NCBI GenBank assembly: GCA_017415145.1
Contig: JAFQJE010000005.1
Location: 1-60,147, forward strand
Origin: Clostridia bacterium
Lineage (GTDB): Bacteria; Bacillota; Clostridia; UBA1381; UBA9506
Length of the DNA: 60,147 nt
Direction of reading: 5' to 3'
Notes under the pieces: model-generated
Seen by the model: the letters and a program-made list of their open reading frames with translations, nothing else
What the model was told of the DNA's origin: nothing
Database searches by the model: none
Part shown: positions 1 to 60,147 of the stretch, piece by piece
Layout: every line of letters starts with the position of its first letter
Position numbering within the stretch: the first letter of the stretch is position 1
Program-made: the position numbers and the translations under genes

Positions 1-10
1 ATTTTTAATT

Positions 11-18
11 TCCTCCTT
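11..18 (-). promoter_or_regulatory. Ribosome binding site of a gene off the left edge
   Basis: On the minus strand positions 18 to 11 read AAGGAGGA, a near-perfect Shine-Dalgarno sequence, followed by AT-rich sequence to the window edge. A minus-strand gene should therefore begin just beyond position 1. No codon of it lies inside the window, so its identity is unknown. Confidence 0.6.
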
Positions 19-35
19 AATATTTTTAAAATATA

Positions 36-68
36 AAAAGCACATCTTGATTTCACTCAAAATGTGCT
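36..68 (-). terminator. Hairpin with U-run in the leader of the off-edge gene
   Basis: AGCACAT/ATGTGCT arms extended by TTGA/TCAA (one mismatch) form an 11-bp stem, followed on the minus strand by TTTTT. It lies upstream of the ribosome binding site at 11-18. It is therefore either an attenuator of the off-edge gene or the end of an upstream transcript. A second perfect inverted repeat (AAAACATCA/TGATGTTTT) lies at 92-115. I recognise no aptamer in 69-200 and see no gene there. Confidence 0.5.
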
Positions 69-200
69 CATAATTTATAGTATTATATTTTAAAACATCA
101 CTATTATGATGTTTTGAATGTCTTGTTTTCCGTTAAGCTTTCAATTCTTATTGTCAATTCTGTATGTTCCTAATCAGAATTGCTGTGAAATTTGCATATA

Positions 201-252
201 AAAAGAGACAAACATCATTATAACTATGTTATAAAAAGCGTTTGTCTCTTTT
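201..252 (-). terminator. Intrinsic terminator of tRNA-Leu(GAG)
   Basis: A 13-bp perfect inverted repeat (AAAAGAGACAAAC pairing with GTTTGTCTCTTTT) directly follows the 3' end of the minus-strand tRNA gene and ends in a U-run on that strand. The loop is about 26 nt and AT-rich. Confidence 0.75.
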
Positions 253-335
253 GGTGCGAGTGACGGGACTTGAACCCGTACGTCATAAACACACGCCCCT
301 CAAACGTGCCTGTCTGCCAGTTCCAGCACACTCGC
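252..335 (-). tRNA. tRNA-Leu (anticodon GAG)
   Basis: Read on the minus strand, the sequence starts with the acceptor arm GCGAGTG and ends with CACTCGC, an A discriminator and an encoded CCA. The anticodon stem CACGT/GCGTG encloses the 7-nt loop TTGAGGG, giving anticodon GAG, which reads CUC and CUU leucine codons. A long variable arm follows and the T-arm contains GGTTCAAGTCC, as expected for a class II leucine tRNA. The gene has its own consensus promoter upstream and a terminator immediately downstream. Confidence 0.95.
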
Positions 336-347
336 TAACAGAAATTA

Positions 348-376
348 ATTATACTATCATTTTTTATGTTTGTCAA
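348..376 (-). promoter_or_regulatory. Promoter of tRNA-Leu(GAG)
   Basis: On the minus strand TTGACA (376-371) and TATAAT (353-348) are separated by 17 bp, a perfect sigma-A match. The -10 element ends 12 bp before the tRNA 5' end at 335. Confidence 0.85.
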
Positions 377-450
377 GACTTTTTTTATTTATTTTTTCAA
401 TTACATATTGAAATGTATAATATAGTATATATGGTAATTTATTCGCTGTA

Positions 451-479
451 TTGACATTTTTCTATGTTTATATTATAAT
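451..479 (+). promoter_or_regulatory. Promoter of the LtaS/MdoB-like gene
   Basis: TTGACA at 451-456 and TATAAT at 474-479 are separated by 17 bp, a perfect consensus. The predicted start near 486 leaves a leader of about 34 nt before the ATG at 520. Confidence 0.85.
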
Positions 480-519
480 ATTTTTTTGGATAAAGTTTAG
501 TTAAAAAGGAGTTTTTTTG

Positions 520-2073
520 ATGGAAACATCTAAAATTTCAAATATAAGAACCCTACCCGTCACAAGAAAAAAAGGTTTAGGTGCAAAAGTATTCTGTCTT
601 ATACTTTTGTTTATCGGGCTTGTGGCTTATTTTTCAGCGAGATGGTATTTAAGAACCTATGGTGACACAGGTTTTGACTCAGTATTATTCACACTTTTGT
701 CTGATATGAAAGGCGTGCAGACTGGTCTTATATTACAATTCTTAGCAGGCGGTCTACTCCCTGCTGTCATTTGCTTTTTAGTGATAGGTTTTGTCCTCTT
801 TGGCAAGCATAAAAGAGTTTTATTCGTACCTGTAAAAAACAGACGTATCAGAATGCTTCCTGTAAAGAAAAAAATGGCAAGAATCATTTCTGTTATTATG
901 TCGGTTATATTACTGATTTCAGCAAGTGCAAGCGTGAGACTTTTTGACTACCTGTACAGCCTTACTCATCAATCCACAATTTTTACTGAGAAGTATGTTG
1001 ACCCTGATACAGTGAATTTACAGTTCCCTGAAAAAAAGAGAAACCTTATTTATATCTTTATGGAATCTATGGAAACAACATTCCAGTCCAAGGAAGATGG
1101 CGGAGCACTCAACCATAATGCAACACCTGAACTCACAAGACTTGCCAAGCAGTATGTAAACTTTTCTCACAACGAAGGTGTAGGCGGTTTTGTAACTCCT
1201 ACCGGTATGACCTGGACAGTTGCCGCTATGACAGCTCATACGTCAGGTGTTCCTCTCAAGGCCCCCGGTATTTTTGAGCGTAACGCCTACGGCACAGATA
1301 ACTTCCTGCCTGGTGTGAAGAATATCACAAACATTTTAAAAGAAAACGGATACTACCAGACATTGATGGTGGGTTCTGATAAATCCTTTGCAAACCGTGA
1401 CGTATATTACGAATCACATGGTGTGGACAAGGTTTATGACCTAAACACAGCACGTAAAGACGGAATTGTTCCTGAAAATTATTACGTTTGGTGGGGCATG
1501 GAGGATGAACACCTATATAAATATGCAAAACGCGAGCTTGTGAAAATCGCAGCACAGGAACAACCCTTTGCTTTCTCACTTTTGACAGTAGATACACACC
1601 ACGTTGCAGGCTATAAGTGTGATCTGTGCGGTAACAAATACGAAGAACAGTACGAAAACGTAATTTCCTGTGCAAGCAAGCAGGTAAATATGTTCTTAAA
1701 CTGGTTGAAACGCCAGAGCTTTTACAAAAACACAACTGTTGTAATTGTGGGCGATCACTTGACTATGGACTCTGAATACATTTCAAGAAATGTAGACCCT
1801 GAGTATGAGCAGCACGTCTATAACTGTTTTATAAACTCATCTGTCACAGGCGAAAACTATAAAAACAGGCAGTTCTGTGCAGTAGATTTATTCCCCACAA
1901 CACTTGCGGCACTAGGTGTTAAAATCCCCGGAGACCGCTTAGGACTGGGTACTAATCTTTTCTCAAACAAGAAAACATTAATTGAGGAAATGGGATATGA
2001 AGAATTTAACAATCAGATATCCATGAACTCAAGTTACTATGTTACGAATTTTTTAAATGAGCCTGTAAAATAA
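520..2073 (+). CDS. LtaS/MdoB-like membrane phosphoglycerol transferase (sulfatase fold)
   Basis: This 517-residue protein belongs to the alkaline-phosphatase/sulfatase superfamily that includes lipoteichoic acid synthase LtaS and phosphoglycerol transferase MdoB/OpgB. I see three probable membrane segments in the first 140 residues (near 22-42, 70-95 and 115-137), fewer than the five of typical LtaS. An extracellular catalytic domain follows. Its metal-binding elements are visible: IFMESMETT near residue 180, a threonine-rich GMTWT segment where LtaS has its nucleophile, and VIVGDH near 410. The likely substrate is a lipid such as phosphatidylglycerol, used to build a glycerol-phosphate surface polymer; the exact product cannot be read from sequence. 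AAGGAG at 506-511 is spaced correctly for ATG 520; the TTG just before it is less likely. The gene is monocistronic under a strong promoter. Confidence 0.8.
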   Translation: METSKISNIRTLPVTRKKGLGAKVFCLILLFIGLVAYFSARWYLRTYGDTGFDSVLFTLLSDMKGVQTGLILQFLAGGLLPAVICFLVIGFVLFGKHKRVLFVPVKNRRIRMLPVKKKMARIISVIMSVILLISASASVRLFDYLYSLTHQSTIFTEKYVDPDTVNLQFPEKKRNLIYIFMESMETTFQSKEDGGALNHNATPELTRLAKQYVNFSHNEGVGGFVTPTGMTWTVAAMTAHTSGVPLKAPGIFERNAYGTDNFLPGVKNITNILKENGYYQTLMVGSDKSFANRDVYYESHGVDKVYDLNTARKDGIVPENYYVWWGMEDEHLYKYAKRELVKIAAQEQPFAFSLLTVDTHHVAGYKCDLCGNKYEEQYENVISCASKQVNMFLNWLKRQSFYKNTTVVIVGDHLTMDSEYISRNVDPEYEQHVYNCFINSSVTGENYKNRQFCAVDLFPTTLAALGVKIPGDRLGLGTNLFSNKKTLIEEMGYEEFNNQISMNSSYYVTNFLNEPVK

Positions 2074-2128
2074 GCAAGACCAGCATAATATCAAATGTAT
2101 CCCTTTTAATTTGTCAAATGTTATTTTA

Positions 2129-2157
2129 TTGACAAATCTCTATTTTAGTGTTAAAAT
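2129..2157 (+). promoter_or_regulatory. rnpB promoter
   Basis: TTGACA (2129-2134), 17 bp, TAAAAT (2152-2157). The -10 ends 7 nt before the predicted RNA 5' end at 2165, which independently supports that boundary. Confidence 0.85.
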
Positions 2158-2164
2158 ATTTTTC

Positions 2165-2504
2165 GTTGAGTAAGCCAGATGATTGCGGGAATTTTATTCA
2201 CGAGGAAAGTCCGGGCTTCACAGGGCAAGGGTGCCGGGTAACTCCCGGTGGAGGCGACTCTAAGGACAGTGCAACAGAAATAGACTGCCAGTTTTGGCGA
2301 TGGTGGAAAGGTGAGGTAAGAGCTCACCAGCGCTACGGTGACGCAGCGGCTATGTAAACCCCACCCGAAGCAACACCGTATTGGCTTATACAGGCTTAAT
2401 CTGCCCGATGTGCCTGTATCTGGCGGTGGCTCGAGCCATATAGTAATATATGGCCTAGACAGATAATCATCTAATACAGAACCCGGCTTACAGACTTGCT
2501 CAAC
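2165..2504 (+). ncRNA. rnpB: RNase P RNA
   Basis: The conserved core of bacterial RNase P RNA is present: GAGGAAAGTCCGGGC near 2201, GGTAACTCCCGG, ACAGAAATAGAC, AAACCCCACCCG near 2356 and ACAGAACCCGGCTTAC near the 3' end. The ends pair (GTTGAG at 2165 with CTCAAC at 2499, and GTAAGCC with GGCTTAC), closing P1. The segment GGTGAGGTAAGAGCTCACC resembles the ancestral A-type core rather than the Bacillus B-type; this subtype call is by eye. The product is the catalytic subunit that matures tRNA 5' ends. Open reading frames in this stretch are not genes. Confidence 0.96.
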
Positions 2505-2518
2505 ATCATACAAAAAAC

Positions 2519-2550
2519 AAAGACTACCACTATTGGTAGTCTTTATTTTT
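2519..2550. terminator. Bidirectional terminator between rnpB and dinB
   Basis: AGACTACCA/TGGTAGTCT forms a 9-bp stem with A-rich and T-rich flanks, so it can terminate rnpB on the plus strand and dinB on the minus strand. The dinB stop codon (2543-2545) lies within the plus-side T-run. Confidence 0.85.
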
Positions 2551-3778
2551 TAGTTTTTCTTTCTGCTCTTCCTATATGTGTTTCGGATACACTGACTTCT
2601 TTGTCTAAGACATCTGCCGTTTTTACACTGTTAAAGCCGTAACGCTTACGAAGCGACCGTATGGTTTCTTCTAAATTCTCGCGTTTTTCATCTTGTTCAT
2701 TTTCTTCGAACAAGGATAGCTGTGCTCCGCTATTGTCATGTATGAGGTTTGCTCCCGCAATTGACAACGCTCTTACAGGCTTTTTCAAATCCCACACCTC
2801 ACACAAAAGCTCATATGCCGTATCGCGTATTGTTTTTTCTAAATTTGTAGGAGTTCCAAGACCACGTTGACGGGATACTGTTTTAAAATCAGTTCCTTTA
2901 ATTTGCACACGCAGAGTATTACACTTAACACCATAACGCTTCATGCGTGTTGCCACACTTTCAGTAATTATGTGTATACCTCGCTTAATCTGTTCTTCGC
3001 CTACAAGGTCCTGCTTAAAAGTAAGGCCGTTGCCTACTGATTTTATTTCAGTTTCATCTGTTATGCACTTTACAGGATCTGTGTCCTCTCCCCGTGCAAA
3101 TTCTGAGAGCTGTTCCCCGTTTTTTCCTAAAAATTTGCAAAGAAGCTCTCTGTCTGTGTTTGCTAAATCTCCGATGGTTTTAATACCGAGCTTTCCCAGA
3201 CGTACCGCCGTTTTTTTTCCTGCATAAAGCAAATCGGCAACAGGCAATGGGTAAACAATTTCTTTGAAATTTTCTCTTGTAATTATAGTTGTGGCATCAG
3301 GTTTTTTATAATCGCTACCAAGCTTTGCAAAAACCTTATTAAAGCTGACTCCCACAGAAATTGTTATGCCTATTTCATTTTTTATGCGTTCACGAAGAGT
3401 GTTTGCTATAGTTTCCCCATCTCCGAAAAGTGCTCGACTGTTTGTTACATCAAGCCATGATTCGTCAATACCAAAGGCTTCTACTAAATCTGTGTATTCT
3501 TTGTATATATCATTAACCTTTCGTGAATACTCTTCGTATAAATCATGGTGAGGAGGAACAATGACTAACTCAGGGCATTTCCGGCGAGCCTGCCAGATAG
3601 TTTCTGCCGTTTTAATGTCGTACTTTTTAGCAAGCTCATTTTTTGCAAGTATTATGCCCTGACGCTCCTCAGCAGAACCCCCTACCGCCATGGGAACATT
3701 CTTAAGTTCGGGTGATATCGCACATTCTACCGAGGCATAAAAGCCGTTACAGTCACAGTGAAGAATTGTTCTATCCAT
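2543..3778 (-). CDS. dinB: DNA polymerase IV (Y-family translesion polymerase)
   Basis: The 411-residue product is a Y-family polymerase that copies past damaged template bases. Catalytic carboxylates are visible: Asp9 in the HCDCNGFYAS motif, followed by a Phe-Tyr pair (Phe13 is the steric gate), and Asp105-Glu106 in FGIDESWLD. Helix-hairpin-helix-like sequence (LGIKTIGDLA) and a little-finger domain follow. A C-terminal tail of about 60 residues contains AQLSLFEENE, which resembles a beta-clamp binding motif (QLSLF). AAGGA precedes the ATG. It is the last gene of the thrC-prmA-malQ-dinB series, 16 nt after malQ. I see no LexA operator at its start, so damage induction is not evident. Confidence 0.93.
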   Translation of the reverse strand: MDRTILHCDCNGFYASVECAISPELKNVPMAVGGSAEERQGIILAKNELAKKYDIKTAETIWQARRKCPELVIVPPHHDLYEEYSRKVNDIYKEYTDLVEAFGIDESWLDVTNSRALFGDGETIANTLRERIKNEIGITISVGVSFNKVFAKLGSDYKKPDATTIITRENFKEIVYPLPVADLLYAGKKTAVRLGKLGIKTIGDLANTDRELLCKFLGKNGEQLSEFARGEDTDPVKCITDETEIKSVGNGLTFKQDLVGEEQIKRGIHIITESVATRMKRYGVKCNTLRVQIKGTDFKTVSRQRGLGTPTNLEKTIRDTAYELLCEVWDLKKPVRALSIAGANLIHDNSGAQLSLFEENEQDEKRENLEETIRSLRKRYGFNSVKTADVLDKEVSVSETHIGRAERKTKK

Positions 3779-3794
3779 ACTTTTTCCTTTTTAA

Positions 3795-5228
3795 TTATAT
3801 TCGGTGATATAATTCGTTCAAGTGTTTAAATTTATTCTTATCAATAGAATTTATTTGTTCTTTGGTAACCCTGTACTGCCAATTACCATGTGCTTTGCCC
3901 GGAATATTAAGACGGGTATCAGAGCCGTATCCCAATAAATCCTGAACAGGAAGGATAACAAGTCCCGCATTACTTGCATATATAGTACGGATAATTGAGT
4001 CATATCCTCTTTCCCAATCAGGGTCGGTATATCCGCAGTATTCAAGCATTCTGCCCTTTGTCCAACCATCTAATTCCCACATATAACCTAACAATGTATT
4101 ATTGTCATGTGTGCCTGTATAGGCAATAGAGTTATTTATATAGTTATGAGGCAGGTGGGGATTGTTTTCATTGTTCATAAACGCAAACTGAAAAACTCTC
4201 ATACCGGGAAATCCGCTATCGAACACTAATTGTTCTACTTCTTTGGTGATATGACCCAAGTCTTCTGCAATAATGAAATTCTCCCCCTGAATCTGATGAA
4301 TCTTTTCAATAATATCCATACCGGGGCCCTTGCACCATTTTCCACATTTTGCAGTTTCATCCGTTGCCGGCACTGCCCAGTAAGACTCTAATGCTCTGAA
4401 ATGGTCAATTCTCACTCCGTCAAACATTTTAAAATTATGACTTAATCTGTCCTGCCACCAGCGATAGTCTGTCTCTTTCATCTTTTGCCAGTCATACAGA
4501 GGATTTCCCCATAATTGTCCGTCGGGACAAAAGTAATCAGGCGGAACTCCTGCAACCTGTGTAGGATTATTACGTTCATCAAGCAGGAATTGTTCTTTAT
4601 TTCCCCACACATCCGCACTGTCTTGCGACACATATATAGGAATATCGCCAATGATTTTTATGCCATTTTTATTTGCATATTCTTTTACTTTTGCCCATTG
4701 AGCAAAAAATTTAAACTGGATAAATTTCCAACCAAAAAGAACCTCTTCATCATATTCATTGCTTTCCCATTCATACCAGGGTGCTTGATTATTCTTGTGC
4801 TTTAGTGCCATGAATTTACAAAAATCTGACAAGTATTTGTCCTTGTCAATAAATTCGTTGATTTCTGCACGATTAATGACTCTTTTTGATGCTTCAATTA
4901 AGAGATTGCATCTGGTGTGATAAAGACGTACATATTCAGCCGAATATGGTGTCTGCTGACGTGACGCATCTAGCTCTTCCTTTGTTATTAAACCTTCATC
5001 ACACAATGTGGGCAAATCAACAAAATATGGATTGCCTCCAAAGGCTGAGTATGATTTATATGGAGAATTACATTCGTCTACCATACAAAGGGGCAAAACC
5101 TGCCAATAGGAAAATCCGCAGCTTTTCAAAAAGTCTACAAACTCCATAGCCTCACGTCCGAAGCTTCCACATCCGTATTCTCCATATAAAGATGATATGT
5201 GCAAAAGCACTCCACTTGCTCGTTTCAT
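3795..5228 (-). CDS. malQ: 4-alpha-glucanotransferase (amylomaltase)
   Basis: This 477-residue GH77 enzyme transfers alpha-1,4-glucan segments between maltooligosaccharides in maltodextrin and glycogen metabolism. Family motifs are clear: GVLLHISSLYGEYGCG at the N-terminus, FDGVRIDHFRAL with the nucleophilic Asp, FIIAEDLG with the acid/base Glu, and YTGTHDNNT with the third carboxylate. The length is typical for bacterial MalQ. The start used here is the inner ATG giving MKRASG, because GGAG lies 7 nt upstream; an upstream in-frame ATG six codons earlier has no ribosome binding site. A strong 15-bp hairpin separates it from prmA, so its expression may differ from that of the genes upstream. 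Confidence 0.94.
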   Translation of the reverse strand: MKRASGVLLHISSLYGEYGCGSFGREAMEFVDFLKSCGFSYWQVLPLCMVDECNSPYKSYSAFGGNPYFVDLPTLCDEGLITKEELDASRQQTPYSAEYVRLYHTRCNLLIEASKRVINRAEINEFIDKDKYLSDFCKFMALKHKNNQAPWYEWESNEYDEEVLFGWKFIQFKFFAQWAKVKEYANKNGIKIIGDIPIYVSQDSADVWGNKEQFLLDERNNPTQVAGVPPDYFCPDGQLWGNPLYDWQKMKETDYRWWQDRLSHNFKMFDGVRIDHFRALESYWAVPATDETAKCGKWCKGPGMDIIEKIHQIQGENFIIAEDLGHITKEVEQLVFDSGFPGMRVFQFAFMNNENNPHLPHNYINNSIAYTGTHDNNTLLGYMWELDGWTKGRMLEYCGYTDPDWERGYDSIIRTIYASNAGLVILPVQDLLGYGSDTRLNIPGKAHGNWQYRVTKEQINSIDKNKFKHLNELYHRI

Positions 5229-5245
5229 AATGATACTCCTATTCA

Positions 5246-5278
5246 AAATAACTCCCGAAATAATTTCGGGAGTTATTT
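5246..5278 (-). terminator. Strong intercistronic hairpin between prmA and malQ
   Basis: A perfect 15-bp stem (AAATAACTCCCGAAA with its complement) closes a TAA loop immediately after the prmA stop codon. On the minus strand it is followed by an interrupted U-tract (TTATTTTG) and then the malQ ribosome binding site. It may be a partial terminator or a processing or stability element. Confidence 0.55.
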
Positions 5279-5279
5279 C

Positions 5280-6248
5280 TTATTTTTTATATACCAATGA
5301 TGCCCAACCGCCCTGATGTTCCTCAGAGATAGGTGTAAAGGCGGATGACTTATATGCATCCAACACATCAGGCAATCTTTCTTCTATTATTCCTGAGGTT
5401 ATAAAGATACCGCCGTCTTTTAGAAATTGCGGTACAATATCCTTTATACCTATAATAACATCTGCTACAATGTTAGCTAAAACTATATCATACTTTCTGT
5501 CAGAAATACGTGCAAACAATTCCTTATCACAGGTTACATTACCCGCCATAGTACGATATTTTGATATGTCGATATTGTTTTTTTCAGCATTCTCAACCGC
5601 AATTTTTACCGCATTTTCATCAATATCCACAGCAGTTGCGTGTTCTGCTCCCAAAAGCAGAGAAATAATCGAAAGAATACCGCTACCACAACCAAGGTCT
5701 AAAACTGTCATTCCGTTTTTTAGGTGCTTTTCCATGGCTTTTATACAAAGCTGTGTTGTGTGATGAGCACCCGTACCAAAGCTCATACCGGGATTTACTG
5801 TAAACACAGTTCTGTCTGTGGGTGCGTCCAGTGTTTCCCACTCGGGCAAAATCAAAATCTTGTCCCCTACATTTAAAGGCTTAAAATACTGTTTCCAGTT
5901 TTCGGACCAGTCCTCTTCCTTCATGTTGGTACCTGAAATCTTTAAAGTACCAAACTCCCCTGCTTCATCCTGTGATTTTAACACATTAAGAGCATCATTA
6001 ACTAAAGATATTGTTTCTTTACCTTCAGTATCATCTGTCACATAAAACGAAACGAACGAGCCTGATTCATGGGCTCTTAACAGCTCTTCGTCGACGTAAT
6101 CCCACTTGTCGCGGTTATTCTCTAAAAAGTTGTGAAAATCAGTACTGTCGTCAATTTCAACACCTGTCACACCCTGCTCTATCAAAACGGCACAAACTGC
6201 CTCTATACCTTCAGTTGTTGTAGAAATTGATAATTTTATCCAGTCCAT
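5280..6248 (-). CDS. prmA: Ribosomal protein L11 methyltransferase
   Basis: The 322-residue protein matches PrmA, which trimethylates ribosomal protein L11 using S-adenosylmethionine. The N-terminal substrate-recognition domain begins MDWIKLSIST. It is followed by the linker motif NPGMSFGTGAHHTT and the Rossmann-type SAM-binding site VLDLGCGSGILSI with acidic VDIDENAV. The substrate-loop motif is VLANIVADVI rather than the usual NPP. AAGGAG precedes the ATG. It starts 11 nt after thrC and is almost certainly cotranscribed with it. Confidence 0.95.
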   Translation of the reverse strand: MDWIKLSISTTTEGIEAVCAVLIEQGVTGVEIDDSTDFHNFLENNRDKWDYVDEELLRAHESGSFVSFYVTDDTEGKETISLVNDALNVLKSQDEAGEFGTLKISGTNMKEEDWSENWKQYFKPLNVGDKILILPEWETLDAPTDRTVFTVNPGMSFGTGAHHTTQLCIKAMEKHLKNGMTVLDLGCGSGILSIISLLLGAEHATAVDIDENAVKIAVENAEKNNIDISKYRTMAGNVTCDKELFARISDRKYDIVLANIVADVIIGIKDIVPQFLKDGGIFITSGIIEERLPDVLDAYKSSAFTPISEEHQGGWASLVYKK

Positions 6249-6259
6249 TCTATATCTCC

Positions 6260-7756
6260 TTAAGCAAGATTTAACATCTGGCTTACAACGTCATACATTT
6301 CGTCTTTTTCACATGTTGTAGTAAAAATTACAGGCTTCGATTCTAAGTTTGCCAAAGGCTTCGGGATAGCTGCATTTGCAGCATCTGAAAGTTCTGCAAG
6401 CATCTGGAATTCATTTGTTGATGTTATTTCATCTTTTATTGCAGAAAGCACGCTGTCTGCAAACTTAAAGGGACTTGCAGTTGATACTATAACTGTTTTT
6501 GTTTCATCACCTGTTGCCTTTTTATAATCTTCATAAACCTTCTTTGCAACTGCAGTATGTGTATCCATAACATAGCTATTATCCGCCTCAACATTCTTGA
6601 TTTCCGCTAATGTTTCAGCGTCGCTACAACAGCCTGCAACAAATGTTTCCTTGATTTTTTTCTTTACTTCGTCTGTTACTTCGTATTTTCCTTCGTTTTT
6701 AAGTTCCTCCATCCATGCAGAAACTTTTACATCATCGCCATTTGTTGCAATGAATAACAGACGCTCTAAGTTACTTGAAATAAGTATATCCATTGAGGGA
6801 GAAATTGTTGTTTTAAACTGACGGTTTCTGTCATACACACCTGTATCAATAAAATCTGTCAATACATTATTTTCGTTTGATGCACAGATTAATTTATTTA
6901 CAGGAAGTCCCATTTCTTTTGCATAGTATCCTGCTAAAATATTTCCAAAGTTACCTGTGGGAACAACAAAATTAATTTTGTCGCCAAGGTTGATTTCCTT
7001 GTTCTTTAAAAGGTTCGCATATGCTGAGAAATAGTAAACAATCTGAGGTACAAGTCTTCCCCAGTTGATAGAATTTGCACTGGATAGCATAAATCCGTTG
7101 CGTGCAAGCATTTCACTATACTCTTTATCGGTAAAAATCTTTTTAACGCCGCTTTGTGCATCATCAAAGTTACCCACTACTGCTGAAACGTCAACATTGT
7201 TACCTTCCTGTGTAATCATCTGACGTTTCTGAATATCACTTACGCCCTCTGCAGGGTAAAATACAATGATTCTTGTGCCGTCAACATCTTTAAAGCCCTC
7301 AAGTGCTGCTTTTCCTGTATCGCCTGATGTAGCAACTAAAATTACTACTTCTTTTGTCTCCCCTGTCTTTTTAATAGACTTTGACAAAAGGTGGGGTAAA
7401 ATCTGTAACGCCATATCCTTGAACGCACAGGTAGGACCGTGCCAAAGCTCTAAATAATATACACCGTCCACTGTTTTGTAAACAGGAGCAATCTCATCTG
7501 TTTCAAACTTTTCACGGTTATACGCTCTGTTTACACAGTCTGTAAGCTCAGCGTCTGTAAAGTCAGTTAAGAAAAGGCCCAAAATTTTCTTTGCTCTTTC
7601 GTTATATGACATAGATGCTAAGCTCTCTATTGTATTTAAGTCAACGTACGGAATACTCTCAGGCAAAAACAGACCTCCATCAGGAGAAAGTCCTGTCTTT
7701 ATAGCCATTGCAGATGTTACCGCAACATTTTTATCTCTTGTGCTTTTAAACTGCAT
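6260..7756 (-). CDS. thrC: Threonine synthase
   Basis: The 498-residue PLP enzyme converts O-phosphohomoserine to threonine. It has the long bacterial form starting MQFKSTRDKNVAVTSAMAIK, the PLP-lysine segment LWHGPTCAFKDMALQ, and the phosphate-binding stretch VATSGDTGKAALEGF. The start chosen is the ATG with CGGAGG 8 nt upstream; an in-frame extension of 15 codons upstream lacks a ribosome binding site and would begin at the -10 element. It is the first gene of thrC-prmA-malQ-dinB and has a consensus promoter inside the end of pgi. Confidence 0.95.
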   Translation of the reverse strand: MQFKSTRDKNVAVTSAMAIKTGLSPDGGLFLPESIPYVDLNTIESLASMSYNERAKKILGLFLTDFTDAELTDCVNRAYNREKFETDEIAPVYKTVDGVYYLELWHGPTCAFKDMALQILPHLLSKSIKKTGETKEVVILVATSGDTGKAALEGFKDVDGTRIIVFYPAEGVSDIQKRQMITQEGNNVDVSAVVGNFDDAQSGVKKIFTDKEYSEMLARNGFMLSSANSINWGRLVPQIVYYFSAYANLLKNKEINLGDKINFVVPTGNFGNILAGYYAKEMGLPVNKLICASNENNVLTDFIDTGVYDRNRQFKTTISPSMDILISSNLERLLFIATNGDDVKVSAWMEELKNEGKYEVTDEVKKKIKETFVAGCCSDAETLAEIKNVEADNSYVMDTHTAVAKKVYEDYKKATGDETKTVIVSTASPFKFADSVLSAIKDEITSTNEFQMLAELSDAANAAIPKPLANLESKPVIFTTTCEKDEMYDVVSQMLNLA

Positions 7757-7789
7757 TTTGTTACCTCCGAAGGAATTATAATCTACACA

Positions 7790-7818
7790 ATTATACCACA
7801 ATTAAAGTCTTTTTTCAA
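7790..7818 (-). promoter_or_regulatory. thrC promoter
   Basis: On the minus strand TTGAAA (7818-7813) and TATAAT (7795-7790) are 17 bp apart. The -35 element lies within the last codons of pgi. The leader is about 27 nt, too short for a threonine attenuator. Confidence 0.8.
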
Positions 7819-9148
7819 GTGCCTCTTTTTCTTCCTCATAGCCTGGTTTTCCTAAAAGTGCAAACATATTTTTCTTATACGCTTCAACACCGGGCTGATT
7901 GAAAGGATTAACCCCTAAAATGTATCCCGAAATACCGCAACCCTTTTCAAAGAAGAAAATAAGCTGACCTAAGTAGTATTCATTAATTTCGGGGATATTT
8001 ATAATCATATTAGGAACTCCGCCGTCATTGTGAGCTAAAAGTGTACCCAAAAATGCTTTGTTGTTTACAAAGCTCATTGTTTTGCCCGCTAAGAAATTAA
8101 GACCGTCAATATTGTCAGGTGTTGCTTCAATAGTCAGGTCATCCCCTGCGTTCTCAACATTTAATACTGTTTCAAAGAGCACACGTCTGCCGTCCTGAAT
8201 GTACTGTCCCATAGAGTGAAGGTCTGTTGAAAAATCAACGCTGGCTGGGAAAATACCCTTGCCGTCTTTTCCTTCACTTTCGCCGTAGAGCTGCTTCCAC
8301 CACTCTGCAAAATAATGAAGTCTGGGCTCGTAATTTACCATAATTTCGGTAGATTTACCTTTTTCTAAAAGAATATTTCTGATAGCTGCATACATATAAC
8401 AGTCGTTGTTGTAGATGTCGCAATCCTCATATAGCTTTGATGCTGCTTGTGCGCCTTCCATGAGCTTATCGATGTCAGCACCTGATACTGCGATAGGAAG
8501 CAAACCTACTGCAGTAAGAACAGAAAATCTTCCGCCAACATCATCAGGCACTACAAATGTTTCATAGCCTTCTTCATCTGCCAAATTTTTTAAAGCTCCA
8601 CGGGCTTTATCTGTTGTTGCGTAAATTCTGTTTTTCGCTTCGTCTCTGCCGTACTTTTCTTCCAGAAGCTGCTTAAATACACGGAACGCAATAGCAGGCT
8701 CTGTTGTTGTACCAGATTTTGAAATTACGTTAACTGAGAATTCCTTATCTTTTACGTAATTTACAAGCTGTGCAAGGTATGAACCACTGATAGAATTTCC
8801 CGCAAAAAGTATCTGGGGTGTTTTTCTGTCATCCTTTGATAACAGATTATAGAAGTTATTTGATAGCATATCAATAGCAGCTTTCGCGCCAAGGTATGAG
8901 CCACCGATACCTATAACAACCAAAACTTCAGAATCTGATTTTATCTTTTCTGCACACGCCTTTATACGTGCAAATTCTTCTTTATCATAATTAAAAGGAA
9001 GATTGAGCCAACCTAAAAAATCATTACCCTCACCTGTACCTTCTGACAATGTTTTATGAGATGACAAAACTGATTCTTCCATTGCTTTTATTTCTTCATC
9101 TGTTACAAAACCGCATAATTTTGAATAATCAAGTGAAATTTTACTCAT
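7802..9148 (-). CDS. pgi: Glucose-6-phosphate isomerase
   Basis: The 448-residue protein interconverts glucose 6-phosphate and fructose 6-phosphate in glycolysis. It matches the shorter Bacillota type, about 450 residues. Signature regions include [19 protein letters not shown] near residue 80, [17 protein letters not shown] near 140, and [20 protein letters not shown] near 190, which carries the sugar-phosphate binding and isomerase signature. AAAGGAG precedes the ATG with normal spacing. The gene has its own promoter and precedes the thrC promoter. Confidence 0.96.
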
Positions 9149-9180
9149 AAAAATTCTCCTTTTATATTTTGTATATCTTT

Positions 9181-9209
9181 ATTTTACACTATTTTTCCAC
9201 ATTTTGCAA
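9181..9209 (-). promoter_or_regulatory. pgi promoter
   Basis: On the minus strand TTGCAA (9209-9204), 17 bp, TAAAAT (9186-9181), giving a short leader to the pgi start at 9148. Confidence 0.7.
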
Positions 9210-9220
9210 CTATAATCCAA

Positions 9221-10138
9221 TCAAGTGAACTTTTTTGAAAATTTGATAAAATTTTTGTGAGTTATTTTATCTATAAGTTCTTCCGGATAATTCTCTTTTT
9301 TCATAGCATCAATAAGCTTTATATAATCTTTGGCACTATTAAAACCATTGGGCGTTGAGTCTATTCCGTCAAAATCAGAGCCAAAGCACAGGTTATTTTC
9401 TGCACCTAGAGACAATGCGTGGTCAATATGTCTTATGACGCTTTTTATCGTCGCCTTGTGTTCATTCTCTTCCAAAAAGAAAGGAGCTATATTTATTCCC
9501 ATTACCCCGCCACACCGAATTAGTGCTTTTATCTGGTCATCCTTTAAATTCCTCACATGTCTGCACTGACTGCAACAATTTGAGTGCGATGCTAAAACAG
9601 GAGAGTCACTCACTTCTAGTATATCCCAAAAGCTTTTTTGTGACGCATGGGACACATCAATTATCATATTGAGCCTATTCATTTCGGAAACTACTTGCCT
9701 GCCAAAATAAGTAAGGCCTGTGTCGTTTTTTGTGTTTGCACCACTAATCACATCATTATCGTCATTCCACGCAAGAGCGATACAACGTACACCAAAATCA
9801 TAAAATTCCTGCAAGTTATTTATATCACCCTCAAGGGAACGTGCATCCTCTAATGCCAATATTCCTCCGTGAGTTTTAACACTTTCAAGTTCGTCTAAAT
9901 TTAAAATCAGCTTTAAATTATTCTTTTTAAATTCTTCTTTAGCTTTGGTTAAAATATTAATGGCACGCGTTTTAGGGTTTTTCTCACCTTTGCTCACCCA
10001 TGCCGCAAAAACCTGAATATAACTTTCGAAGTAATTCATATCCCCTAGTGAGAGCATACAGGTTTCATTATTCAGTCCTATATCATTATCAAGCATTTTT
10101 TCTGCAGTATCACAATGCGTGTCTATGATACTATACAT
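9221..10138 (-). CDS. Membrane dipeptidase family (peptidase M19) protein
   Basis: This 305-residue protein is a renal-dipeptidase-like metalloenzyme, usually a di-zinc hydrolase of dipeptides. Metal ligands are recognisable in order: DTHCDT at the start, the bridging Glu in LALEDARSLEGD, His in IDVSHAS, and His in LASHSNC followed by CRHVRNL. FGSDFDGIDSTP supplies the last Asp. No signal peptide or anchor is present, so it is probably cytoplasmic. CGGAGT is spaced 8 nt from the ATG giving MYSIID; a GTG three codons upstream overlaps that ribosome binding site and is rejected. It starts 5 nt after yraN and ends the rplS-to-dipeptidase gene run. Confidence 0.88.
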   Translation of the reverse strand: MYSIIDTHCDTAEKMLDNDIGLNNETCMLSLGDMNYFESYIQVFAAWVSKGEKNPKTRAINILTKAKEEFKKNNLKLILNLDELESVKTHGGILALEDARSLEGDINNLQEFYDFGVRCIALAWNDDNDVISGANTKNDTGLTYFGRQVVSEMNRLNMIIDVSHASQKSFWDILEVSDSPVLASHSNCCSQCRHVRNLKDDQIKALIRCGGVMGINIAPFFLEENEHKATIKSVIRHIDHALSLGAENNLCFGSDFDGIDSTPNGFNSAKDYIKLIDAMKKENYPEELIDKITHKNFIKFSKKFT

Positions 10139-10143
10139 TTTGT

Positions 10144-10503
10144 TCACTCCGATACATAAAATGCGTTTTTAATATGATTTATGTCCTTTACTTTTTTGCC
10201 CTCTATGTAAACCTCTACAACATCAAATGTAAATTCAGCATCAAGGTTATGCTCCTGTATATAAGTATATGCCGCTTTTATCAGTTTTTTCTGTTTTTTT
10301 AAAGTTACAAACTCAGCGGGTGTACCGTATGAATCACTTTTGCGTGTTTTCACTTCAACAAAAGCAATATTTTCACCCTTTTGTGCCACAATATCAAGCT
10401 CACCATAGGTTTTACGATAATTGCGGTCAATTATTTTGTAGCCTTTGACTTTTAAGTATTTTGTCGCTGCTGCTTCCCCTGTTTTTCCACTGTTAAACAT
10501 CAT
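10144..10503 (-). CDS. YraN/UPF0102 family endonuclease-like protein
   Basis: This 119-residue protein has the UPF0102 restriction-endonuclease-like fold, with GELDIVAQKGENIAFVEVKTR carrying the D-(x)n-ExK nuclease signature. YraN-family members are often found beside rnhB, as here, where the two genes overlap by 11 bp. The cellular role is not established; a nuclease or recombination function is a family-level guess. Two consecutive ATGs are available after GGGAG and either could be used. Confidence 0.88.
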   Translation of the reverse strand: MMFNSGKTGEAAATKYLKVKGYKIIDRNYRKTYGELDIVAQKGENIAFVEVKTRKSDSYGTPAEFVTLKKQKKLIKAAYTYIQEHNLDAEFTFDVVEVYIEGKKVKDINHIKNAFYVSE

Positions 10504-11113
10504 TTTTTTCTCCCAAGATTTTTCTAAGAAACGTCATTCTGTGTTCAGGACAGGGACCAAATTCTATGATTTTTTCAGTATGTAATTTTGTGCCATACCC
10601 TTTATGTTTTGAAAAACAATACTGGGGATATTTTTTGTCCAAAACGTCCATGCAATAGCGGTCTCTTGTTACCTTTGCTAAAATTGAGGCAGCAGCAACA
10701 GACTGGCTCTTTGCATCTCCACCGATGACACATTCTGTGGGAAACTCTATTCCCTGTGTGCGGTTTCCGTCAATAAGCACATAATCAGGAGTAATGGTCA
10801 ACCCCTCTACTGCCTGCTTCATCGCATAAAATGTAGCCTGTAAGATATTGTTTTTTTCAATGTAATCTACATCTGCAAAAGCTATTGAGTAGCTGAGGGC
10901 ATTTTCTATAATCACATCATAGAGTTTTTCACGCTTTTTCTCTGTAAGTTTTTTGGAGTCATTTATTTCTTCCATATAAAAATCCGCAGGTAAAATAACA
11001 GCCGCCGCACAAACAGGACCCGCTAAAGGGCCTCTGCCTGCCTCATCAACACCTGCTAAGATTTTTATATTCTTTTCTTTTATTTTATCCAAATCAAACT
11101 GGTGAAGGCTCAT
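10493..11113 (-). CDS. rnhB: Ribonuclease HII
   Basis: The 206-residue product removes RNA from RNA-DNA hybrids and single ribonucleotides from DNA. The GVDEAGRGPLAGPV motif carries catalytic Asp23 and Glu24; YVLIDGN and TRDRYCMDVLDK supply the other acidic residues of the DEDD site. Its start overlaps the ylqF stop in an ATGA arrangement, so translation is coupled to that gene. The order ylqF-rnhB-yraN is a common Bacillota arrangement. Confidence 0.95.
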   Translation of the reverse strand: MSLHQFDLDKIKEKNIKILAGVDEAGRGPLAGPVCAAAVILPADFYMEEINDSKKLTEKKREKLYDVIIENALSYSIAFADVDYIEKNNILQATFYAMKQAVEGLTITPDYVLIDGNRTQGIEFPTECVIGGDAKSQSVAAASILAKVTRDRYCMDVLDKKYPQYCFSKHKGYGTKLHTEKIIEFGPCPEHRMTFLRKILGEKNDV

Positions 11114-11964
11114 AGTGTTTCCTCCGGTTTTTCAATGCTTATTCTGCCGATTTTTGAAGAACGGAATTCGTCAAGCAGTATATTTGATGCACGCAGAAAA
11201 TCTATTTCTCCACCGGAAATTACAAATCCACGTTTTTTTCCGATATATTCAACCAGTTCATATCCTTGCATTCCCTCAGTATCTGAAAGCTTATATCGTG
11301 CACATAAAAGTTCTCTGTAATTTTCATTTAAAAACTCTGCAAGCTTACAAGCAAGAAGTTCCACGTCCATAATTTCATCCTTTACCGCACCGGTGAATGC
11401 TAGATGCTCGCCTACTCGCTCGTCTTCAAATTTAGGCCACAAAATTCCGGGAGTATCCAAAAGCTCAATTCCGTTTTTCAGTCTTATCCACTGCTGACCA
11501 CGGGTCACACCGGGACGATCACCCACTGTAGCACTGGCACGACCTGCCAGTCTGTTGATGTATGAGGATTTTCCCGCATTAGGAACGCCTGCAACTAAAA
11601 TTTTAATTGCTCTGTTCATTCCCTTATCTGTATCTTTTGCAATTTTTTCTGCCATAACCTGTTTTACAAGGTTAATGGATTCTTGAACACCTTTACCCTT
11701 TTCACAATCAGCAACACAGCACATAATACCGATGTTTTTATAATATTCAACCCATTTTTTCGTTATTACCTCATCTGCTAAATCACATTTGTTTAAAACT
11801 ACTATTCTGGGCTTGCCCTGTGTGATTTTTTCAATATCAGGGTTTTTGGAGGATAAAGGTATTCTTGCGTCCAAAATCTCAACTACCACATCAATCAGCT
11901 TTAATTTTTCTTCTATTTGTCTGCGTGTTTTGGTCATATGACCGGGAAACCACTGTATATTCAT
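11110..11964 (-). CDS. ylqF: Ribosome biogenesis GTPase YlqF (RbgA)
   Basis: The 284-residue protein is a circularly permuted GTPase that promotes late 50S subunit assembly. The permuted motif order is visible: G4 NKCDLAD near residue 65, then G1 GVPNAGKSSYIN near 125, then G3 DTPGILWP near 170. The N-terminus MNIQWFPGHMTKTRR is diagnostic. The start at 11964 follows AAAAAGGAG; an extension of 14 codons upstream lacks a ribosome binding site. It follows lepB by 56 nt and overlaps rnhB by 4 nt. Confidence 0.95.
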   Translation of the reverse strand: MNIQWFPGHMTKTRRQIEEKLKLIDVVVEILDARIPLSSKNPDIEKITQGKPRIVVLNKCDLADEVITKKWVEYYKNIGIMCCVADCEKGKGVQESINLVKQVMAEKIAKDTDKGMNRAIKILVAGVPNAGKSSYINRLAGRASATVGDRPGVTRGQQWIRLKNGIELLDTPGILWPKFEDERVGEHLAFTGAVKDEIMDVELLACKLAEFLNENYRELLCARYKLSDTEGMQGYELVEYIGKKRGFVISGGEIDFLRASNILLDEFRSSKIGRISIEKPEETL

Positions 11965-12020
11965 AATTTGCTCCTTTTTTATCGCAAAACGGCAAAGTGT
12001 TTCCACTTTGCCGAATTTAT

Positions 12021-12821
12021 CTATTTTATTATTCCTATTTTATCGAAGGGCATAAAGCGGAATACCGCCTCGCCCATAATTTCCTCATCCGGAATAAGTC
12101 CTAAAGTTCTGCTGTCTGATGAATTGTTACGGTTATCACCCATCACAAAGTAACAATCCTGCTTATAGGTTGTTTTACCCTCTGTGAATTTGCCCTCTTC
12201 TACAAGTGAGCTTCCCTCCACATATATTCCGTCTGCTCCCTGTGTTATCTGCACGCTGTTTGTTCCAAAATTCAATTGCATCTCTGCGTATATAACATCA
12301 AGGCTTGCTACCTCACCGCGTTTGGGAACTGTTAAAGGAAATTCGTAGAGTCCGCCTGTTGACACCTGAAGCGATGCAATGTAGGGTTCTTCAAGCACTT
12401 CGCCGTTTACAATCACATTAAGACCATTATCAAAAGAAACCTCATCACCCGGCAGAGCAATAACTCTTTTAACTATATATTTATCTAAAACTCCTGATTT
12501 GATAATTACCACATCACGAGTTTTAGGCTCATAGGCTATCTTTCTTACCACAAGTCTTTCTCCGTGATTGAGTGTAGGCTCCATTGACCTTCCGTCAACC
12601 TGAACTAAAGTAAACAGAAATGTATTTACAACAAGTGCCAAAACTACTGCCACAGCAATAGATGAAATCCACTCGTAGAGTTCACGCGCCCAGTTTTTAA
12701 TATTTGCTTCCTCTATCTCATCGGACGAATTTCCCACATCGGCATAATCAAATGAAAGTTCATCAAATTCTTCGTTAAATTCTTCTTCTGTATTCAATAT
12801 TTCTCTGTTTTCATTTTCCAT
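12021..12821 (-). CDS. lepB: Signal peptidase I
   Basis: This 266-residue type I signal peptidase cleaves signal peptides from secreted proteins at the outer face of the membrane. The catalytic dyad is visible: Ser79 in DGRSMEPTL and Lys118 in YIVKRVIALPGD, with the C-terminal box MGDNRNNSSDSR. One membrane segment spans about 53-73. A strongly acidic cytoplasmic N-terminal extension of about 45 residues (rich in Glu and Asp) precedes it, longer than in most Bacillota SipS proteins. The start with AAAGGTGAG upstream is used; an 18-codon extension is rejected. It follows rplS beyond a strong hairpin. Confidence 0.93.
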   Translation of the reverse strand: MENENREILNTEEEFNEEFDELSFDYADVGNSSDEIEEANIKNWARELYEWISSIAVAVVLALVVNTFLFTLVQVDGRSMEPTLNHGERLVVRKIAYEPKTRDVVIIKSGVLDKYIVKRVIALPGDEVSFDNGLNVIVNGEVLEEPYIASLQVSTGGLYEFPLTVPKRGEVASLDVIYAEMQLNFGTNSVQITQGADGIYVEGSSLVEEGKFTEGKTTYKQDCYFVMGDNRNNSSDSRTLGLIPDEEIMGEAVFRFMPFDKIGIIK

Positions 12822-12843
12822 AATCTCACCTTTTAATAGTTTA

Positions 12844-12876
12844 AATGGCAAGGGTAATAAACTTACCCCTGCCATT
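12844..12876 (-). terminator. Intercistronic hairpin between rplS and lepB
   Basis: The arms AATGGCAAGGGTAA and TTACCCCTGCCATT pair at 13 of 14 positions around a 5-nt loop. On the minus strand it follows rplS and is followed by TTTAAAC, a weak U-tract. It may attenuate lepB relative to rplS rather than fully terminate. Confidence 0.5.
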
Positions 12877-12901
12877 ACTATTTACTAAAACAATATAAAT
12901 A

Positions 12902-13243
12902 TTAGAGTCTTTCACGAACCTTAGCGGCTTTACCAACTCTATCTCTTAAGTAGTAGAGACGTGCTCTTCTTACTCTACCCTTTCTAACCACTTCAATCTT
13001 AGCGATTTTGGGTGAATTTACAGGGAATGTTCTTTCTACGCCGATACCGTAAGATAATCTTCTTACTGTAAATGACTTCTGAATGCCACCGTGCTGAATT
13101 TTGATGATTGTACCTTCAAAAACCTGAATTCTTTCACGGTTACCTTCCTTAACCTTAACATGAACCTTAACTGTTGAACCAACTTCGAGTTCAGGTAAGT
13201 CTGTTCTGATTAAGTCTTTGGTTAAATCTTTAACTAAATCCAT
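12902..13243 (-). CDS. rplS: 50S ribosomal protein L19
   Basis: The 113-residue protein is L19, located at the 30S-50S interface. The sequence matches the family along its length, including [49 protein letters not shown] and the basic C-terminal [20 protein letters not shown] precedes the ATG. The gene has its own promoter and a leader of about 110 nt, and heads the lepB-ylqF-rnhB-yraN gene run. The usual partners rimM and trmD are not adjacent. Confidence 0.97.
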
Positions 13244-13350
13244 TATGAGTTCCTCCTCCCCATCTTAGACGTTCATTCGTAAAATACATACCAGAGGACC
13301 GCCCGTAATACATAAACAATTAAAAATTGCTTATTTGCAATATTTCACAT
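13244..13350 (-). promoter_or_regulatory. rplS leader, possible L19 autoregulatory leader
   Basis: About 107 nt of untranslated leader separate the predicted start site from the rplS ATG. Bacillota rplS genes often carry an L19 leader RNA in this position. The segment contains a GC-richer core (ACGGGCGGTCCTCTGG) in otherwise AT-rich sequence, but I could not fold it convincingly to the known leader, so the call rests mainly on position. Confidence 0.3.
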
Positions 13351-13356
13351 CAATAG

Positions 13357-13385
13357 ATTATAATACAACTTTTTGGAAAAATCAA
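13357..13385 (-). promoter_or_regulatory. rplS promoter
   Basis: On the minus strand TTGATT (13385-13380), 17 bp, TATAAT (13362-13357). Confidence 0.8.
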
Positions 13386-13417
13386 GTGTTTTTTTATTAT
13401 TTTTGCAAAATTTATGC

Positions 13418-14221
13418 TTATTTATCTAAATTTTCATGAGAAAGCTCTGCAATTCGGTCTGTTTCCTCTCTTTTTACGACTGTTTCTGCATTTTTCTTAA
13501 GATGTATCAGATACTCAATATTACCCTCGGGGCCTTTTATTGGTGAAAAGTCAAGTCCCATAACACCAAATCCGTTATCAATTGCAAAATCATAAATACC
13601 TGCAACTACCTCTTTATGTACGTTAACGTCTTTTACAACGCCTTTTTTACCTACCTTTTCTTTGCCTGCTTCAAACTGTGGCTTAATGAGTGCCACCACT
13701 TCTCCGTCATCGCATAAAAGGTTGTACGCTACAGGAAGTACAAGTCTTAAAGAAATAAATGCAACGTCAATTGATGCAAAGTCTAAAGGTTCACCTATGT
13801 CTTCCAGTGTTACATATCTGATATTTGTTCTTTCCATATTGACAACACGTTCATCGCATCTTAACTTCCATGCAAGCTGACCGTAACCAACATCAACAGC
13901 AAATACGCGGGATGCTCCGTTTTGCAGCATACAGTCGGTAAATCCGCCTGTTGATGCACCAATATCCATACATACTTTATTATCCAGTGTAACATCAAAG
14001 GCGCTCATCGCTTTTTCAAGCTTCAAACCGCCACGGCTTACGTATTTTAACTCTCCGCCACGTACCTCTACCTTTTGGGTTTCGGAAATCATAGTGCCTG
14101 CTTTGTCTTCTTTCTGATTGTCAACAAAGACTACCCCTGCCATAATTAAGGCTTTAGCCTTTTCACGGCTCGGAGCTAAACCCTGTTCAGTTATATAAGT
14201 ATCAAGCCTTATTTTTGCCAA
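13418..14221 (-). CDS. tlyA: TlyA family rRNA (cytidine-2'-O)-methyltransferase
   Basis: The 267-residue protein has an N-terminal S4 RNA-binding domain (residues 1-60, MAKIRLDTYITEQGLAPSRE) joined to an FtsJ/RrmJ-like methyltransferase domain. The SAM site MDIGASTGGFTDCML and VFAVDVGYGQLAWKLR are diagnostic. Family members 2'-O-methylate 16S and/or 23S rRNA cytidines; some were named for hemolysis, which is unlikely to be the primary role here. The start overlaps the end of nth by 20 bp, implying cotranscription and coupled translation. It is the last gene of the ttcA-NAGPA-nth-tlyA series. Confidence 0.92.
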   Translation of the reverse strand: MAKIRLDTYITEQGLAPSREKAKALIMAGVVFVDNQKEDKAGTMISETQKVEVRGGELKYVSRGGLKLEKAMSAFDVTLDNKVCMDIGASTGGFTDCMLQNGASRVFAVDVGYGQLAWKLRCDERVVNMERTNIRYVTLEDIGEPLDFASIDVAFISLRLVLPVAYNLLCDDGEVVALIKPQFEAGKEKVGKKGVVKDVNVHKEVVAGIYDFAIDNGFGVMGLDFSPIKGPEGNIEYLIHLKKNAETVVKREETDRIAELSHENLDK

Positions 14222-14861
14222 GTTTTTTCATTCCTTTTTTGTAAAAATCACAAACTGTATTCAATCCGCACTCAGAACATTTCGGTCTTCGCGCTATACA
14301 TATCGCCCTGCCATGCTCTACAATCTGGTGGCAGAAAAGCGCTCCGTACTCAGGAGGTATAATTTTTTTTAAATCCATTTCTATTTTAGTCGGGTCAGTA
14401 TTCTTTGTCAAGCCTAAAAGATTTGTTATTCTTTTGCAATGGGTATCTACCACAATGCAAGGCTTACCAAAAACATCTCCCAACATAAGATTTGCGATTT
14501 TCCTGCCTACACCCGGTAATGCAATTAACTCCTCCATTGTATCGGGTACTTCTCCATTATGACGCTCAATCAATGCATTTGCACAGGCAACAATGTTTTT
14601 TGCCTTATTTCTGAAAAAACCTGTAGAGCGTATCAATTCCTCTACATCTAAAATTCTAGCTTCTGCAAAGGATTGAACTGTAGGATATTTTTTAAAAAGT
14701 GCTGGTGTAACGAGATTGACGCGGGCATCTGTACATTGTGCAGCTAAAATTGTTGCAACCATGAGCTGAAACGGGTCATCATAATCAAGAGTACAAGGGG
14801 CATCACCATAGGTTCTGTCAAGGTAATTTTTAATTTCTAACACTTTTTCTTTTTTAGTCAT
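14202..14861 (-). CDS. nth: Endonuclease III (DNA glycosylase/AP lyase)
   Basis: This 219-residue base-excision repair enzyme removes oxidised pyrimidines and nicks abasic sites. The helix-hairpin-helix LPGVGRKIANLML contains the catalytic Lys, and IVVDTHCKR the catalytic Asp. The C-terminal [4Fe-4S] cluster is intact with spacing C-x6-C-x2-C-x5-C (from CIARRPKC to the last Cys of CGLNTVC). The start codon overlaps the stop of the upstream NAGPA-domain gene by one base, indicating translational coupling to a gene of unrelated function. Confidence 0.95.
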   Translation of the reverse strand: MTKKEKVLEIKNYLDRTYGDAPCTLDYDDPFQLMVATILAAQCTDARVNLVTPALFKKYPTVQSFAEARILDVEELIRSTGFFRNKAKNIVACANALIERHNGEVPDTMEELIALPGVGRKIANLMLGDVFGKPCIVVDTHCKRITNLLGLTKNTDPTKIEMDLKKIIPPEYGALFCHQIVEHGRAICIARRPKCSECGLNTVCDFYKKGMKKLGKNKA

Positions 14862-17149
14862 TACCTCACCGCCTCTTTGTACTCATAGGTGACATCAGTT
14901 CCGTTCACTGTAACAAGTACATATTTAACGTATGACACGCTTGTCCCTTCCAAAGAAATACTTGGGAAAACACCTGCAGTATTAATGTAACGTACATTTT
15001 CTTCAACGGTGTTTTTATTAACAAATCCACCACCGAAAACATACACATTTCTGCTCTTTGCCGCATGCGCTACCGCTTCCTTAAAAAGCTTTATTTCCGT
15101 TTCGTTCTGTGAAATATAATTTCTGTCTAAAAATATGAACAGATTTTTACCGCTTGCTTTTACATCTTCTAAAAATCTAGTCCAGACTGACGCATCTCCA
15201 CTAAAAATTGAACCGCCTACATTAGGTAGTGTAATGAATGTATCACCATTTTCTGTTGTACAGCTGTATTCTTTTGCTGTGTGATATGTTCCGTCTATAT
15301 GAGTTAAGGTATCTTTATTAACATCTGCACCTAAAATATACTGAAAATCACTTGACTGTTTCATTTTTAATGTTGCTCTGTTCATTATAAACTTATCAAA
15401 CAAAGTATCAGGATTTCTTGTATTTCCAAAAACCGCAAAACGGTAACCGTCTTTTTTGACTTCTGCTGATTTATTTTGCGGGTCAGGGATTTTCACATTT
15501 TCCACTGTTCCGATTTCTGCCACTCCGTCAACCAACACCTGCATATTTGCAGTAATACCTGATATTTTGGCACTGATATGAGCCGCACCCTGTGAGATGG
15601 CTTTTATTTTTCCGTTTTCGATTTCCACAAAGGGTGCGGTTGACGTCATTTTTACTTCAGATGTGTCAATAGACACAATTCTTCCCGAAATATCCTTTGC
15701 CATTAAAACAGGAGTATATGATTTTCCTGACGAAAGAGCAACCTTGTCCTGATTAAAATAAATTTCTGCAGGAGCGTCTAAAACAGTAATTTCAGCCTCG
15801 GCAGTCAATCCCATACAATATGCGGTAACTGTAGCTTTACCTGCACTTTTAGGTATGAGAATGCCATCCTTTATTGTGCCGTTGTCTGTTTTATAGATAA
15901 CAGTTTTTTCAATGTTTACATCACGCTGATATTCATCAATGCCGTATATTGACATTTTCGCACTGTAACCACAAAAGGCATATTGGGGTGACACCAGTTT
16001 TATCTGCTTTAAATCTGCTTTATCATTAAGCGTGGTTGTAATTCCCACAGAATTGGTAACGTTACGCAAAGAACCATCGGAAAGAGTGTTTAACACCTTC
16101 TGCTCGCCCATTATATCAGCTACCATAGTACTCGAGCCGCCGCCGTCAAAATTCAGCGCAGTATAACAACCAAGCTCTGCCATAAGCTCTGCAAGTTCAA
16201 TCTGTGTCATACCGCGGGCATTGTTGCTTCTGCCCTCTAGGACAACCAACGTAACCTTTTTGCCAGTTTTGTCAAGTCCTATTGCAGTTCTGGGGTTTCT
16301 GCCCGTTACGTTATGAGAAAACTCCGTCTGCGCAATACCATCACGCACCAAAACTGCACCGCCGCCTACCGCTGTTTCTATTTTTTTGTAATCGGGAGCA
16401 GATGTGATATCTACTGATATTTTATCTCCTATCTCCACATTATCCAACAAAAATGTATTAAAGGACATATGTGCAGATAAAACATACCCACCCTCAGGAA
16501 TTGTTATGGGTTCCGCTTCTGTAACTTTTTCTAAAACAACGCCATTTTTGTCAACAGACACCTCAATTATACCGCCCACTGAACCCACAGATTTTTCTGC
16601 CCAGTCGTCTGTATACATCACAATACCCGTAAGGTCGTCGTATTTATTAATAAGCTTTATTTTATCCTGCATACCATTAGCTGCAGTAACAGTAATATCA
16701 AATGTAAAAGCATCTATATTAAAGCCATTTTCATCAAATGCCTTATAGAATGTACCCATACTTTCTGCAACAGATGCCGAACTATAGAGCTTGCCGCCAC
16801 GTATTTCAACTCCTACTGCACTGCCTCTTCCTGCTTCTCCTCGTTTTGCCGCAAAAAAGTCTGCATTTACCGCTACAACTGTATCATTATTTTTTGCCGC
16901 AGTAAGTGTATTTTCCGTATAGCTTTCTCCCTTTTGATTTTTAAGTACCTCAAGACCTAAATGCTTTTCATTCAAGTCTGCAGTTACTATGTGTACATCC
17001 TGCCAGCCTGATGAGTACAGACCTTTTATATTTTTATATGTTACACCGCGTATGAGTGTTTTTTCTTCTGTTATATCAACCACCGGGGCAGCAGCAACTG
17101 TGGTTGCAGTTAAAATAAAAACAATTAAAAACGTGAGTATTCTTTTCAT
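14861..17149 (-). CDS. Secreted NAGPA-domain protein with degenerate metallophosphoesterase-like tail
   Basis: The 762-residue protein starts with a signal peptide (MKRILTFLIVFILTATTVAA). Residues of about 90-365 form a phosphodiester glycosidase (NAGPA, DUF2233) domain with conserved NADFF, GRNPRTAIGLD and ALNFDGGGSSTMV. Two bacterial Ig-like segments follow (about 375-545). The last 200 residues begin RFAVFGNTRNPDTLFD and resemble a calcineurin-type phosphoesterase, but the GD, GNHD and GHTH metal motifs are absent or altered (FGNTR in place of a GDTR-like motif), so that part is probably non-catalytic. Family members act on cell-envelope glycan phosphodiesters; this substrate is unknown. 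AGGAGG precedes the ATG and the gene lies 9 nt after the ttcA-like gene. Confidence 0.8.
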   Translation of the reverse strand: MKRILTFLIVFILTATTVAAAPVVDITEEKTLIRGVTYKNIKGLYSSGWQDVHIVTADLNEKHLGLEVLKNQKGESYTENTLTAAKNNDTVVAVNADFFAAKRGEAGRGSAVGVEIRGGKLYSSASVAESMGTFYKAFDENGFNIDAFTFDITVTAANGMQDKIKLINKYDDLTGIVMYTDDWAEKSVGSVGGIIEVSVDKNGVVLEKVTEAEPITIPEGGYVLSAHMSFNTFLLDNVEIGDKISVDITSAPDYKKIETAVGGGAVLVRDGIAQTEFSHNVTGRNPRTAIGLDKTGKKVTLVVLEGRSNNARGMTQIELAELMAELGCYTALNFDGGGSSTMVADIMGEQKVLNTLSDGSLRNVTNSVGITTTLNDKADLKQIKLVSPQYAFCGYSAKMSIYGIDEYQRDVNIEKTVIYKTDNGTIKDGILIPKSAGKATVTAYCMGLTAEAEITVLDAPAEIYFNQDKVALSSGKSYTPVLMAKDISGRIVSIDTSEVKMTSTAPFVEIENGKIKAISQGAAHISAKISGITANMQVLVDGVAEIGTVENVKIPDPQNKSAEVKKDGYRFAVFGNTRNPDTLFDKFIMNRATLKMKQSSDFQYILGADVNKDTLTHIDGTYHTAKEYSCTTENGDTFITLPNVGGSIFSGDASVWTRFLEDVKASGKNLFIFLDRNYISQNETEIKLFKEAVAHAAKSRNVYVFGGGFVNKNTVEENVRYINTAGVFPSISLEGTSVSYVKYVLVTVNGTDVTYEYKEAVR

Positions 17150-17158
17150 ATCCGCCTC

Positions 17159-17875
17159 CTACTCTATATACTTCCAACCGCTGATACCAGATTTTTGTAT
17201 CGCAGTGAATAATCTGTTGCGAAAACCGTGATTCTCCTTTTCCAGTTTCCACACAAGGTCGTGTCCATATTGTCGTTTTGTATTCTTGTCCGCAGGACAA
17301 CTGTTCTTTACAACAGGTAAATTATTACTTTCGGCATATTTTCTTATGTCACTTTCCTCAGTATATATAAAAGGACGGATAACCGTTACCTCCATACGCT
17401 CTAAGTATGTAACAGGTGAGAATGTATTCATTCTCCCTTCATATATAAGACTCAAAAAATATGTATTTAAAACATCATCAAAGTGATGTCCGTAAACCAC
17501 CTTGTCAATATTTCTCGCTCTAACCGCAGCACACATTGCACCACGTCTTAATTTTGCACAAAGTGAGCAGGGATTTTCTTCTTTTCTTATATCGAAGACA
17601 ATCTGTTTTATATCTGTACGCTCAATATGATAAGGAATATCAAGCTCACGACAAAGCTCTTCAATTGGAGTATAATCCATATCAGAAAAACCCAAATCAA
17701 TGGTAACTGCCTCTAAGTGAAACTTTTTGGGGTAAAATCTTTGAAGATTTTTCATGGCAATAAGTGCTACTAAAGAATCTTTGCCACCTGACACACCTAC
17801 AGCAATTCTGTCGCCCTCTTCTATCATATTGTAATCTTCGACCGCACGACGCAGTCTGCTTAAGATTTTTTTCAT
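17159..17875 (-). CDS. TtcA-like PP-loop tRNA thiolase
   Basis: The 238-residue protein is in the TtcA/TtuA family of N-type ATP pyrophosphatases that thiolate tRNA bases. The PP-loop VGVSGGKDSLVAL activates the tRNA. The CSLCAKLRRG motif and a further Cys in KNSCPADKNTKR fit the three-Cys [4Fe-4S] arrangement of TtcA. VVYGHHFDDVLNTYFLSL is another family hallmark. The target in TtcA is cytidine 32; the exact target here is inferred. The start follows GGAG by 6 nt; an 11-codon extension upstream is rejected. A consensus promoter lies upstream, with a 97-nt leader in which I see no obvious element. Confidence 0.88.
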   Translation of the reverse strand: MKKILSRLRRAVEDYNMIEEGDRIAVGVSGGKDSLVALIAMKNLQRFYPKKFHLEAVTIDLGFSDMDYTPIEELCRELDIPYHIERTDIKQIVFDIRKEENPCSLCAKLRRGAMCAAVRARNIDKVVYGHHFDDVLNTYFLSLIYEGRMNTFSPVTYLERMEVTVIRPFIYTEESDIRKYAESNNLPVVKNSCPADKNTKRQYGHDLVWKLEKENHGFRNRLFTAIQKSGISGWKYIE

Positions 17876-17971
17876 AAAAATCTCCATTCCACCACCATAC
17901 AGCGGCACAAATAGTAATTAAAATTCTCTTAAATGAATTTCCGCGGTGATTTTCCTCGATTTTATGCTATT

Positions 17972-18000
17972 AGTATACCACTTTCGGCTTTTTTTTTCAA
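17972..18000 (-). promoter_or_regulatory. ttcA-like gene promoter
   Basis: On the minus strand TTGAAA (18000-17995), 17 bp, TATACT (17977-17972) with an extended -10 TGG. It is divergent from the promoter of the Na/Pi symporter gene. Confidence 0.8.
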
Positions 18001-18029
18001 CTTTATTTTGTTTTTTTACAAAATTAGTC

Positions 18030-18058
18030 TTTTCATTTGCCAAAATATAGTGTATAAT
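18030..18058 (+). promoter_or_regulatory. Probable promoter of first Na/Pi symporter gene
   Basis: TATAAT at 18053-18058 is perfect; the best-spaced -35 (TTTTCA at 18030-18035, 17-bp spacer) is poor, so activation or a different -35 is possible. Confidence 0.5.
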
Positions 18059-18092
18059 AGAATTAGCAAAATTTCTTTTTCGGAGGTATTTG

Positions 18093-19838
18093 ATGACTAT
18101 ATTTAATGTTTTTACCCTTTTGGGTGGACTTGCCATATTTATATACGGCATGAACCTTATGGGTGAAGGTTTAGAGAAACGCTCAGGCGACAAATTAAAA
18201 ATCATTTTAGAACACCTTACCTCAAGTCCTTTAAAGGGACTTATTTTAGGTATAGTTGTTACCGCAGTTATCCAGAGTTCCTCTGCCACCACCGTTATGG
18301 TTGTAGGTTTTGTTAACTCAGGTATTATGAATATTACTCAGTCAATAGGTGTGTTGATGGGTTCTAACATCGGTACTACAATGACTGCATGGATTCTGAG
18401 TTTAACAGGTATCGAAGGTGAAAGCTTTTTAATTCAGCTTATTAAGCCCTCCACCTTTGCTCCTATCCTTGCCTTTATCGGCGTAGTGTTTACAATGTTT
18501 ACAAAATCCGAAAACAAGAAAAACACCGCTCTTGTTTTAATCGGTTTTGCAATACTTATGACAGGTATGGACTTAATGTCGGCGGCAGTAGAACCCTTGT
18601 CAGAAAGCGAAGCTTTCCAAAGAACACTCATCCTTTTTGAAAATCCGATTTTGGGTGTTATTGTAGGCACATTACTTACTGCAATTATACAATCTTCATC
18701 TGCATCCGTTGGTATTTTGCAGGCTTTGTCTATTTCTACACCAATTTCGTTTGCCACAGCCATTCCGATTATTTTAGGTCAGAATATCGGTACAACAGTG
18801 ACTGCACTGCTTTCTTCAATTGGTACAAACAGAAATGCAAGACGTACTGCAGTACTCCACTTTTTAATTAAAGTTATCGGGGTTATAGTTTTCCTTATTC
18901 CCTTCTACGTCATACAGTTTACAGTAGGGTTTGACTTTTTGGGAGACAATGTAACACCTGCAAGCATAGCTATATTCCATACTATTTTCAACTTGATTTC
19001 AACACTTGTACTGTTCCCATTCTGTAAGCAGCTTGAAAAACTTGCATATCTTGTCATCAAGGATGCAGATACCGAAGAAGAAGTACAGTTACTTGATGAG
19101 CGTCTTATTCCAACACAGTCAATCGCTATCGCCCGTGCAAAGAAGGTTACAAACGATATGGCACACCTTTCTCGCGAAAGCGTTTTAATGGCTTTGGGAT
19201 TAATGCAGGAGTATAATCAGGAAACAGTAGATAAACTCTATGAAATGGAAGAAAAAGTTGACAACTACGAGGACAAGCTTGGAACGTATCTTGTAAAGCT
19301 TTCGCGTGAGAGTCTGAATACAGAAGACGCACACACAGTATCAACACTGCTCCATACAATAGGTAACTTCGAGCGTCTGAGCGACCACGCTATAAACATT
19401 GTTAAGGTTGCAAAAGAAATGCACGATAAGAACCTCACTTTCTCCAGTGCATGTTCAGATGAAATCAAGGTTATTACAAATGCTTTGATTGAAATTATGG
19501 ATATTACAACAGACTCATTTATAAGCAACGATTTAGAAAAAGCAAAATATGTTGAGCCATTAGAACAGCTTATAGACAAACTCAACATCAAGATGAAGAA
19601 CAGACACATCATGCGTCTGCAGCAGGGTGACTGCTCTATCGAAGCAGGCTTTGTATTCTCTGATTTATTGACAAACTACGAACGTATTGCTGACCATTGT
19701 TCAAACATTGCCGTTTGTCTTATCGAGGTTGCAAATGACAGCTTTGAAACCCACGAATATTTAAACCATGTAAAATTCGACGGTCAAAATGATTTTGTGG
19801 AAAGATACGAAAATTACAAGAAAAAATATACTATATAA
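18093..19838 (+). CDS. Na/Pi cotransporter family protein with C-terminal PhoU domain
   Basis: This 581-residue protein has the NptA/YjbB architecture. The N-terminal 310 residues contain two inverted Na/Pi cotransporter repeats, each with the QSSSA signature (VIQSSSATTVM near residue 65 and IIQSSSASVGI near 200). Residues of about 345-560 are a PhoU-like helical bundle facing the cytoplasm. The family moves inorganic phosphate with Na+, in import or export. ATG 18093 follows GGAGG with good spacing; a TTG just upstream is less likely. A paralog lies at 28810-30552, about 9 kb downstream in the same orientation. A bidirectional terminator separates it from aroQ. Confidence 0.9.
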   Translation: MTIFNVFTLLGGLAIFIYGMNLMGEGLEKRSGDKLKIILEHLTSSPLKGLILGIVVTAVIQSSSATTVMVVGFVNSGIMNITQSIGVLMGSNIGTTMTAWILSLTGIEGESFLIQLIKPSTFAPILAFIGVVFTMFTKSENKKNTALVLIGFAILMTGMDLMSAAVEPLSESEAFQRTLILFENPILGVIVGTLLTAIIQSSSASVGILQALSISTPISFATAIPIILGQNIGTTVTALLSSIGTNRNARRTAVLHFLIKVIGVIVFLIPFYVIQFTVGFDFLGDNVTPASIAIFHTIFNLISTLVLFPFCKQLEKLAYLVIKDADTEEEVQLLDERLIPTQSIAIARAKKVTNDMAHLSRESVLMALGLMQEYNQETVDKLYEMEEKVDNYEDKLGTYLVKLSRESLNTEDAHTVSTLLHTIGNFERLSDHAINIVKVAKEMHDKNLTFSSACSDEIKVITNALIEIMDITTDSFISNDLEKAKYVEPLEQLIDKLNIKMKNRHIMRLQQGDCSIEAGFVFSDLLTNYERIADHCSNIAVCLIEVANDSFETHEYLNHVKFDGQNDFVERYENYKKKYTI

Positions 19839-19844
19839 CAAAAT

Positions 19845-19871
19845 AAAAAAGAGCCTTTCGGCTCTTTTTTT
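19845..19871. terminator. Bidirectional terminator between Na/Pi symporter gene and aroQ
   Basis: AAAAAAGAGCC, loop TTTC, GGCTCTTTTTT: an 11-bp stem usable on both strands, reaching the aroQ stop codon. Confidence 0.88.
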
Positions 19872-20310
19872 ATTTTATATATTCATCTTTAAGTTTGTGC
19901 AACGCCTCAATATATCCCTGTTTTCCCAGACCGCATATCTGAAAGGCGCAAACAGCCTCAATAACTGACGTGTGCCTGAATTCTTCCCTTTTGTGAATAT
20001 CAGATAAATGTACTTCTGCCACGGGAAGCATAACAGTTTCTATTGCGTCACGTATTGCATAACTGTAATGTGTATATGCACCTGCATTTAAGATTATAGC
20101 GTCTACTCGCTCAAAGCAGGAATGAATACAGTCTATAATAGCACCCTCAGAATTTGACTGAAAGCACTCTACCTCGAAACCATATTCTCTACCCTCATCA
20201 GCTACTATTTTCTCTATATCTGCTAGTGTGTCTGTGCCGTAAATTTCAGGTGGTCTTACACCCAGCATATTAAGGTTAGGACCATTGATTAGCATTATTT
20301 TTCCGTACAT
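19870..20310 (-). CDS. aroQ: 3-dehydroquinate dehydratase, type II
   Basis: The 146-residue enzyme catalyses the third step of the shikimate pathway. The signature LINGPNLNMLGVRPPEIYG opens the protein; the essential Tyr is in EIYG, and NSEGAIIDCIH, LNAGAYTHYS, EVHLSDIHKREEFR and ICGLGKQGY are conserved active-site segments. Length is typical of the dodecameric type II enzyme. It lies 11 nt downstream of pflA and may be cotranscribed with it despite the unrelated function. Confidence 0.96.
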   Translation of the reverse strand: MYGKIMLINGPNLNMLGVRPPEIYGTDTLADIEKIVADEGREYGFEVECFQSNSEGAIIDCIHSCFERVDAIILNAGAYTHYSYAIRDAIETVMLPVAEVHLSDIHKREEFRHTSVIEAVCAFQICGLGKQGYIEALHKLKDEYIK

Positions 20311-20321
20311 ACTAACACCTC

Positions 20322-21047
20322 TTACTCACTCAAATAAAGAATGCTTTTTGCGTGTTCCATCATTTCATCTGAAGGAGGTTTTACTTCCTTTAACGGATAA
20401 TCTATGCCTAATTTTTCCCATTTCGGTTTTCCGAATGAATGATAAGGGAGAATTTCAATCTTTTCAACAGTTTTCAAACTGTCTGCAAGTTCTTTAATTT
20501 TAGCCAAAGAGTCGTCGCTTCCTGTAACACCCGGAACTAAAACGTGTCTTATCCACATCGGCTTGCCTATATCTGAAAGATAGTGAGCAAACTCAATGAT
20601 ATTTTTATTGGTATGACCTGTAAGCTCTGTATGGGCATCTTCATCAAATTCTTTAATATCCAGCATTACAAGGTCGGTAACATCCAACATTTTTTTAAAT
20701 TTTTCGTCATCTTTATTCCATGGTTGAGCAGATGTATCGAGTGTCGTGTGAATACCCGCCTGACGAGCCAGGGTAAAGAGTTCTGTAACAAACTCTGCCT
20801 GAAGCATAGGTTCTCCGCCTGAAACTGTAATTCCACCACCGTTTTTCCAGTATGTTTTATAACGCAATGCTTTTTTTACAAGCTCTGATGCCTCCTGCTG
20901 TTCACCGCCCATTGTCCATGTGTCGGGGTTGTGGCAATACTTACATCTCATTGCACATCCTGCTAAAAAAGTGATAAATCTAACACCAGGTCCATCAACA
21001 AGACCAAAGGTTTCTATAGAATGAACATAACCCTTCATGGTTAACAT
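20322..21047 (-). CDS. pflA: Pyruvate formate-lyase activating enzyme
   Basis: This 241-residue radical SAM protein installs the glycyl radical on PflB. CAMRCKYC is the CxxxCxxC cluster motif and VDGPGVRFITFLAGC is the family N-terminus; GGEPMLQAEF is the SAM-binding GGE motif. Two in-frame starts are possible (ATG 21047 or ATG 21038), each with an AAGGA at acceptable spacing; the longer is given. The gene lies 100 nt downstream of pflB and the two probably share a transcript. Confidence 0.95.
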   Translation of the reverse strand: MLTMKGYVHSIETFGLVDGPGVRFITFLAGCAMRCKYCHNPDTWTMGGEQQEASELVKKALRYKTYWKNGGGITVSGGEPMLQAEFVTELFTLARQAGIHTTLDTSAQPWNKDDEKFKKMLDVTDLVMLDIKEFDEDAHTELTGHTNKNIIEFAHYLSDIGKPMWIRHVLVPGVTGSDDSLAKIKELADSLKTVEKIEILPYHSFGKPKWEKLGIDYPLKEVKPPSDEMMEHAKSILYLSE

Positions 21048-21147
21048 TCCTTTCCTTAAAAAGTAAAAGTCGTCTTATCTAAATACGTTCGCCTTAAAAA
21101 TACATGAGGTTGCCGCCATCGGCGACAACCCCACTGTTTTTTGTAAA

Positions 21148-23403
21148 TTACATTGATTCGTGGCAGGTACGTGCGATAACGTCTAACTGCTGTTCACGTG
21201 TTAAGTCAATAAACTTAACTGCGTAACCTGATACACGGATTGTAAAGTTTGCGTATTCAGGCTTTTCAGGATGTTCCATCGCATCTAATAACTTATCCTT
21301 ACCGAATACGTTAACGTTCAAGTGGTGAGCACCCTGGTCAAAGTAACCATCTAAAATATTAACTAAGTTGTTTGTACGTTCCTCATCGTCATGGCCTAAT
21401 GCATCAGGGCTGATTGTCTGAGTATTTGAAATACCGTCTAATGCCCAGTGATAAGGTAATTTTGCAACAGAGTTTAATGATGCCAATAAGCCATTTTCTT
21501 CTGCACCGTAAGCGGGGTTAGCACCAGGTGATAAAGGTGCACCTGCTTTTCTGCCGTTAGGCATATCAGCTGTAGCCTTACCATATACAACGTTTGATGT
21601 AATTGTAAGGATAGAGGTTGTAGGTTCAGAATCTCTGTATGTGTGATGCTTTTTGATTAAGCTTACAAATTTACCCAGCAACCAAACAGCGATATCGTCA
21701 GCACGGTCATCATCGTTACCGTATTTGGGGAAGTCGCCTTCAATTTCAAAGCTCTTCGCTACGCCTGTTTCTTCATCACGGATAACCTTAACTTTTGCGT
21801 ACTTGATAGCACTGAGTGAGTCAACAACGTGTGAGAAGCCTGCAATACCTGTAGCAAATGTACGACGTACATCTGTGTCGATTAATGCCATTTCAGCTGC
21901 TTCGTAGTAATATTTATCGTGCATGTAATGGATAGCGTTCAATGTATGAACATAAAGCTTTGCAAGCCATTCCATCATAGCTACATACTTTTCTATAACT
22001 TCATCATAATCAAGATATTCGCTTGTGATAGGACAGTATGCGGGTCCAACCTGATCTAAAGTTTTTGCATCCTTACCGCCGTTGATAGCATAAAGTAAGC
22101 ACTTAGCAAGGTTAGCACGAGCACCGAAGAACTGGATTTCCTTACCTGTCTGTGTTGCTGATACACAACAGCAGATAGAATAGTCGTCGCCCCATACAGG
22201 CTTCATAACATCATCGTTTTCATACTGAATTGAGCTTGTTGCAATTGAAACCTCTGAAACGTATTTCTTGAAGGTTTCAGGAAGAGCTGATGAGTAAAGA
22301 ACGGTTAAGTTCGGCTCAGGAGCAGGTCCCATGTTTTCTAATGTATGAACAAAACGATAGTCTGTCTTTGTTACCATTGAACGGCCGTCCATACCGATAC
22401 CACCAACTTCAAGCGTTGCCCAAACGGGGTCACCTGAGAAGAGTTGGTTGTAATCAGGTGTACGTGCAAATTTAACCATACGAAGCTTCATTACGAAATG
22501 GTCTACCATTTCCTGTGCCTGAGCTTCTGTGATGATACCTGCATCGATATCACGCTTAAAGTAGATATCTAAGAATGTTGCAATTCTACCAACACTCATT
22601 GCAGCACCGTTCTGTGTTTTGATAGCAGCAAGGTAGCCAAAGTATAACCACTGAATAGCTTCTTTAGCATTTTTAGCAGGCTGTGAAATATCATAGCCAT
22701 AGCTTTCTGCCATAACCTTCATATCTTTTAAGGCCTTAATCTGCATTGCAACTTCTTCACGAGCGCGCAATACGCTGTCACGCATACTTGTTTCGCCACA
22801 AGCTACCATGTCCTTCTGCTTCTGCTCAATTAAGAAATCAATACCGTATAAAGCCACACGACGGTAGTCACCTACGATACGACCACGAGCATATGCATCC
22901 GGAAGACCTGTAATAATCTTATTGTGTCTTGCCTTCTTCATTTCAGGTGTATATACATCAAATACAGCCTGGTTGTGTGTACGGCAATACTCTGTGAAAA
23001 TTCTGCCTAATTCAGGATCAGGTGTGTAACCGTTTGCTTCACAAGCCTTCATAGCCATCTTAATTCCACCAAAGGGCATAAATGCACGCTTTAAGGGTTT
23101 GTCTGTCTGAAGACCAACAACAGCTTCTAGATCCTTCATGCTTTCATCAATATATCCGGGAGCGTGTGATGTGATTGTAGATACAACATTTGTATCCATA
23201 TCGAGTACGCCGCCCTTTGCTCTTTCTTCCTTCTGGAGTTCCTGCAATTTTCCCCAAAGCTTATTTGTCGCATCTGTAGGACCAGCTAAGAAAGACTCAT
23301 CACCATCATAAGGTGTATAGTTTTTCTGGATAAAGTCGCGAACGTTAACTTCCATTTTCCAAATGCGACCGTTAAATCCATCCCATTGTTTGAAATCTAC
23401 CAT
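21148..23403 (-). CDS. pflB: Formate C-acetyltransferase (pyruvate formate-lyase)
   Basis: The 751-residue glycyl-radical enzyme splits pyruvate with CoA into acetyl-CoA and formate during fermentation. The active-site cysteines lie in [13 protein letters not shown] near residue 420, the substrate region in [10 protein letters not shown], and the radical glycine in the C-terminal RVSGYAVKF. The full length is intact. AGGAGG precedes the ATG. The enzyme is destroyed by oxygen once activated, which supports an anaerobic host. Its long leader contains two palindromic elements that could be operators. Confidence 0.97.
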
Positions 23404-23456
23404 TTTTCTTCCTCCTATTCACGGGTATATATGTACCAACACAGGTCATTTTTTTA

Positions 23457-23468
23457 CCTATATATAGG
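23457..23468 (-). promoter_or_regulatory. Perfect 12-bp palindrome in the pfl leader
   Basis: CCTATATATAGG is a perfect palindrome between the predicted pfl transcription start (about 23484) and the ribosome binding site. A second imperfect palindrome (GGTATATATGTACC, 23424-23437) lies 20 bp nearer the gene. They may be operator sites; the binding protein is unknown. Confidence 0.35.
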
Positions 23469-23490
23469 CACTCTTACCATATCCTAAAAT

Positions 23491-23519
23491 ATAATAACAC
23501 AAGCGTTATTTTTTGTCAA
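23491..23519 (-). promoter_or_regulatory. pflB promoter
   Basis: On the minus strand TTGACA (23519-23514), 17 bp, TATTAT (23496-23491). The start-to-ATG leader is about 80 nt. Confidence 0.85.
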
Positions 23520-23648
23520 CAATTTGTATAGCGAAATTTTACATAAAAAAACATTTTTTTTGCAAATAAAAACTATAATAAATTGACAACCCAAATTTCC
23601 TATAAGTCACAATATATTTATAGTATGACCTTATGAAAAACAACAAAA

Positions 23649-23668
23649 TGATAATGATTATTATTTTC
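23649..23668. promoter_or_regulatory. Fur-family box between pflB and mntP
   Basis: TGATAATGATTATTA matches the Gram-positive 7-1-7 Fur box (TGATAAT-N-ATTATCA) at all but one specified position, and 23650-23668 matches the classical 19-bp Fur consensus at 17 positions. It lies about 54 bp upstream of the mntP -35 element and about 130 bp upstream of the pfl -35 on the other strand. The remaining sequence of 23520-23720 is AT-rich and I see no gene in it. Confidence 0.5.
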
Positions 23669-23721
23669 AATTTAATTATATTCAATATTTTCCAGTTTGT
23701 CAAGTGTTTTATAAAAAAATA

Positions 23722-23750
23722 TTGACATTTTTTTCTTGCTATGCTAAAAT
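23722..23750 (+). promoter_or_regulatory. mntP promoter
   Basis: TTGACA (23722-23727), 17 bp, TAAAAT (23745-23750) with an extended -10 (TGC). The start falls about at 23757, immediately before the riboswitch P1 stem. Confidence 0.88.
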
Positions 23751-23757
23751 ATCTCTG

Positions 23758-23848
23758 TACTCGATGAGGGAGTAGCATGCGCTTTGGCGTAGTAAGTCAA
23801 CAACACCGACCTTTGCGGTCTGGCTTGCTTTAAATTGCGAGACTCATG
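23758..23848 (+). ncRNA. yybP-ykoY (Mn2+) riboswitch aptamer
   Basis: The conserved pattern is present: P1 5' strand GATGAG, then GGGAGTAGC, AGTAAGTCAACAACACC, the GACC/GGTC helix followed by CTGGC, and GCGAGACTCAT closing P1. The element stands between a consensus promoter and mntP, a manganese exporter and a classic target of this class. Its expression platform consists of two tandem terminator hairpins (23840-23876 and 23893-23926). Mn2+ binding is expected to stabilise P1 and turn the operon on. Confidence 0.92.
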
Positions 23849-23876
23849 TATGCATAGCCTTACATGCGTCTTTTTA
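23840..23876 (+). terminator. First terminator of the Mn riboswitch
   Basis: GACTCATGTA and TACATGCGTC pair (one mismatch) and are followed by TTTTT. The 5' arm includes the P1 3' strand, so ligand-bound P1 and this hairpin exclude each other. Confidence 0.75.
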
Positions 23877-23892
23877 TAAAATCACTTATGAC

Positions 23893-23926
23893 AAGTATGG
23901 CTGATGCCATACTTTTTTATTTTTTC
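23893..23926 (+). terminator. Second terminator of the Mn riboswitch leader
   Basis: AAGTATGGC, loop TGAT, GCCATACTT forms a perfect 9-bp stem followed by TTTTATTTTT, just before the mntP ribosome binding site. Its segment 23899-23912 can instead pair with 23848-23859, in the first hairpin. Confidence 0.8.
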
Positions 23927-23936
23927 GGAGGATTAT

Positions 23937-24521
23937 ATGGAGCTTGGTATAATATTTTTTACAAACAGCATTTTGCTTGGGATAGGCCTCGCCATGGATG
24001 CTTTTTCCGTATCAATGGCAAACGGTCTTAATGAACCAAACATGAAAACAGAAAAACTCCTTTCAATTGCAGGAGTATTTGCCGTATTTCAGGCTGTTAT
24101 GCCCCTTTTAGGTTGGCTATGTATACACACGGTTGTTGAACATTTTAAGGCGTTTGAGAACTTCATTCCGTGGATTGCACTTATACTTTTATGTTACATC
24201 GGCGGCAAAATGCTCGCAGATGGCATAAAGTGCAAAAATGAATGTCCTGAGCCAATCAAACTCGGAATAGTTTCACTGATTGTACAGGGTATTGCCACTT
24301 CTATTGACGCTTTGTCTGTAGGATTTACCATCGCTGACTATAATTTCACGTCTGCAATTATATGTGCACTCATTATTGCAGCAGTAACTTTTGCAATATG
24401 CATCGGCGGACTTATAATAGGAAAAAAATTCGGAACGTTACTTTCAAATAAAGCGCAACTTCTGGGTGGTTTGATACTTATAGGCATTGGTATTGAAATT
24501 TTCGTTACGGGAATTATTTAA
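23937..24521 (+). CDS. mntP: Manganese efflux pump MntP
   Basis: This 194-residue, six-helix membrane protein exports Mn2+. The two inverted halves each carry the conserved acidic motif: GLAMDAFSVSMANGL near residue 15 and GIATSIDALSVGF near 115. CGGAGG precedes ATG 23937 by 7 nt; an 11-codon upstream extension would start inside the second terminator hairpin and is rejected. The gene follows a Mn2+ riboswitch and is followed 33 nt later by an OadB-like gene with no terminator between, so the two appear to share the Mn-responsive transcript. Confidence 0.93.
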   Translation: MELGIIFFTNSILLGIGLAMDAFSVSMANGLNEPNMKTEKLLSIAGVFAVFQAVMPLLGWLCIHTVVEHFKAFENFIPWIALILLCYIGGKMLADGIKCKNECPEPIKLGIVSLIVQGIATSIDALSVGFTIADYNFTSAIICALIIAAVTFAICIGGLIIGKKFGTLLSNKAQLLGGLILIGIGIEIFVTGII

Positions 24522-24554
24522 TGGTAGATATATATTTTTTAAGAGGTGTTCTTT

Positions 24555-25694
24555 ATGGAATTTTTATTAGAAGGTTTTTATGACGTTACATGGCAAAAAT
24601 GCGTGATGTATGCAGTAGGTATTCTGCTCATATATCTTGCTATTAAAAAACAGTACGAACCCTCACTTCTTTTACCCATGGGTTTTGGTGCAATTTTGGT
24701 AAACCTACCTCTTTCCGGTGTTGTTAATTACGAAATGTCAGGCATAGGCGAAGTAGCAGGTATTATTGAATGGTTGTATGATATCGGTATTCACGCATCA
24801 GAAGCTATGCCACTTTTACTCTTTATCGGCATCGGTGCTATGATTGACTTTGGTCCCCTTCTTTCAAACCCAAAGATGTTCTTATTTGGTGCAGCAGCTC
24901 AGTTCGGTATTTTCTTCGTTGTTGCAGCGGCAGTTATCTTAGGCTTCGATTTGAAAGACGCAGCTTCTATCGGTATTATAGGTGCAGCTGACGGTCCTAC
25001 ATCTATTTTAGTATCTCAGGTGCTAAAATCCAACTATATAGGTCCAATTGCCGTTGCGGCATACTCGTATATGGCACTTGTTCCCATTATTCAGCCTGCT
25101 GTTATAAAAGCAACCACAACAAAAAAAGAGCGTATGATACGCATGCCCTACAACCCTTCAAATGTTTCTAAGGGACTCCGTATTGCATTCCCCATTATCG
25201 TTACATTTATCGCAGGCTTTGTAGCACCTCAGTCTGTATCATTAGTGGGCTTTTTGATGTTCGGTAACTTAATCCGTGAATGTGGTGTATTAAACACTCT
25301 TTCAGATGCGGCACAGAATATCTTGGCAAATCTTGTAACACTCCTTTTGGGTATTACAATTTCATTCAGTATGAGAGCTGAACAGTTCGTAAACGTACAG
25401 ACACTCCTTATTATGGGGCTTGGTCTTGTGGCGTTTGTATTCGATACGGCAGCAGGTGTGTTCTTTGCAAAAATTATCAACCTTTTCTCAAAGAACAAAA
25501 TTAATCCTATGGTTGGTGCTGCAGGAATTTCAGCATTCCCCATGTCTGCAAGAGTCGTGCAGAAGTTAGGGCTCGAGGCTGACTCACAAAACCACTTACT
25601 TATGCACGCAGTAGGTGCTAATGTTTCAGGTCAGATAGCATCAGTTCTGGCAGGCGGTATGATTTTAAATCTCATACCCCAGATGATTAAATAG
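24555..25694 (+). CDS. OadB-like beta subunit of a Na+-translocating decarboxylase
   Basis: The 379-residue membrane protein matches the beta subunits of oxaloacetate, methylmalonyl-CoA and glutaconyl-CoA decarboxylase Na+ pumps. The hallmark GIIGAADGPTSILVSQ, containing the essential Asp, is present, as is the GAAGISAFPMSARVVQ region. These proteins normally need an alpha subunit and a biotin carrier to drive Na+ transport; neither lies within 20 kb. AGAGG is spaced 8 nt from ATG 24555. The gene is followed by a tiny gamma-like gene and appears cotranscribed with mntP. Confidence 0.9.
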   Translation: MEFLLEGFYDVTWQKCVMYAVGILLIYLAIKKQYEPSLLLPMGFGAILVNLPLSGVVNYEMSGIGEVAGIIEWLYDIGIHASEAMPLLLFIGIGAMIDFGPLLSNPKMFLFGAAAQFGIFFVVAAAVILGFDLKDAASIGIIGAADGPTSILVSQVLKSNYIGPIAVAAYSYMALVPIIQPAVIKATTTKKERMIRMPYNPSNVSKGLRIAFPIIVTFIAGFVAPQSVSLVGFLMFGNLIRECGVLNTLSDAAQNILANLVTLLLGITISFSMRAEQFVNVQTLLIMGLGLVAFVFDTAAGVFFAKIINLFSKNKINPMVGAAGISAFPMSARVVQKLGLEADSQNHLLMHAVGANVSGQIASVLAGGMILNLIPQMIK

Positions 25695-25707
25695 GGAGGC
25701 GTAAACT

Positions 25708-25878
25708 ATGACAAACTTTTTAGCTAAAATCGGATACTTTGTAGCAGACAAGGTCAATATTCAGGATTTAGGCAGTGCCTTTAAACTCATGGGACAGGGT
25801 ATGTTGGGCATTTTCGTAGTTATGGCTGTTATCGCCTTAATCGTGTATCTGCTGACAAAAGTTCCTGCAAACAAATAA
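25708..25878 (+). CDS. Small membrane protein, OadG-like gamma subunit (56 aa)
   Basis: A short reading frame with a strong ribosome binding site (GGGAGG, 8 nt before the ATG) encodes 56 residues: an amphipathic N-terminal half and one hydrophobic segment (about 32-50, GMLGIFVVMAVIALIVYLLT) followed by KVPANK. Size, single helix and position 13 nt after the beta-subunit gene match a minimal decarboxylase gamma subunit, which anchors the complex. It lacks the zinc-binding tail and the Pro/Ala-rich linker of full OadG. The annotation rests on context as much as on sequence. A terminator follows directly. Confidence 0.75.
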   Translation: MTNFLAKIGYFVADKVNIQDLGSAFKLMGQGMLGIFVVMAVIALIVYLLTKVPANK

Positions 25879-25883
25879 AACAC

Positions 25884-25909
25884 GGGTGCTTCAGCACCCT
25901 TACTTTTTA
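25884..25909 (+). terminator. Terminator of the mntP-oadB-oadG operon
   Basis: GGGTGC, loop TTCA, GCACCC followed by TTACTTTTT. Confidence 0.85.
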
Positions 25910-25978
25910 CATTTTATTTATACTCATGACACATACTATTGGTAATATATAGTTATAAACTTTTTAGGAGGATGCAAA

Positions 25979-28591
25979 TTGTTGTTCTACGAACGAGCAA
26001 AAGAAGATATTTTAAATCATTTTAACACAACCGAAGCAGAAGGGCTCTCCTCTGCTCAGGTAGAAGAATTACAGAAAAAATTCGGAGAAAATAAGCTGAA
26101 CGAAAAAAAGAAAAAAACTATGTTGCAGCGTTTTACAGAACAGTTCCGCGACGTTATGATTTTAATTTTAATTGCAGCAGCTGTCATTGCCTTTGTGGTT
26201 GCCTGTGTAGAGGGTGAACCCAAAGAATTCTTTGAACCTGCACTTATTCTTTTGATTGTGGTTTTGAATGCAGCAATGGGTGTAGCACAGGAAAGCAAAG
26301 CCGAAAAGGCTTTAGACGCGCTTAAAAACCTGAGCGCTCCGCACGCCCGTGTTATAAGAGACGGTGTAGAAACTGTCATTGATGCGGCAGAATTAGTTCC
26401 GGGCGATATAATCAAACTAGAAGCCGGAGACTTTGTCCCTGCTGATGCAAGACTCTTAAAAAGTGCCAGCTTAAAAAGTGAAGAATCCGCTCTCACCGGT
26501 GAATCTGTCCCTTCAGAAAAGGACGCAGATGCAGAAGTCAAAAGCGGTGCTTCCCTGGGAGACCGAGCGAATATGGTTTTCTCTGGTTGCAGCATTACCT
26601 ACGGCACTGCTACCGCTATCGTTACCGCTACAGGTATGGATACTGAAATGGGTAAAATTGCAAACCTTTTAAATGCAGAATCAGAAACCCAGACTCCCCT
26701 TCAGCAAAAACTGGCACAATTAGGTAAATACTTGGGCATCGTTGCAATCTTGGCGTGTGCTATTATATTTGTCGTCGGTATAGTAAACGGCATACCCGTT
26801 ATGGAAATATTTATGACTGCGATATCTTTAGCAGTTTCTGCAATTCCTGAAGGATTGCCCGCAATCGTTACAATTGTACTTTCTATAGGCGTACAGAGAA
26901 TGGTAAAAAGAAACGCTCTTATAAGAAGGCTTCCTGCCGTTGAAACTCTGGGTAGCGCAAGTGTAATATGCTCTGATAAAACAGGCACACTTACACAAAA
27001 CAAAATGACTTTAGTCAAGGCTTACGTTGACGGCATAGAAAACATAGAAGATGTTACCGACGATTGCACAGAACCAACACGCAATCTCTTACTTATGGGC
27101 GCTTTGTGCTGTGACGGTTCAGTAAACTTTGCCGACGGCGAAGAAAAACATATCGGCGACCCCACAGAAACTGCAATTGTTCTCGCTGCTCACAAAAATG
27201 GTATGCAAAAGGATACAATCAACGAAAAGTATCCCAGAATTGCTGAAATTCCCTTTGACTCTGACAGAAAATTAATGACAACTGTTAACGTTTTTGACGG
27301 CAAAAAAGTAGTTATCGTAAAAGGCGCTTTTGACGTGATGGCTACACGTTGTGTATCAGGCGACTTAGAAACTGCAAAAGCAATAACCGAACTTATGAGC
27401 AAGGATGCACTCCGTGTACTTGCTATCGGTTATAAAACAGTTGATGAAATATCAGAAATTCCCACTCCAGCAGAGCTTGAAACAGAACTTACATTCTTAG
27501 GACTTGTAGGTATGATAGATCCTCCGAGACCTGAAGCTAAAGAAGCTGTAAAGGTATGTAAAAAAGCAGGCATTAAGCCCGTTATGATTACAGGCGACCA
27601 CGTTGTAACAGCTTCTGCGATCGCAAAAGAGCTTGGCATATTACAAGAAGGCGACCGCGCAATTACCGGTGCCGAATTAGACGAAATGACAGATTCAGAG
27701 CTTGACAGTGTTGTTGAAAACATCTCTGTTTATGCTCGTGTTTCTCCCGAAAACAAAATAAGAATAGTAAAAGCATGGCAACGTCTCGGTCATGTTGTTG
27801 CCATGACAGGCGACGGTGTTAATGACGCTCCTGCCCTAAAGGCTGCCGACATCGGTTGTGCTATGGGTATTACAGGTACAGATGTAGCAAAAGGTGCTGC
27901 TGATATGACTCTTACAGATGACAACTTCGCCACAATTGTTGAAGCTGTTCGTGAAGGCAGAGGCATTTATGCAAACATCAAAAAGGTTGTAGGCTTCCTC
28001 TTGGGTACAAACATCGGCGAAGTAATTACAGTTTTCCTTGCTATGATTTTATGGCACAAAACACCGCTTTTATCAATGCAGCTTCTGTGGATTAACTTAG
28101 TTACCGACAGCTTACCTGCAATAGCTCTCGGTATGGAAGATGTTGAAGCAGACGTTATGGACAAAAACCCCAAACCGAAAAACGAAGGCATATTTGCAAA
28201 CGGTCTTGGAATCCGTGTTGTCCTTCAGGGCTTTATGTTTGCTATTTTAACTTTAATAGGTTTTGTACTGGGCGAAAAAGCAACAGGAACTTTAGCCGGC
28301 GGTCAGACAATGGCATTTATAGTTTTAGCACTTTCTCAAGTTGTACAAAGCTTCAATATGAGGTCAGAGCACTCACTATTTGAAACAGGCTTCTTTACCA
28401 ACAAAAAATTAAATAATGCTGCAGGAATTTCCATCCTTTTAGTATTGATTGTATTGTTTACGCCCTTGCGTATTGCATTCAGTTTAGAGCTCCTGCCCTT
28501 CCATCTCTATTTAATCGCTTTGGTATTGATTATCATTCCTACGATTGTTATGGAAGGTTCAAAGAGAATCGGATTGATTAAAAAGAAATAA
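25979..28591 (+). CDS. P2-type cation-transporting ATPase (Ca2+ or Mn2+)
   Basis: This 870-residue P-type ATPase has the SERCA/PMR1 layout: N-terminal cation ATPase domain, actuator with SALTGES, phosphorylation site CSDKTGTLT, nucleotide-binding domain, hinge TGDGVNDAPAL, and a C-terminal membrane domain. Transport-site residues of Ca2+ pumps are conserved: PEGLP in M4, NIGE in M5 and NLVTD in M6. Related bacterial pumps export Ca2+ or Mn2+. Translation appears to start at TTG 25979, 7 nt after AGGAGG; the ATG at 25972 abutting the ribosome binding site is out of frame and opens a 17-codon frame. A terminator separates it from the upstream operon and no clear promoter is visible. Confidence 0.9.
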   Translation: MLFYERAKEDILNHFNTTEAEGLSSAQVEELQKKFGENKLNEKKKKTMLQRFTEQFRDVMILILIAAAVIAFVVACVEGEPKEFFEPALILLIVVLNAAMGVAQESKAEKALDALKNLSAPHARVIRDGVETVIDAAELVPGDIIKLEAGDFVPADARLLKSASLKSEESALTGESVPSEKDADAEVKSGASLGDRANMVFSGCSITYGTATAIVTATGMDTEMGKIANLLNAESETQTPLQQKLAQLGKYLGIVAILACAIIFVVGIVNGIPVMEIFMTAISLAVSAIPEGLPAIVTIVLSIGVQRMVKRNALIRRLPAVETLGSASVICSDKTGTLTQNKMTLVKAYVDGIENIEDVTDDCTEPTRNLLLMGALCCDGSVNFADGEEKHIGDPTETAIVLAAHKNGMQKDTINEKYPRIAEIPFDSDRKLMTTVNVFDGKKVVIVKGAFDVMATRCVSGDLETAKAITELMSKDALRVLAIGYKTVDEISEIPTPAELETELTFLGLVGMIDPPRPEAKEAVKVCKKAGIKPVMITGDHVVTASAIAKELGILQEGDRAITGAELDEMTDSELDSVVENISVYARVSPENKIRIVKAWQRLGHVVAMTGDGVNDAPALKAADIGCAMGITGTDVAKGAADMTLTDDNFATIVEAVREGRGIYANIKKVVGFLLGTNIGEVITVFLAMILWHKTPLLSMQLLWINLVTDSLPAIALGMEDVEADVMDKNPKPKNEGIFANGLGIRVVLQGFMFAILTLIGFVLGEKATGTLAGGQTMAFIVLALSQVVQSFNMRSEHSLFETGFFTNKKLNNAAGISILLVLIVLFTPLRIAFSLELLPFHLYLIALVLIIIPTIVMEGSKRIGLIKKK

Positions 28592-28620
28592 TAAAAGCAC
28601 CCTAAGGGTGCTTTTATTAT
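28592..28620 (+). terminator. Terminator of the P-type ATPase gene
   Basis: AAAAGCACCC, loop TAA, GGGTGCTTTT follows the stop codon directly. Confidence 0.88.
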
Positions 28621-28712
28621 AGAATTAGTGAACAAAAAAATATTATATTTTCTACATATTTTCTACATATTTTTTACATTTTGACAATTTATCAAAAAAA
28701 ATGATTTCATGC

Positions 28713-28741
28713 TTGAAAACCACTATTTTTGATGTTACAAT
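28713..28741 (+). promoter_or_regulatory. Promoter of second Na/Pi symporter gene
   Basis: TTGAAA (28713-28718), 17 bp, TACAAT (28736-28741). A perfect 8-bp inverted repeat (TGGATGAA, loop CACGT, TTCATCCA; 28747-28767) lies at the predicted start site and could be an operator or a 5' stabilising hairpin. Confidence 0.65.
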
Positions 28742-28809
28742 TTAATTGGATGAACACGTTTCATCCACAAAACTGATAAAAAATCATTATTATATTTCGA
28801 GGTGAAGAA

Positions 28810-30552
28810 ATGGACATTTTTGACGTATTGAACCTAATCGGCGGCTTGTGTTTGTTCCTCTTCGGCATGGAGCTTATGGGGGCAGCCTTAGAACGTCGTG
28901 CAGGCAGAGGACTCAAAACACTTCTTGGCAGACTTACACAGAACAAGCTTGCAGGCTTTTTAACAGGTCTTGGTGTAACTTCTGTTATTCAGTCATCATC
29001 TGCCACAACTGTTATGGTTGTAGGCTTTGTTAACTCAGGTCTTATGACATTGCGTCAGGCTATTAACGTTATTATGGGTGCCAATGTTGGTACTACTGTT
29101 ACAGCCTGGATTCTGAGTTTGGGCGGCATCTCAAGTGACAACTTGTTTATGCAGTTATTAAAGCCCACATCATTTACTCCCGTACTTGCTTTAATCGGTA
29201 CTGCTATGCTTATGTTTGGCAAATCCTCTAAAGGCAAGGACACAGCAACAATTCTTTTAGGCTTTGCGACCTTGATGTTTGGTATGGACACAATGTCTGC
29301 AGCTGTTTCAGGTCTTCGTGACGTTCCACAGTTCCAGCAGTTGTTTGTAATGTTTACAAACCCCATACTTGGTGTTTTGGCAGGTGCAATTTTAACTGCA
29401 ATTATCCAGAGTTCATCAGCATCTGTGGGTATCTTACAGGCATTGTCATCAACAGGACAGATTACAATTGGCGCAACTATCCCGATTATCATGGGACAGA
29501 ACATCGGTACATGTATTACTGCTATTCTCTCTTCATTCGGCGCAAATAAAAACGCAAAGCGCGCATCATTAGTGCATTTATCATTTAACGTAATCGGTAC
29601 TATCATCGGTCTTATACTGTTTACATTGGTTAGATCATTATTGCAGCCCGTATTATTTAACGCTACAGCAAATCACGTAACTATTGCCGTTGCTCACTCT
29701 GTATTTAATGTTTTATGCACAATCATCCTGCTTCCTGCATCAGCCTTACTTGAAAAACTGGCATTAAGACTTATACCCGACAAGGGCAAACAGGAAGTTA
29801 TTACAGAGCTTGATGAACGTTTGCTGGCAACCCCTTCACTTGCTATCCAGCGTTGTAATGCCTTAGTTATCGAAATGGCAGAAAATGCAGTAAACGCATT
29901 TAAAAACAGTTTGTTGCTACTGAAACAGTACGATGCTAAAAAGGCAGAACAAATCAGAAAAGACGAATCGCGTGTTGACTATTTAGAGGACATCTTAGGC
30001 ACATACCTTGTAAAGCTAAGTGCTCAGCAGGTATCAGACACCGACAGTATACAAATTTCAAAACTATTAAAGGCTATTGGCGACTTTGAAAGAATTTCAG
30101 ACCACAGTGTTAACGTTGTGGAATCTGCAGAAGAACTCCACGAAAAGGAAATCAAATTCTCAGATGTAGCACTGGGCGAAATGAATACGCTTTCTATGGC
30201 GGTAGCAGAAATTTTAGATCTTGCATCTATGGCGTTTATCTATGATAATCTGGATATTGCACGAAAAATTGAGCCATTGGAACAGGTTATTGATGATTTA
30301 AAGGCTAAAATGCGTGATGGTCACATTGCCCGTCTGCAAACAGGCGAATGTTCTATTGGTGCAGGTTTTGTATGGACTGACCTTCTTACAAACTTAGAAC
30401 GTACTGCTGACCACTGTTCAAATGTTGCAGTATGTACATTAGATGCTGCAGAAAATAATATGAATATCCACCAATCTTTGGCAAATATCAAGAAAAACAG
30501 CCCTTATTTCAAGGAAGAATACGAAAAATATCTCGCTAAATATACGCGATAA
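28810..30552 (+). CDS. Na/Pi cotransporter family protein with PhoU domain (second copy)
   Basis: The 580-residue protein is a clear paralog of the product of 18093-19838, with the same two QSSSA repeats (SVIQSSSATTVM and IIQSSSASVGI) and a C-terminal PhoU-like region with LNALVIEMA and ERISDHSVNV segments. Differences lie mainly in the middle transmembrane part and the PhoU region, which suggests old duplication and possibly different regulation or direction of phosphate flux. GAGGTGAAG precedes the ATG. The gene is monocistronic, with its own promoter and a bidirectional terminator. Confidence 0.9.
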   Translation: MDIFDVLNLIGGLCLFLFGMELMGAALERRAGRGLKTLLGRLTQNKLAGFLTGLGVTSVIQSSSATTVMVVGFVNSGLMTLRQAINVIMGANVGTTVTAWILSLGGISSDNLFMQLLKPTSFTPVLALIGTAMLMFGKSSKGKDTATILLGFATLMFGMDTMSAAVSGLRDVPQFQQLFVMFTNPILGVLAGAILTAIIQSSSASVGILQALSSTGQITIGATIPIIMGQNIGTCITAILSSFGANKNAKRASLVHLSFNVIGTIIGLILFTLVRSLLQPVLFNATANHVTIAVAHSVFNVLCTIILLPASALLEKLALRLIPDKGKQEVITELDERLLATPSLAIQRCNALVIEMAENAVNAFKNSLLLLKQYDAKKAEQIRKDESRVDYLEDILGTYLVKLSAQQVSDTDSIQISKLLKAIGDFERISDHSVNVVESAEELHEKEIKFSDVALGEMNTLSMAVAEILDLASMAFIYDNLDIARKIEPLEQVIDDLKAKMRDGHIARLQTGECSIGAGFVWTDLLTNLERTADHCSNVAVCTLDAAENNMNIHQSLANIKKNSPYFKEEYEKYLAKYTR

Positions 30553-30553
30553 A

Positions 30554-30588
30554 CAAAAAAAGCAACGGCTCAGCCGTTGCTTTTTTTA
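30554..30588. terminator. Bidirectional terminator overlapping the end of trmO
   Basis: AGCAACGGC, loop TCA, GCCGTTGCT with A-run and T-run flanks. The right arm (30573-30581) and the loop lie inside the trmO reading frame, so this hairpin encodes the last residues and the stop codon of TrmO. Confidence 0.88.
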
Positions 30589-31238
30589 TCTATTGATATA
30601 ACTGTAAGTTTTTTATTTTCTACTGTAAAATGTATATCAAATTCTGAAAATGCCATACTGTATTCCCTGTCATCCTCCTGATATGTAGGTCTCGGGTCAT
30701 CACGAAGGCAGCCAATAACCGCTTTTTGTTTTTCTTCAGGGATAATCTGCAAAAGCTCCTGCGGAAAATTAACCTCTAAAGAATGACACTTCATCTCTTC
30801 TGCAAAGCTTCCCAAAGCATTGGGAATGCTGTCGCTGTATGGTATATATGGTTTTATGTCATAAATCGGAGTTTTATCTAAAATATCCACTCCCGACACT
30901 GTTATTTTTCCCTGCTCGATTTTTTCTATCTTTACACAGGAAAGTCCCAAAGAATTTGGTCTGTAAGGTGAGCGACTCGCAAATACTCCCATACGGGTAT
31001 TTCCACCCAATCTTGGTGGACGCACTGTCATAGTTCCCTCTTTGTATTCTGCCTCACTAAAACCGAAAATCAACCAGACATGAGAAAATTCCTCTAGCCC
31101 CCTGATTGCTTCGGGATTGTTAAATTCAGGTGTAAATACTATTTCTCCAATCAAATCAGGCACCCTACCGCTCTGACGTGGGATGCCGAATTTTTCACAA
31201 AAATCTGTATGTATATATGCTATCGGTTTAATCTCCAT
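30570..31238 (-). CDS. trmO: tRNA t6A37 N6-methyltransferase TrmO
   Basis: The 222-residue protein belongs to the TsaA/TrmO family, which N6-methylates threonylcarbamoyladenosine at position 37 of tRNAs. Family motifs are present: EFSHVWLIFGF near residue 50, RPPRLGGNTRMGVFASRSPYRPN near 75-95, and ILDKTPIYDIKPYIPYSD near 120. A C-terminal extension typical of the full-length form follows. The start overlaps the esterase gene by 11 bp. The 3' end is embedded in a bidirectional terminator. Confidence 0.92.
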   Translation of the reverse strand: MEIKPIAYIHTDFCEKFGIPRQSGRVPDLIGEIVFTPEFNNPEAIRGLEEFSHVWLIFGFSEAEYKEGTMTVRPPRLGGNTRMGVFASRSPYRPNSLGLSCVKIEKIEQGKITVSGVDILDKTPIYDIKPYIPYSDSIPNALGSFAEEMKCHSLEVNFPQELLQIIPEEKQKAVIGCLRDDPRPTYQEDDREYSMAFSEFDIHFTVENKKLTVISIDKKSNG

Positions 31239-32046
31239 AGTTAAACGTCCTGTTAAGCCATTTTACTGCCAATTCTAACCAAATACGAACCTCAGGCACG
31301 TTACGGTTAACTTCATTTGCTGTTATGTGATTGGACACAGACAGACCGTGAGGACCGTCCGGAAAAATGTGCATTTCAAAAGGAATTTTTGCATTGTTTA
31401 AAGCACTTGCAAATCTTAGGCTGTTTTCAACAGGAACAGTAGCATCAGCATATGTGTGCCAAATAAAACACGGCGGAGTGTCACTGTCTACCTGAGTTTC
31501 TAAGGACAATTTAGCGCGTAAATCCTTATCATCGCCGCACAAATTATCAAACGAAACTTCATGGGCAACGCCCTTTGCAGAAGAGATAACAGGATATGAA
31601 AGTATAGCCGCATTAGGTTTGTTTAAGCCATCCGTAGTTTTCAGTGGTTCTTTATTCCACATTGTAGCTAAAGATGCCGCCAGATGTCCACCAGCCGAAA
31701 ACCCTATAACTGCAATTTTATCTGCGTCTACCCGCCAATCCTCTGCGTTTCTGCGTACTAAAGAAATGGCATCAGAAAGATTTTTCTGAGGTTCAGGATA
31801 ACAATTATCGGGAGCTACCGCATAATCTAAAACAAATGCGTGATAACCTGCTGCGGTAAACTGCAGAGCAATAATTTCCGCCTCTCGCTTACTGCAGAAT
31901 CCATATCCACCACCGGGACAAACTATGATTGCAGGAAATTTACGATATAAATAACTGCCAAGGCAATCATCAATGATGTATGTTGAAAGTGTAGGCATAA
32001 AACCATTTATGGATTCTTCTCTCAAATTTATTACTTCATATTCCAT
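31228..32046 (-). CDS. Alpha/beta hydrolase (acetyl esterase/xylan esterase type)
   Basis: The 272-residue protein has the BD-FAE/Aes-type esterase fold. The oxyanion motif is CPGGGYGF near residue 45, the nucleophile Ser is in IGFSAGGHLA near 120, the acid is in the WHTYADATVPVENS region near 205, and the His is in DGPHGLS near 240. It probably deacetylates carbohydrate or other acyl esters in the cytoplasm, since there is no signal peptide. GGGAG precedes the ATG. Only 25 nt separate it from the tRNA-Leu terminator and no promoter is visible in that gap, so it may depend on readthrough. Confidence 0.85.
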   Translation of the reverse strand: MEYEVINLREESINGFMPTLSTYIIDDCLGSYLYRKFPAIIVCPGGGYGFCSKREAEIIALQFTAAGYHAFVLDYAVAPDNCYPEPQKNLSDAISLVRRNAEDWRVDADKIAVIGFSAGGHLAASLATMWNKEPLKTTDGLNKPNAAILSYPVISSAKGVAHEVSFDNLCGDDKDLRAKLSLETQVDSDTPPCFIWHTYADATVPVENSLRFASALNNAKIPFEMHIFPDGPHGLSVSNHITANEVNRNVPEVRIWLELAVKWLNRTFNYGD

Positions 32047-32070
32047 CTTTTATGCTCCCTTTTTTTACAC

Positions 32071-32101
32071 TAAAAAAGTATCCGTAACATTACGGATACT
32101 T
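32071..32101 (-). terminator. Terminator of tRNA-Leu(UAG)
   Basis: On the minus strand AGTATCCGTAA/TTACGGATACT forms an 11-bp stem followed by TTTTTTA. Confidence 0.85.
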
Positions 32102-32105
32102 CTCT

Positions 32106-32189
32106 TGGTGCGGATGACAGGACTTGAACCTGCACGTCGGAGACACCAGATCCTAAGTCTGGCGCGTCTGCCAATTCCGCCACATCCGC
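32106..32189 (-). tRNA. tRNA-Leu (anticodon UAG)
   Basis: On the minus strand the acceptor GCGGATG pairs with CATCCGC, followed by an A discriminator and an encoded CCA. The anticodon stem CCAGA/TCTGG encloses loop CTTAGGA, giving anticodon UAG, which reads CUN leucine codons. The D-arm (TGGCGGAATTGGCAGACGCG) and the long variable arm are typical. A second copy of its first 22 nt lies 169 bp upstream, next to the promoter. Confidence 0.95.
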
Positions 32190-32361
32190 ATATTATTATT
32201 CTTTTATTCATTTGTTTTATGCTACATTGTCATCCGCGCCCCGCGAAACGGTTTGCAGTGCCCGAAATCAGAGATTTCGACCGCTGCACCTTCTCGCACT
32301 CGCTTCTTCTGCCACAGGCAGCGCTCGTGCTCTAAGCTGCCAATTCCGCCACATCCGCATA
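32168..32361 (-). repeat. 144-bp palindrome-rich insertion between 25-bp direct repeats of tRNA-Leu 5' sequence
   Basis: The same 25 bp (CTGCCAATTCCGCCACATCC plus GCATA on the plus strand) occur at 32168-32192, inside the tRNA gene, and at 32337-32361. The 144 bp between them are GC-richer than the surroundings and contain nested inverted repeats: TGCAG with CTGCA enclosing CGAAATC/GATTTCG (32251-32285), and CTGCC/GGCAG (32309-32321). The tRNA promoter lies beyond the distal copy, so the intact tRNA is now transcribed through the inserted segment. I recognise no coding sequence in it. Confidence 0.8.
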
Positions 32362-32370
32362 ACACTAATT

Positions 32371-32399
32371 ATATTACCACTATTTTTTCTTTTTGTCAA
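32371..32399 (-). promoter_or_regulatory. Promoter of tRNA-Leu(UAG), upstream of the insertion
   Basis: On the minus strand TTGACA (32399-32394), 17 bp, TAATAT (32376-32371). It sits 10 bp before the distal partial tRNA copy and about 180 bp before the intact tRNA. Confidence 0.75.
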
Positions 32400-32459
32400 G
32401 CTGTTACATTTCTTTCTTTTTAGTCTAGAGAATTGTTATTGCAGCATCAATGCTTTTTA

Positions 32460-32488
32460 TTGACTTAAAAAGTTTTTTATGGTATAAT
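32460..32488 (+). promoter_or_regulatory. gltX-glnS promoter
   Basis: TTGACT (32460-32465), 17 bp, TATAAT (32483-32488) with an extended -10 (TGG). The leader is about 30 nt and contains no T-box. Confidence 0.88.
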
Positions 32489-32525
32489 TTATTTATCTAC
32501 GTACGCTATGAAAAGAGGCTTTATT

Positions 32526-33977
32526 ATGACAAATAAAACTATTGTAACAAGATTTGCACCCTCTCCTACAGGGTTTATGCATATCGGTAATTTGAGAACA
32601 GCACTTTATGCTTATTTACTTTCAAAATCACAGGGCGGAAAATTTCTGCTCCGTATTGAAGATACCGACCAGGTAAGATTAGTGGAAGGCGCGACAGATG
32701 TCATTATCAAAACTTTGGAAATGACAGGCATGGACTATGACGAAGGCCCCATTGTCGGCGGCGACCACGGTCCTTACATTCAGAGCGAAAGATTGCCTAT
32801 ATATAAAGAGTATGCCCAGAAGTTAGTTGAAAGCGGACATGCTTACTACTGCTTCTGTACCTCAGAAAGACTGGAATCCTTAAAGGACGAAAACGGCATC
32901 GGAGGTTATGATAACCATTGCCGTGACTTATCTAAAGAAGAAATCGAAGAAAACTTAGCAAAGGGTATCCCCTACGTTATAAGACAGAAAATGCCCCTAT
33001 CAGGTGCTACATCTTATGTTGACCATGTATACGGCGAGGTTTCTATTGATAACGCAGAGCTTCGCGACCAGATTATGATTAAAGCTGACGGCTATCCCAC
33101 CTATAATTTCTGCCACGTAGTTGACGACTATTTAATGGGCGTAACACATGTAGTACGCGGTAATGAGTATTTAACATCAACACCTAAATACTGCTTGTTA
33201 TACGATGCATTCGGCTGGGAGCGTCCTGAATACGTTCATCTTCCCTTGCTTATGGGAAAAGACGCAGAAGGTAACATATCAAAGCTTTCTAAGCGTCACG
33301 GCGCTGTAAGTTTTCAGGATTTAGTGGACAAGGGCTATCTCCCCGAAGCGATTATCAACTACATTGCACTCTTGGGCTGGAGTCCCAAAGAAACAAATGA
33401 AGAATTCTTCTCCCTTGATGATTTGAAGAAAGTTTTCTCAATGGAAGGATTAAGCAAATCTCCTGCAGTATTTGACTACGAAAAGCTCCGCTGGTTTAAT
33501 TCAGAGTATATCAAGAAGATGAGTGACGAAGACTATGAAGAAAAGGCAATGCCAATACTCGCCGAGCTTTGTCCCGATTATGTTAATACTAAGAAATTAG
33601 GTGCTCTCCTACACACAAGAATTGCAGCATTTTCTGATATTCGTGACCAGATTGGTTTTGTAATTGAAAGACTTCCTATGAAGGATGATTTATACACAAA
33701 CAAAAAGAATAAGACAACACCCGAAATCTGCAAGGTTATCCTGGAAGAAACACTCCCCGTATTAGAGGAAATCGATAACTGGTGCAATGATGTGTTGTTT
33801 GAAAAATTGAAGGCTTTTGCAGAAAATACAGAAAGAAAAGCAGGTGCTGTAATGTGGGCAATCCGTGTAGCAGTAGCACGTCAGGGCATAACACCCGGCG
33901 GTGCAACAGAGCTTATGGAAGTGTTTGGAAAATGTGAATCCATTGCACGAATTAAACTTGCAATAGAAGAATTATAA
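32526..33977 (+). CDS. gltX: Glutamyl-tRNA synthetase
   Basis: The 483-residue class I synthetase charges tRNA-Glu. The HIGH-type motif is APSPTGFMHIGNLRTALY, the KMSKS-type motif is ISKLSKRHGAVSF, and the C-terminal anticodon-binding domain is complete. ATG 32526 follows AGAGG with correct spacing; an upstream in-frame ATG (32508) lacks a ribosome binding site. It is cotranscribed with glnS, 13 nt downstream. Because the host has GlnRS, this GluRS need not misacylate tRNA-Gln, but its specificity cannot be judged by eye. Confidence 0.96.
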   Translation: MTNKTIVTRFAPSPTGFMHIGNLRTALYAYLLSKSQGGKFLLRIEDTDQVRLVEGATDVIIKTLEMTGMDYDEGPIVGGDHGPYIQSERLPIYKEYAQKLVESGHAYYCFCTSERLESLKDENGIGGYDNHCRDLSKEEIEENLAKGIPYVIRQKMPLSGATSYVDHVYGEVSIDNAELRDQIMIKADGYPTYNFCHVVDDYLMGVTHVVRGNEYLTSTPKYCLLYDAFGWERPEYVHLPLLMGKDAEGNISKLSKRHGAVSFQDLVDKGYLPEAIINYIALLGWSPKETNEEFFSLDDLKKVFSMEGLSKSPAVFDYEKLRWFNSEYIKKMSDEDYEEKAMPILAELCPDYVNTKKLGALLHTRIAAFSDIRDQIGFVIERLPMKDDLYTNKKNKTTPEICKVILEETLPVLEEIDNWCNDVLFEKLKAFAENTERKAGAVMWAIRVAVARQGITPGGATELMEVFGKCESIARIKLAIEEL

Positions 33978-33990
33978 GAGGAGTTCTTTT

Positions 33991-35664
33991 ATGGAAAACA
34001 AAGTAGAAAACAATAATTTTATATCAAATTTCATTACAGAAGATGTATCTAAAAACCCCGGAATGCAGGTTCATACCCGTTTTCCGCCTGAACCAAACGG
34101 ATACCTCCATATCGGCCACTGCAAGGCAATGGCTATTGATTTTGGCATGGCAAAACGTTTTGGCGGCATCTGTAATCTTCGTATGGATGACACTAACCCT
34201 GCAAAAGAAGATACGGAGTATGTAGACGCAATCAAGGAGGACATCCATTGGTTAGGCTTTGACTGGGAGGACAGATTCTTCTATGGTTCTGACTATTTTG
34301 AGCAGGATTATGATTACGCTGTTGAGCTTATCAAAAAAGGTCTTGCTTACGTTTGTGCATTATCTCCTGAGGAAATGCGCGACCCCAAATACTGCGGTGA
34401 CCTTAAAAATCCTGCAGTATCACCTTATCGTGACAGACCTATTGAAGAAAGTCTTGACTTATTCGAAAGAATGAAGAATGGCGAATTCCCTGAAGGTGCC
34501 TACACTCTTCGTGCAAAGATTGACCTGGCTTCAGGCAACTTTTGGCTCCGTGACCCTGCAATTTACAGAATCCGTTATGTTGAACATCATAGGCAGGGCA
34601 ACAAATGGTGCATCTATCCCCTTTACGACTTTGCTCATCCCATTCAGGATGCCCTAGAGGGTGTGACACATTCACTTTGCGATATAAACTACGAAATCCA
34701 CAGACCCCTGTACAACTGGGTTATCGAAAATGTAAGTGTTCCCAAGCCCTATCCGGGCTTCCCCAGACAGATAGAGTTTGCAAGGCTCAATCTAACCTAT
34801 ACCGTTCTTTCCAAAAGATTTTTAAGAAGTCTTGTAGAAGATGGTGTTGTGGACGGTTGGGACGACCCCAGAATGCCCACTTTGTGCGGTCTTCGTCGCC
34901 GTGGATACACAGGCTCATCAATTCTCCGTTTCGTAGAAGAAGCAGGTGTGGCTAAATCTGAAAACTTAGTTGACATCCGTCAGCTTGAGGCCTGCATCCG
35001 TGACGAGCTTAACGAAACTGCTCTTCGTCGGGTTGCAATACAAAAGCCTATAAAAATTGTTATCACAAACTATCCTGAAGATAAAGAGGAGGTGTTCTGC
35101 CTCCCCAATCATCCTCAAAAACCTGAGATGGGCACACGCGATATGATTTTCTCACGTGAGTTATACATTGACTCATCAGACTTTGAAGAGGTTCCGCCTC
35201 CCAAGTTTTTCCGCTTAAAGCCCGATGGTGAGGTACGTCTTATGGGTGCATACATCATCAAGTGCGAAGAAATCGTAAAGGATGATAAAGGCAACATTTC
35301 AGAAATTCGCTGTACTGCAGACTTAGAAACAGGCAACGGCAACCCTACAGACGGCAGAAAGATTAAGGGTACAATTCATTGGTTATCAGCTAAAAACGCT
35401 GTTCCTGCTACCCTTCGCCTCTACTCTCAGCTCACAACTTTGGAAAATCCGTCAGAGCTTCCTGAGGGTATGACTTATACTGATTTCATCAATCCTGACT
35501 CCTTACAGATTGTTGAAGGTGCTTTAATTGAAAAGTCATTAGCTGATGTAAATGCCGGTGAGAAATTCCAGTTTGTACGTGATGGCTATTATGTAAAGGA
35601 TACAAAATACGAAAACACCTTTAACCGAGTTGTTGGTTTAAAGGACAGCTTTCCTAAAAAATAA
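33991..35664 (+). CDS. glnS: Glutaminyl-tRNA synthetase
   Basis: The 557-residue protein is a full-length GlnRS. RFPPEPNGYLHIGHCKA is the HIGH region, RMDDTNPAKE is characteristic of GlnRS, and TVLSKRFLRSLVEDG carries the KMSKS equivalent. The two C-terminal beta-barrel anticodon-binding domains are complete through about residue 550, and no extra YqeY-type appendage is present. GlnRS is uncommon in Bacillota, most of which make Gln-tRNA through GatCAB, so this gene was probably acquired laterally at some point. AGAGGAG precedes the ATG and a terminator follows. Confidence 0.95.
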   Translation: MENKVENNNFISNFITEDVSKNPGMQVHTRFPPEPNGYLHIGHCKAMAIDFGMAKRFGGICNLRMDDTNPAKEDTEYVDAIKEDIHWLGFDWEDRFFYGSDYFEQDYDYAVELIKKGLAYVCALSPEEMRDPKYCGDLKNPAVSPYRDRPIEESLDLFERMKNGEFPEGAYTLRAKIDLASGNFWLRDPAIYRIRYVEHHRQGNKWCIYPLYDFAHPIQDALEGVTHSLCDINYEIHRPLYNWVIENVSVPKPYPGFPRQIEFARLNLTYTVLSKRFLRSLVEDGVVDGWDDPRMPTLCGLRRRGYTGSSILRFVEEAGVAKSENLVDIRQLEACIRDELNETALRRVAIQKPIKIVITNYPEDKEEVFCLPNHPQKPEMGTRDMIFSRELYIDSSDFEEVPPPKFFRLKPDGEVRLMGAYIIKCEEIVKDDKGNISEIRCTADLETGNGNPTDGRKIKGTIHWLSAKNAVPATLRLYSQLTTLENPSELPEGMTYTDFINPDSLQIVEGALIEKSLADVNAGEKFQFVRDGYYVKDTKYENTFNRVVGLKDSFPKK

Positions 35665-35669
35665 GTTAT

Positions 35670-35698
35670 AAGGCACTCTAAAAGAGTGCCTTATTTTA
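35670..35698 (+). terminator. Terminator of gltX-glnS
   Basis: AAGGCACTCT, loop AAA, AGAGTGCCTT followed by ATTTT. The ribosome binding site of the next gene starts at its end. Confidence 0.85.
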
Positions 35699-35707
35699 GG
35701 TGATAGA

Positions 35708-36895
35708 ATGAAATTTACCTTTCGTCATACAAAATTTGCTTGCTATTGTAGTTATATGTCATCTGCTGTGGCTATCAATTTCCCGCCGATTTTGTTTATA
35801 ATTTTTCACAAACAATTCGGATTATCCCTGGCGGAATTAGGTGCACTCATTTCTTTGAATTTTGCTGTACAAATGATAACAGACATTGTAGGTGCAAGTA
35901 TCGTAGATAAAAAAATAACCTATCGACAAGCTGCCGTTTCGGCAAATTCATTAGTTTGTGCAGGGTTATTGCTATTGGGAATTTTGCCTTTGTTTATGAG
36001 TTCAAAATTTATAGCTCTTATAATTGCAACATTCATTTACTCTGTTGGATGCGGTCTGTTAGAGGTAATAATAAGTCCTATTACAGAAGCAATCCCCGAG
36101 GATAAAAAAGCATCTAATATGGCACTTCTTCATTCCTTTTACTGTTGGGGACAAATGGCAGCTATCCTCTTTTCTACTGTTTTGTTGCTGATTTTAGGAA
36201 GCAGAAACTGGTGGATTATAAGCATTTTTTGGGCGGTTATACCCGCTTTTTCGGCACTCCTTTTTTCAAAGGTTCCTATAAACACCTTGCCAAAAGAAAA
36301 GAAAAGTCCGTCAATCATGTTATTTAAAAATAAGTTTTTTATACTTTTTCTGTTACTTATGACCGCATCAGGTGCGACAGAAATTGCAATTGCCCAGTGG
36401 GCATCAATGTTTGTTGAGACATCTTTAGGTGTAGGAAAAACAGTTGGGGATTTACTTGGCCCTTGTATGTTTGCCATACTTATGGGATTTTCAAGAGTTA
36501 TATATGCAAAATGTAGTCAAAGGCTCAACCTCTACAATTACATTATAATATGTGCACTTATCTGCGTAACAGGATATATTATAACGGTATTTTCACCCAA
36601 CCGGTACATATCCCTTGCAGCAATAGGAGTTATAGGCTTTTCAGTAGGTATTATGTGGCCCGGAGCATTGTCCTTGGCATCATCAAGATTTCCTTTAGGC
36701 GGGGCCACAATGTTTGCATACCTTGCAATTTTTGGCGATATTGGGTGTACTATAGGTCCAGGGCTCACAGCAGCGGTTTCAGAAAAAATCTCACTTTTCG
36801 GCTCTCCCCTTAAAGCAGGAATTGCAGCCTGTACTGTGTTCCCATTTTGTGTGTTAATACTTACTCTTATATTAAAGAAAACGAGGAAAGATTAA
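35708..36895 (+). CDS. Major facilitator superfamily transporter
   Basis: The 395-residue protein has about twelve hydrophobic segments and the overall look of FucP/GGP-like MFS carriers, for example the acidic-charged cytoplasmic loops after TM2 (DIVGASIVDKK) and the central loop near residue 195. The substrate cannot be inferred from sequence. It begins only 10 nt after the glnS terminator with AGGTGA as ribosome binding site. Its stop codon is immediately followed by the ATG of the next gene, implying coupling to the DUF5662-like protein. No separate promoter is visible in the short gap, so it may be expressed by readthrough. Confidence 0.85.
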   Translation: MKFTFRHTKFACYCSYMSSAVAINFPPILFIIFHKQFGLSLAELGALISLNFAVQMITDIVGASIVDKKITYRQAAVSANSLVCAGLLLLGILPLFMSSKFIALIIATFIYSVGCGLLEVIISPITEAIPEDKKASNMALLHSFYCWGQMAAILFSTVLLLILGSRNWWIISIFWAVIPAFSALLFSKVPINTLPKEKKSPSIMLFKNKFFILFLLLMTASGATEIAIAQWASMFVETSLGVGKTVGDLLGPCMFAILMGFSRVIYAKCSQRLNLYNYIIICALICVTGYIITVFSPNRYISLAAIGVIGFSVGIMWPGALSLASSRFPLGGATMFAYLAIFGDIGCTIGPGLTAAVSEKISLFGSPLKAGIAACTVFPFCVLILTLILKKTRKD

Positions 36896-37423
36896 ATGTG
36901 TAAGTTTTTTGGCCATTTAAATACAGTAATGCGTCACCGCAGAAAGGTAATTTACCATTGTTATAAAGCAGGGATTTTATGTCGTGGACTTTTGCACGAT
37001 TTGTCAAAATATTCTCCTACTGAATTTTTTGAGGGTGTTCGCTACTTTATCGGTACACGTAGCCCCAATGAAGGCGAGCGTGCAGTGAAAGGCTATTCTG
37101 ATGCGTGGATGCACCATAAAGGCAGAAACCGCCATCATTTTGAATATTGGTCGGACTACAATCCTCAGACAAAGCTTGTAGAACCTGTAAAAATGCCTAT
37201 TGTGTTTGTTAAAGAAATGTTTTGTGACAGAGTTGCAGCAAGTAAGGTGTATCTGGGCAAAAACTATACTGATTCACACCCTTACGAATATTTTCAGCGT
37301 GGTAAAGAAAGACGCAAAATTAATCAGGAAACATCCGACCTCATCGAAAGTTGGCTTATAATGTTAAGGGATAAGGGTGAGCGCGAAACCTTCCGACATA
37401 TAAAGTCTGTAAAGGAATATTAA
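36896..37423 (+). CDS. DUF5662-like protein of unknown function
   Basis: The 175-residue protein resembles the DUF5662 family common in Clostridia. It is rich in His and Asp: GLLHDLSKYSP near residue 35, AWMHHKGRNRHHFEYW near 75-90, and KEMFCDRVAASKVY near 105. The arrangement H...HD...HH...D resembles HD-domain metal sites, so a metal-dependent hydrolase is possible, but no activity is known to me. Its start abuts the MFS stop codon (TAAATG), so it is translated with that gene. No signal peptide or membrane segment is visible. Confidence 0.65.
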   Translation: MCKFFGHLNTVMRHRRKVIYHCYKAGILCRGLLHDLSKYSPTEFFEGVRYFIGTRSPNEGERAVKGYSDAWMHHKGRNRHHFEYWSDYNPQTKLVEPVKMPIVFVKEMFCDRVAASKVYLGKNYTDSHPYEYFQRGKERRKINQETSDLIESWLIMLRDKGERETFRHIKSVKEY

Positions 37424-37424
37424 T

Positions 37425-37453
37425 TTGACACATCACCGCAACTGTGTTAAAAT
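37425..37453 (+). promoter_or_regulatory. coaX promoter
   Basis: TTGACA (37425-37430), 17 bp, TAAAAT (37448-37453) with an extended -10 (TGT), starting right after the preceding stop codon. Confidence 0.85.
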
Positions 37454-37475
37454 ATCCGTGAAAGGCGGGGATTTT

Positions 37476-38246
37476 ATGGTTCTTGCGATTGATATAGGAA
37501 ATACAAATATTGTTATTGGTAAATATAAAAACGATTCTCTTATATACGTTACCCGCATGGTAACTGATGCTCACAAAAGCGAATCAGAGTACGCCGTAAA
37601 TATACAGAGTATTCTTTCTCTTGATAAAACAGGTAACGATGAAATAGAAGGTGCTATAATTTCTTCTGTTGTACCACCTCTCACAAGAACAATTAAGTCA
37701 GCTATTAATATGCTTTACGGTGTTGAGGCAATTGTTGTAGGTCCAGGTGTAAAAACAGGCATCAATCTTCAGGTAGATAACCCCTCACAAGTAGGCGCAG
37801 ACCTCATTTGTGCCTGTGTGGGTGCATATAATAAATATACCGCACCTGTTATAATTATTGATATGGGGACCGCCACAAAAATTATGGTTGTAGATAACAC
37901 AGGTACGTTTATGGGAGTTTCTATTGCACCAGGCGTAGAATTGTCCCAAAAAGCTTTATCAGGGGGTACTGCACAGCTTCCCCAAATCAGCCTTGAAGCA
38001 CCGTCAAGAGTCATTGCAAAAAACACAGTAGAATGTATGAAATCAGGTTTGATTTTCGGCAATGCTTCGATGATTGACGGAATGATTGAACGAATAGGAA
38101 AAGAACTGGGCTTCTATTCTAAAATAGTTGCAACAGGCGGATATTCTTCATCAGTTATCCCCTACTGCAAAAATGATATTGCATTAGATGAAAATTTGGT
38201 TCTTGATGGTCTTTATATTATATATAAAAAAAACCTCAAGAATTAA
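37476..38246 (+). CDS. coaX: Type III pantothenate kinase
   Basis: The 256-residue ASKHA-fold kinase phosphorylates pantothenate, the first step of CoA synthesis. The phosphate motif is AIDIGNTNIVIG, the ATP-binding motif is IDMGTATKIMVV, and GVKTGINLQVDNPSQVGAD and PGVELSQKALSGGTAQLP are family signatures. Type III enzymes are not feedback-inhibited by CoA and do not phosphorylate pantothenamides. The start is ATG 37476; a longer frame beginning at 37425 would overlap the promoter and is rejected. It is followed by an ECF substrate-binding component, consistent with vitamin salvage. Confidence 0.95.
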   Translation: MVLAIDIGNTNIVIGKYKNDSLIYVTRMVTDAHKSESEYAVNIQSILSLDKTGNDEIEGAIISSVVPPLTRTIKSAINMLYGVEAIVVGPGVKTGINLQVDNPSQVGADLICACVGAYNKYTAPVIIIDMGTATKIMVVDNTGTFMGVSIAPGVELSQKALSGGTAQLPQISLEAPSRVIAKNTVECMKSGLIFGNASMIDGMIERIGKELGFYSKIVATGGYSSSVIPYCKNDIALDENLVLDGLYIIYKKNLKN

Positions 38247-38260
38247 ATTATAAATTATTA

Positions 38261-38289
38261 GACGCTGTACTGATTATCAGACGGCAGTC
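38261..38289 (+). promoter_or_regulatory. Intercistronic hairpin before the ECF S component
   Basis: GAC-GCTGT-A-CTGA, loop TTA, TCAG-ACGGC-A-GTC forms a 12-bp stem with two bulged A residues and no U-run, ending just before the AAGGAGG ribosome binding site. It may tune translation or mRNA stability between coaX and the transporter gene. Confidence 0.4.
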
Positions 38290-38304
38290 AAGGAGGAATT
38301 TAAT

Positions 38305-38868
38305 ATGAAAAAAACAAGAAAGGCAATGTCAACTAAAAATTTAGTGATGTATGCCGTACTTACTGCAGTAACATTTGTTTTGCAGTACATCAGTATGTTC
38401 ATCAGAACAGGTACATTTTCAATCACGTTGTCACTAGTACCTATTGTAATAGGTGCGGCTCTCTTGGGATGGAAAGGCGGCACCTGGTTAGGATTTGTAT
38501 TCGGTATTGCAGTTTTAGTGTCGGGTGACGCAGGACCGTTTTTAGCATTATCAGTGCCCGGAACCATAATCACAGTGCTTGTAAAGGGTGCTATGTCAGG
38601 TCTTGTAGCAGGGATTATATTTAAAATTTTAAAGAATAAAAACAATACCTTAGCAGTCGCAATTTCTGCAGTTTCCTGTCCGATAGTCAATACCGGTGTG
38701 TTTATACTCGGTGTATTTGTATTTTTCTTAAAATACTTCATGACAGATGGCATGACAATACCTGCATTGATTTTTAGTTTTATCGGAGTTAATTTCTTTA
38801 TTGAACTTGCAGTAAACATTATCCTCTGTCCTGCTATCGTAAGACTTTTAAAATTAAGAAATATATAA
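38305..38868 (+). CDS. ECF transporter S component, probably pantothenate (PanT-like)
   Basis: The 187-residue integral membrane protein has five to six hydrophobic segments and the features of energy-coupling-factor substrate-binding components: a basic N-terminus, an alanine- and glycine-rich first helix (VMYAVLTAVTFVLQYI), and GWKGGTWLGFVFGIAVLVSG. The S component binds the vitamin and relies on shared EcfA/EcfT proteins encoded elsewhere. Its place directly after coaX points to pantothenate; this is inference from context. AAGGAGG precedes the ATG and a strong terminator follows. Confidence 0.8.
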   Translation: MKKTRKAMSTKNLVMYAVLTAVTFVLQYISMFIRTGTFSITLSLVPIVIGAALLGWKGGTWLGFVFGIAVLVSGDAGPFLALSVPGTIITVLVKGAMSGLVAGIIFKILKNKNNTLAVAISAVSCPIVNTGVFILGVFVFFLKYFMTDGMTIPALIFSFIGVNFFIELAVNIILCPAIVRLLKLRNI

Positions 38869-38871
38869 AAC

Positions 38872-38900
38872 AAAAAGCACTCGTAAGAGTGCTTTTTGTT
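38872..38900 (+). terminator. Terminator after the ECF S component
   Basis: AAAAAGCACTC, loop GTAA, GAGTGCTTTTT. Confidence 0.9.
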
Positions 38901-39012
38901 TTAGACTTTTTGTGCCGAAAAGTCTACTATTAAGGTTTGAAATGGTTGCAAAAAGAGTCAAATGCTTTCTATGTACTCTTTTTACTCTTTGTATATTTAG
39001 ACGATACATTTT

Positions 39013-39047
39013 AAAAAAAGTTCCGCTATATACGCGGAACTTTTTTA
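39013..39047. terminator. Terminator of the cimA-chr operon
   Basis: AAAAAAAGTTCCGC, loop TATATA, GCGGAACTTTTTTT (allowing end slippage) forms a long stem followed by T-runs on both strands. It overlaps the stop codon of the minus-strand transporter gene. Confidence 0.85.
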
Positions 39048-39590
39048 AAATCCAAATATTATTCCAATTAAGGCACCGATACCGATATACAGTATGGGGT
39101 GTTTTTTTAACTTAAATATACCAAAAACCAACACTGCAAAAAGTGCTAAATATCTAAGGTCTACTCCGTTCATAAAATTGCCACCGAAGAGGGATGACTC
39201 GAACACAGAAAGCACAGATGCAAAAAGCATACCAACAACTGCAGGACGAAGTCCGTAAAAAACATCTTTTACAAGCTTACTGTCGCTGAATTTTTCTAAA
39301 ATTCTTGCTATTATCAATATCACGATAATACTGGGAAGTATCAATGATAATGTAGCAATTATTCCACCTAAGACTCCTGCCACTGTTGAGCCTACATATG
39401 TTGACATATTAACACCAATAGGCCCTGGGGTTGATTCTGCTACCGCAACCATGTTGGTTAAGTCCTGAACACTAAACCAGTCAGGGTGTTTATTTCCCAT
39501 TTCAAAAAGAAAAGGTAAAGTTGCAAGACCACCGCCAACTGAAAAGAGTCCTGTTTTAAAAAATTCCCAGCAAAGTGTAAGTAAGGTCAT
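39045..39590 (-). CDS. Chromate transporter family protein, second half
   Basis: This 181-residue protein is a single CHR domain with the conserved FFKTGLFSVGGGLATLPFL and AVAESTPGPIGVNMSTYVG motifs and about five to six hydrophobic segments. Single-domain CHR proteins work as pairs of opposite topology; the partner gene overlaps its start by 4 nt. The family is named for chromate export, but in many Clostridia the physiological substrate is unknown. Confidence 0.9.
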   Translation of the reverse strand: MTLLTLCWEFFKTGLFSVGGGLATLPFLFEMGNKHPDWFSVQDLTNMVAVAESTPGPIGVNMSTYVGSTVAGVLGGIIATLSLILPSIIVILIIARILEKFSDSKLVKDVFYGLRPAVVGMLFASVLSVFESSLFGGNFMNGVDLRYLALFAVLVFGIFKLKKHPILYIGIGALIGIIFGF

Positions 39591-40144
39591 TGTTTATTCA
39601 CTCCTTTTACTCTGCTTTGGATATACTTGTAACAAACAGTTACAATTGCAGTAACGACTACAATCAATATTGGCGAAAGTTTTAAAAATACGGAAACAAT
39701 CGCAGACATTAACGCCACAATTGCAGTATATACGTCTTTCACGCCTGATTTTGCAAGTTTCCAGAGTGCCTGAACTAAAAGAGCGCAAACTGCAACTGAA
39801 ATTCCTGCAAAAGCACTTTTTACTATTTGGTATTCAAATATAATATCCAGTATCCCCGCAAGGACCAAAATTATAATCACAGAGGGCGTTACAACACCTA
39901 ATGTCGCAATTATACCGCCTATATTCTTTTTTTGCTTATAACCCACAAAAGTAGCAGTATTTACCGCTATTATTCCTGGCGTACACTGACCTATAGCAAA
40001 ATAATTTGATATTTCTTCCATTGTTGCCCATTTGTGTTTTGTTACAACCTCTTTTTCGAGCATAGGAAGCATAGCATACCCACCGCCAAATGTAAACGCA
40101 CCTATCATGAAAAACGATTTAAAAAGTTCTGCTAACTCTTTCAT
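39587..40144 (-). CDS. Chromate transporter family protein, first half
   Basis: This 185-residue single CHR domain carries FFMIGAFTFGGGYAMLPML and FAIGQCTPGIIAVNTATFVG, the first-half versions of the family motifs. It overlaps its partner by 4 nt (ATGA type), indicating a stoichiometric pair. It starts 9 nt after cimA, so the transporter pair appears cotranscribed with citramalate synthase. There is no obvious functional link between the two, unless the exported anion is an organic acid. Confidence 0.9.
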   Translation of the reverse strand: MKELAELFKSFFMIGAFTFGGGYAMLPMLEKEVVTKHKWATMEEISNYFAIGQCTPGIIAVNTATFVGYKQKKNIGGIIATLGVVTPSVIIILVLAGILDIIFEYQIVKSAFAGISVAVCALLVQALWKLAKSGVKDVYTAIVALMSAIVSVFLKLSPILIVVVTAIVTVCYKYIQSRVKGVNKQ

Positions 40145-40153
40145 ATAAAACTC

Positions 40154-41734
40154 CTAATTGTTTTCGCCGTTGATTTTCCTGTCCAAAAGATAATATTCAA
40201 TAGAATCTACGAGTGCCTGCCAGCTGGCTTCTATAATATCCTCAGAAACGCCAACTGTTGTCCAGTTCTTGTCACCGTCTGTGGTTTCTATTAAAACTCG
40301 AGTAAGCGCTGCCGTTCCTGCCATACCGTCCAAAACTCTTACCTTAAAGTCAATGAGACGGGATTCTTTAAGTTCAGGGTAAAAACGATAAAGTGCTTTT
40401 CTTAGTGCCTTATCCAACGCATTTACAGGACCATCACCTTCTGCAGCGGTTATTTCAAAGCTACCGTCAACACCAATTTTAATCAATGCCGATGCTGTCT
40501 TGGTTGTAGTGGGAGCTATTGATATTACTTTAAATTGTTCAAGGTTGAACTGGGGTTTGTAATAACCAAGTTTTTTCATAACCATCAATTCAAATGAACC
40601 TTCTGCACCTTCAAATTGATATCCTTCTTTTTCGAGCTTTTTGATGTCTTCTAATATTTCTGTTATAACCTCTGCATCTTTTGAAATATCGGGGTCAATC
40701 TTTTTGATTATTTCATAAACCATTGCCTTTCCCGACATTTCAGACATTAAAAGTCTTCTCTCATTCCCCACATCTTCGGGATTTACATGTTCGAAAGTCA
40801 CGGGGTTTTTCAATACTGCGTCAATGTGCATTCCGCCTTTATGAGCAAATGCCATACCACCAACATAAGGTTTTCTCTCATCAGGGACAATATTTGCAAG
40901 CTCATAGACTTTTCTTGATATACTCTTTAATTTTTTTAAGGACGCAGGAGGAACTACACAAAATCCACTCTTCAACTGAAGATTAGGAATAATGGTACAA
41001 AGGTTTGAGTTTCCGCAACGCTCTCCAATGCCGTTTATTGTGCCCTGAACCTGACGTGCACCTGAGAAAACCGCCATCAACGTATTTCCTACCGCAGTAC
41101 CAACGTCATTATGACAATGAATTCCCACTGTAATATCAGGGATTTCAGATATTACCTCTTTTGTTATTTCAGCTATTTTGTCAGGAAAAGTTGCACCGTT
41201 TGTATCACACAGACAAATCGTATCTGCACCTGCTTTTTTTGCAGCTAAAAGCGTTTTCATTGCATATTCTTTATTATGCTTATAACCATCAAAAAAATGC
41301 TCTGCGTCAAAAATTACTTCTTTTCCGCGAGATTTTACATAAGAAACAGTTTCCACGATTATACTGATATTTTCCTCAAGACTTGCGTGGAATACTTCTT
41401 GGACATGCAAGTCCCAAGTTTTCCCGAATATTGCAACAACAGGAGTATTTGCAGAAATGAGCATTTCAACTCCTGCATCTTCTTCCACCTTTACTCCTAT
41501 TCTGTGGGTACTGCCAAAAGCGACAATCTTAGAATGTGTGAGATTTAATTCTGCTATTTTTTTAAACAATTCACGGTCTTTTGGATTAGACGCAGGTATA
41601 CCTGCCTCTATGTAGTCCACACCCAGTTCATCAAGCATTTTTATAATCTTTATCTTGTCGTCTAATGAAAAGGCTATACCCTCTCCCTGTGTCCCGTCAC
41701 GAAGAGTGGTATCATATACATATATCTTTTCCAA
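40154..41734 (-). CDS. cimA: Citramalate synthase
   Basis: The 526-residue protein condenses pyruvate and acetyl-CoA to (R)-citramalate, the threonine-independent entry to isoleucine. It has the LeuA-like TIM barrel (YDTTLRDGTQGEG, GIHCHNDVGTAVGNTLMA, NGIGERCGN) and a C-terminal LeuA allosteric domain from about residue 390. KTWDLHVQEVF and the shortened catalytic pattern fit CimA rather than 2-isopropylmalate synthase. The start is TTG 41734 with GAGG 8 nt upstream. A very strong hairpin ends 19 nt before the start codon, leaving no room for a separate promoter after it. Confidence 0.93.
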   Translation of the reverse strand: MEKIYVYDTTLRDGTQGEGIAFSLDDKIKIIKMLDELGVDYIEAGIPASNPKDRELFKKIAELNLTHSKIVAFGSTHRIGVKVEEDAGVEMLISANTPVVAIFGKTWDLHVQEVFHASLEENISIIVETVSYVKSRGKEVIFDAEHFFDGYKHNKEYAMKTLLAAKKAGADTICLCDTNGATFPDKIAEITKEVISEIPDITVGIHCHNDVGTAVGNTLMAVFSGARQVQGTINGIGERCGNSNLCTIIPNLQLKSGFCVVPPASLKKLKSISRKVYELANIVPDERKPYVGGMAFAHKGGMHIDAVLKNPVTFEHVNPEDVGNERRLLMSEMSGKAMVYEIIKKIDPDISKDAEVITEILEDIKKLEKEGYQFEGAEGSFELMVMKKLGYYKPQFNLEQFKVISIAPTTTKTASALIKIGVDGSFEITAAEGDGPVNALDKALRKALYRFYPELKESRLIDFKVRVLDGMAGTAALTRVLIETTDGDKNWTTVGVSEDIIEASWQALVDSIEYYLLDRKINGENN

Positions 41735-41753
41735 AGTTTTCGCCTCACTTTAC

Positions 41754-41785
41754 AAAGCGGTCTGCGGAAAGCCGCAGACCGCTTT
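41754..41785 (-). terminator. Strong hairpin between the SLH gene and cimA
   Basis: AAAGCGGTCTGCGG and CCGCAGACCGCTTT form a perfect 14-bp stem with loop AAAG, GC-rich and followed on the minus strand by only a short T-run (TTTG). It should terminate or strongly attenuate the S-layer-type transcript. Confidence 0.75.
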
Positions 41786-41803
41786 TGAGCTTTTATTAAG
41801 AAA

Positions 41804-43627
41804 CTACTGCTGAAGAACCATTATGGAGTTAACCTCATACACGCCAAGTCCTTCTGTTCCTGCCGCATTGATAACGTTACCTACCTTTAAGTTCTTTAAT
41901 GTTATCAGCTTATTTGTTGTTGAATCTAAAATCTTTGTTGTATCTTTTACAAACAATTGCTTTTCTGTACCATTCTCAAGTTGGATAATGATAAGGCCAT
42001 AGCTTGTGTTAATTGTCTTGATTGTGCCCTGTACTGAAAGTGATGATGTAACTGCTTCTGATTTGATTTCTGTTACTGTTGAACTTGATGTAGTAAGCTT
42101 AACGTATGCACCAAGTCTTAAATCGTAAACTGTAGCAGTTTCACCCTCTAATTCAACCTTACAATCACGTGCCATAACGTATCTTGACTTTGCACCGTTG
42201 TTTGAAATGGTAATATATGATGTTGCATTTGAAATTGTAAATTCTTCAATTGTGCCTTCAAGCTTCTTTTCCACACCTGTTGCACGGATAACCTTGATTA
42301 TGCCATATTCCAATGTAAGTGTCACACTATCGCCAACAACAAGCTCTGTGAGAGAAGCAACATTTGCATTTCTTGTAATCGTAGCATCATCTGCTAAAAC
42401 GTACTTAGAAACATTTTCTTCTTTATCAATAACTGTGATTTCAACACCATTATCACTTGCTGTGTTTATTTCCGTTACTTTAACACTTGAAACAGTTGTT
42501 GACTTTGGCGTTGCTGAAATTGCAACTACAAGACCGCCTGAAAGCTCTACTGTTACAAAATCGCCCATTTTCACGTTTCTGATATCATCTGTTTCTGAAC
42601 CATTTACTGTAATAACAACATTAGAAGCCAGCTTGTAGTTTGTAACAGGCTGTTCCGCTTTTGTTATATCTGCAATTTTAATTGTTGTTCCTGAGTTGTT
42701 TGTTGTCTGACCTTTATACGCACCTGCAATGGCAGCATCTCCAACAACTGTGATAGCATCTATTTCATAAAGAGTACCCTGTGAGAAGGTGAACACTGCT
42801 TCCATGCCGATATCAAGATCTGAAATTGTCATCTTTGAACCATCAATAAAGATAACGCTGCTTGCATCAACACCAAATTTAACAATTTCGCCGTCTGCTT
42901 TTCTGATAGCAAGATTGTTGTTTAATGTGTCAACTGTAGTAATTATACCGCCAATAAACTCAAACTCCATTGTATTTAATATTCTCTGAATCATAACTGC
43001 AACCTGAGCACGAGTAACTGTAGCTTCGGGTCCGAACTTGTTATCGCCCATGTCGCCCATAATTCCTAATGCGGTTGTGTAGTAAACGTAATCTATGTAT
43101 TTTGCAGGAATTTCATTAACGTCTGCAAAGCTCATCGATGTATCAGCTGTGGGGTTACTCTTAAACCAGGAATCCGCACCCAAAGCTTTTGCAATAAGTG
43201 TTGCTGCTTCATATCTTTTAAGTTCTTTGTCACGGTTTGCTGTTGAAAGATAATCCACAACTTCTTCAACTGTGAACACGCTTCTGTAAATAAGATATGC
43301 ACCCTGCTTTACTGCATATGATGTTGAGCATACTCCCAAATCTGCCTCGTATATGCCGTATGCCAGATTTACAATAGGCTCATTCACTTCTTCGCTTGCA
43401 CCCATTGCCTTAGAAAACAATGTGATTGCCTCCTGACGGGTAATGCTTTTGCCGGGTTTGAATGTGCCGTCTTCATATCCTGTAATAATGCCTTTTTCAG
43501 ATAAGCCGTTAATTGCTTCTTCTGCCCATGAGTAATTGCTGTCAACGTCTGCAAATGACGCAAAAGCAACTGAGCTTACAGAAAGCAACATTGCAACTGC
43601 CACAATTAATGATAATACCTTTTTCAT
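41804..43627 (-). CDS. SLH-domain surface protein with tandem beta repeats
   Basis: The 607-residue secreted protein has a signal peptide (MKKVLSLIVAVAMLLSVSSV, cleavage near AFA). Three S-layer homology domains occupy about residues 24-215 (FADVDSNYSWAEEAING, ITGYEDGTFKPGKSITRQEA, then GIMGDMGDNKFGPEATVTRA), which anchor proteins to pyruvylated wall polymer. Residues 220-607 comprise about five weakly repeated beta-rich units, each with a pattern of short strands, a Y/F-x-(V/L) step, a DL-x-x-G turn and a V-x-(L/F)-T strand. No catalytic motif is visible, so a structural or adhesive role is likely. AGGAGG precedes the ATG and a consensus promoter lies upstream. Confidence 0.88.
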   Translation of the reverse strand: MKKVLSLIVAVAMLLSVSSVAFASFADVDSNYSWAEEAINGLSEKGIITGYEDGTFKPGKSITRQEAITLFSKAMGASEEVNEPIVNLAYGIYEADLGVCSTSYAVKQGAYLIYRSVFTVEEVVDYLSTANRDKELKRYEAATLIAKALGADSWFKSNPTADTSMSFADVNEIPAKYIDYVYYTTALGIMGDMGDNKFGPEATVTRAQVAVMIQRILNTMEFEFIGGIITTVDTLNNNLAIRKADGEIVKFGVDASSVIFIDGSKMTISDLDIGMEAVFTFSQGTLYEIDAITVVGDAAIAGAYKGQTTNNSGTTIKIADITKAEQPVTNYKLASNVVITVNGSETDDIRNVKMGDFVTVELSGGLVVAISATPKSTTVSSVKVTEINTASDNGVEITVIDKEENVSKYVLADDATITRNANVASLTELVVGDSVTLTLEYGIIKVIRATGVEKKLEGTIEEFTISNATSYITISNNGAKSRYVMARDCKVELEGETATVYDLRLGAYVKLTTSSSTVTEIKSEAVTSSLSVQGTIKTINTSYGLIIIQLENGTEKQLFVKDTTKILDSTTNKLITLKNLKVGNVINAAGTEGLGVYEVNSIMVLQQ

Positions 43628-43684
43628 TTTTTCATCCTCCTGCTATGTAATGTGAAATAATTATTTTTATAATTATACAACACT

Positions 43685-43713
43685 ATTATACATTATGTAG
43701 TGGTAAATTGCAA
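43685..43713 (-). promoter_or_regulatory. SLH protein gene promoter
   Basis: On the minus strand TTGCAA (43713-43708), 17 bp, TATAAT (43690-43685). A second TATAAT-like box lies a few bases downstream. Confidence 0.7.
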
Positions 43714-43731
43714 TACCATATGCAAAATGTT

Positions 43732-43766
43732 ACAAAAAAATAATATTTCGCGAGCGAAATATTATT
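43732..43766 (-). terminator. Terminator of the mgtE-yugP-cobO run
   Basis: AATAATATTTCG, loop CGAG, CGAAATATTATT forms a 12-bp stem followed on the minus strand by TTTTTTT. Confidence 0.85.
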
Positions 43767-43767
43767 C

Positions 43768-44277
43768 TCAATACTCTATTCCTTTTTGTGCCATATGTCC
43801 CTGGTAAAAGGGATGCTTTACACACTTTATTTCAGAAACATAATCTGCCATATCTATTATTTCCTGTGGGATATTTCTCCCTGTAATAACTATTTCCCGT
43901 TTTCTTGAATATTCAGAAATAAATCTAATAACCTCTTCTTTTTCTACTAGTTTATCAGAAATTACCCCTGCTAATTCGTCTAAAACTATCATATCAAATT
44001 TGTCTGCACAATCCTTTACTTTTAAGAAATTCCTACAGGTTTCCTTTTTAAGTTTTTCTTTTTCTTCATCCTCCATAGTCCAGAAAAATCCCTTCGTTTC
44101 CACCTGACATGGAATCACTCTTATTCCTGCATTCTGGAGAATACAAAGTTCTGATGATGTGCCGTCTTTTAAAAACTGAAATATACACACTCTTTTACCG
44201 CTGCCTGCAAATCTTATTGTTAACCCTGTCGCTGCAGTGGTTTTTCCTTTTCCGTCGCCTGTATATACGTGTAACAT
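43768..44277 (-). CDS. cobO: Cob(I)yrinic acid a,c-diamide adenosyltransferase (BtuR/CobO type)
   Basis: The 169-residue enzyme adenosylates cob(I)alamin or its corrinoid precursors to make coenzyme B12. The P-loop MLHVYTGDGKGKTTAA at the N-terminus, QFLKDG, IVLDELAG and VITGRNIPQEIIDMADYVSE are family signatures. No other cobalamin gene lies nearby, so it may serve B12 salvage for enzymes encoded elsewhere. It starts 3 nt after the YugP-type gene and is the last of a three-gene run. Confidence 0.92.
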   Translation of the reverse strand: MLHVYTGDGKGKTTAATGLTIRFAGSGKRVCIFQFLKDGTSSELCILQNAGIRVIPCQVETKGFFWTMEDEEKEKLKKETCRNFLKVKDCADKFDMIVLDELAGVISDKLVEKEEVIRFISEYSRKREIVITGRNIPQEIIDMADYVSEIKCVKHPFYQGHMAQKGIEY

Positions 44278-44280
44278 ACA

Positions 44281-44964
44281 CTATCTCCTTCTGCGGTTTA
44301 TAAGGACAAGACGAAGCAATTGCATAGCAGATACAACTACCGCAGCCACATAAGTCATAGCCGCAGCTGACAACACTTTTTTTGCACCTGCCAATTCTTC
44401 TCCGTCTAAAATATTGTTCTCATCAAGAGTCTTTATAGCTCTTTTGCTTGCATTAAATTCCACAGGCAACGTAATTAACTGAAAAAACAGCACAGTTGAA
44501 AATAGCAATATTCCTATTGATATAAGCGGGTCAAATGAAAGTATTATCCCCAAAAGAATAAGGGGTATTGATAATCTTGAACCGAGATTTGCAACAGGAA
44601 GTACAGTATTGCGAAGTTTGATTGGGGCATATCCTTGAGCATACTGAATTGCGTGTCCTGCCTCGTGCGCTGCAACACCGATAGATGCAACAGACACATC
44701 ACCTCGCACACTGTCTGACAATCTTATGACATTAGTTCTCGGGTCATAATGGTCCGAAAGTTTTCCTGAGACTGCCTCGATTTGTACATTCTGCAATCCA
44801 TTCATATCAAGTATTGCGCGAGTTACCTCCGTAGCAGTCTTTGTTCCCTTAGCAAAAACTTTGGAATACTTACCGTATGTGCTCTGAACCTTTATCTGTG
44901 CAACTACCGAAATTATAATTGCAGGAACTACAAGCAGTAAATAATAATTATCAAAATAAAACAT
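44281..44964 (-). CDS. YugP-type zinc membrane metallopeptidase
   Basis: The 227-residue membrane protein has the zincin motif AAHEAGHAIQYAQGY near residue 100, with the rest of the family core (SDHYDPRTNVIRLS before it and EFNASKRAIKTLDE after). Hydrophobic segments flank the active site at the N-terminus (about 6-24) and at about 118-165 and 200-222. The family is widespread in Bacillota and its substrate is unknown. It lies 9 nt after mgtE and 3 nt before cobO. Confidence 0.88.
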   Translation of the reverse strand: MFYFDNYYLLLVVPAIIISVVAQIKVQSTYGKYSKVFAKGTKTATEVTRAILDMNGLQNVQIEAVSGKLSDHYDPRTNVIRLSDSVRGDVSVASIGVAAHEAGHAIQYAQGYAPIKLRNTVLPVANLGSRLSIPLILLGIILSFDPLISIGILLFSTVLFFQLITLPVEFNASKRAIKTLDENNILDGEELAGAKKVLSAAAMTYVAAVVVSAMQLLRLVLINRRRR

Positions 44965-44973
44965 AATATTCTC

Positions 44974-46365
44974 CTACATGGGCAATACCATTGAAACAAT
45001 GGCAAAATAAATCAAAAGCGACAAAGCGTCAACTATTGTTGTAATGAATGGACTTGCCATAACGGCAGGGTCAAGCCCGATTTTTTTTGCAATCATCGGC
45101 ATCGTACAACCTACAACCTTGGCAAGAACAACCGTTGAAAATATTGCAGCACTTACAACTAACGCTACTACAATATCTATACCGTGAGTATACAAGCTGT
45201 CAATAAACATTACCTTAAAGAAACAAACCAGCGCCATTACCGCACCCGATACTGCAGCAACACGTGCTTCCTTCCATGAAATTTTCAAAATATCACGGAA
45301 TTCTATCTCATCAAGTGCAAGACTTCTGATTACAGCAACCGAGGACTGTCCTCCAGCATTACCTGCCGTGCCCATAAGCATAGGTATAAACGCAACAAGT
45401 GCAGGGTATACCGCTAAAGACGTTTCAAAGGTTGCTAAAATACCCCCTGTAAATGTGGCAGTCAGCATCAGAAGTAATAACCATATTATTCTCTTTTTAA
45501 AGGTTTCTATTACACCTTCTTCAATATATGATTTGTCAGATGGTGTCATACCTGCCATCATTTCGATATCTTCTGTAGTTTCCTGTTCAATAACGTCCAC
45601 GATATCGTCGATTGTTATAATACCTACAAGACGCTTTTCAGCATCCACTACAGGCATAGACAAAAGGTCATATTTTTTAAAATAATGAGCGCCTGTTTCC
45701 TGGTCGTCATGAGTGTATATATACATGGGTTCTTCTGTCATAATATCAGAAATAATTTCATCAGGCTGACTCAATATCAGCTTACGTATAGACACCGTAC
45801 CCTCTAGATGACGCTTTTCATCCATTACATAGCAAGTGTTAATTGTTTCTTTGTCAACTCCCGTTGCCCTGATATGTGATATAGCATCACGAACAGTCAT
45901 TTCCTTCTTCAAATCCACATACTCTGTGGTCATAATAGAGCCTGCAGAATCATCAGGATATTTTAACAACTGATTTATTATTTTTCTTGTTTCGGGGTCA
46001 GTTACCTTCAAAACCTTTTTTACAACATTTGCAGGCATTTCTTCAAGAAAGTCTACTGTATCATCCATAAACATTTCGTCCACAATGCTTACAATTTCAC
46101 GTTCTGTTATGGATTCTACAATAAACTGCTGAAGCTCCGATTTCATATAAGAAAAGCTTTCTGCCGCCAAATTTTTTGGCAACATTCTAAATACCCTGAG
46201 GATTTTTTCCTCGGGTATCTCTTCAAAAAGCAATGCAATGTCTGCTTCATTCATGGTAACTAAAATTTTGCGTGCATCAACATAATGGTCAGCACACACC
46301 AATTCTATTACATCTTCTGTCTTAAGTTCTATAATGTTTTCTGTGATGTTTTCTAAGATTTCCAT
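44974..46365 (-). CDS. mgtE: Magnesium transporter MgtE
   Basis: The 463-residue Mg2+ channel has the full MgtE layout: an N-terminal superhelical domain (about 1-135), two CBS domains (about 140-265, including GSIMTTEYVDLKKEMTVRDA and VVDAEKRLVGIITIDDIVDV), and five transmembrane helices. The pore signature MGTAGNAGGQSSVAVIR lies near residue 330. Cytoplasmic Mg2+ gates the channel through the N and CBS domains. The ribosome binding site AAGGGGGA (about 46381-46373) is 8 nt from the ATG and is sequestered in the leader described separately. It heads the mgtE-yugP-cobO run. Confidence 0.96.
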   Translation of the reverse strand: MEILENITENIIELKTEDVIELVCADHYVDARKILVTMNEADIALLFEEIPEEKILRVFRMLPKNLAAESFSYMKSELQQFIVESITEREIVSIVDEMFMDDTVDFLEEMPANVVKKVLKVTDPETRKIINQLLKYPDDSAGSIMTTEYVDLKKEMTVRDAISHIRATGVDKETINTCYVMDEKRHLEGTVSIRKLILSQPDEIISDIMTEEPMYIYTHDDQETGAHYFKKYDLLSMPVVDAEKRLVGIITIDDIVDVIEQETTEDIEMMAGMTPSDKSYIEEGVIETFKKRIIWLLLLMLTATFTGGILATFETSLAVYPALVAFIPMLMGTAGNAGGQSSVAVIRSLALDEIEFRDILKISWKEARVAAVSGAVMALVCFFKVMFIDSLYTHGIDIVVALVVSAAIFSTVVLAKVVGCTMPMIAKKIGLDPAVMASPFITTIVDALSLLIYFAIVSMVLPM

Positions 46366-46525
46366 TAAAAAATCCCCCTTTATTTAATTTTGCAACAGCA
46401 AAACAGGGGGTCTATGAGCTATAAATCAGATATGACAGATAAGCTCACAGATACCCTGCATCTTACAACTTCGAGGTTTAGGTTGACTATTATCCATAAG
46501 CTCATCTCCTTTTGAACAAAATTAC
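46366..46525 (-). promoter_or_regulatory. mgtE leader with leader peptide and competing hairpins
   Basis: Two structures exclude each other. The antiterminator-like hairpin pairs 46458-46442 with 46420-46404 over 17 positions (15 pairs and a 2x2 internal loop). The OFF hairpin pairs CCCCC (46410-46406) with GGGGG (46378-46374), which is the mgtE ribosome binding site, around an inner TTTTGC/GCAAAA stem, and is followed by ATTTTTTA. The 5' arm of the first hairpin is codons 14-19 of a leader peptide, so translation of that peptide would decide which hairpin forms. I see no M-box aptamer. Confidence 0.7.
46426..46497 (-). CDS. Putative 23-residue leader peptide upstream of mgtE
   Basis: A short frame begins at ATG 46497 with AAAAGGAG 8 nt upstream, the strongest ribosome binding site in this leader. 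It encodes Met-Asp-Asn-Ser-Gln-Pro-Lys-Pro-Arg at its start, then Cys11, Cys17 and Cys21, and ends at TGA 46426. Pro6 and Pro8 lie just before the segment that forms the 5' arm of the antiterminator-like hairpin. ATGAGCT between its ribosome binding site and start codon can also pair with AGCTCAT at 46420-46414. The likely role is cis regulation of mgtE by translation state; a stable Cys-rich peptide is the alternative. Confidence 0.6.
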   Translation of the reverse strand: MDNSQPKPRSCKMQGICELICHI

Positions 46526-46531
46526 TTTATT

Positions 46532-46560
46532 ATTATACTCCTTTTTTTCATAAAAATCAA
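46532..46560 (-). promoter_or_regulatory. mgtE promoter
   Basis: On the minus strand TTGATT (46560-46555), 17 bp, TATAAT (46537-46532), placing the start near 46525, about 160 nt before the mgtE ATG. Confidence 0.82.
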
Positions 46561-46610
46561 TATTTGGGAGTATATTTTTTTCAGGAGTATTTATTTCTGG
46601 AGGGTTTATT

Positions 46611-47189
46611 ATGAATTTTATATGGGTTTTCATGATTATAATTTCTTACATATTTTCGTTTTTTGCAGGAACTACTGACGCAGTGACAAAAAGCGTTTTT
46701 GACGGATGCGAAAGTGCGGTTTCTCTTGTTATTTCCCTACTTGGTATGATGTGTCTGTGGACAGGACTTTTAGAAATTGCACAAAAAAGCAGCTTGACAG
46801 AAAAAATTCAGAAGCTTTTATATCCTGTCATTCACTGGCTTTTCCCCTCTGTTTGCAAAAATTCAGAAGTAGCGGGTGCAATATCAATGAGCATTACCGC
46901 AAATCTTTTAGGGTTGTCTAATGCTGCAACACCTTTAGGACTTGCTGCTATGGAAAAACTCGAAAAACGCAATCTTATAAAAGACACGGCATCTGATGAA
47001 ATGTGTATGTTCGTAGTCATCAACACCGCCTCAATCACACTTATTCCCACTACTCTTTTAACCATTCGTGCAGCCTTTAATTCTTTAGCACCATTTGAAA
47101 TTATGGTGCCCGTTTGGATTGCATCCATAATTTCTGTGCTATCAGGCGTTTTATGTGCTAAAATATGCAGCAGGAGGAAATCATTTTGA
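46611..47189 (+). CDS. spmA: Spore maturation protein A
   Basis: The 192-residue membrane protein is a nucleoside-recognition (Gate) domain protein of the SpmA family, needed for spore core dehydration in Bacillus. Family features are VFDGCESAVSLVISLLGMMCLWTGLL at 33-58 and ITANLLGLSNAATPLGLAAMEKL near 105. CTGGAGGG precedes the ATG. Its stop overlaps the start of spmB (TTGA). I could not identify a confident sporulation sigma-factor promoter in the region shared with the divergent mgtE gene. Confidence 0.94.
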   Translation: MNFIWVFMIIISYIFSFFAGTTDAVTKSVFDGCESAVSLVISLLGMMCLWTGLLEIAQKSSLTEKIQKLLYPVIHWLFPSVCKNSEVAGAISMSITANLLGLSNAATPLGLAAMEKLEKRNLIKDTASDEMCMFVVINTASITLIPTTLLTIRAAFNSLAPFEIMVPVWIASIISVLSGVLCAKICSRRKSF

Positions 47190-47698
47190 CATCTTTTATA
47201 CTACCTGCAGTTTTTATAATTATACTAGGTTATGGCATGTTACGACGTATTAAAATTTTTGACGTTTTCCTATCAGGTGCAAAGCAGGGAATATCCTCAT
47301 GCATTGGAATTTTACCTGCTTTGGTCGGTCTTGTTGTTGCAGTATCTATGGTAAGGGCATCAGGGCTTTTAGATTTTTTAGCCAAAATACTTTCTCCCAT
47401 ATTGAATAAATTCTTATTCCCCACCGAAGTACTGCCGCTAGCACTCCTAAAGCCTGTATCAGGCTCAGGTGCACTTGCAATGATAAAAAATATTTTTGAA
47501 GTTTCCGGCGTAGATTCATATCCGGGGAAGCTAGCATCTGTAATGCTTGGTTCATCAGAAACCACCTTTTATGCCCTTGCAGTGTACTATGGTGCAACAA
47601 AAGTAAAGGACACAAGATATACTGTTTTTGCAGCGGTAGTGGCAGACATTGCAGGGATTGTTGCTGCAGTTGTGCTCTGCAATATTTTTTGGGCATAA
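47186..47698 (+). CDS. spmB: Spore maturation protein B
   Basis: The 170-residue partner of SpmA carries the second nucleoside-recognition half, with KQGISSCIGILPALVGLVVA, LLKPVSGSGALAMIKNIFE and LGSSETTFYALAVYYGA. The best start is TTG 47186, 8 nt after AGGAGG and overlapping the spmA stop; an in-frame ATG at 47165 precedes the ribosome binding site and would require it to be coding. It ends at a terminator shared with the convergent symporter gene. Confidence 0.93.
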   Translation: MTSFILPAVFIIILGYGMLRRIKIFDVFLSGAKQGISSCIGILPALVGLVVAVSMVRASGLLDFLAKILSPILNKFLFPTEVLPLALLKPVSGSGALAMIKNIFEVSGVDSYPGKLASVMLGSSETTFYALAVYYGATKVKDTRYTVFAAVVADIAGIVAAVVLCNIFWA

Positions 47699-47726
47699 AA
47701 AAAGAACCGCTTAGCGGTTCTTTTTC
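47697..47726. terminator. Bidirectional terminator between spmB and the symporter gene
   Basis: AAAGAACCGC, loop TTA, GCGGTTCTTT with A-run and T-run flanks. Confidence 0.9.
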
Positions 47727-47734
47727 TATAAAAA

Positions 47735-49171
47735 TTAAAGTTTGTCCTTTTCGTCTTTTGATTCAATACCCTTGTTCTTTGCTTCCTTTGTAACAATACC
47801 GGCTAAAGCTATAAGACCGATAACGTTGGGAAGTACCATGAACTGATTAAATGTATCCTGTGTCAACCATACAAGTTCGTTTTCCTGAACAATAGTACCA
47901 ACAAATACAAAGATAACTGAAATTATTGAGAAGAAAATCTTTGTTTTCTTACCAAATAGGTACTTGAAGTTAATTTCGCCGAACAAGTTCCAGCTGATGA
48001 TTGTTGTAAACGCAAAGAACATTAAACAAATTGCAACATATGCATTACCGATTGTAGAACCGAATACACTACCGAATGCCATCTGTGCTACATTTGTCTT
48101 ATTTATTCCTGCTGCTGCAATTAAATCAGCATAGTTCGAGCCGTTAGCAAGTGCTAAAGCACCATCGCCTGTGTATGTGCATGTGATAACAACTAAAGCT
48201 GTCATGGTTAAAACTACGAATGTATCAAGGAATACACCAATCATAGCTGCTGTACCCTGCTCATGTGCTGTCTTAACGTCTGCTAAAGCGTGAGCGTGGG
48301 GTGTAGAACCCATACCAGCCTCATTTGAGAAAAGACCACGTTTAGCACCCTGGCTGATAGCAATTTTAAGTGCTGCACCGATACCACCACCGATTAAAGC
48401 CTGGGGCTGGAATGCGAACTTAAATATTGCACCAAATGCTGCAGGAACGCTTGTAATATTTACTGCAAGAATTATCAAACTGCCTACAATGTAAAGAATT
48501 GCCATGATAGGCACAATTTTTTCTGCTGTCGCTGCAATTCTCTTCGCACCGCCGATAACGATGAATGCAACTACCAATGCAACAACTAACCCTGTAATCC
48601 ATGTAGGAATACCAAATGCTGTGTTGATTGTGGCACCGATTGAGTTTGACTGTACCATACCGCCGATAAAACCTAATGAGATAACTGTCGCAATAGCAAA
48701 GAAACCTGCTAAGAATGTACCAAACTTACCTTTAAATGCTGTTTTGATGTAGTAAATAGGACCGCCCTGAATGTTGCCGTCTTCATCTACTTTTTTTGTT
48801 TTCTGAGCTAAAACTGCTTCCGCGTAGATTGTTGACATACCTAAGAATGCAATAATCCACATCCAGAAAATAGCACCGGGACCACCTGTCAAAATCGCAC
48901 CGCTGGCACCAACGATGTTACCTGTACCAACCTGACCTGCAACTGCAGTTGCAAAAGCCTGGAAAGAACTAATTGTGTTCTTTTCGCCCTTTTTGAACAT
49001 ACCGCCAAATACGTTCTTTATACCTTCGCCAAAGCAACGTACCTGTACGAATCTTGTTTTAATTGTGAAAAATAAACCTACGAACACAAGCAATGCAATG
49101 AGAACGTAGTCTGCCATGTATGTATTGATTACATTCATGACATCAAGCAAAGTTTTTTCAATATTTGCCAT
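47735..49171 (-). CDS. Alanine/glycine:cation symporter (AlsT/AGCS family)
   Basis: The 478-residue membrane protein is an AGCS-family carrier that takes up alanine or glycine with Na+ or H+. Signatures include FATAVAGQVGTGNIVGASGAI near residue 75, GGPGAIFWMWIIAFLGM and GAKRGLFSNEAGMGSTPHAHA near 290, and there are about eleven hydrophobic segments. The start used follows AGGAGG by 9 nt; a 26-codon upstream extension is rejected. A tandem glycine riboswitch precedes it, so glycine is a likely substrate or signal. Confidence 0.92.
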   Translation of the reverse strand: MANIEKTLLDVMNVINTYMADYVLIALLVFVGLFFTIKTRFVQVRCFGEGIKNVFGGMFKKGEKNTISSFQAFATAVAGQVGTGNIVGASGAILTGGPGAIFWMWIIAFLGMSTIYAEAVLAQKTKKVDEDGNIQGGPIYYIKTAFKGKFGTFLAGFFAIATVISLGFIGGMVQSNSIGATINTAFGIPTWITGLVVALVVAFIVIGGAKRIAATAEKIVPIMAILYIVGSLIILAVNITSVPAAFGAIFKFAFQPQALIGGGIGAALKIAISQGAKRGLFSNEAGMGSTPHAHALADVKTAHEQGTAAMIGVFLDTFVVLTMTALVVITCTYTGDGALALANGSNYADLIAAAGINKTNVAQMAFGSVFGSTIGNAYVAICLMFFAFTTIISWNLFGEINFKYLFGKKTKIFFSIISVIFVFVGTIVQENELVWLTQDTFNQFMVLPNVIGLIALAGIVTKEAKNKGIESKDEKDKL

Positions 49172-49220
49172 TTTTGTTTGCCTCCTAAATTTTTGTTTGT
49201 TTAAATTTTGATTAAGCAAA

Positions 49221-49251
49221 GAAAAAAGCATTGCGTTTGTGCAATGCAAAA
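49221..49251 (-). terminator. Terminator of the glycine riboswitch expression platform
   Basis: On the minus strand GCATTGC, loop ACAAAC, GCAATGC is followed by TTTTTTCTTT, between the riboswitch and the symporter start codon. Confidence 0.85.
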
Positions 49252-49280
49252 GGAAACAACACTAATAAGTGTTTTAATAT

Positions 49281-49443
49281 TTTCTGTCCTTTTGCCTGAG
49301 AGATTAACGCACGACACACCGTGTCACGTTTTGCACCTTCGGCACCTGCACCTAAGCAGGCTTCTCCAGAATGTTATCCGTTTGCAGTCCTTTGTACCTG
49401 AGAGTGTTACTCCTTCGGGAAGACTTATGTCTTATTTCCTGCA
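49281..49443 (-). ncRNA. Tandem glycine riboswitch
   Basis: Read on the minus strand, the first aptamer (about 49443-49384) contains TCCCGAAGGAG, ACTCTCAGGTACAAAGGAC and closing GCAG/CTGC. The second (about 49371-49281) starts TTCTGGAGA, has GGTGCCGAAGGTGCAA and ends ATCTCTCAGGCAAAAGGACAGAA. These match the two glycine aptamers, including both CCGAAGG and CTCTCAGG(x)AAAGGAC motifs. A terminator follows and a consensus promoter precedes, so glycine controls readthrough into the symporter gene; the direction (on or off) is not clear by eye. Confidence 0.95.
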
Positions 49444-49477
49444 ACCTTCACTTAACTCAATATTTATTTACTTTACC

Positions 49478-49506
49478 ATTATAATCTACTAAAGTGCTCT
49501 TGTCAA
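49478..49506 (-). promoter_or_regulatory. Promoter of the glycine riboswitch-symporter unit
   Basis: On the minus strand TTGACA (49506-49501), 17 bp, TATAAT (49483-49478), a perfect consensus. Confidence 0.9.
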
Positions 49507-49526
49507 TAGTTATTTGCAAAAAATGT

Positions 49527-49553
49527 AAAAAAGAGGCAGATGCCTCTTTTTTA
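49527..49553 (-). terminator. Terminator of the tyrS-metY-metA run
   Basis: AAAAAAGAGGCA/TGCCTCTTTTTT stem with a short GA loop; the metA stop codon lies at its edge. Confidence 0.88.
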
Positions 49554-50468
49554 TTTAATCTCATTAATGTCATACGGTGTGGTTTGATATACGAAATAAT
49601 TGAGCCAGTTCGTATATAGAAGGTTAGCATGAGCACGCCATGTTGAAACCGGTTCTTTCGTATCGTCGTCATCAGGGAAATAATTTTCAGGAATTTCTAT
49701 GGGAAGTCCTAAATTTTTATCCCTTAAATACTCTTTTCGTAAAGTTTCGGGGTCATACTCTGAATGTCCTGTTATAAAAATCTGTCTGCCATTTTTACTG
49801 GAAACCGCATAAACTCCCGCCTGGGGAGATGTGGATAAGATTTTTAATTCAGGATTTTTTTCAATATCCTCACGTTTTACTGTAGTATGCCTTGAATGAG
49901 GCACATAGAAGGTATCATCAAATCCACGCATTAAAATGGAATTTTTGTACTCAACAGTATGAGGATATACGCCAAAGAGTTTTTTCTCCAACGGATATTT
50001 TTTTATACCATAATGGTAATAGAGTCCTGCCTGAGCACCCCAGCAGATATGGAATGTACTGGTAACATTTTTCTTAGACCACTCCATTATTTCACAGAGT
50101 TCATCCCAATACTCAACCTCTTCAAACTCCATCTGTTCAACAGGAGCGCCTGTGATGATAAGGCCGTCAAACTTACGATCACGAACCTCATCAAATGTCT
50201 TATAAAAAGACAAGAGATGCTCTAAAGATGTGTTTTTTGATTCATAGGTGTTGGTTTTTAGAAGTTCAATCTCTATCTGCAACGGAGTATTTCCCAGCAT
50301 ACGTGAAAGCTGAGTTTCTGTATCAATTTTTAAAGGCATAAGGTTTAAAATCAAAAGTTTGAGAGGACGGATGTCCTGTGTTATAGCTCTTGTTTCTGTC
50401 ATAACGAATATGTTTTCGCTGTTTAAAACCTTTACCGCCGGTAATTCGTTTGGAATTTTAATAGGCAT
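49551..50468 (-). CDS. metA: Homoserine O-acetyltransferase, MetA type
   Basis: The 305-residue enzyme activates homoserine for methionine synthesis. MetA residues are all in place: nucleophile Cys142 ([10 protein letters not shown]), His235 and Glu237 (GHSEYDP). Position 111 is Glu (GAPVEQMEF); in this family Glu111 marks use of acetyl-CoA, whereas Gly marks succinyl-CoA. The product is therefore predicted to be O-acetylhomoserine, matching the adjacent O-acetylhomoserine sulfhydrylase. It starts 15 nt after that gene and ends at a terminator. Confidence 0.93.
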
Positions 50469-50483
50469 AAATCGGCCTCCAAA

Positions 50484-51755
50484 TTATTTATTCAATGCCT
50501 GCTCAATGTCCGCAATAATATCCTCTGCATCCTCTAAGCCACAAGAAAATCTTACCAAATCAGGTGTAATGCCACAAGCTGCAAGTTCAGCATCGTTCAT
50601 CTGGCGATGTGTTGCATTTGCAGGATGCAGACAACATGTCTTAGAATCTGCAACATGTGTTTCAATAGAAGCGAGCTTTAGGTTTTTCATAAACTTCTCA
50701 GTTGCTGCTCTTCCGCCTTTAACACCAAAGCTTACTACACCGCAACCACCATTGGGTAAATATTTCTGAGCCAAATCATAATATTTATCTCCAGGAAGTC
50801 CGCAGTAGCTTATCCAAGCAATTTTTTCGTGATTCTTCAAGTATTCTGCTACCTTCTGTGCATTTTCGCAATGACGTTTCATACGAAGCGACAAGCTCTC
50901 TAAACCTAAATTGATATAATATGCGTGCTGAGGAGCCTGAATTGCACCAAAATCACGCATCAACTGTGCTGTTGCCTTTGTGATGAATGCTCCTTCTAAA
51001 CCAAAACGCTCTGTGTATGTCACGCCATGATAGCTTTCATCAGGTGTACATAGTCCCGGGAATTTGTCGGGATATTTTGTCCAGTCAAATTTACCTGAAT
51101 CTACGATACAACCACCAACTGATGAAGCGTGGCCATCAATATATTTTGTTGTAGAATGTGTAACAATATCTGCACCCCACTCAATAGGTCTGCAGTTTAC
51201 GGGTGTGGGGAATGTGTTGTCAATGATTAACGGAACGCCATTTTTGTGAGCAACGCGTGCAAATTTTTCAATATCTAAAACATCCAATGCAGGATTTGCA
51301 ATTGTTTCACCAAATACAGCCTTTGTATTTGGTTTCATTGCTGCCTGCAGCTCTTCCTCTGTTGCATCAGGAGAAACAAAAGTAAACTCAATACCCATTC
51401 TCTTCATCGTAACTGCGAAGAGGTTGTATGTTCCGCCATAGATTGCAGAAGATGCCACAACATGGTCACCACAGGAAGCAATGTTAAATATCGCAAAGAA
51501 GTTTGCTGCCTGACCGGAGGATGTAAGCATTGCAGCCGTTCCGCCCTCTAAAGCTGCAATACGTGCTGCAACATAATCATTTGTAGGGTTTTGAAGTCTT
51601 GTGTAAAAATATCCTGAAGCCTCCAAGTCAAAGAGTTTACCCATTTCTTCACTTGTGTCGTATTTAAATGTTGTGCTCTGATATATAGGAATTTGTCTGG
51701 GTTCTCCGTTTTTTGGAGTGTAACCCGCATGAATGCATTTTGTATCTAATTTCAT
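50484..51755 (-). CDS. metY: O-acetylhomoserine sulfhydrylase
   Basis: The 423-residue PLP enzyme replaces the acetyl group of O-acetylhomoserine with sulfide to give homocysteine. The Cys/Met-metabolism fold is evident: YTRLQNPTNDYVAARIAALEGG, IIDNTFPTPVNCRPIEWGAD and the PLP lysine in THSTTKYIDGH. The region KFPGLCTPDESYHGVTY is the extended insertion that distinguishes MetY from cystathionine gamma-synthase. It lies 16 nt after tyrS and 15 nt before metA. No SAM riboswitch or T-box precedes it, so control by methionine is not evident. Confidence 0.93.
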   Translation of the reverse strand: MKLDTKCIHAGYTPKNGEPRQIPIYQSTTFKYDTSEEMGKLFDLEASGYFYTRLQNPTNDYVAARIAALEGGTAAMLTSSGQAANFFAIFNIASCGDHVVASSAIYGGTYNLFAVTMKRMGIEFTFVSPDATEEELQAAMKPNTKAVFGETIANPALDVLDIEKFARVAHKNGVPLIIDNTFPTPVNCRPIEWGADIVTHSTTKYIDGHASSVGGCIVDSGKFDWTKYPDKFPGLCTPDESYHGVTYTERFGLEGAFITKATAQLMRDFGAIQAPQHAYYINLGLESLSLRMKRHCENAQKVAEYLKNHEKIAWISYCGLPGDKYYDLAQKYLPNGGCGVVSFGVKGGRAATEKFMKNLKLASIETHVADSKTCCLHPANATHRQMNDAELAACGITPDLVRFSCGLEDAEDIIADIEQALNK

Positions 51756-51771
51756 ATCTATACCTTCTCTC

Positions 51772-52992
51772 TTATTTTGCTATAATTTTATGAAATACTT
51801 TCTTTCCCTTTTTAACAACAATACCATTTACTAATGCATCTTTTGTTATCACATAGTTGGGTTCTGTAATTTTTACATCATCGACAGAAACACCACCCTG
51901 CTGGATTAAGCGTCTGCCTTCACCTTTTGAGGGAATGAGTTTTGCTGTAACCATTAAATCTAAAAGCTGTGTTTCATCAGCTAAATCAGATAGCGCAATT
52001 TCTGTCGTGGGCATTTCTCCACCTGCAGCACCGCCAAAGATTCCCTCCGCCATTGCCTTTGCCTTGTTAGCCTCTTCTTCGCCATGAACAAGCTTTGTAA
52101 CCTCGAAAGCTAAGCGAACTTTAGCGCGGTTCAAGTCTGCACCTTCCCATTTTTCCATTTCGCGAATTTCTTCCATGGGAACGAATGTAATCATCTTAAT
52201 CAAACGAACAACATCAGCATCGTCAACATTTCTCCAGTACTGATAGAACTCATAAGGAGAAACCTTTTCAGGATCAAGCCAGAGAGCACCCTTTGCAGTT
52301 TTACCCATTTTCTTGCCGTCTGATGTGGTAAGAAGCGTAAATGTCATGCCGTAAACCTGCTTGTTTGCCTTTCTGCGACAAAGGTCGATACCACCTAAGA
52401 TGTTACTCCACTGGTCGTCACCGCCTAATTCCATTACACAACCATATCTGTTGTTTAACTCCAAAAAGTCATAACTCTGCATTAACATATAGTTAAATTC
52501 CAAGAATGAAAGACCTTTTTCAAGTCTTGTCTGGAAACATTTTGCTCGGAGCATTTCATTAACAGAAAAGCATGAACCGATTTCGCGCAAAAATTCAATA
52601 TAGTTTAAATCTCTTAACCAGTCGGCATTGTTTACCATAATTGCTTTACCATCTGAAAAATCAATAACAGAAGACAACTGCTTTTTGAAACGTTCGCAGT
52701 TGTAGTTGATTGTTTCAACAGTCATCATCTGACGCATATCTGTTCTGCCTGAAGGGTCACCTACCATACCTGTACCGCCACCGACTAACGCTATCGGTCT
52801 GTGACCTGCATTCTGCATATGACGCATAACCACCATCTGCAGAAAATGTCCTACGTGAAGACTATCTGCCGTGGGGTCAAAACCTATATAAAAAGTTATC
52901 TTCTCTTTTCCGAGAAGCTCTCTGATTTCTTCTTCGTGTGTTGTCTGTGCAATCAAACCACGCTCTTTTAAAATGTCAAATACGTTCTGCAT
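51772..52992 (-). CDS. tyrS: Tyrosyl-tRNA synthetase
   Basis: The 406-residue class I synthetase charges tRNA-Tyr. It belongs to the TyrZ-like subgroup: the HIGH motif reads [11 protein letters not shown], the KMSKS motif is [13 protein letters not shown], and an S4 RNA-binding domain closes the protein ([21 protein letters not shown]). AAGGAG precedes the ATG. The leader is only about 30 nt, so the T-box found before many Bacillota tyrS genes is absent. Two methionine genes follow without an apparent terminator. Confidence 0.95.
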
Positions 52993-53030
52993 TCTTATTT
53001 CTCCTTTTTGTTTTTCACAACTATCTGTAA

Positions 53031-53059
53031 ATTATACCACAAGCTCCCGCTTATTGCAA
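53031..53059 (-). promoter_or_regulatory. tyrS-metY-metA promoter
   Basis: On the minus strand TTGCAA (53059-53054), 17 bp, TATAAT (53036-53031) with an extended -10 (TGG). Confidence 0.82.
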
Positions 53060-53064
53060 GCACT

Positions 53065-55119
53065 TTACAATGACACAACATTTATATTTTTCAGTAAGTC
53101 CTTGTAATTTTCATGACAGGTAAAAAGTATGACCTGTGAAAATTCAGGTGATGTATTTATAAGTTCTACTGCCGAAAGCAGACGGTCATTGTCAAGCTGC
53201 GAAAATGCATCGTCTAAAATAACAGGCGGAATATGCCCCTCTGTCATTACGTTCATTGCTGCAAATCTTAATGCTATGTATAATAAATCGTATGTTCCGC
53301 GGCTCATAAATCCCGCTTCTACAATTTCACCGCTTGTGGTCTTCAAGTTCAGCTCGAAACTGTCGTTTGCTCTCACGTCCTTATATTTTTCACTAGTGAG
53401 AAAAGACAGATACTCTGCATTCTTTTCATTTAATCGTGGTGCAAAATTATTCTTTATTTCCTCGTGTGCAGACTTCAGCCACTCCGCAGCACGGCACAAA
53501 GCTGTGTAGCGTTTTTCTGCTTCGCACTTTTCAAACATAATATCATCAAGCTCCGCTTTTATATCTGCTTCGTTTCTTATTTCAGCAGTTTCCCTCACCA
53601 AACGTACAGATATTTCGTGAGCTTCTTCCTGTGCCTGTTTAATTTCTGATTTAAGTGCATTAATTTTTGCAAAGAGCTTTTCTGCGTCTTCCCCGCTATA
53701 TTCCATAACTTTTTCTGAGAACTCCACCATTTCCGTTTTTTCTGGCAATGTATCTTTTAAAGACTCTATCTCTTTTTCACAGTCTTTTAATTGTTGTTCA
53801 AGCTGTGAAGCTTGCTTTACCTTATCATTTGTCGACACATAAAGTGCCGACAACTCGTCTGAAATCAGAACACCATAGGGTTCAAAAATACTGTTAAGCT
53901 CATCATTTATTTTGTCAACTTCGTGCCTTAGTTCGTAATATACTTCTCTTTTTTTATCGTCATCTCTTCTTTTCTTGATATTTATAAGTAAAGAAATTAA
54001 TATTCCTACAACAGCAACAAGCACGCCCGATATGTATATAACCATGGACTTCAGTAAAAAACCTATGAGAAAGATGACCAAACCAAAAAAGCCGGGAATC
54101 AATCTTGTTTCGTCCAATATGGGACGTAACTTTTCCGGAACTTCTCTTTTTGCCTCAACCATTCTTTCTTCTGCTAAAAGCCTTTTGGTTTCTAAGGCTC
54201 TTGCACGGCTTATTTCTTCTGCAGAAATAACCGGCTCATTATCAGAATTTATTTTTTCCAATTGTAATTTTATATTTTGTAATTTTTCTTCTTCTTTTTT
54301 TAATCTGTTTTCAATTATTGTTTTTGATTCTTCTATTTTTTTCTGTGCAATAAATTTTTCGTGTTGCAGAGCCTGGGCATATTTTTCTTCCAAGACTTTT
54401 GCTTCCTCTTCTTTTTCAAAGGTCGTATTTTTTAAAATTTCCAAATTATGCCTATCATTTTCCAGGGTGTTCTGAGTCATACGAGAGATGCACATTTCGC
54501 TGTTGAGTTCCCTGAGTCTGTCCTCTAAAGCAGAAATTTTTCCGCCTCTGCCTGTTTTTGTTTTTAGCGAGAAAATTTCTTTTTCCATGGAATTTAAAAT
54601 CTTAGAGTAAGATACATCCTCTGCTCCGCTTGTTTCCATGTTTGAAAGTCGTGTCATTATTTCTCCGTCATCTGACTTTAAAGAATCTGCACCAAAGCTT
54701 TTTATATAAAGGGTTTTTAGAAAACCTTCACGTGAAAGTCCAAAATATTTTTGACCTATGTCATCTGCCGTATCAATTTCTTCCCACGATTCAGCATCAC
54801 GCAACACTGCCTTGTCGCCTCTTTTTGTTCCCTTGAAGCTGCGCTCAATGACAAGCCTTCTTCCCTCATCATCTGTAAAATACACTCTGCCACCAAAGGA
54901 ATCACTTTGCCATGGGCGGTACTTCTTTCGGGGAGTAATATCATCTGCTACCTTTTTACTTTCATTGGGAAGTCCGTAAAAGGCTGCAAGAATGAACTCA
55001 CACAATGTACTTTTGCCGCTCTCATTCTCACCATAAATAAGATTTACACCGTCGGCAAAAGCAAATTCACAATTATTCAATTTTCCAAAGCCGTCAATTT
55101 CAACCTTATCTATTCTCAT
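53065..55119 (-). CDS. YhaN-like AAA ATPase (SbcC/Rad50 type, membrane-embedded)
   Basis: The 684-residue protein is an SMC-like ATPase. The N-terminal Walker A is YGENESGKSTLCEF. Coiled coil spans about 190-530, interrupted by two adjacent membrane segments near 345-385 (FFGLVIFLIGFLL and ISGVLVAVVGILISLLI). The C-terminus holds the signature FMSRGTYDLLYIALRFA and Walker B PPVILDDAFSQLDND. The membrane hairpin in place of a zinc hook distinguishes YhaN from SbcC. It overlaps the nuclease gene by 14 bp, and together they probably form an SbcCD/Mre11-Rad50-like DNA-end-processing complex held at the membrane. Confidence 0.87.
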   Translation of the reverse strand: MRIDKVEIDGFGKLNNCEFAFADGVNLIYGENESGKSTLCEFILAAFYGLPNESKKVADDITPRKKYRPWQSDSFGGRVYFTDDEGRRLVIERSFKGTKRGDKAVLRDAESWEEIDTADDIGQKYFGLSREGFLKTLYIKSFGADSLKSDDGEIMTRLSNMETSGAEDVSYSKILNSMEKEIFSLKTKTGRGGKISALEDRLRELNSEMCISRMTQNTLENDRHNLEILKNTTFEKEEEAKVLEEKYAQALQHEKFIAQKKIEESKTIIENRLKKEEEKLQNIKLQLEKINSDNEPVISAEEISRARALETKRLLAEERMVEAKREVPEKLRPILDETRLIPGFFGLVIFLIGFLLKSMVIYISGVLVAVVGILISLLINIKKRRDDDKKREVYYELRHEVDKINDELNSIFEPYGVLISDELSALYVSTNDKVKQASQLEQQLKDCEKEIESLKDTLPEKTEMVEFSEKVMEYSGEDAEKLFAKINALKSEIKQAQEEAHEISVRLVRETAEIRNEADIKAELDDIMFEKCEAEKRYTALCRAAEWLKSAHEEIKNNFAPRLNEKNAEYLSFLTSEKYKDVRANDSFELNLKTTSGEIVEAGFMSRGTYDLLYIALRFAAMNVMTEGHIPPVILDDAFSQLDNDRLLSAVELINTSPEFSQVILFTCHENYKDLLKNINVVSL

Positions 55120-56182
55120 TGTTTTCCTCTTTTTCTATGTAATTTAATCCGACTTTTAAAGCTTCGTTAAATTCTTCTTCGCTCATGTTTCCTTTGTCTG
55201 CAAGGGCGTAGCGGGCAAAAAGTCCTTTCAGCGAAAATTCTTCTGAAAGCTTTTCGATGTCAACAGCAGGTTTTGTATTATCTCTGACAACTAGCGAAAA
55301 TGCATCAATTCGCTCGCATAAGACATCCGTATCTATTGCCATATTATTTTTACCTGTCAGGGTAAATCTGTAAATATGTTTTTCGCCTTTGTATTTTTCG
55401 TTTATTTTATCAACTATTTCATCATAGCCAAAGATGTCTGTTACATCAATTTCTTCATCAAAGTACATACGTTCACATACAGGGACAAAATCAGCCCTCA
55501 ATATATTCCCCTTGGTAAGCTCTATTGCATAAACGCCTTTTTCCCCTGTTTCGTCGTAACCTCTGCCCTCAGGACATCCGCAGTAGGCGTAATGTGTCGT
55601 CCCTACCTGCTTAATTTCTGTTGCTTTGTGGATATGCCCCAACGCTAAGTAATCCAGTCCGCTCTTTTCTATATCGGCTACTTTTAAGGGATTATAGTCA
55701 TTACCGCCAATATTTGCATGGAAAATTCCTATGTTAATTTTATCAGCATTTTTCACCATAAAGCTTGACAACATTTCACGCTCGTCATTGGCACTTTTAA
55801 ACGAAGCACCCCAAATATCATATTCAGGCGTTTCTACACATTCTGTTTCTGTGCCGAACACGTGAACATTACTACCAAATTCAAACGCTCTGTACACACT
55901 GTCTGCACCTAAAAAATCGTGGTTCCCCCCGATGATGTACACCTTTGTATCAGGGATTTTCGAAAACTCACCCTTTAAAAAATCAAGAGTCGATTTTGAC
56001 ACGTGTTTTCCATCAAACAAGTCACCTGCAATAATCAGCATATCCGCATTTTGCGACAAATCAATAATTCTTGCAAAGGTACGTTTCATTTCATCTCGTC
56101 TTATATTCACTTTTTTTGCGTCGAGTCCCGACATTGCCGAGTCAAAATGCACATCGGCACAGTGGATGATTTTCAAAGACAT
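55106..56182 (-). CDS. YhaO/SbcD-like DNA exonuclease (metallophosphoesterase)
   Basis: The 358-residue protein has the calcineurin-like phosphoesterase core of SbcD/Mre11: CADVHFDS, IIAGDLFDG, IIGGNHDF, FHANIGGNDYNP and LGHIHKATEI supply the two-metal site. The C-terminal portion (about 240-358) is the capping and ATPase-interaction region. It overlaps the YhaN-like gene and lies 2 nt after the histidine kinase gene, so translation of signalling and DNA-processing genes is tightly linked. Confidence 0.88.
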   Translation of the reverse strand: MSLKIIHCADVHFDSAMSGLDAKKVNIRRDEMKRTFARIIDLSQNADMLIIAGDLFDGKHVSKSTLDFLKGEFSKIPDTKVYIIGGNHDFLGADSVYRAFEFGSNVHVFGTETECVETPEYDIWGASFKSANDEREMLSSFMVKNADKINIGIFHANIGGNDYNPLKVADIEKSGLDYLALGHIHKATEIKQVGTTHYAYCGCPEGRGYDETGEKGVYAIELTKGNILRADFVPVCERMYFDEEIDVTDIFGYDEIVDKINEKYKGEKHIYRFTLTGKNNMAIDTDVLCERIDAFSLVVRDNTKPAVDIEKLSEEFSLKGLFARYALADKGNMSEEEFNEALKVGLNYIEKEENNENR

Positions 56183-56184
56183 TG

Positions 56185-57615
56185 CTATCCCTCAATTTGT
56201 TTTTTATTATCTGTTTTTTTCAATGTAAAACTAAAACGTGCAAACTCACCCTGTTTACTTTCTGCCCAGACACGCTCACCATGCGCCTGGATAATATTCT
56301 TTACGATATAAAGACCGAGACCTGCTCCGTTTTTGTCAAGACTTCTTGACTTGTCAGTTTTGTAGAATCTGTCAAAAATATGCAAAAGCTCTTCTTCCGC
56401 TATACCCATTCCCGAATTTTCGACACTAACAAAGGCTTTTCCGTTTTTTGTGCCTACTCTTATGTGGATAAAACCTTTTTCATTTGTAAATTTGATGGCA
56501 TTATCAAAGAGATTCATCATAACCCGTGATATTGCATCCCTGTCTGCTGATACCATCAGGTTATCACGCTCAAACTCCACAGACAACTGAATATTTTTAT
56601 CAGTTATACGCTTTTCAAATTTAATGATATTAAGTCTTGTGAGCTCGTTAATATCAAATTCCCTTAGTTCCAGATTGAATTTACCCTGTTCCAGCTTACT
56701 TATATCAAACAGGTCATTTACAATTCTTGACAGACGCTTGCTTTCATCTAAAACAATAGACAAATACCAATCTCTTTTTTCCTCAGGAATTGTTCCGTCT
56801 AGAATACCCTGAACAAATCCTGTGATTGTGGTCATAGGTGTACGAAGGTCGTGGGAAACATTTGCTAAAAAGCTGTTTCTTGTGTTTTCAAACTGTTCAA
56901 TAGATTCTGCCATGTAGTTGAAGGTTTCGCCGAGTTCGCCTATCTCACCTGTATCTTCAACTTCAACTCTTTGATTAAAGTTTCCTGTTGCAATTGATTT
57001 TGCCGCCTCATTAAGCTGTGTTATGGGCTTTGAAATTTTCTTTGCCACAAAATATACCATCAAGGCCGCAAACAACGTCACTATAATCATATTTCTCAAA
57101 AATATTCCAATTATTTCACTTCGTGCCTGACTTACCTGAGGCATTGGAATACTGACAAGTACACCGCCTACTATACTATCTGCATATTTTATGGGTCTTC
57201 CCACTGCCAGCATACTCACCCGTGACCCCATAGAAATAGAACCTTTAAATGTTTTTGCCTCACCCTCCAGTATGCTATTTGTAAATGTTTCTTTTAATTC
57301 GCCGCCATATCCTTTTATGCTTGATGCTATAACCTTAGCCTCATGGTCAAAGACAAAAACCTGTGTTCCCGTTGTAGCAGCTATCGTTTCTAAATCCTTA
57401 ACATACGCTCCATATGATACTGCCTGACCATTCTCTGCCAGCACCAAGGTGTTATCTACTACCTGTTGGGCAATATCTGTCAGTTTTTTCTCGTTGGTCT
57501 GGGTAAAATAGGAACCCAAAAAACCGAAAAGAAGAGTTCCTGTAAGTAATATGCTTATCAGAAATATGGACATAACAAGGGTAAAAAGTTGGAAGTAAAT
57601 GCTTTTCTTTTTCAA
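56185..57615 (-). CDS. Sensor histidine kinase
   Basis: The 476-residue kinase has two membrane segments (about 8-32 and 172-194) enclosing an extracytoplasmic sensor of about 140 residues with a dCACHE/PAS-like look. A HAMP domain follows (about 190-245). The DHp domain carries NVSHDLRTPMTTITGF with the phosphorylated His, and the ATPase domain has NLFDNAIKF, GMGIA and GAGLGLYIVK. It is of the PhoR/WalK-like class. The signal is unknown. It lies 1 nt downstream of its cognate regulator gene and immediately before the YhaO-like gene. Confidence 0.93.
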   Translation of the reverse strand: MKKKSIYFQLFTLVMSIFLISILLTGTLLFGFLGSYFTQTNEKKLTDIAQQVVDNTLVLAENGQAVSYGAYVKDLETIAATTGTQVFVFDHEAKVIASSIKGYGGELKETFTNSILEGEAKTFKGSISMGSRVSMLAVGRPIKYADSIVGGVLVSIPMPQVSQARSEIIGIFLRNMIIVTLFAALMVYFVAKKISKPITQLNEAAKSIATGNFNQRVEVEDTGEIGELGETFNYMAESIEQFENTRNSFLANVSHDLRTPMTTITGFVQGILDGTIPEEKRDWYLSIVLDESKRLSRIVNDLFDISKLEQGKFNLELREFDINELTRLNIIKFEKRITDKNIQLSVEFERDNLMVSADRDAISRVMMNLFDNAIKFTNEKGFIHIRVGTKNGKAFVSVENSGMGIAEEELLHIFDRFYKTDKSRSLDKNGAGLGLYIVKNIIQAHGERVWAESKQGEFARFSFTLKKTDNKKQIEG

Positions 57616-57616
57616 G

Positions 57617-58309
57617 TTATTTCACCTCAAATTTATAACCTACACCCCATACGGTTTTTAGCTGCCAGTTTACATTTTCTCCTGCCAGCTCAAGCTTTTC
57701 GCGAAGTCTTTTTACATGAACATCTACAGTTCTTGAGTCTCCGAAATAGTCAAATCCCCAAACTGTTTCCAACAGCTGTTCACGGGTAAATACTTTGTTT
57801 GGATTTGTCGCCAGAAAGTACAAAAGCTCAAGCTCTTTAGGGGGAATATCTATTGTTTCTCCATTTATTTTTAATTCATAGTTTGTGAGATTTATCACTA
57901 TGTTGGGATAAATTATTTCTTTATCAGTTGAGTCCTTTGGGTCGTAGCGACGAAGTATTGCTTTAATACGTGCTACGAGTTCTTTATTGTCAAAAGGCTT
58001 TACCATGTAGTCGTCTGCACCAAGTTCTAATCCTAAAACCTTATCAAAGGTTTCGCCTTTTGCAGTGAGCATCATAATCGGGATACTGCTCACACGTCTT
58101 ATCTCACGGCAAACCTGAAAACCATCCATCTTAGGCATCATAACATCAAGCAAGACAACAGAAGGTGTCTTTTCACGAAAAGCATCAAGCGCCTCCTGCC
58201 CGTCATTTGCAATAACAACCTCAAAGCCTTCTTTTTCCAAATAAAGCCTTATAATTTCACATATATTTTTGTCATCATCAACCACTAATACTCTTTGGCT
58301 TGTATTCAT
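57617..58309 (-). CDS. OmpR-family response regulator
   Basis: The 230-residue regulator has a receiver domain (VLVVDDDKNICEII with the acidic pocket, phospho-Asp in VVLLDVMMPKMDG, Lys in DYMVKPFD) and a C-terminal winged helix (PPKELELLYFLATNPNKVFTRE to RTVDVHVKRLREKL). The start used gives MNTSQRVLVVDDD, with AAAGG upstream; a 17-codon extension is rejected. It forms a two-component system with the kinase gene 1 nt downstream. The promoter lies before the upstream methyltransferase gene. Confidence 0.94.
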   Translation of the reverse strand: MNTSQRVLVVDDDKNICEIIRLYLEKEGFEVVIANDGQEALDAFREKTPSVVLLDVMMPKMDGFQVCREIRRVSSIPIMMLTAKGETFDKVLGLELGADDYMVKPFDNKELVARIKAILRRYDPKDSTDKEIIYPNIVINLTNYELKINGETIDIPPKELELLYFLATNPNKVFTREQLLETVWGFDYFGDSRTVDVHVKRLREKLELAGENVNWQLKTVWGVGYKFEVK

Positions 58310-58326
58310 AATAATCAACCTTTCTG

Positions 58327-59199
58327 TCAGTTTGCACTCCATCTTCCAGACGCACCGCAAGGAAGAATCAAATCAGAATTTTCAACAGGAATACCTATTT
58401 CTTCAGACACTACTGTACCTTGGTATTTTTTCTTTACCTTAAGTTTTAAAATATCTGCAAGTACCGTAGGTTGAAGTCCTGTTGTGTATGAATTTATCAG
58501 GAAAAACAACGGATTATCAGACATTATCTTCATACATCTTTCAACCAATGGATAAAGTTCTTCTTCAAGCTTCCACACTTCCCCGTTGGGGCCTCTTCCA
58601 TATGAGGGTGGATCCATTATGATTCCGTCGTAGGTATTCCCACGTCTGGCTTCACGCTCTACAAACTTTATTACATCATCTACAATAAACCTTACAGGCT
58701 TGTCTCTTAACCCTGAGGACTCCAAATTTTCCTTTGCCCAGGCAACCATGCCCTTTGATGAGTCAACATGTACAACTGACGCACCTGCACCTGCCGCTGC
58801 CGCTGTAGCACCGCCAGTGTAAGCAAAAAGATTCAAAACCTTTATTGGGCGATTTGCATTCTTTATAAGCTCTGAAAACCACATCCAGTTTACAGCCTGC
58901 TCAGGAAAGAGTCCTGTATGCTTAAATCCCATAGGTTTTACCCAGAAGCTTAAATTCAAAGGCTCAAAACGGATTTTCCACTTGTCTGGTATTTTTGTAT
59001 GTACTTCCCAGGAGCCGCCGCCTGTATTTTTTCTGTGATAATGAGCTGCTGCACTCCGCCACAGCTCAGGCTTTGCACGGTCTTCCCATATAACCTGCGG
59101 GTCAGGACGAATGAGTCTGTACTGTGCCCAGTCCTCAAGCTTTTCTCCACCCGAAATATCCAAAACTTTATAATCATTCCATTTATCGCAAATAAACAT
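58327..59199 (-). CDS. SAM-dependent methyltransferase, RlmI/RlmK-like
   Basis: The 290-residue protein has a class I methyltransferase fold. The SAM site is VLNLFAYTGGATAAAAGAGA, the acidic residue follows in VVHVDSSKG, and the catalytic IMDPPSYGRGP motif matches the RlmI/RlmK group of rRNA cytosine/guanine methyltransferases. The N-terminal PUA domain of RlmI is missing; instead the first 100 residues form a different beta-rich region (VIWEDRAKPELWRSAAAHYH). The substrate is therefore uncertain. It heads the five-gene run with the two-component system and the YhaO/YhaN-like pair. Confidence 0.82.
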   Translation of the reverse strand: MFICDKWNDYKVLDISGGEKLEDWAQYRLIRPDPQVIWEDRAKPELWRSAAAHYHRKNTGGGSWEVHTKIPDKWKIRFEPLNLSFWVKPMGFKHTGLFPEQAVNWMWFSELIKNANRPIKVLNLFAYTGGATAAAAGAGASVVHVDSSKGMVAWAKENLESSGLRDKPVRFIVDDVIKFVEREARRGNTYDGIIMDPPSYGRGPNGEVWKLEEELYPLVERCMKIMSDNPLFFLINSYTTGLQPTVLADILKLKVKKKYQGTVVSEEIGIPVENSDLILPCGASGRWSAN

Positions 59200-59236
59200 A
59201 GTTTTACATTCCTCTCCACGCTATTTTATACTAATT

Positions 59237-59265
59237 ATTTTACCATTTTGACACTGTTTAGTCAA
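59237..59265 (-). promoter_or_regulatory. Promoter of the methyltransferase-TCS-yhaON operon
   Basis: On the minus strand TTGACT (59265-59260), 17 bp, TAAAAT (59242-59237) with an extended -10 (TGG). Confidence 0.82.
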
Positions 59266-59341
59266 CGAATTTTTTCGCCCTGTCATAATAATTTCAAAAT
59301 GTTCATAAACTGATAAAAAATACACAAAAAGGGTGGTTACT

Positions 59342-59620
59342 ATGGCAGAATATACATTGCCTCACAACATAGTTTTAGAAAACAAACAAAAGATGTCCGT
59401 GACAGGAGTTGAGGATGTAGATACCTTTGACGAAGGGAAAATTGTTCTCTATATCACAGATGACACCCTTATTATCGAAGGGGACGATTTACATATACAA
59501 AAACTTGATGTTACATCGGGCGAATTGGTCATTGAGGGTGAGATTTACGGCATCACATACACAGGTAACGATAAATCCTCACGAGGTTCCAAGGGATTTT
59601 TCAAAAAGCTGATGAAATAG
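59342..59620 (+). CDS. yabP: Sporulation protein YabP
   Basis: The 92-residue protein matches YabP, needed for spore cortex formation: LPHNIVLENKQKMSVTGVEDVDTFDE and the following beta-rich YITDDTLIIEGDDLHIQKLD are characteristic. The start gives MAEYTL, with GGGTGG upstream; an in-frame GTG three codons earlier overlaps it. In Bacillus the gene is mother-cell (sigma-E) controlled; the upstream AT-rich sequence contains ATA- and ATACA-like elements but I cannot assign a sigma-E promoter firmly. yabQ follows 8 nt later. Confidence 0.93.
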   Translation: MAEYTLPHNIVLENKQKMSVTGVEDVDTFDEGKIVLYITDDTLIIEGDDLHIQKLDVTSGELVIEGEIYGITYTGNDKSSRGSKGFFKKLMK

Positions 59621-59628
59621 GTGGTCGG

Positions 59629-60114
59629 ATGTTTACTATTTCCCGTGAAGTTGCGATTTTTCTCTGGTCTGTCCTGTGCGGTGCAGTTATCATGATGATG
59701 TATGATATATTTTCACTTGCAAGGAAAACAGGAGGCTTTTCAATCCTTGTATGCAACATCTGTGACGGTTTGTTTGTGGTTTGCGCATCGGGTGTAATGA
59801 TTTTCGTGGTTTTCTGCGTGTCTAACGGATATGTAAGGGCGTATGAATTTATTGGTGCTGCAATAGGCGGTATTCTCTACAAAATTCTCCCAAGCCGCTA
59901 CATTACGTTTATTATGCAAAAAATTCTGTTGTTTTTTTACTCTTTTTTCGCAAAAATTTCAAAAATACTATTGACACCAATTGGTTTTATGTATAAAATT
60001 ATATGTAGTATTATAGGGTTATTGTATAAAATGCTGATGAAGTTCGTGGCACCATTTCGCAACAAAGCTTCTACGCACTTACATACATTGAGAAAAACCT
60101 TTAAAAAAACGTAG
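59629..60114 (+). CDS. yabQ: Spore cortex biosynthesis protein YabQ
   Basis: The 161-residue membrane protein matches YabQ: four to five hydrophobic segments, with FLWSVLCGAVIMMMYDIFSLARK at the N-terminus and the Phe/Lys-rich C-terminal half with repeated IGxxYK steps (LLTPIGFMYKIICSIIGLLY). YabQ is a mother-cell membrane protein of the developing spore. GGTGG precedes the ATG. It lies between yabP and a probable divIC, the standard Bacillota order. Confidence 0.92.
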   Translation: MFTISREVAIFLWSVLCGAVIMMMYDIFSLARKTGGFSILVCNICDGLFVVCASGVMIFVVFCVSNGYVRAYEFIGAAIGGILYKILPSRYITFIMQKILLFFYSFFAKISKILLTPIGFMYKIICSIIGLLYKMLMKFVAPFRNKASTHLHTLRKTFKKT

Positions 60115-60124
60115 GAGTATTGCT

Positions 60125-60147
60125 ATGGCAAATTCTGTGAAAACAAC
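60125..60147 (+). CDS. Start of a probable divIC gene (cut by the window edge)
   Basis: ATG 60125 follows TAGGAG with good spacing and opens a frame, MANSVKT, that runs to the window end. In Bacillota the gene after yabQ is usually divIC (septum formation initiator), so this is the likely identity. Only seven codons are visible, so the call rests on gene order. Confidence 0.45.

Follow-up and report, generated by a model that had tools for sequence, protein, structure and literature searches.

The leader described here precedes mgtE, the gene for a Mg2+ transporter, in a window of 60,147 nucleotides from a Clostridia bacterium (the whole stretch of DNA that was analyzed; contig JAFQJE010000005.1 of assembly GCA_017415145.1). 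Gene and leader lie on the minus strand and comprise the following features:

44974..46365, minus strand: mgtE, Mg2+ transporter gene (MgtE_N, CBS and MgtE domains)
46532..46560, minus strand: sigma-70-type promoter of the mgtE transcript, TTGATT-N17-TATAAT, 10 of 12 consensus matches
46506..46510, minus strand: Shine-Dalgarno sequence AGGAG of the leader ORF
46426..46497, minus strand: upstream ORF (uORF) of 23 codons plus TGA, MDNSQPKPRSCKMQGICELICHI (ATG at 46497, TGA at 46426)
46471..46482, minus strand: Pro6-Lys-Pro8-Arg9(CGA), the presumed pause or drop-off codons; CGA is kept in kind in relatives
46492..46506, minus strand: arm 1, ribosome binding site (RBS) and start of the uORF, GATGAGCTTATGGAT; partner 46452-46438 (helix 1:2)
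46438..46458, minus strand: arm 2, codons 14-20; partner arm 1 (through 46452-46438) or arm 3 (through 46458-46442)
46404..46420, minus strand: arm 3, AGCTCATAGACCCCCTG; partner arm 2 (15 pairs) or, through CCCCC 46410-46406, arm 4
46367..46378, minus strand: arm 4, the GGGGG Shine-Dalgarno sequence of mgtE (46378-46374), then A and U6

The first-pass annotation had placed the promoter, the uORF with its RBS, the proline codons 6 and 8 and three cysteine codons, and all of these coordinates proved right. The peptide starts with MDNSQPKPR: besides Pro6 and Pro8 it has only one acidic residue near its start (Asp2), fewer than MgtL (EPDP). The role of arm 4 in RBS sequestration and/or as an intrinsic terminator is presumed from a predicted hairpin, without expression data. 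Elsewhere in the window, tandem glycine riboswitch aptamers are found at 49282-49451 (minus strand), upstream of a sodium:alanine symporter gene (47738-49249, minus strand).

The arms can form three helices. Helix 1:2 pairs 46506-46492 with 46452-46438 (codons 15-20) over 15 positions, with a calculated energy of -21.0 kcal/mol (p 0.001). For helix 2:3, in which 46458-46442 (codons 14-19) forms 15 pairs with 46420-46404 and leaves two mismatches, the energy is -26.8 kcal/mol (p 0.0015). Helix 3:4, between CCCCC 46410-46406 and GGGGG 46378-46374, has -12.9 kcal/mol (p 0.026), and 2:3 and 3:4 are mutually exclusive. The p values refer to 2000 dinucleotide shuffles, none of which matched all three helices jointly, and the entire mgtE leader also folds better than its dinucleotide shuffles (z -2.93). 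The 15-pair hairpin and the competing CCCCC/GGGGG pairing, followed by A and U6, had been described beforehand and were both recovered in place; helix 1:2 had been overlooked, as had the CGA codon of Arg9. Since helix 1:2 adds to 2:3 and 3:4, the leader has a complete four-arm layout. The 3:4 hairpin escaped a generic terminator scanner, as its loop is longer than that program allows.

Overall, the leader has the hallmarks of the MgtL, CorL and MgtQ type: a short, RBS-preceded uORF ahead of a Mg2+ transporter gene, acidic and/or proline residues at the start of the peptide, and mutually exclusive structures that overlap the uORF and include a stem masking the uORF RBS (the latter by sequence prediction, not by probing).

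The uORF is widespread. An RBS-preceded frame with Asp at codon 2 occurs in 52 of 114 mgtE upstream regions sampled from Clostridia, against 1.2 (s.d. 1.1) in shuffles, and Glu at this codon is weakly raised (8 against 1.8). When an early Pro is required together with an acidic residue, 42 of the 114 leaders still qualify, compared to 2.1 in shuffles. About half of the sampled mgtE genes are without the uORF. A scan of genome contigs for MgtE yielded only six loci. Besides MDNSQPKPR of the window, the uORFs fall into the types MDxxPGR, MDxGSSxxxxPDGR, MDxxPLP and MDSSPVRKR, and they have in common an early Asp and an early Pro, to which most add a single Arg spelled CGA. Of the peptide features singled out earlier, the early proline is conserved; a second proline is not required, as many relatives have one, and the three cysteine codons are not conserved. 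In their C-terminal half the peptides differ freely from one another, in length as well as in sequence, and in one relative (L012) the frame ends after 13 codons. Between close uORF pairs, 27 of the 37 changes in codons 2-12 fall on third positions and 21 of the 37 are synonymous, where 8.4 would be expected (p 8e-6). As far as sequence comparison can tell, the uORF is retained as a coding sequence, in kind, in many families of Clostridia, which was the first of the checks proposed in the first-pass annotation. The contig that carries the closest mgtE (G002) stops within the gene; a search for the absent 5' end found only a 21-nt match elsewhere, which is due to chance. In a sister family (L024, L030, L031 and L038), the gene preceding mgtE terminates, near the mgtE start or near its uORF, with codons for a comparable acidic tail (D-x-VI-x-x-D).

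The second proposed check, covariation, was run on 52 non-redundant leaders, in which the partner was dinucleotide-shuffled and reversed sequences served as control. For pairing between the uORF RBS and the region downstream of it in the same leader, the mean z is -1.87 (p 7e-9; reversed control -0.10); for pairing between that downstream region and the mgtE RBS, z is -1.42 (p 7e-8; reversed control -0.31). A control with swapped partners agrees with these results. In L004, a leader from the same genus (MgtE identity 62%), the arm sequences have diverged while all three helices, and with them the hairpin logic, are kept. In the g4 group, two pairs of the terminal hairpin are altered on both sides, and sliding the partners cuts the pairing from 93% to 28-43%; the formal covariation counts are modest. 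The RNA arms can thus be said to co-vary in a statistical sense, in that the predicted pairing is much stronger with an arm's own partner than with a shuffled or reversed one. Moreover, a U-run lies between the Shine-Dalgarno sequence and the start of mgtE in 13 of 52 uORF-bearing leaders but in none of 49 uORF-less leaders (p 1e-4), as expected of a hairpin that serves as RBS mask and terminator at once.

The progress of a ribosome along the uORF was simulated with its leading edge assumed to lie 16 nt past the start of the P-site codon. In the window leader, 2:3 lasts to P-site codon 9 and 3:4 takes over from codon 10, and in L004 the fold changes between codons 5 and 7. Pro-Arg(CGA) is found at codons 8-9 and 7-8, respectively; the conserved codons are thus placed at the point at which a pause or drop-off would decide the fold. 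In simple equilibrium folding, an early ribosome brought no general gain in mgtE RBS accessibility across the uORF-bearing leaders (0.30 vs 0.26); only some of them, the window leader included, gained. Either kinetics matter or many leaders differ in their details.

From these elements, the following mechanism can be proposed. The ribosome that begins the uORF would open helix 1:2. Pausing or drop-off of this ribosome at the early Asp, Pro and CGA codons would keep arm 2 free, 2:3 would form and mgtE would be transcribed and translated. A ribosome that reaches the stop codon would instead cover arm 2, upon which 3:4 would form, the mgtE RBS would be hidden and transcription would probably be terminated. 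In analogy with MgtL, a low cytosolic Mg2+ level would make ribosomes fail on the acidic, proline-containing peptide start. That a translated leader peptide controls mgtE through alternative helices is very likely in our view. The whole statement, namely an attenuator that monitors translation in the manner of MgtL, CorL and MgtQ, with Mg2+ as its signal, is considered probable. To date, no leader comes with expression, ribosome-profiling or Mg2+ data; translation, switching and drop-off are inferences, and so are the response of uORF translation to Mg2+ and its control of the transporter. It is by analogy only that Mg2+ is taken as the cause of ribosome failure, and drop-off, rather than a stall, as its form.

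The CGA codon deserves separate attention. It is the first Arg codon in 34 of 40 non-redundant uORFs, compared to 6 of the 119 Arg codons counted in the initial parts of mgtE genes (p 2e-22), and it forms the exception to the third-position freedom of the uORF. The uORFs had been chosen with a preference for P, GR/GS or SS in the peptide; how Arg is spelled played no part in the choice. Codons 2-11 pair only weakly with the downstream arms (mean z -0.37); therefore, the conservation of CGA is not obviously explained by RNA pairing. In mgtL from E. coli (L127), CCT-CGA is likewise found at Pro9-Arg10, and CGA recurs in most Clostridia mgtE uORFs (L002, L004, L011, L043 and others).

A motif that is conserved as peptide while its codons, CGA apart, are free to change synonymously could also belong to an arrest peptide. 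In this case, the conserved (P)GR, PDGR or PLP chain would stall the ribosome on another condition, such as EF-P or ABC-F activity or a tunnel ligand, and not through Mg2+-dependent drop-off. Proline-rich stretches are known substrates of EF-P. The action of EttA on MgtL points in the same direction (PMC11282234). The motifs are clade-specific, however (PKPR, PGR, PDGR, PLP and GSSxG), unlike a single arrest motif, and the acidic start that they share fits the known Mg2+ drop-off peptides. Such an arrest peptide is considered unlikely, though not negligible.

The attenuator with Mg2+ as its signal draws further support from the genes before which these uORFs occur. In 291 Clostridia genomes, the pattern MDxxPGR(CGA) was matched nine times, seven of them directly upstream of mgtE; the other two matches were inspected and set aside as chance. 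Acidic uORFs with an early Pro also precede corA, which belongs to a Mg2+ transporter family unrelated to mgtE, in 13 of 67 Clostridia leaders, against 1.2 in shuffles. Their peptides include MDSDPGGSR, MDADPGEKR, VGTDPYH, VDADPR (with CCT CGA) and MSADPYPN, among others, and the corA upstream regions in question (L188, L192, L197-L200, L206-L208 and L212) have the frame preceded by an RBS and an acidic residue and Pro near its start. At two near-identical loci (L137/L138), the leader of an mgtA-type P-ATPase contains an M-box followed by the EPDG uORF MSDESSSGMEPDG (MSDESSSGMEPDGLSSG). Acidic uORFs with an early Pro were found before none of 22 control P-type ATPases, and within the window mgtE alone among 53 genes has one, none being found before the other 52. 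The uORFs of corA and mgtA strengthen the comparison with mgtL. Together with the coding conservation and the arm pairing, they lend support, in computable checks and without expression data, to the mgtL-like leader peptide that was first suggested for this locus. Of the refuting conditions named beforehand, those open to computation, a frame not kept as coding and pairing without covariation, were not fulfilled.

This association with Mg2+ transporters also bears on amino-acid attenuation, in which the uORF would sense charged tRNA-Pro or the CGA-decoding tRNA-Arg and mgtE would answer to the supply of proline or arginine. The Pro and CGA Arg codons coincide with the very point at which the structure switches, and the preference for CGA is strong. 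MgtP is known to sense proline in Salmonella. Yet there are only one or two Pro codons and usually one conserved Arg codon, without runs: the amino-acid codon run of a classical attenuator is missing, as the window peptide has two separated Pro codons and relatives often have one. Furthermore, Asp2 is more constant than the number of Pro residues, and within the sample such uORFs mark Mg2+ transporters, not control genes. Attenuation by amino-acid supply is therefore given little credence, and proline starvation is a weaker candidate for the signal than Mg2+.

The M-box, a direct Mg2+-binding aptamer (RF00380) that controls mgtE in Bacillota, was said to be absent here, and indeed no match exists in the window; neither was one found in its 85%-complete genome. 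An Rfam search of the window leader returned no T-box, no RF00380 and no other leader match, which also rules out the leader as an M-box, an idea raised by a vague AGGTGA...TATGGAY resemblance. Rfam likewise gave no riboswitch match in the upstream regions of 20 mgtE genes, most of which lack a clear uORF. In five of the sampled mgtE leaders (L020, L025, L039, L046 and L050, of the MDxxPLP type), an M-box lies directly upstream of the uORF. No CorA was found in the genome of the window, in which even the best hit of the Mg2+ ATPase model stays under the cut-off. Because M-box, CorA and a Mg2+ ATPase match above the cut-off are all lacking, MgtE may be the main Mg2+ importer of this genome, of which only 85% is at hand. 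A P-type cation ATPase, under the cut-off of the Mg2+-ATPase model, is encoded at 25994-28570 (plus strand) of the window and likely handles another cation (e.g. Ca2+).

Stable alternative structures could in principle also mean that the RNA itself is a riboswitch, for Mg2+ or another ligand, with an incidental frame. This is very improbable, given the lack of an Rfam match, the strong third-position bias and the fact that the frame start is conserved between clades whose structures differ in sequence and shape. Hardly any room is left for a functional small protein acting on MgtE or elsewhere: its N-terminal part is under coding selection, but the C-terminal half varies in length and sequence, is cut down in the 13-codon frame of L012 and shares its nucleotides with the RNA arms.

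A few leaders of Pseudomonadota are known to sense Mg2+ through faltering translation. If the Mg2+ attenuator proposed here is true, this principle would extend to mgtE, corA and mgtA in Clostridia and would be a general strategy, also in bacteria without a detected M-box; it would then account for the way in which many Clostridia may control a main Mg2+ importer. It would further provide dozens of natural variants for dissecting the nascent-chain and codon features behind Mg2+-sensitive ribosomes. The tandem leaders with M-box and uORF raise the question of why two presumed Mg2+ sensors are placed in series. A wider generalization can be entertained only tentatively: that there is a class-wide, translation-based sensor of intracellular Mg2+ in Clostridia, independent of or far older than the enterobacterial MgtL, placed before the unrelated mgtE, corA and mgtA and in some cases combined in tandem with an M-box. 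The Mg2+-sensitive step of this sensor would be set by the slow decoding of a single conserved CGA codon that follows an acidic, proline-containing start.

In the full-text literature, no such leaders in Clostridia and no MgtL-type attenuator for mgtE were found, nor were descriptions of MgtL-type leaders outside Pseudomonadota; subscription titles remain largely uncovered. The earlier statement that no described leader peptide was known for the MgtE family needs qualification, as a ribosome-protected uORF with an M-box precedes mgtE in M. abscessus (PMC4974804). These mycobacterial M-box uORFs (vcgB-like, Rv1805A; PMC4974804, PMC12810186) are similarly conserved, contain a nearly invariant Pro7 (PMC12810186) and lie near Mg2+ genes. 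However, they are reported to be mycobacterium-specific and M-box-controlled, and no attenuator of the present layout has been described for them. The mgtE motif of Thioalkalivibrio (PMC11109978) is also a structured element before mgtE; it differs as a riboswitch candidate from one genus only, without a described uORF.

Closer parallels are offered by the enterobacterial leaders. In CorL (corA of E. coli and Salmonella; PMC11552253), efficient uORF translation represses a Mg2+ transporter, and the uORF RBS is masked by a stem (stem A), as reported for both mgtA and corA from E. coli. Its output is Rho-dependent, however, and the peptide has few Pro or acidic residues. MgtL (mgtA of E. coli and Salmonella), on which ribosomes drop off at the EPDP motif in low Mg2+ (PMC11282234), resembles the mgtE leader in its short uORF with an acidic, proline-containing start before a Mg2+ importer, in the stem masking the uORF RBS and in the mutually exclusive structures; in E. 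coli it also has Pro-Arg(CGA), as CCT CGA. On the other hand, mgtA encodes a P-type ATPase in another phylum, the output of MgtL is Rho-dependent termination and the mgtE RBS is predicted to be masked by a hairpin with a U-run (U6), and the likeness of the peptides is limited to the acidic start and PxPR, without demonstrable homology. The leader would work like MgtL and MgtQ, with the probability granted above to the Mg2+ reading as a whole; common descent with them is not shown. The closest structural parallel is MgtQ (mgtCBRU of Salmonella), which controls mgtB via stem-loops 1:2, 2:3 and 3:4, the last of which masks the mgtB RBS (PMC8092293). In contrast to the mgtE leader, MgtQ is an 8-codon intergenic ORF before mgtB with a purely translational output, and it depends on Asp2 and Glu5 rather than on Pro (PMC8092293). 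The strong RBS of the uORF, the Asp at codon 2 and the three alternative helices, with 3:4 masking the RBS of the transporter gene, are common to both.
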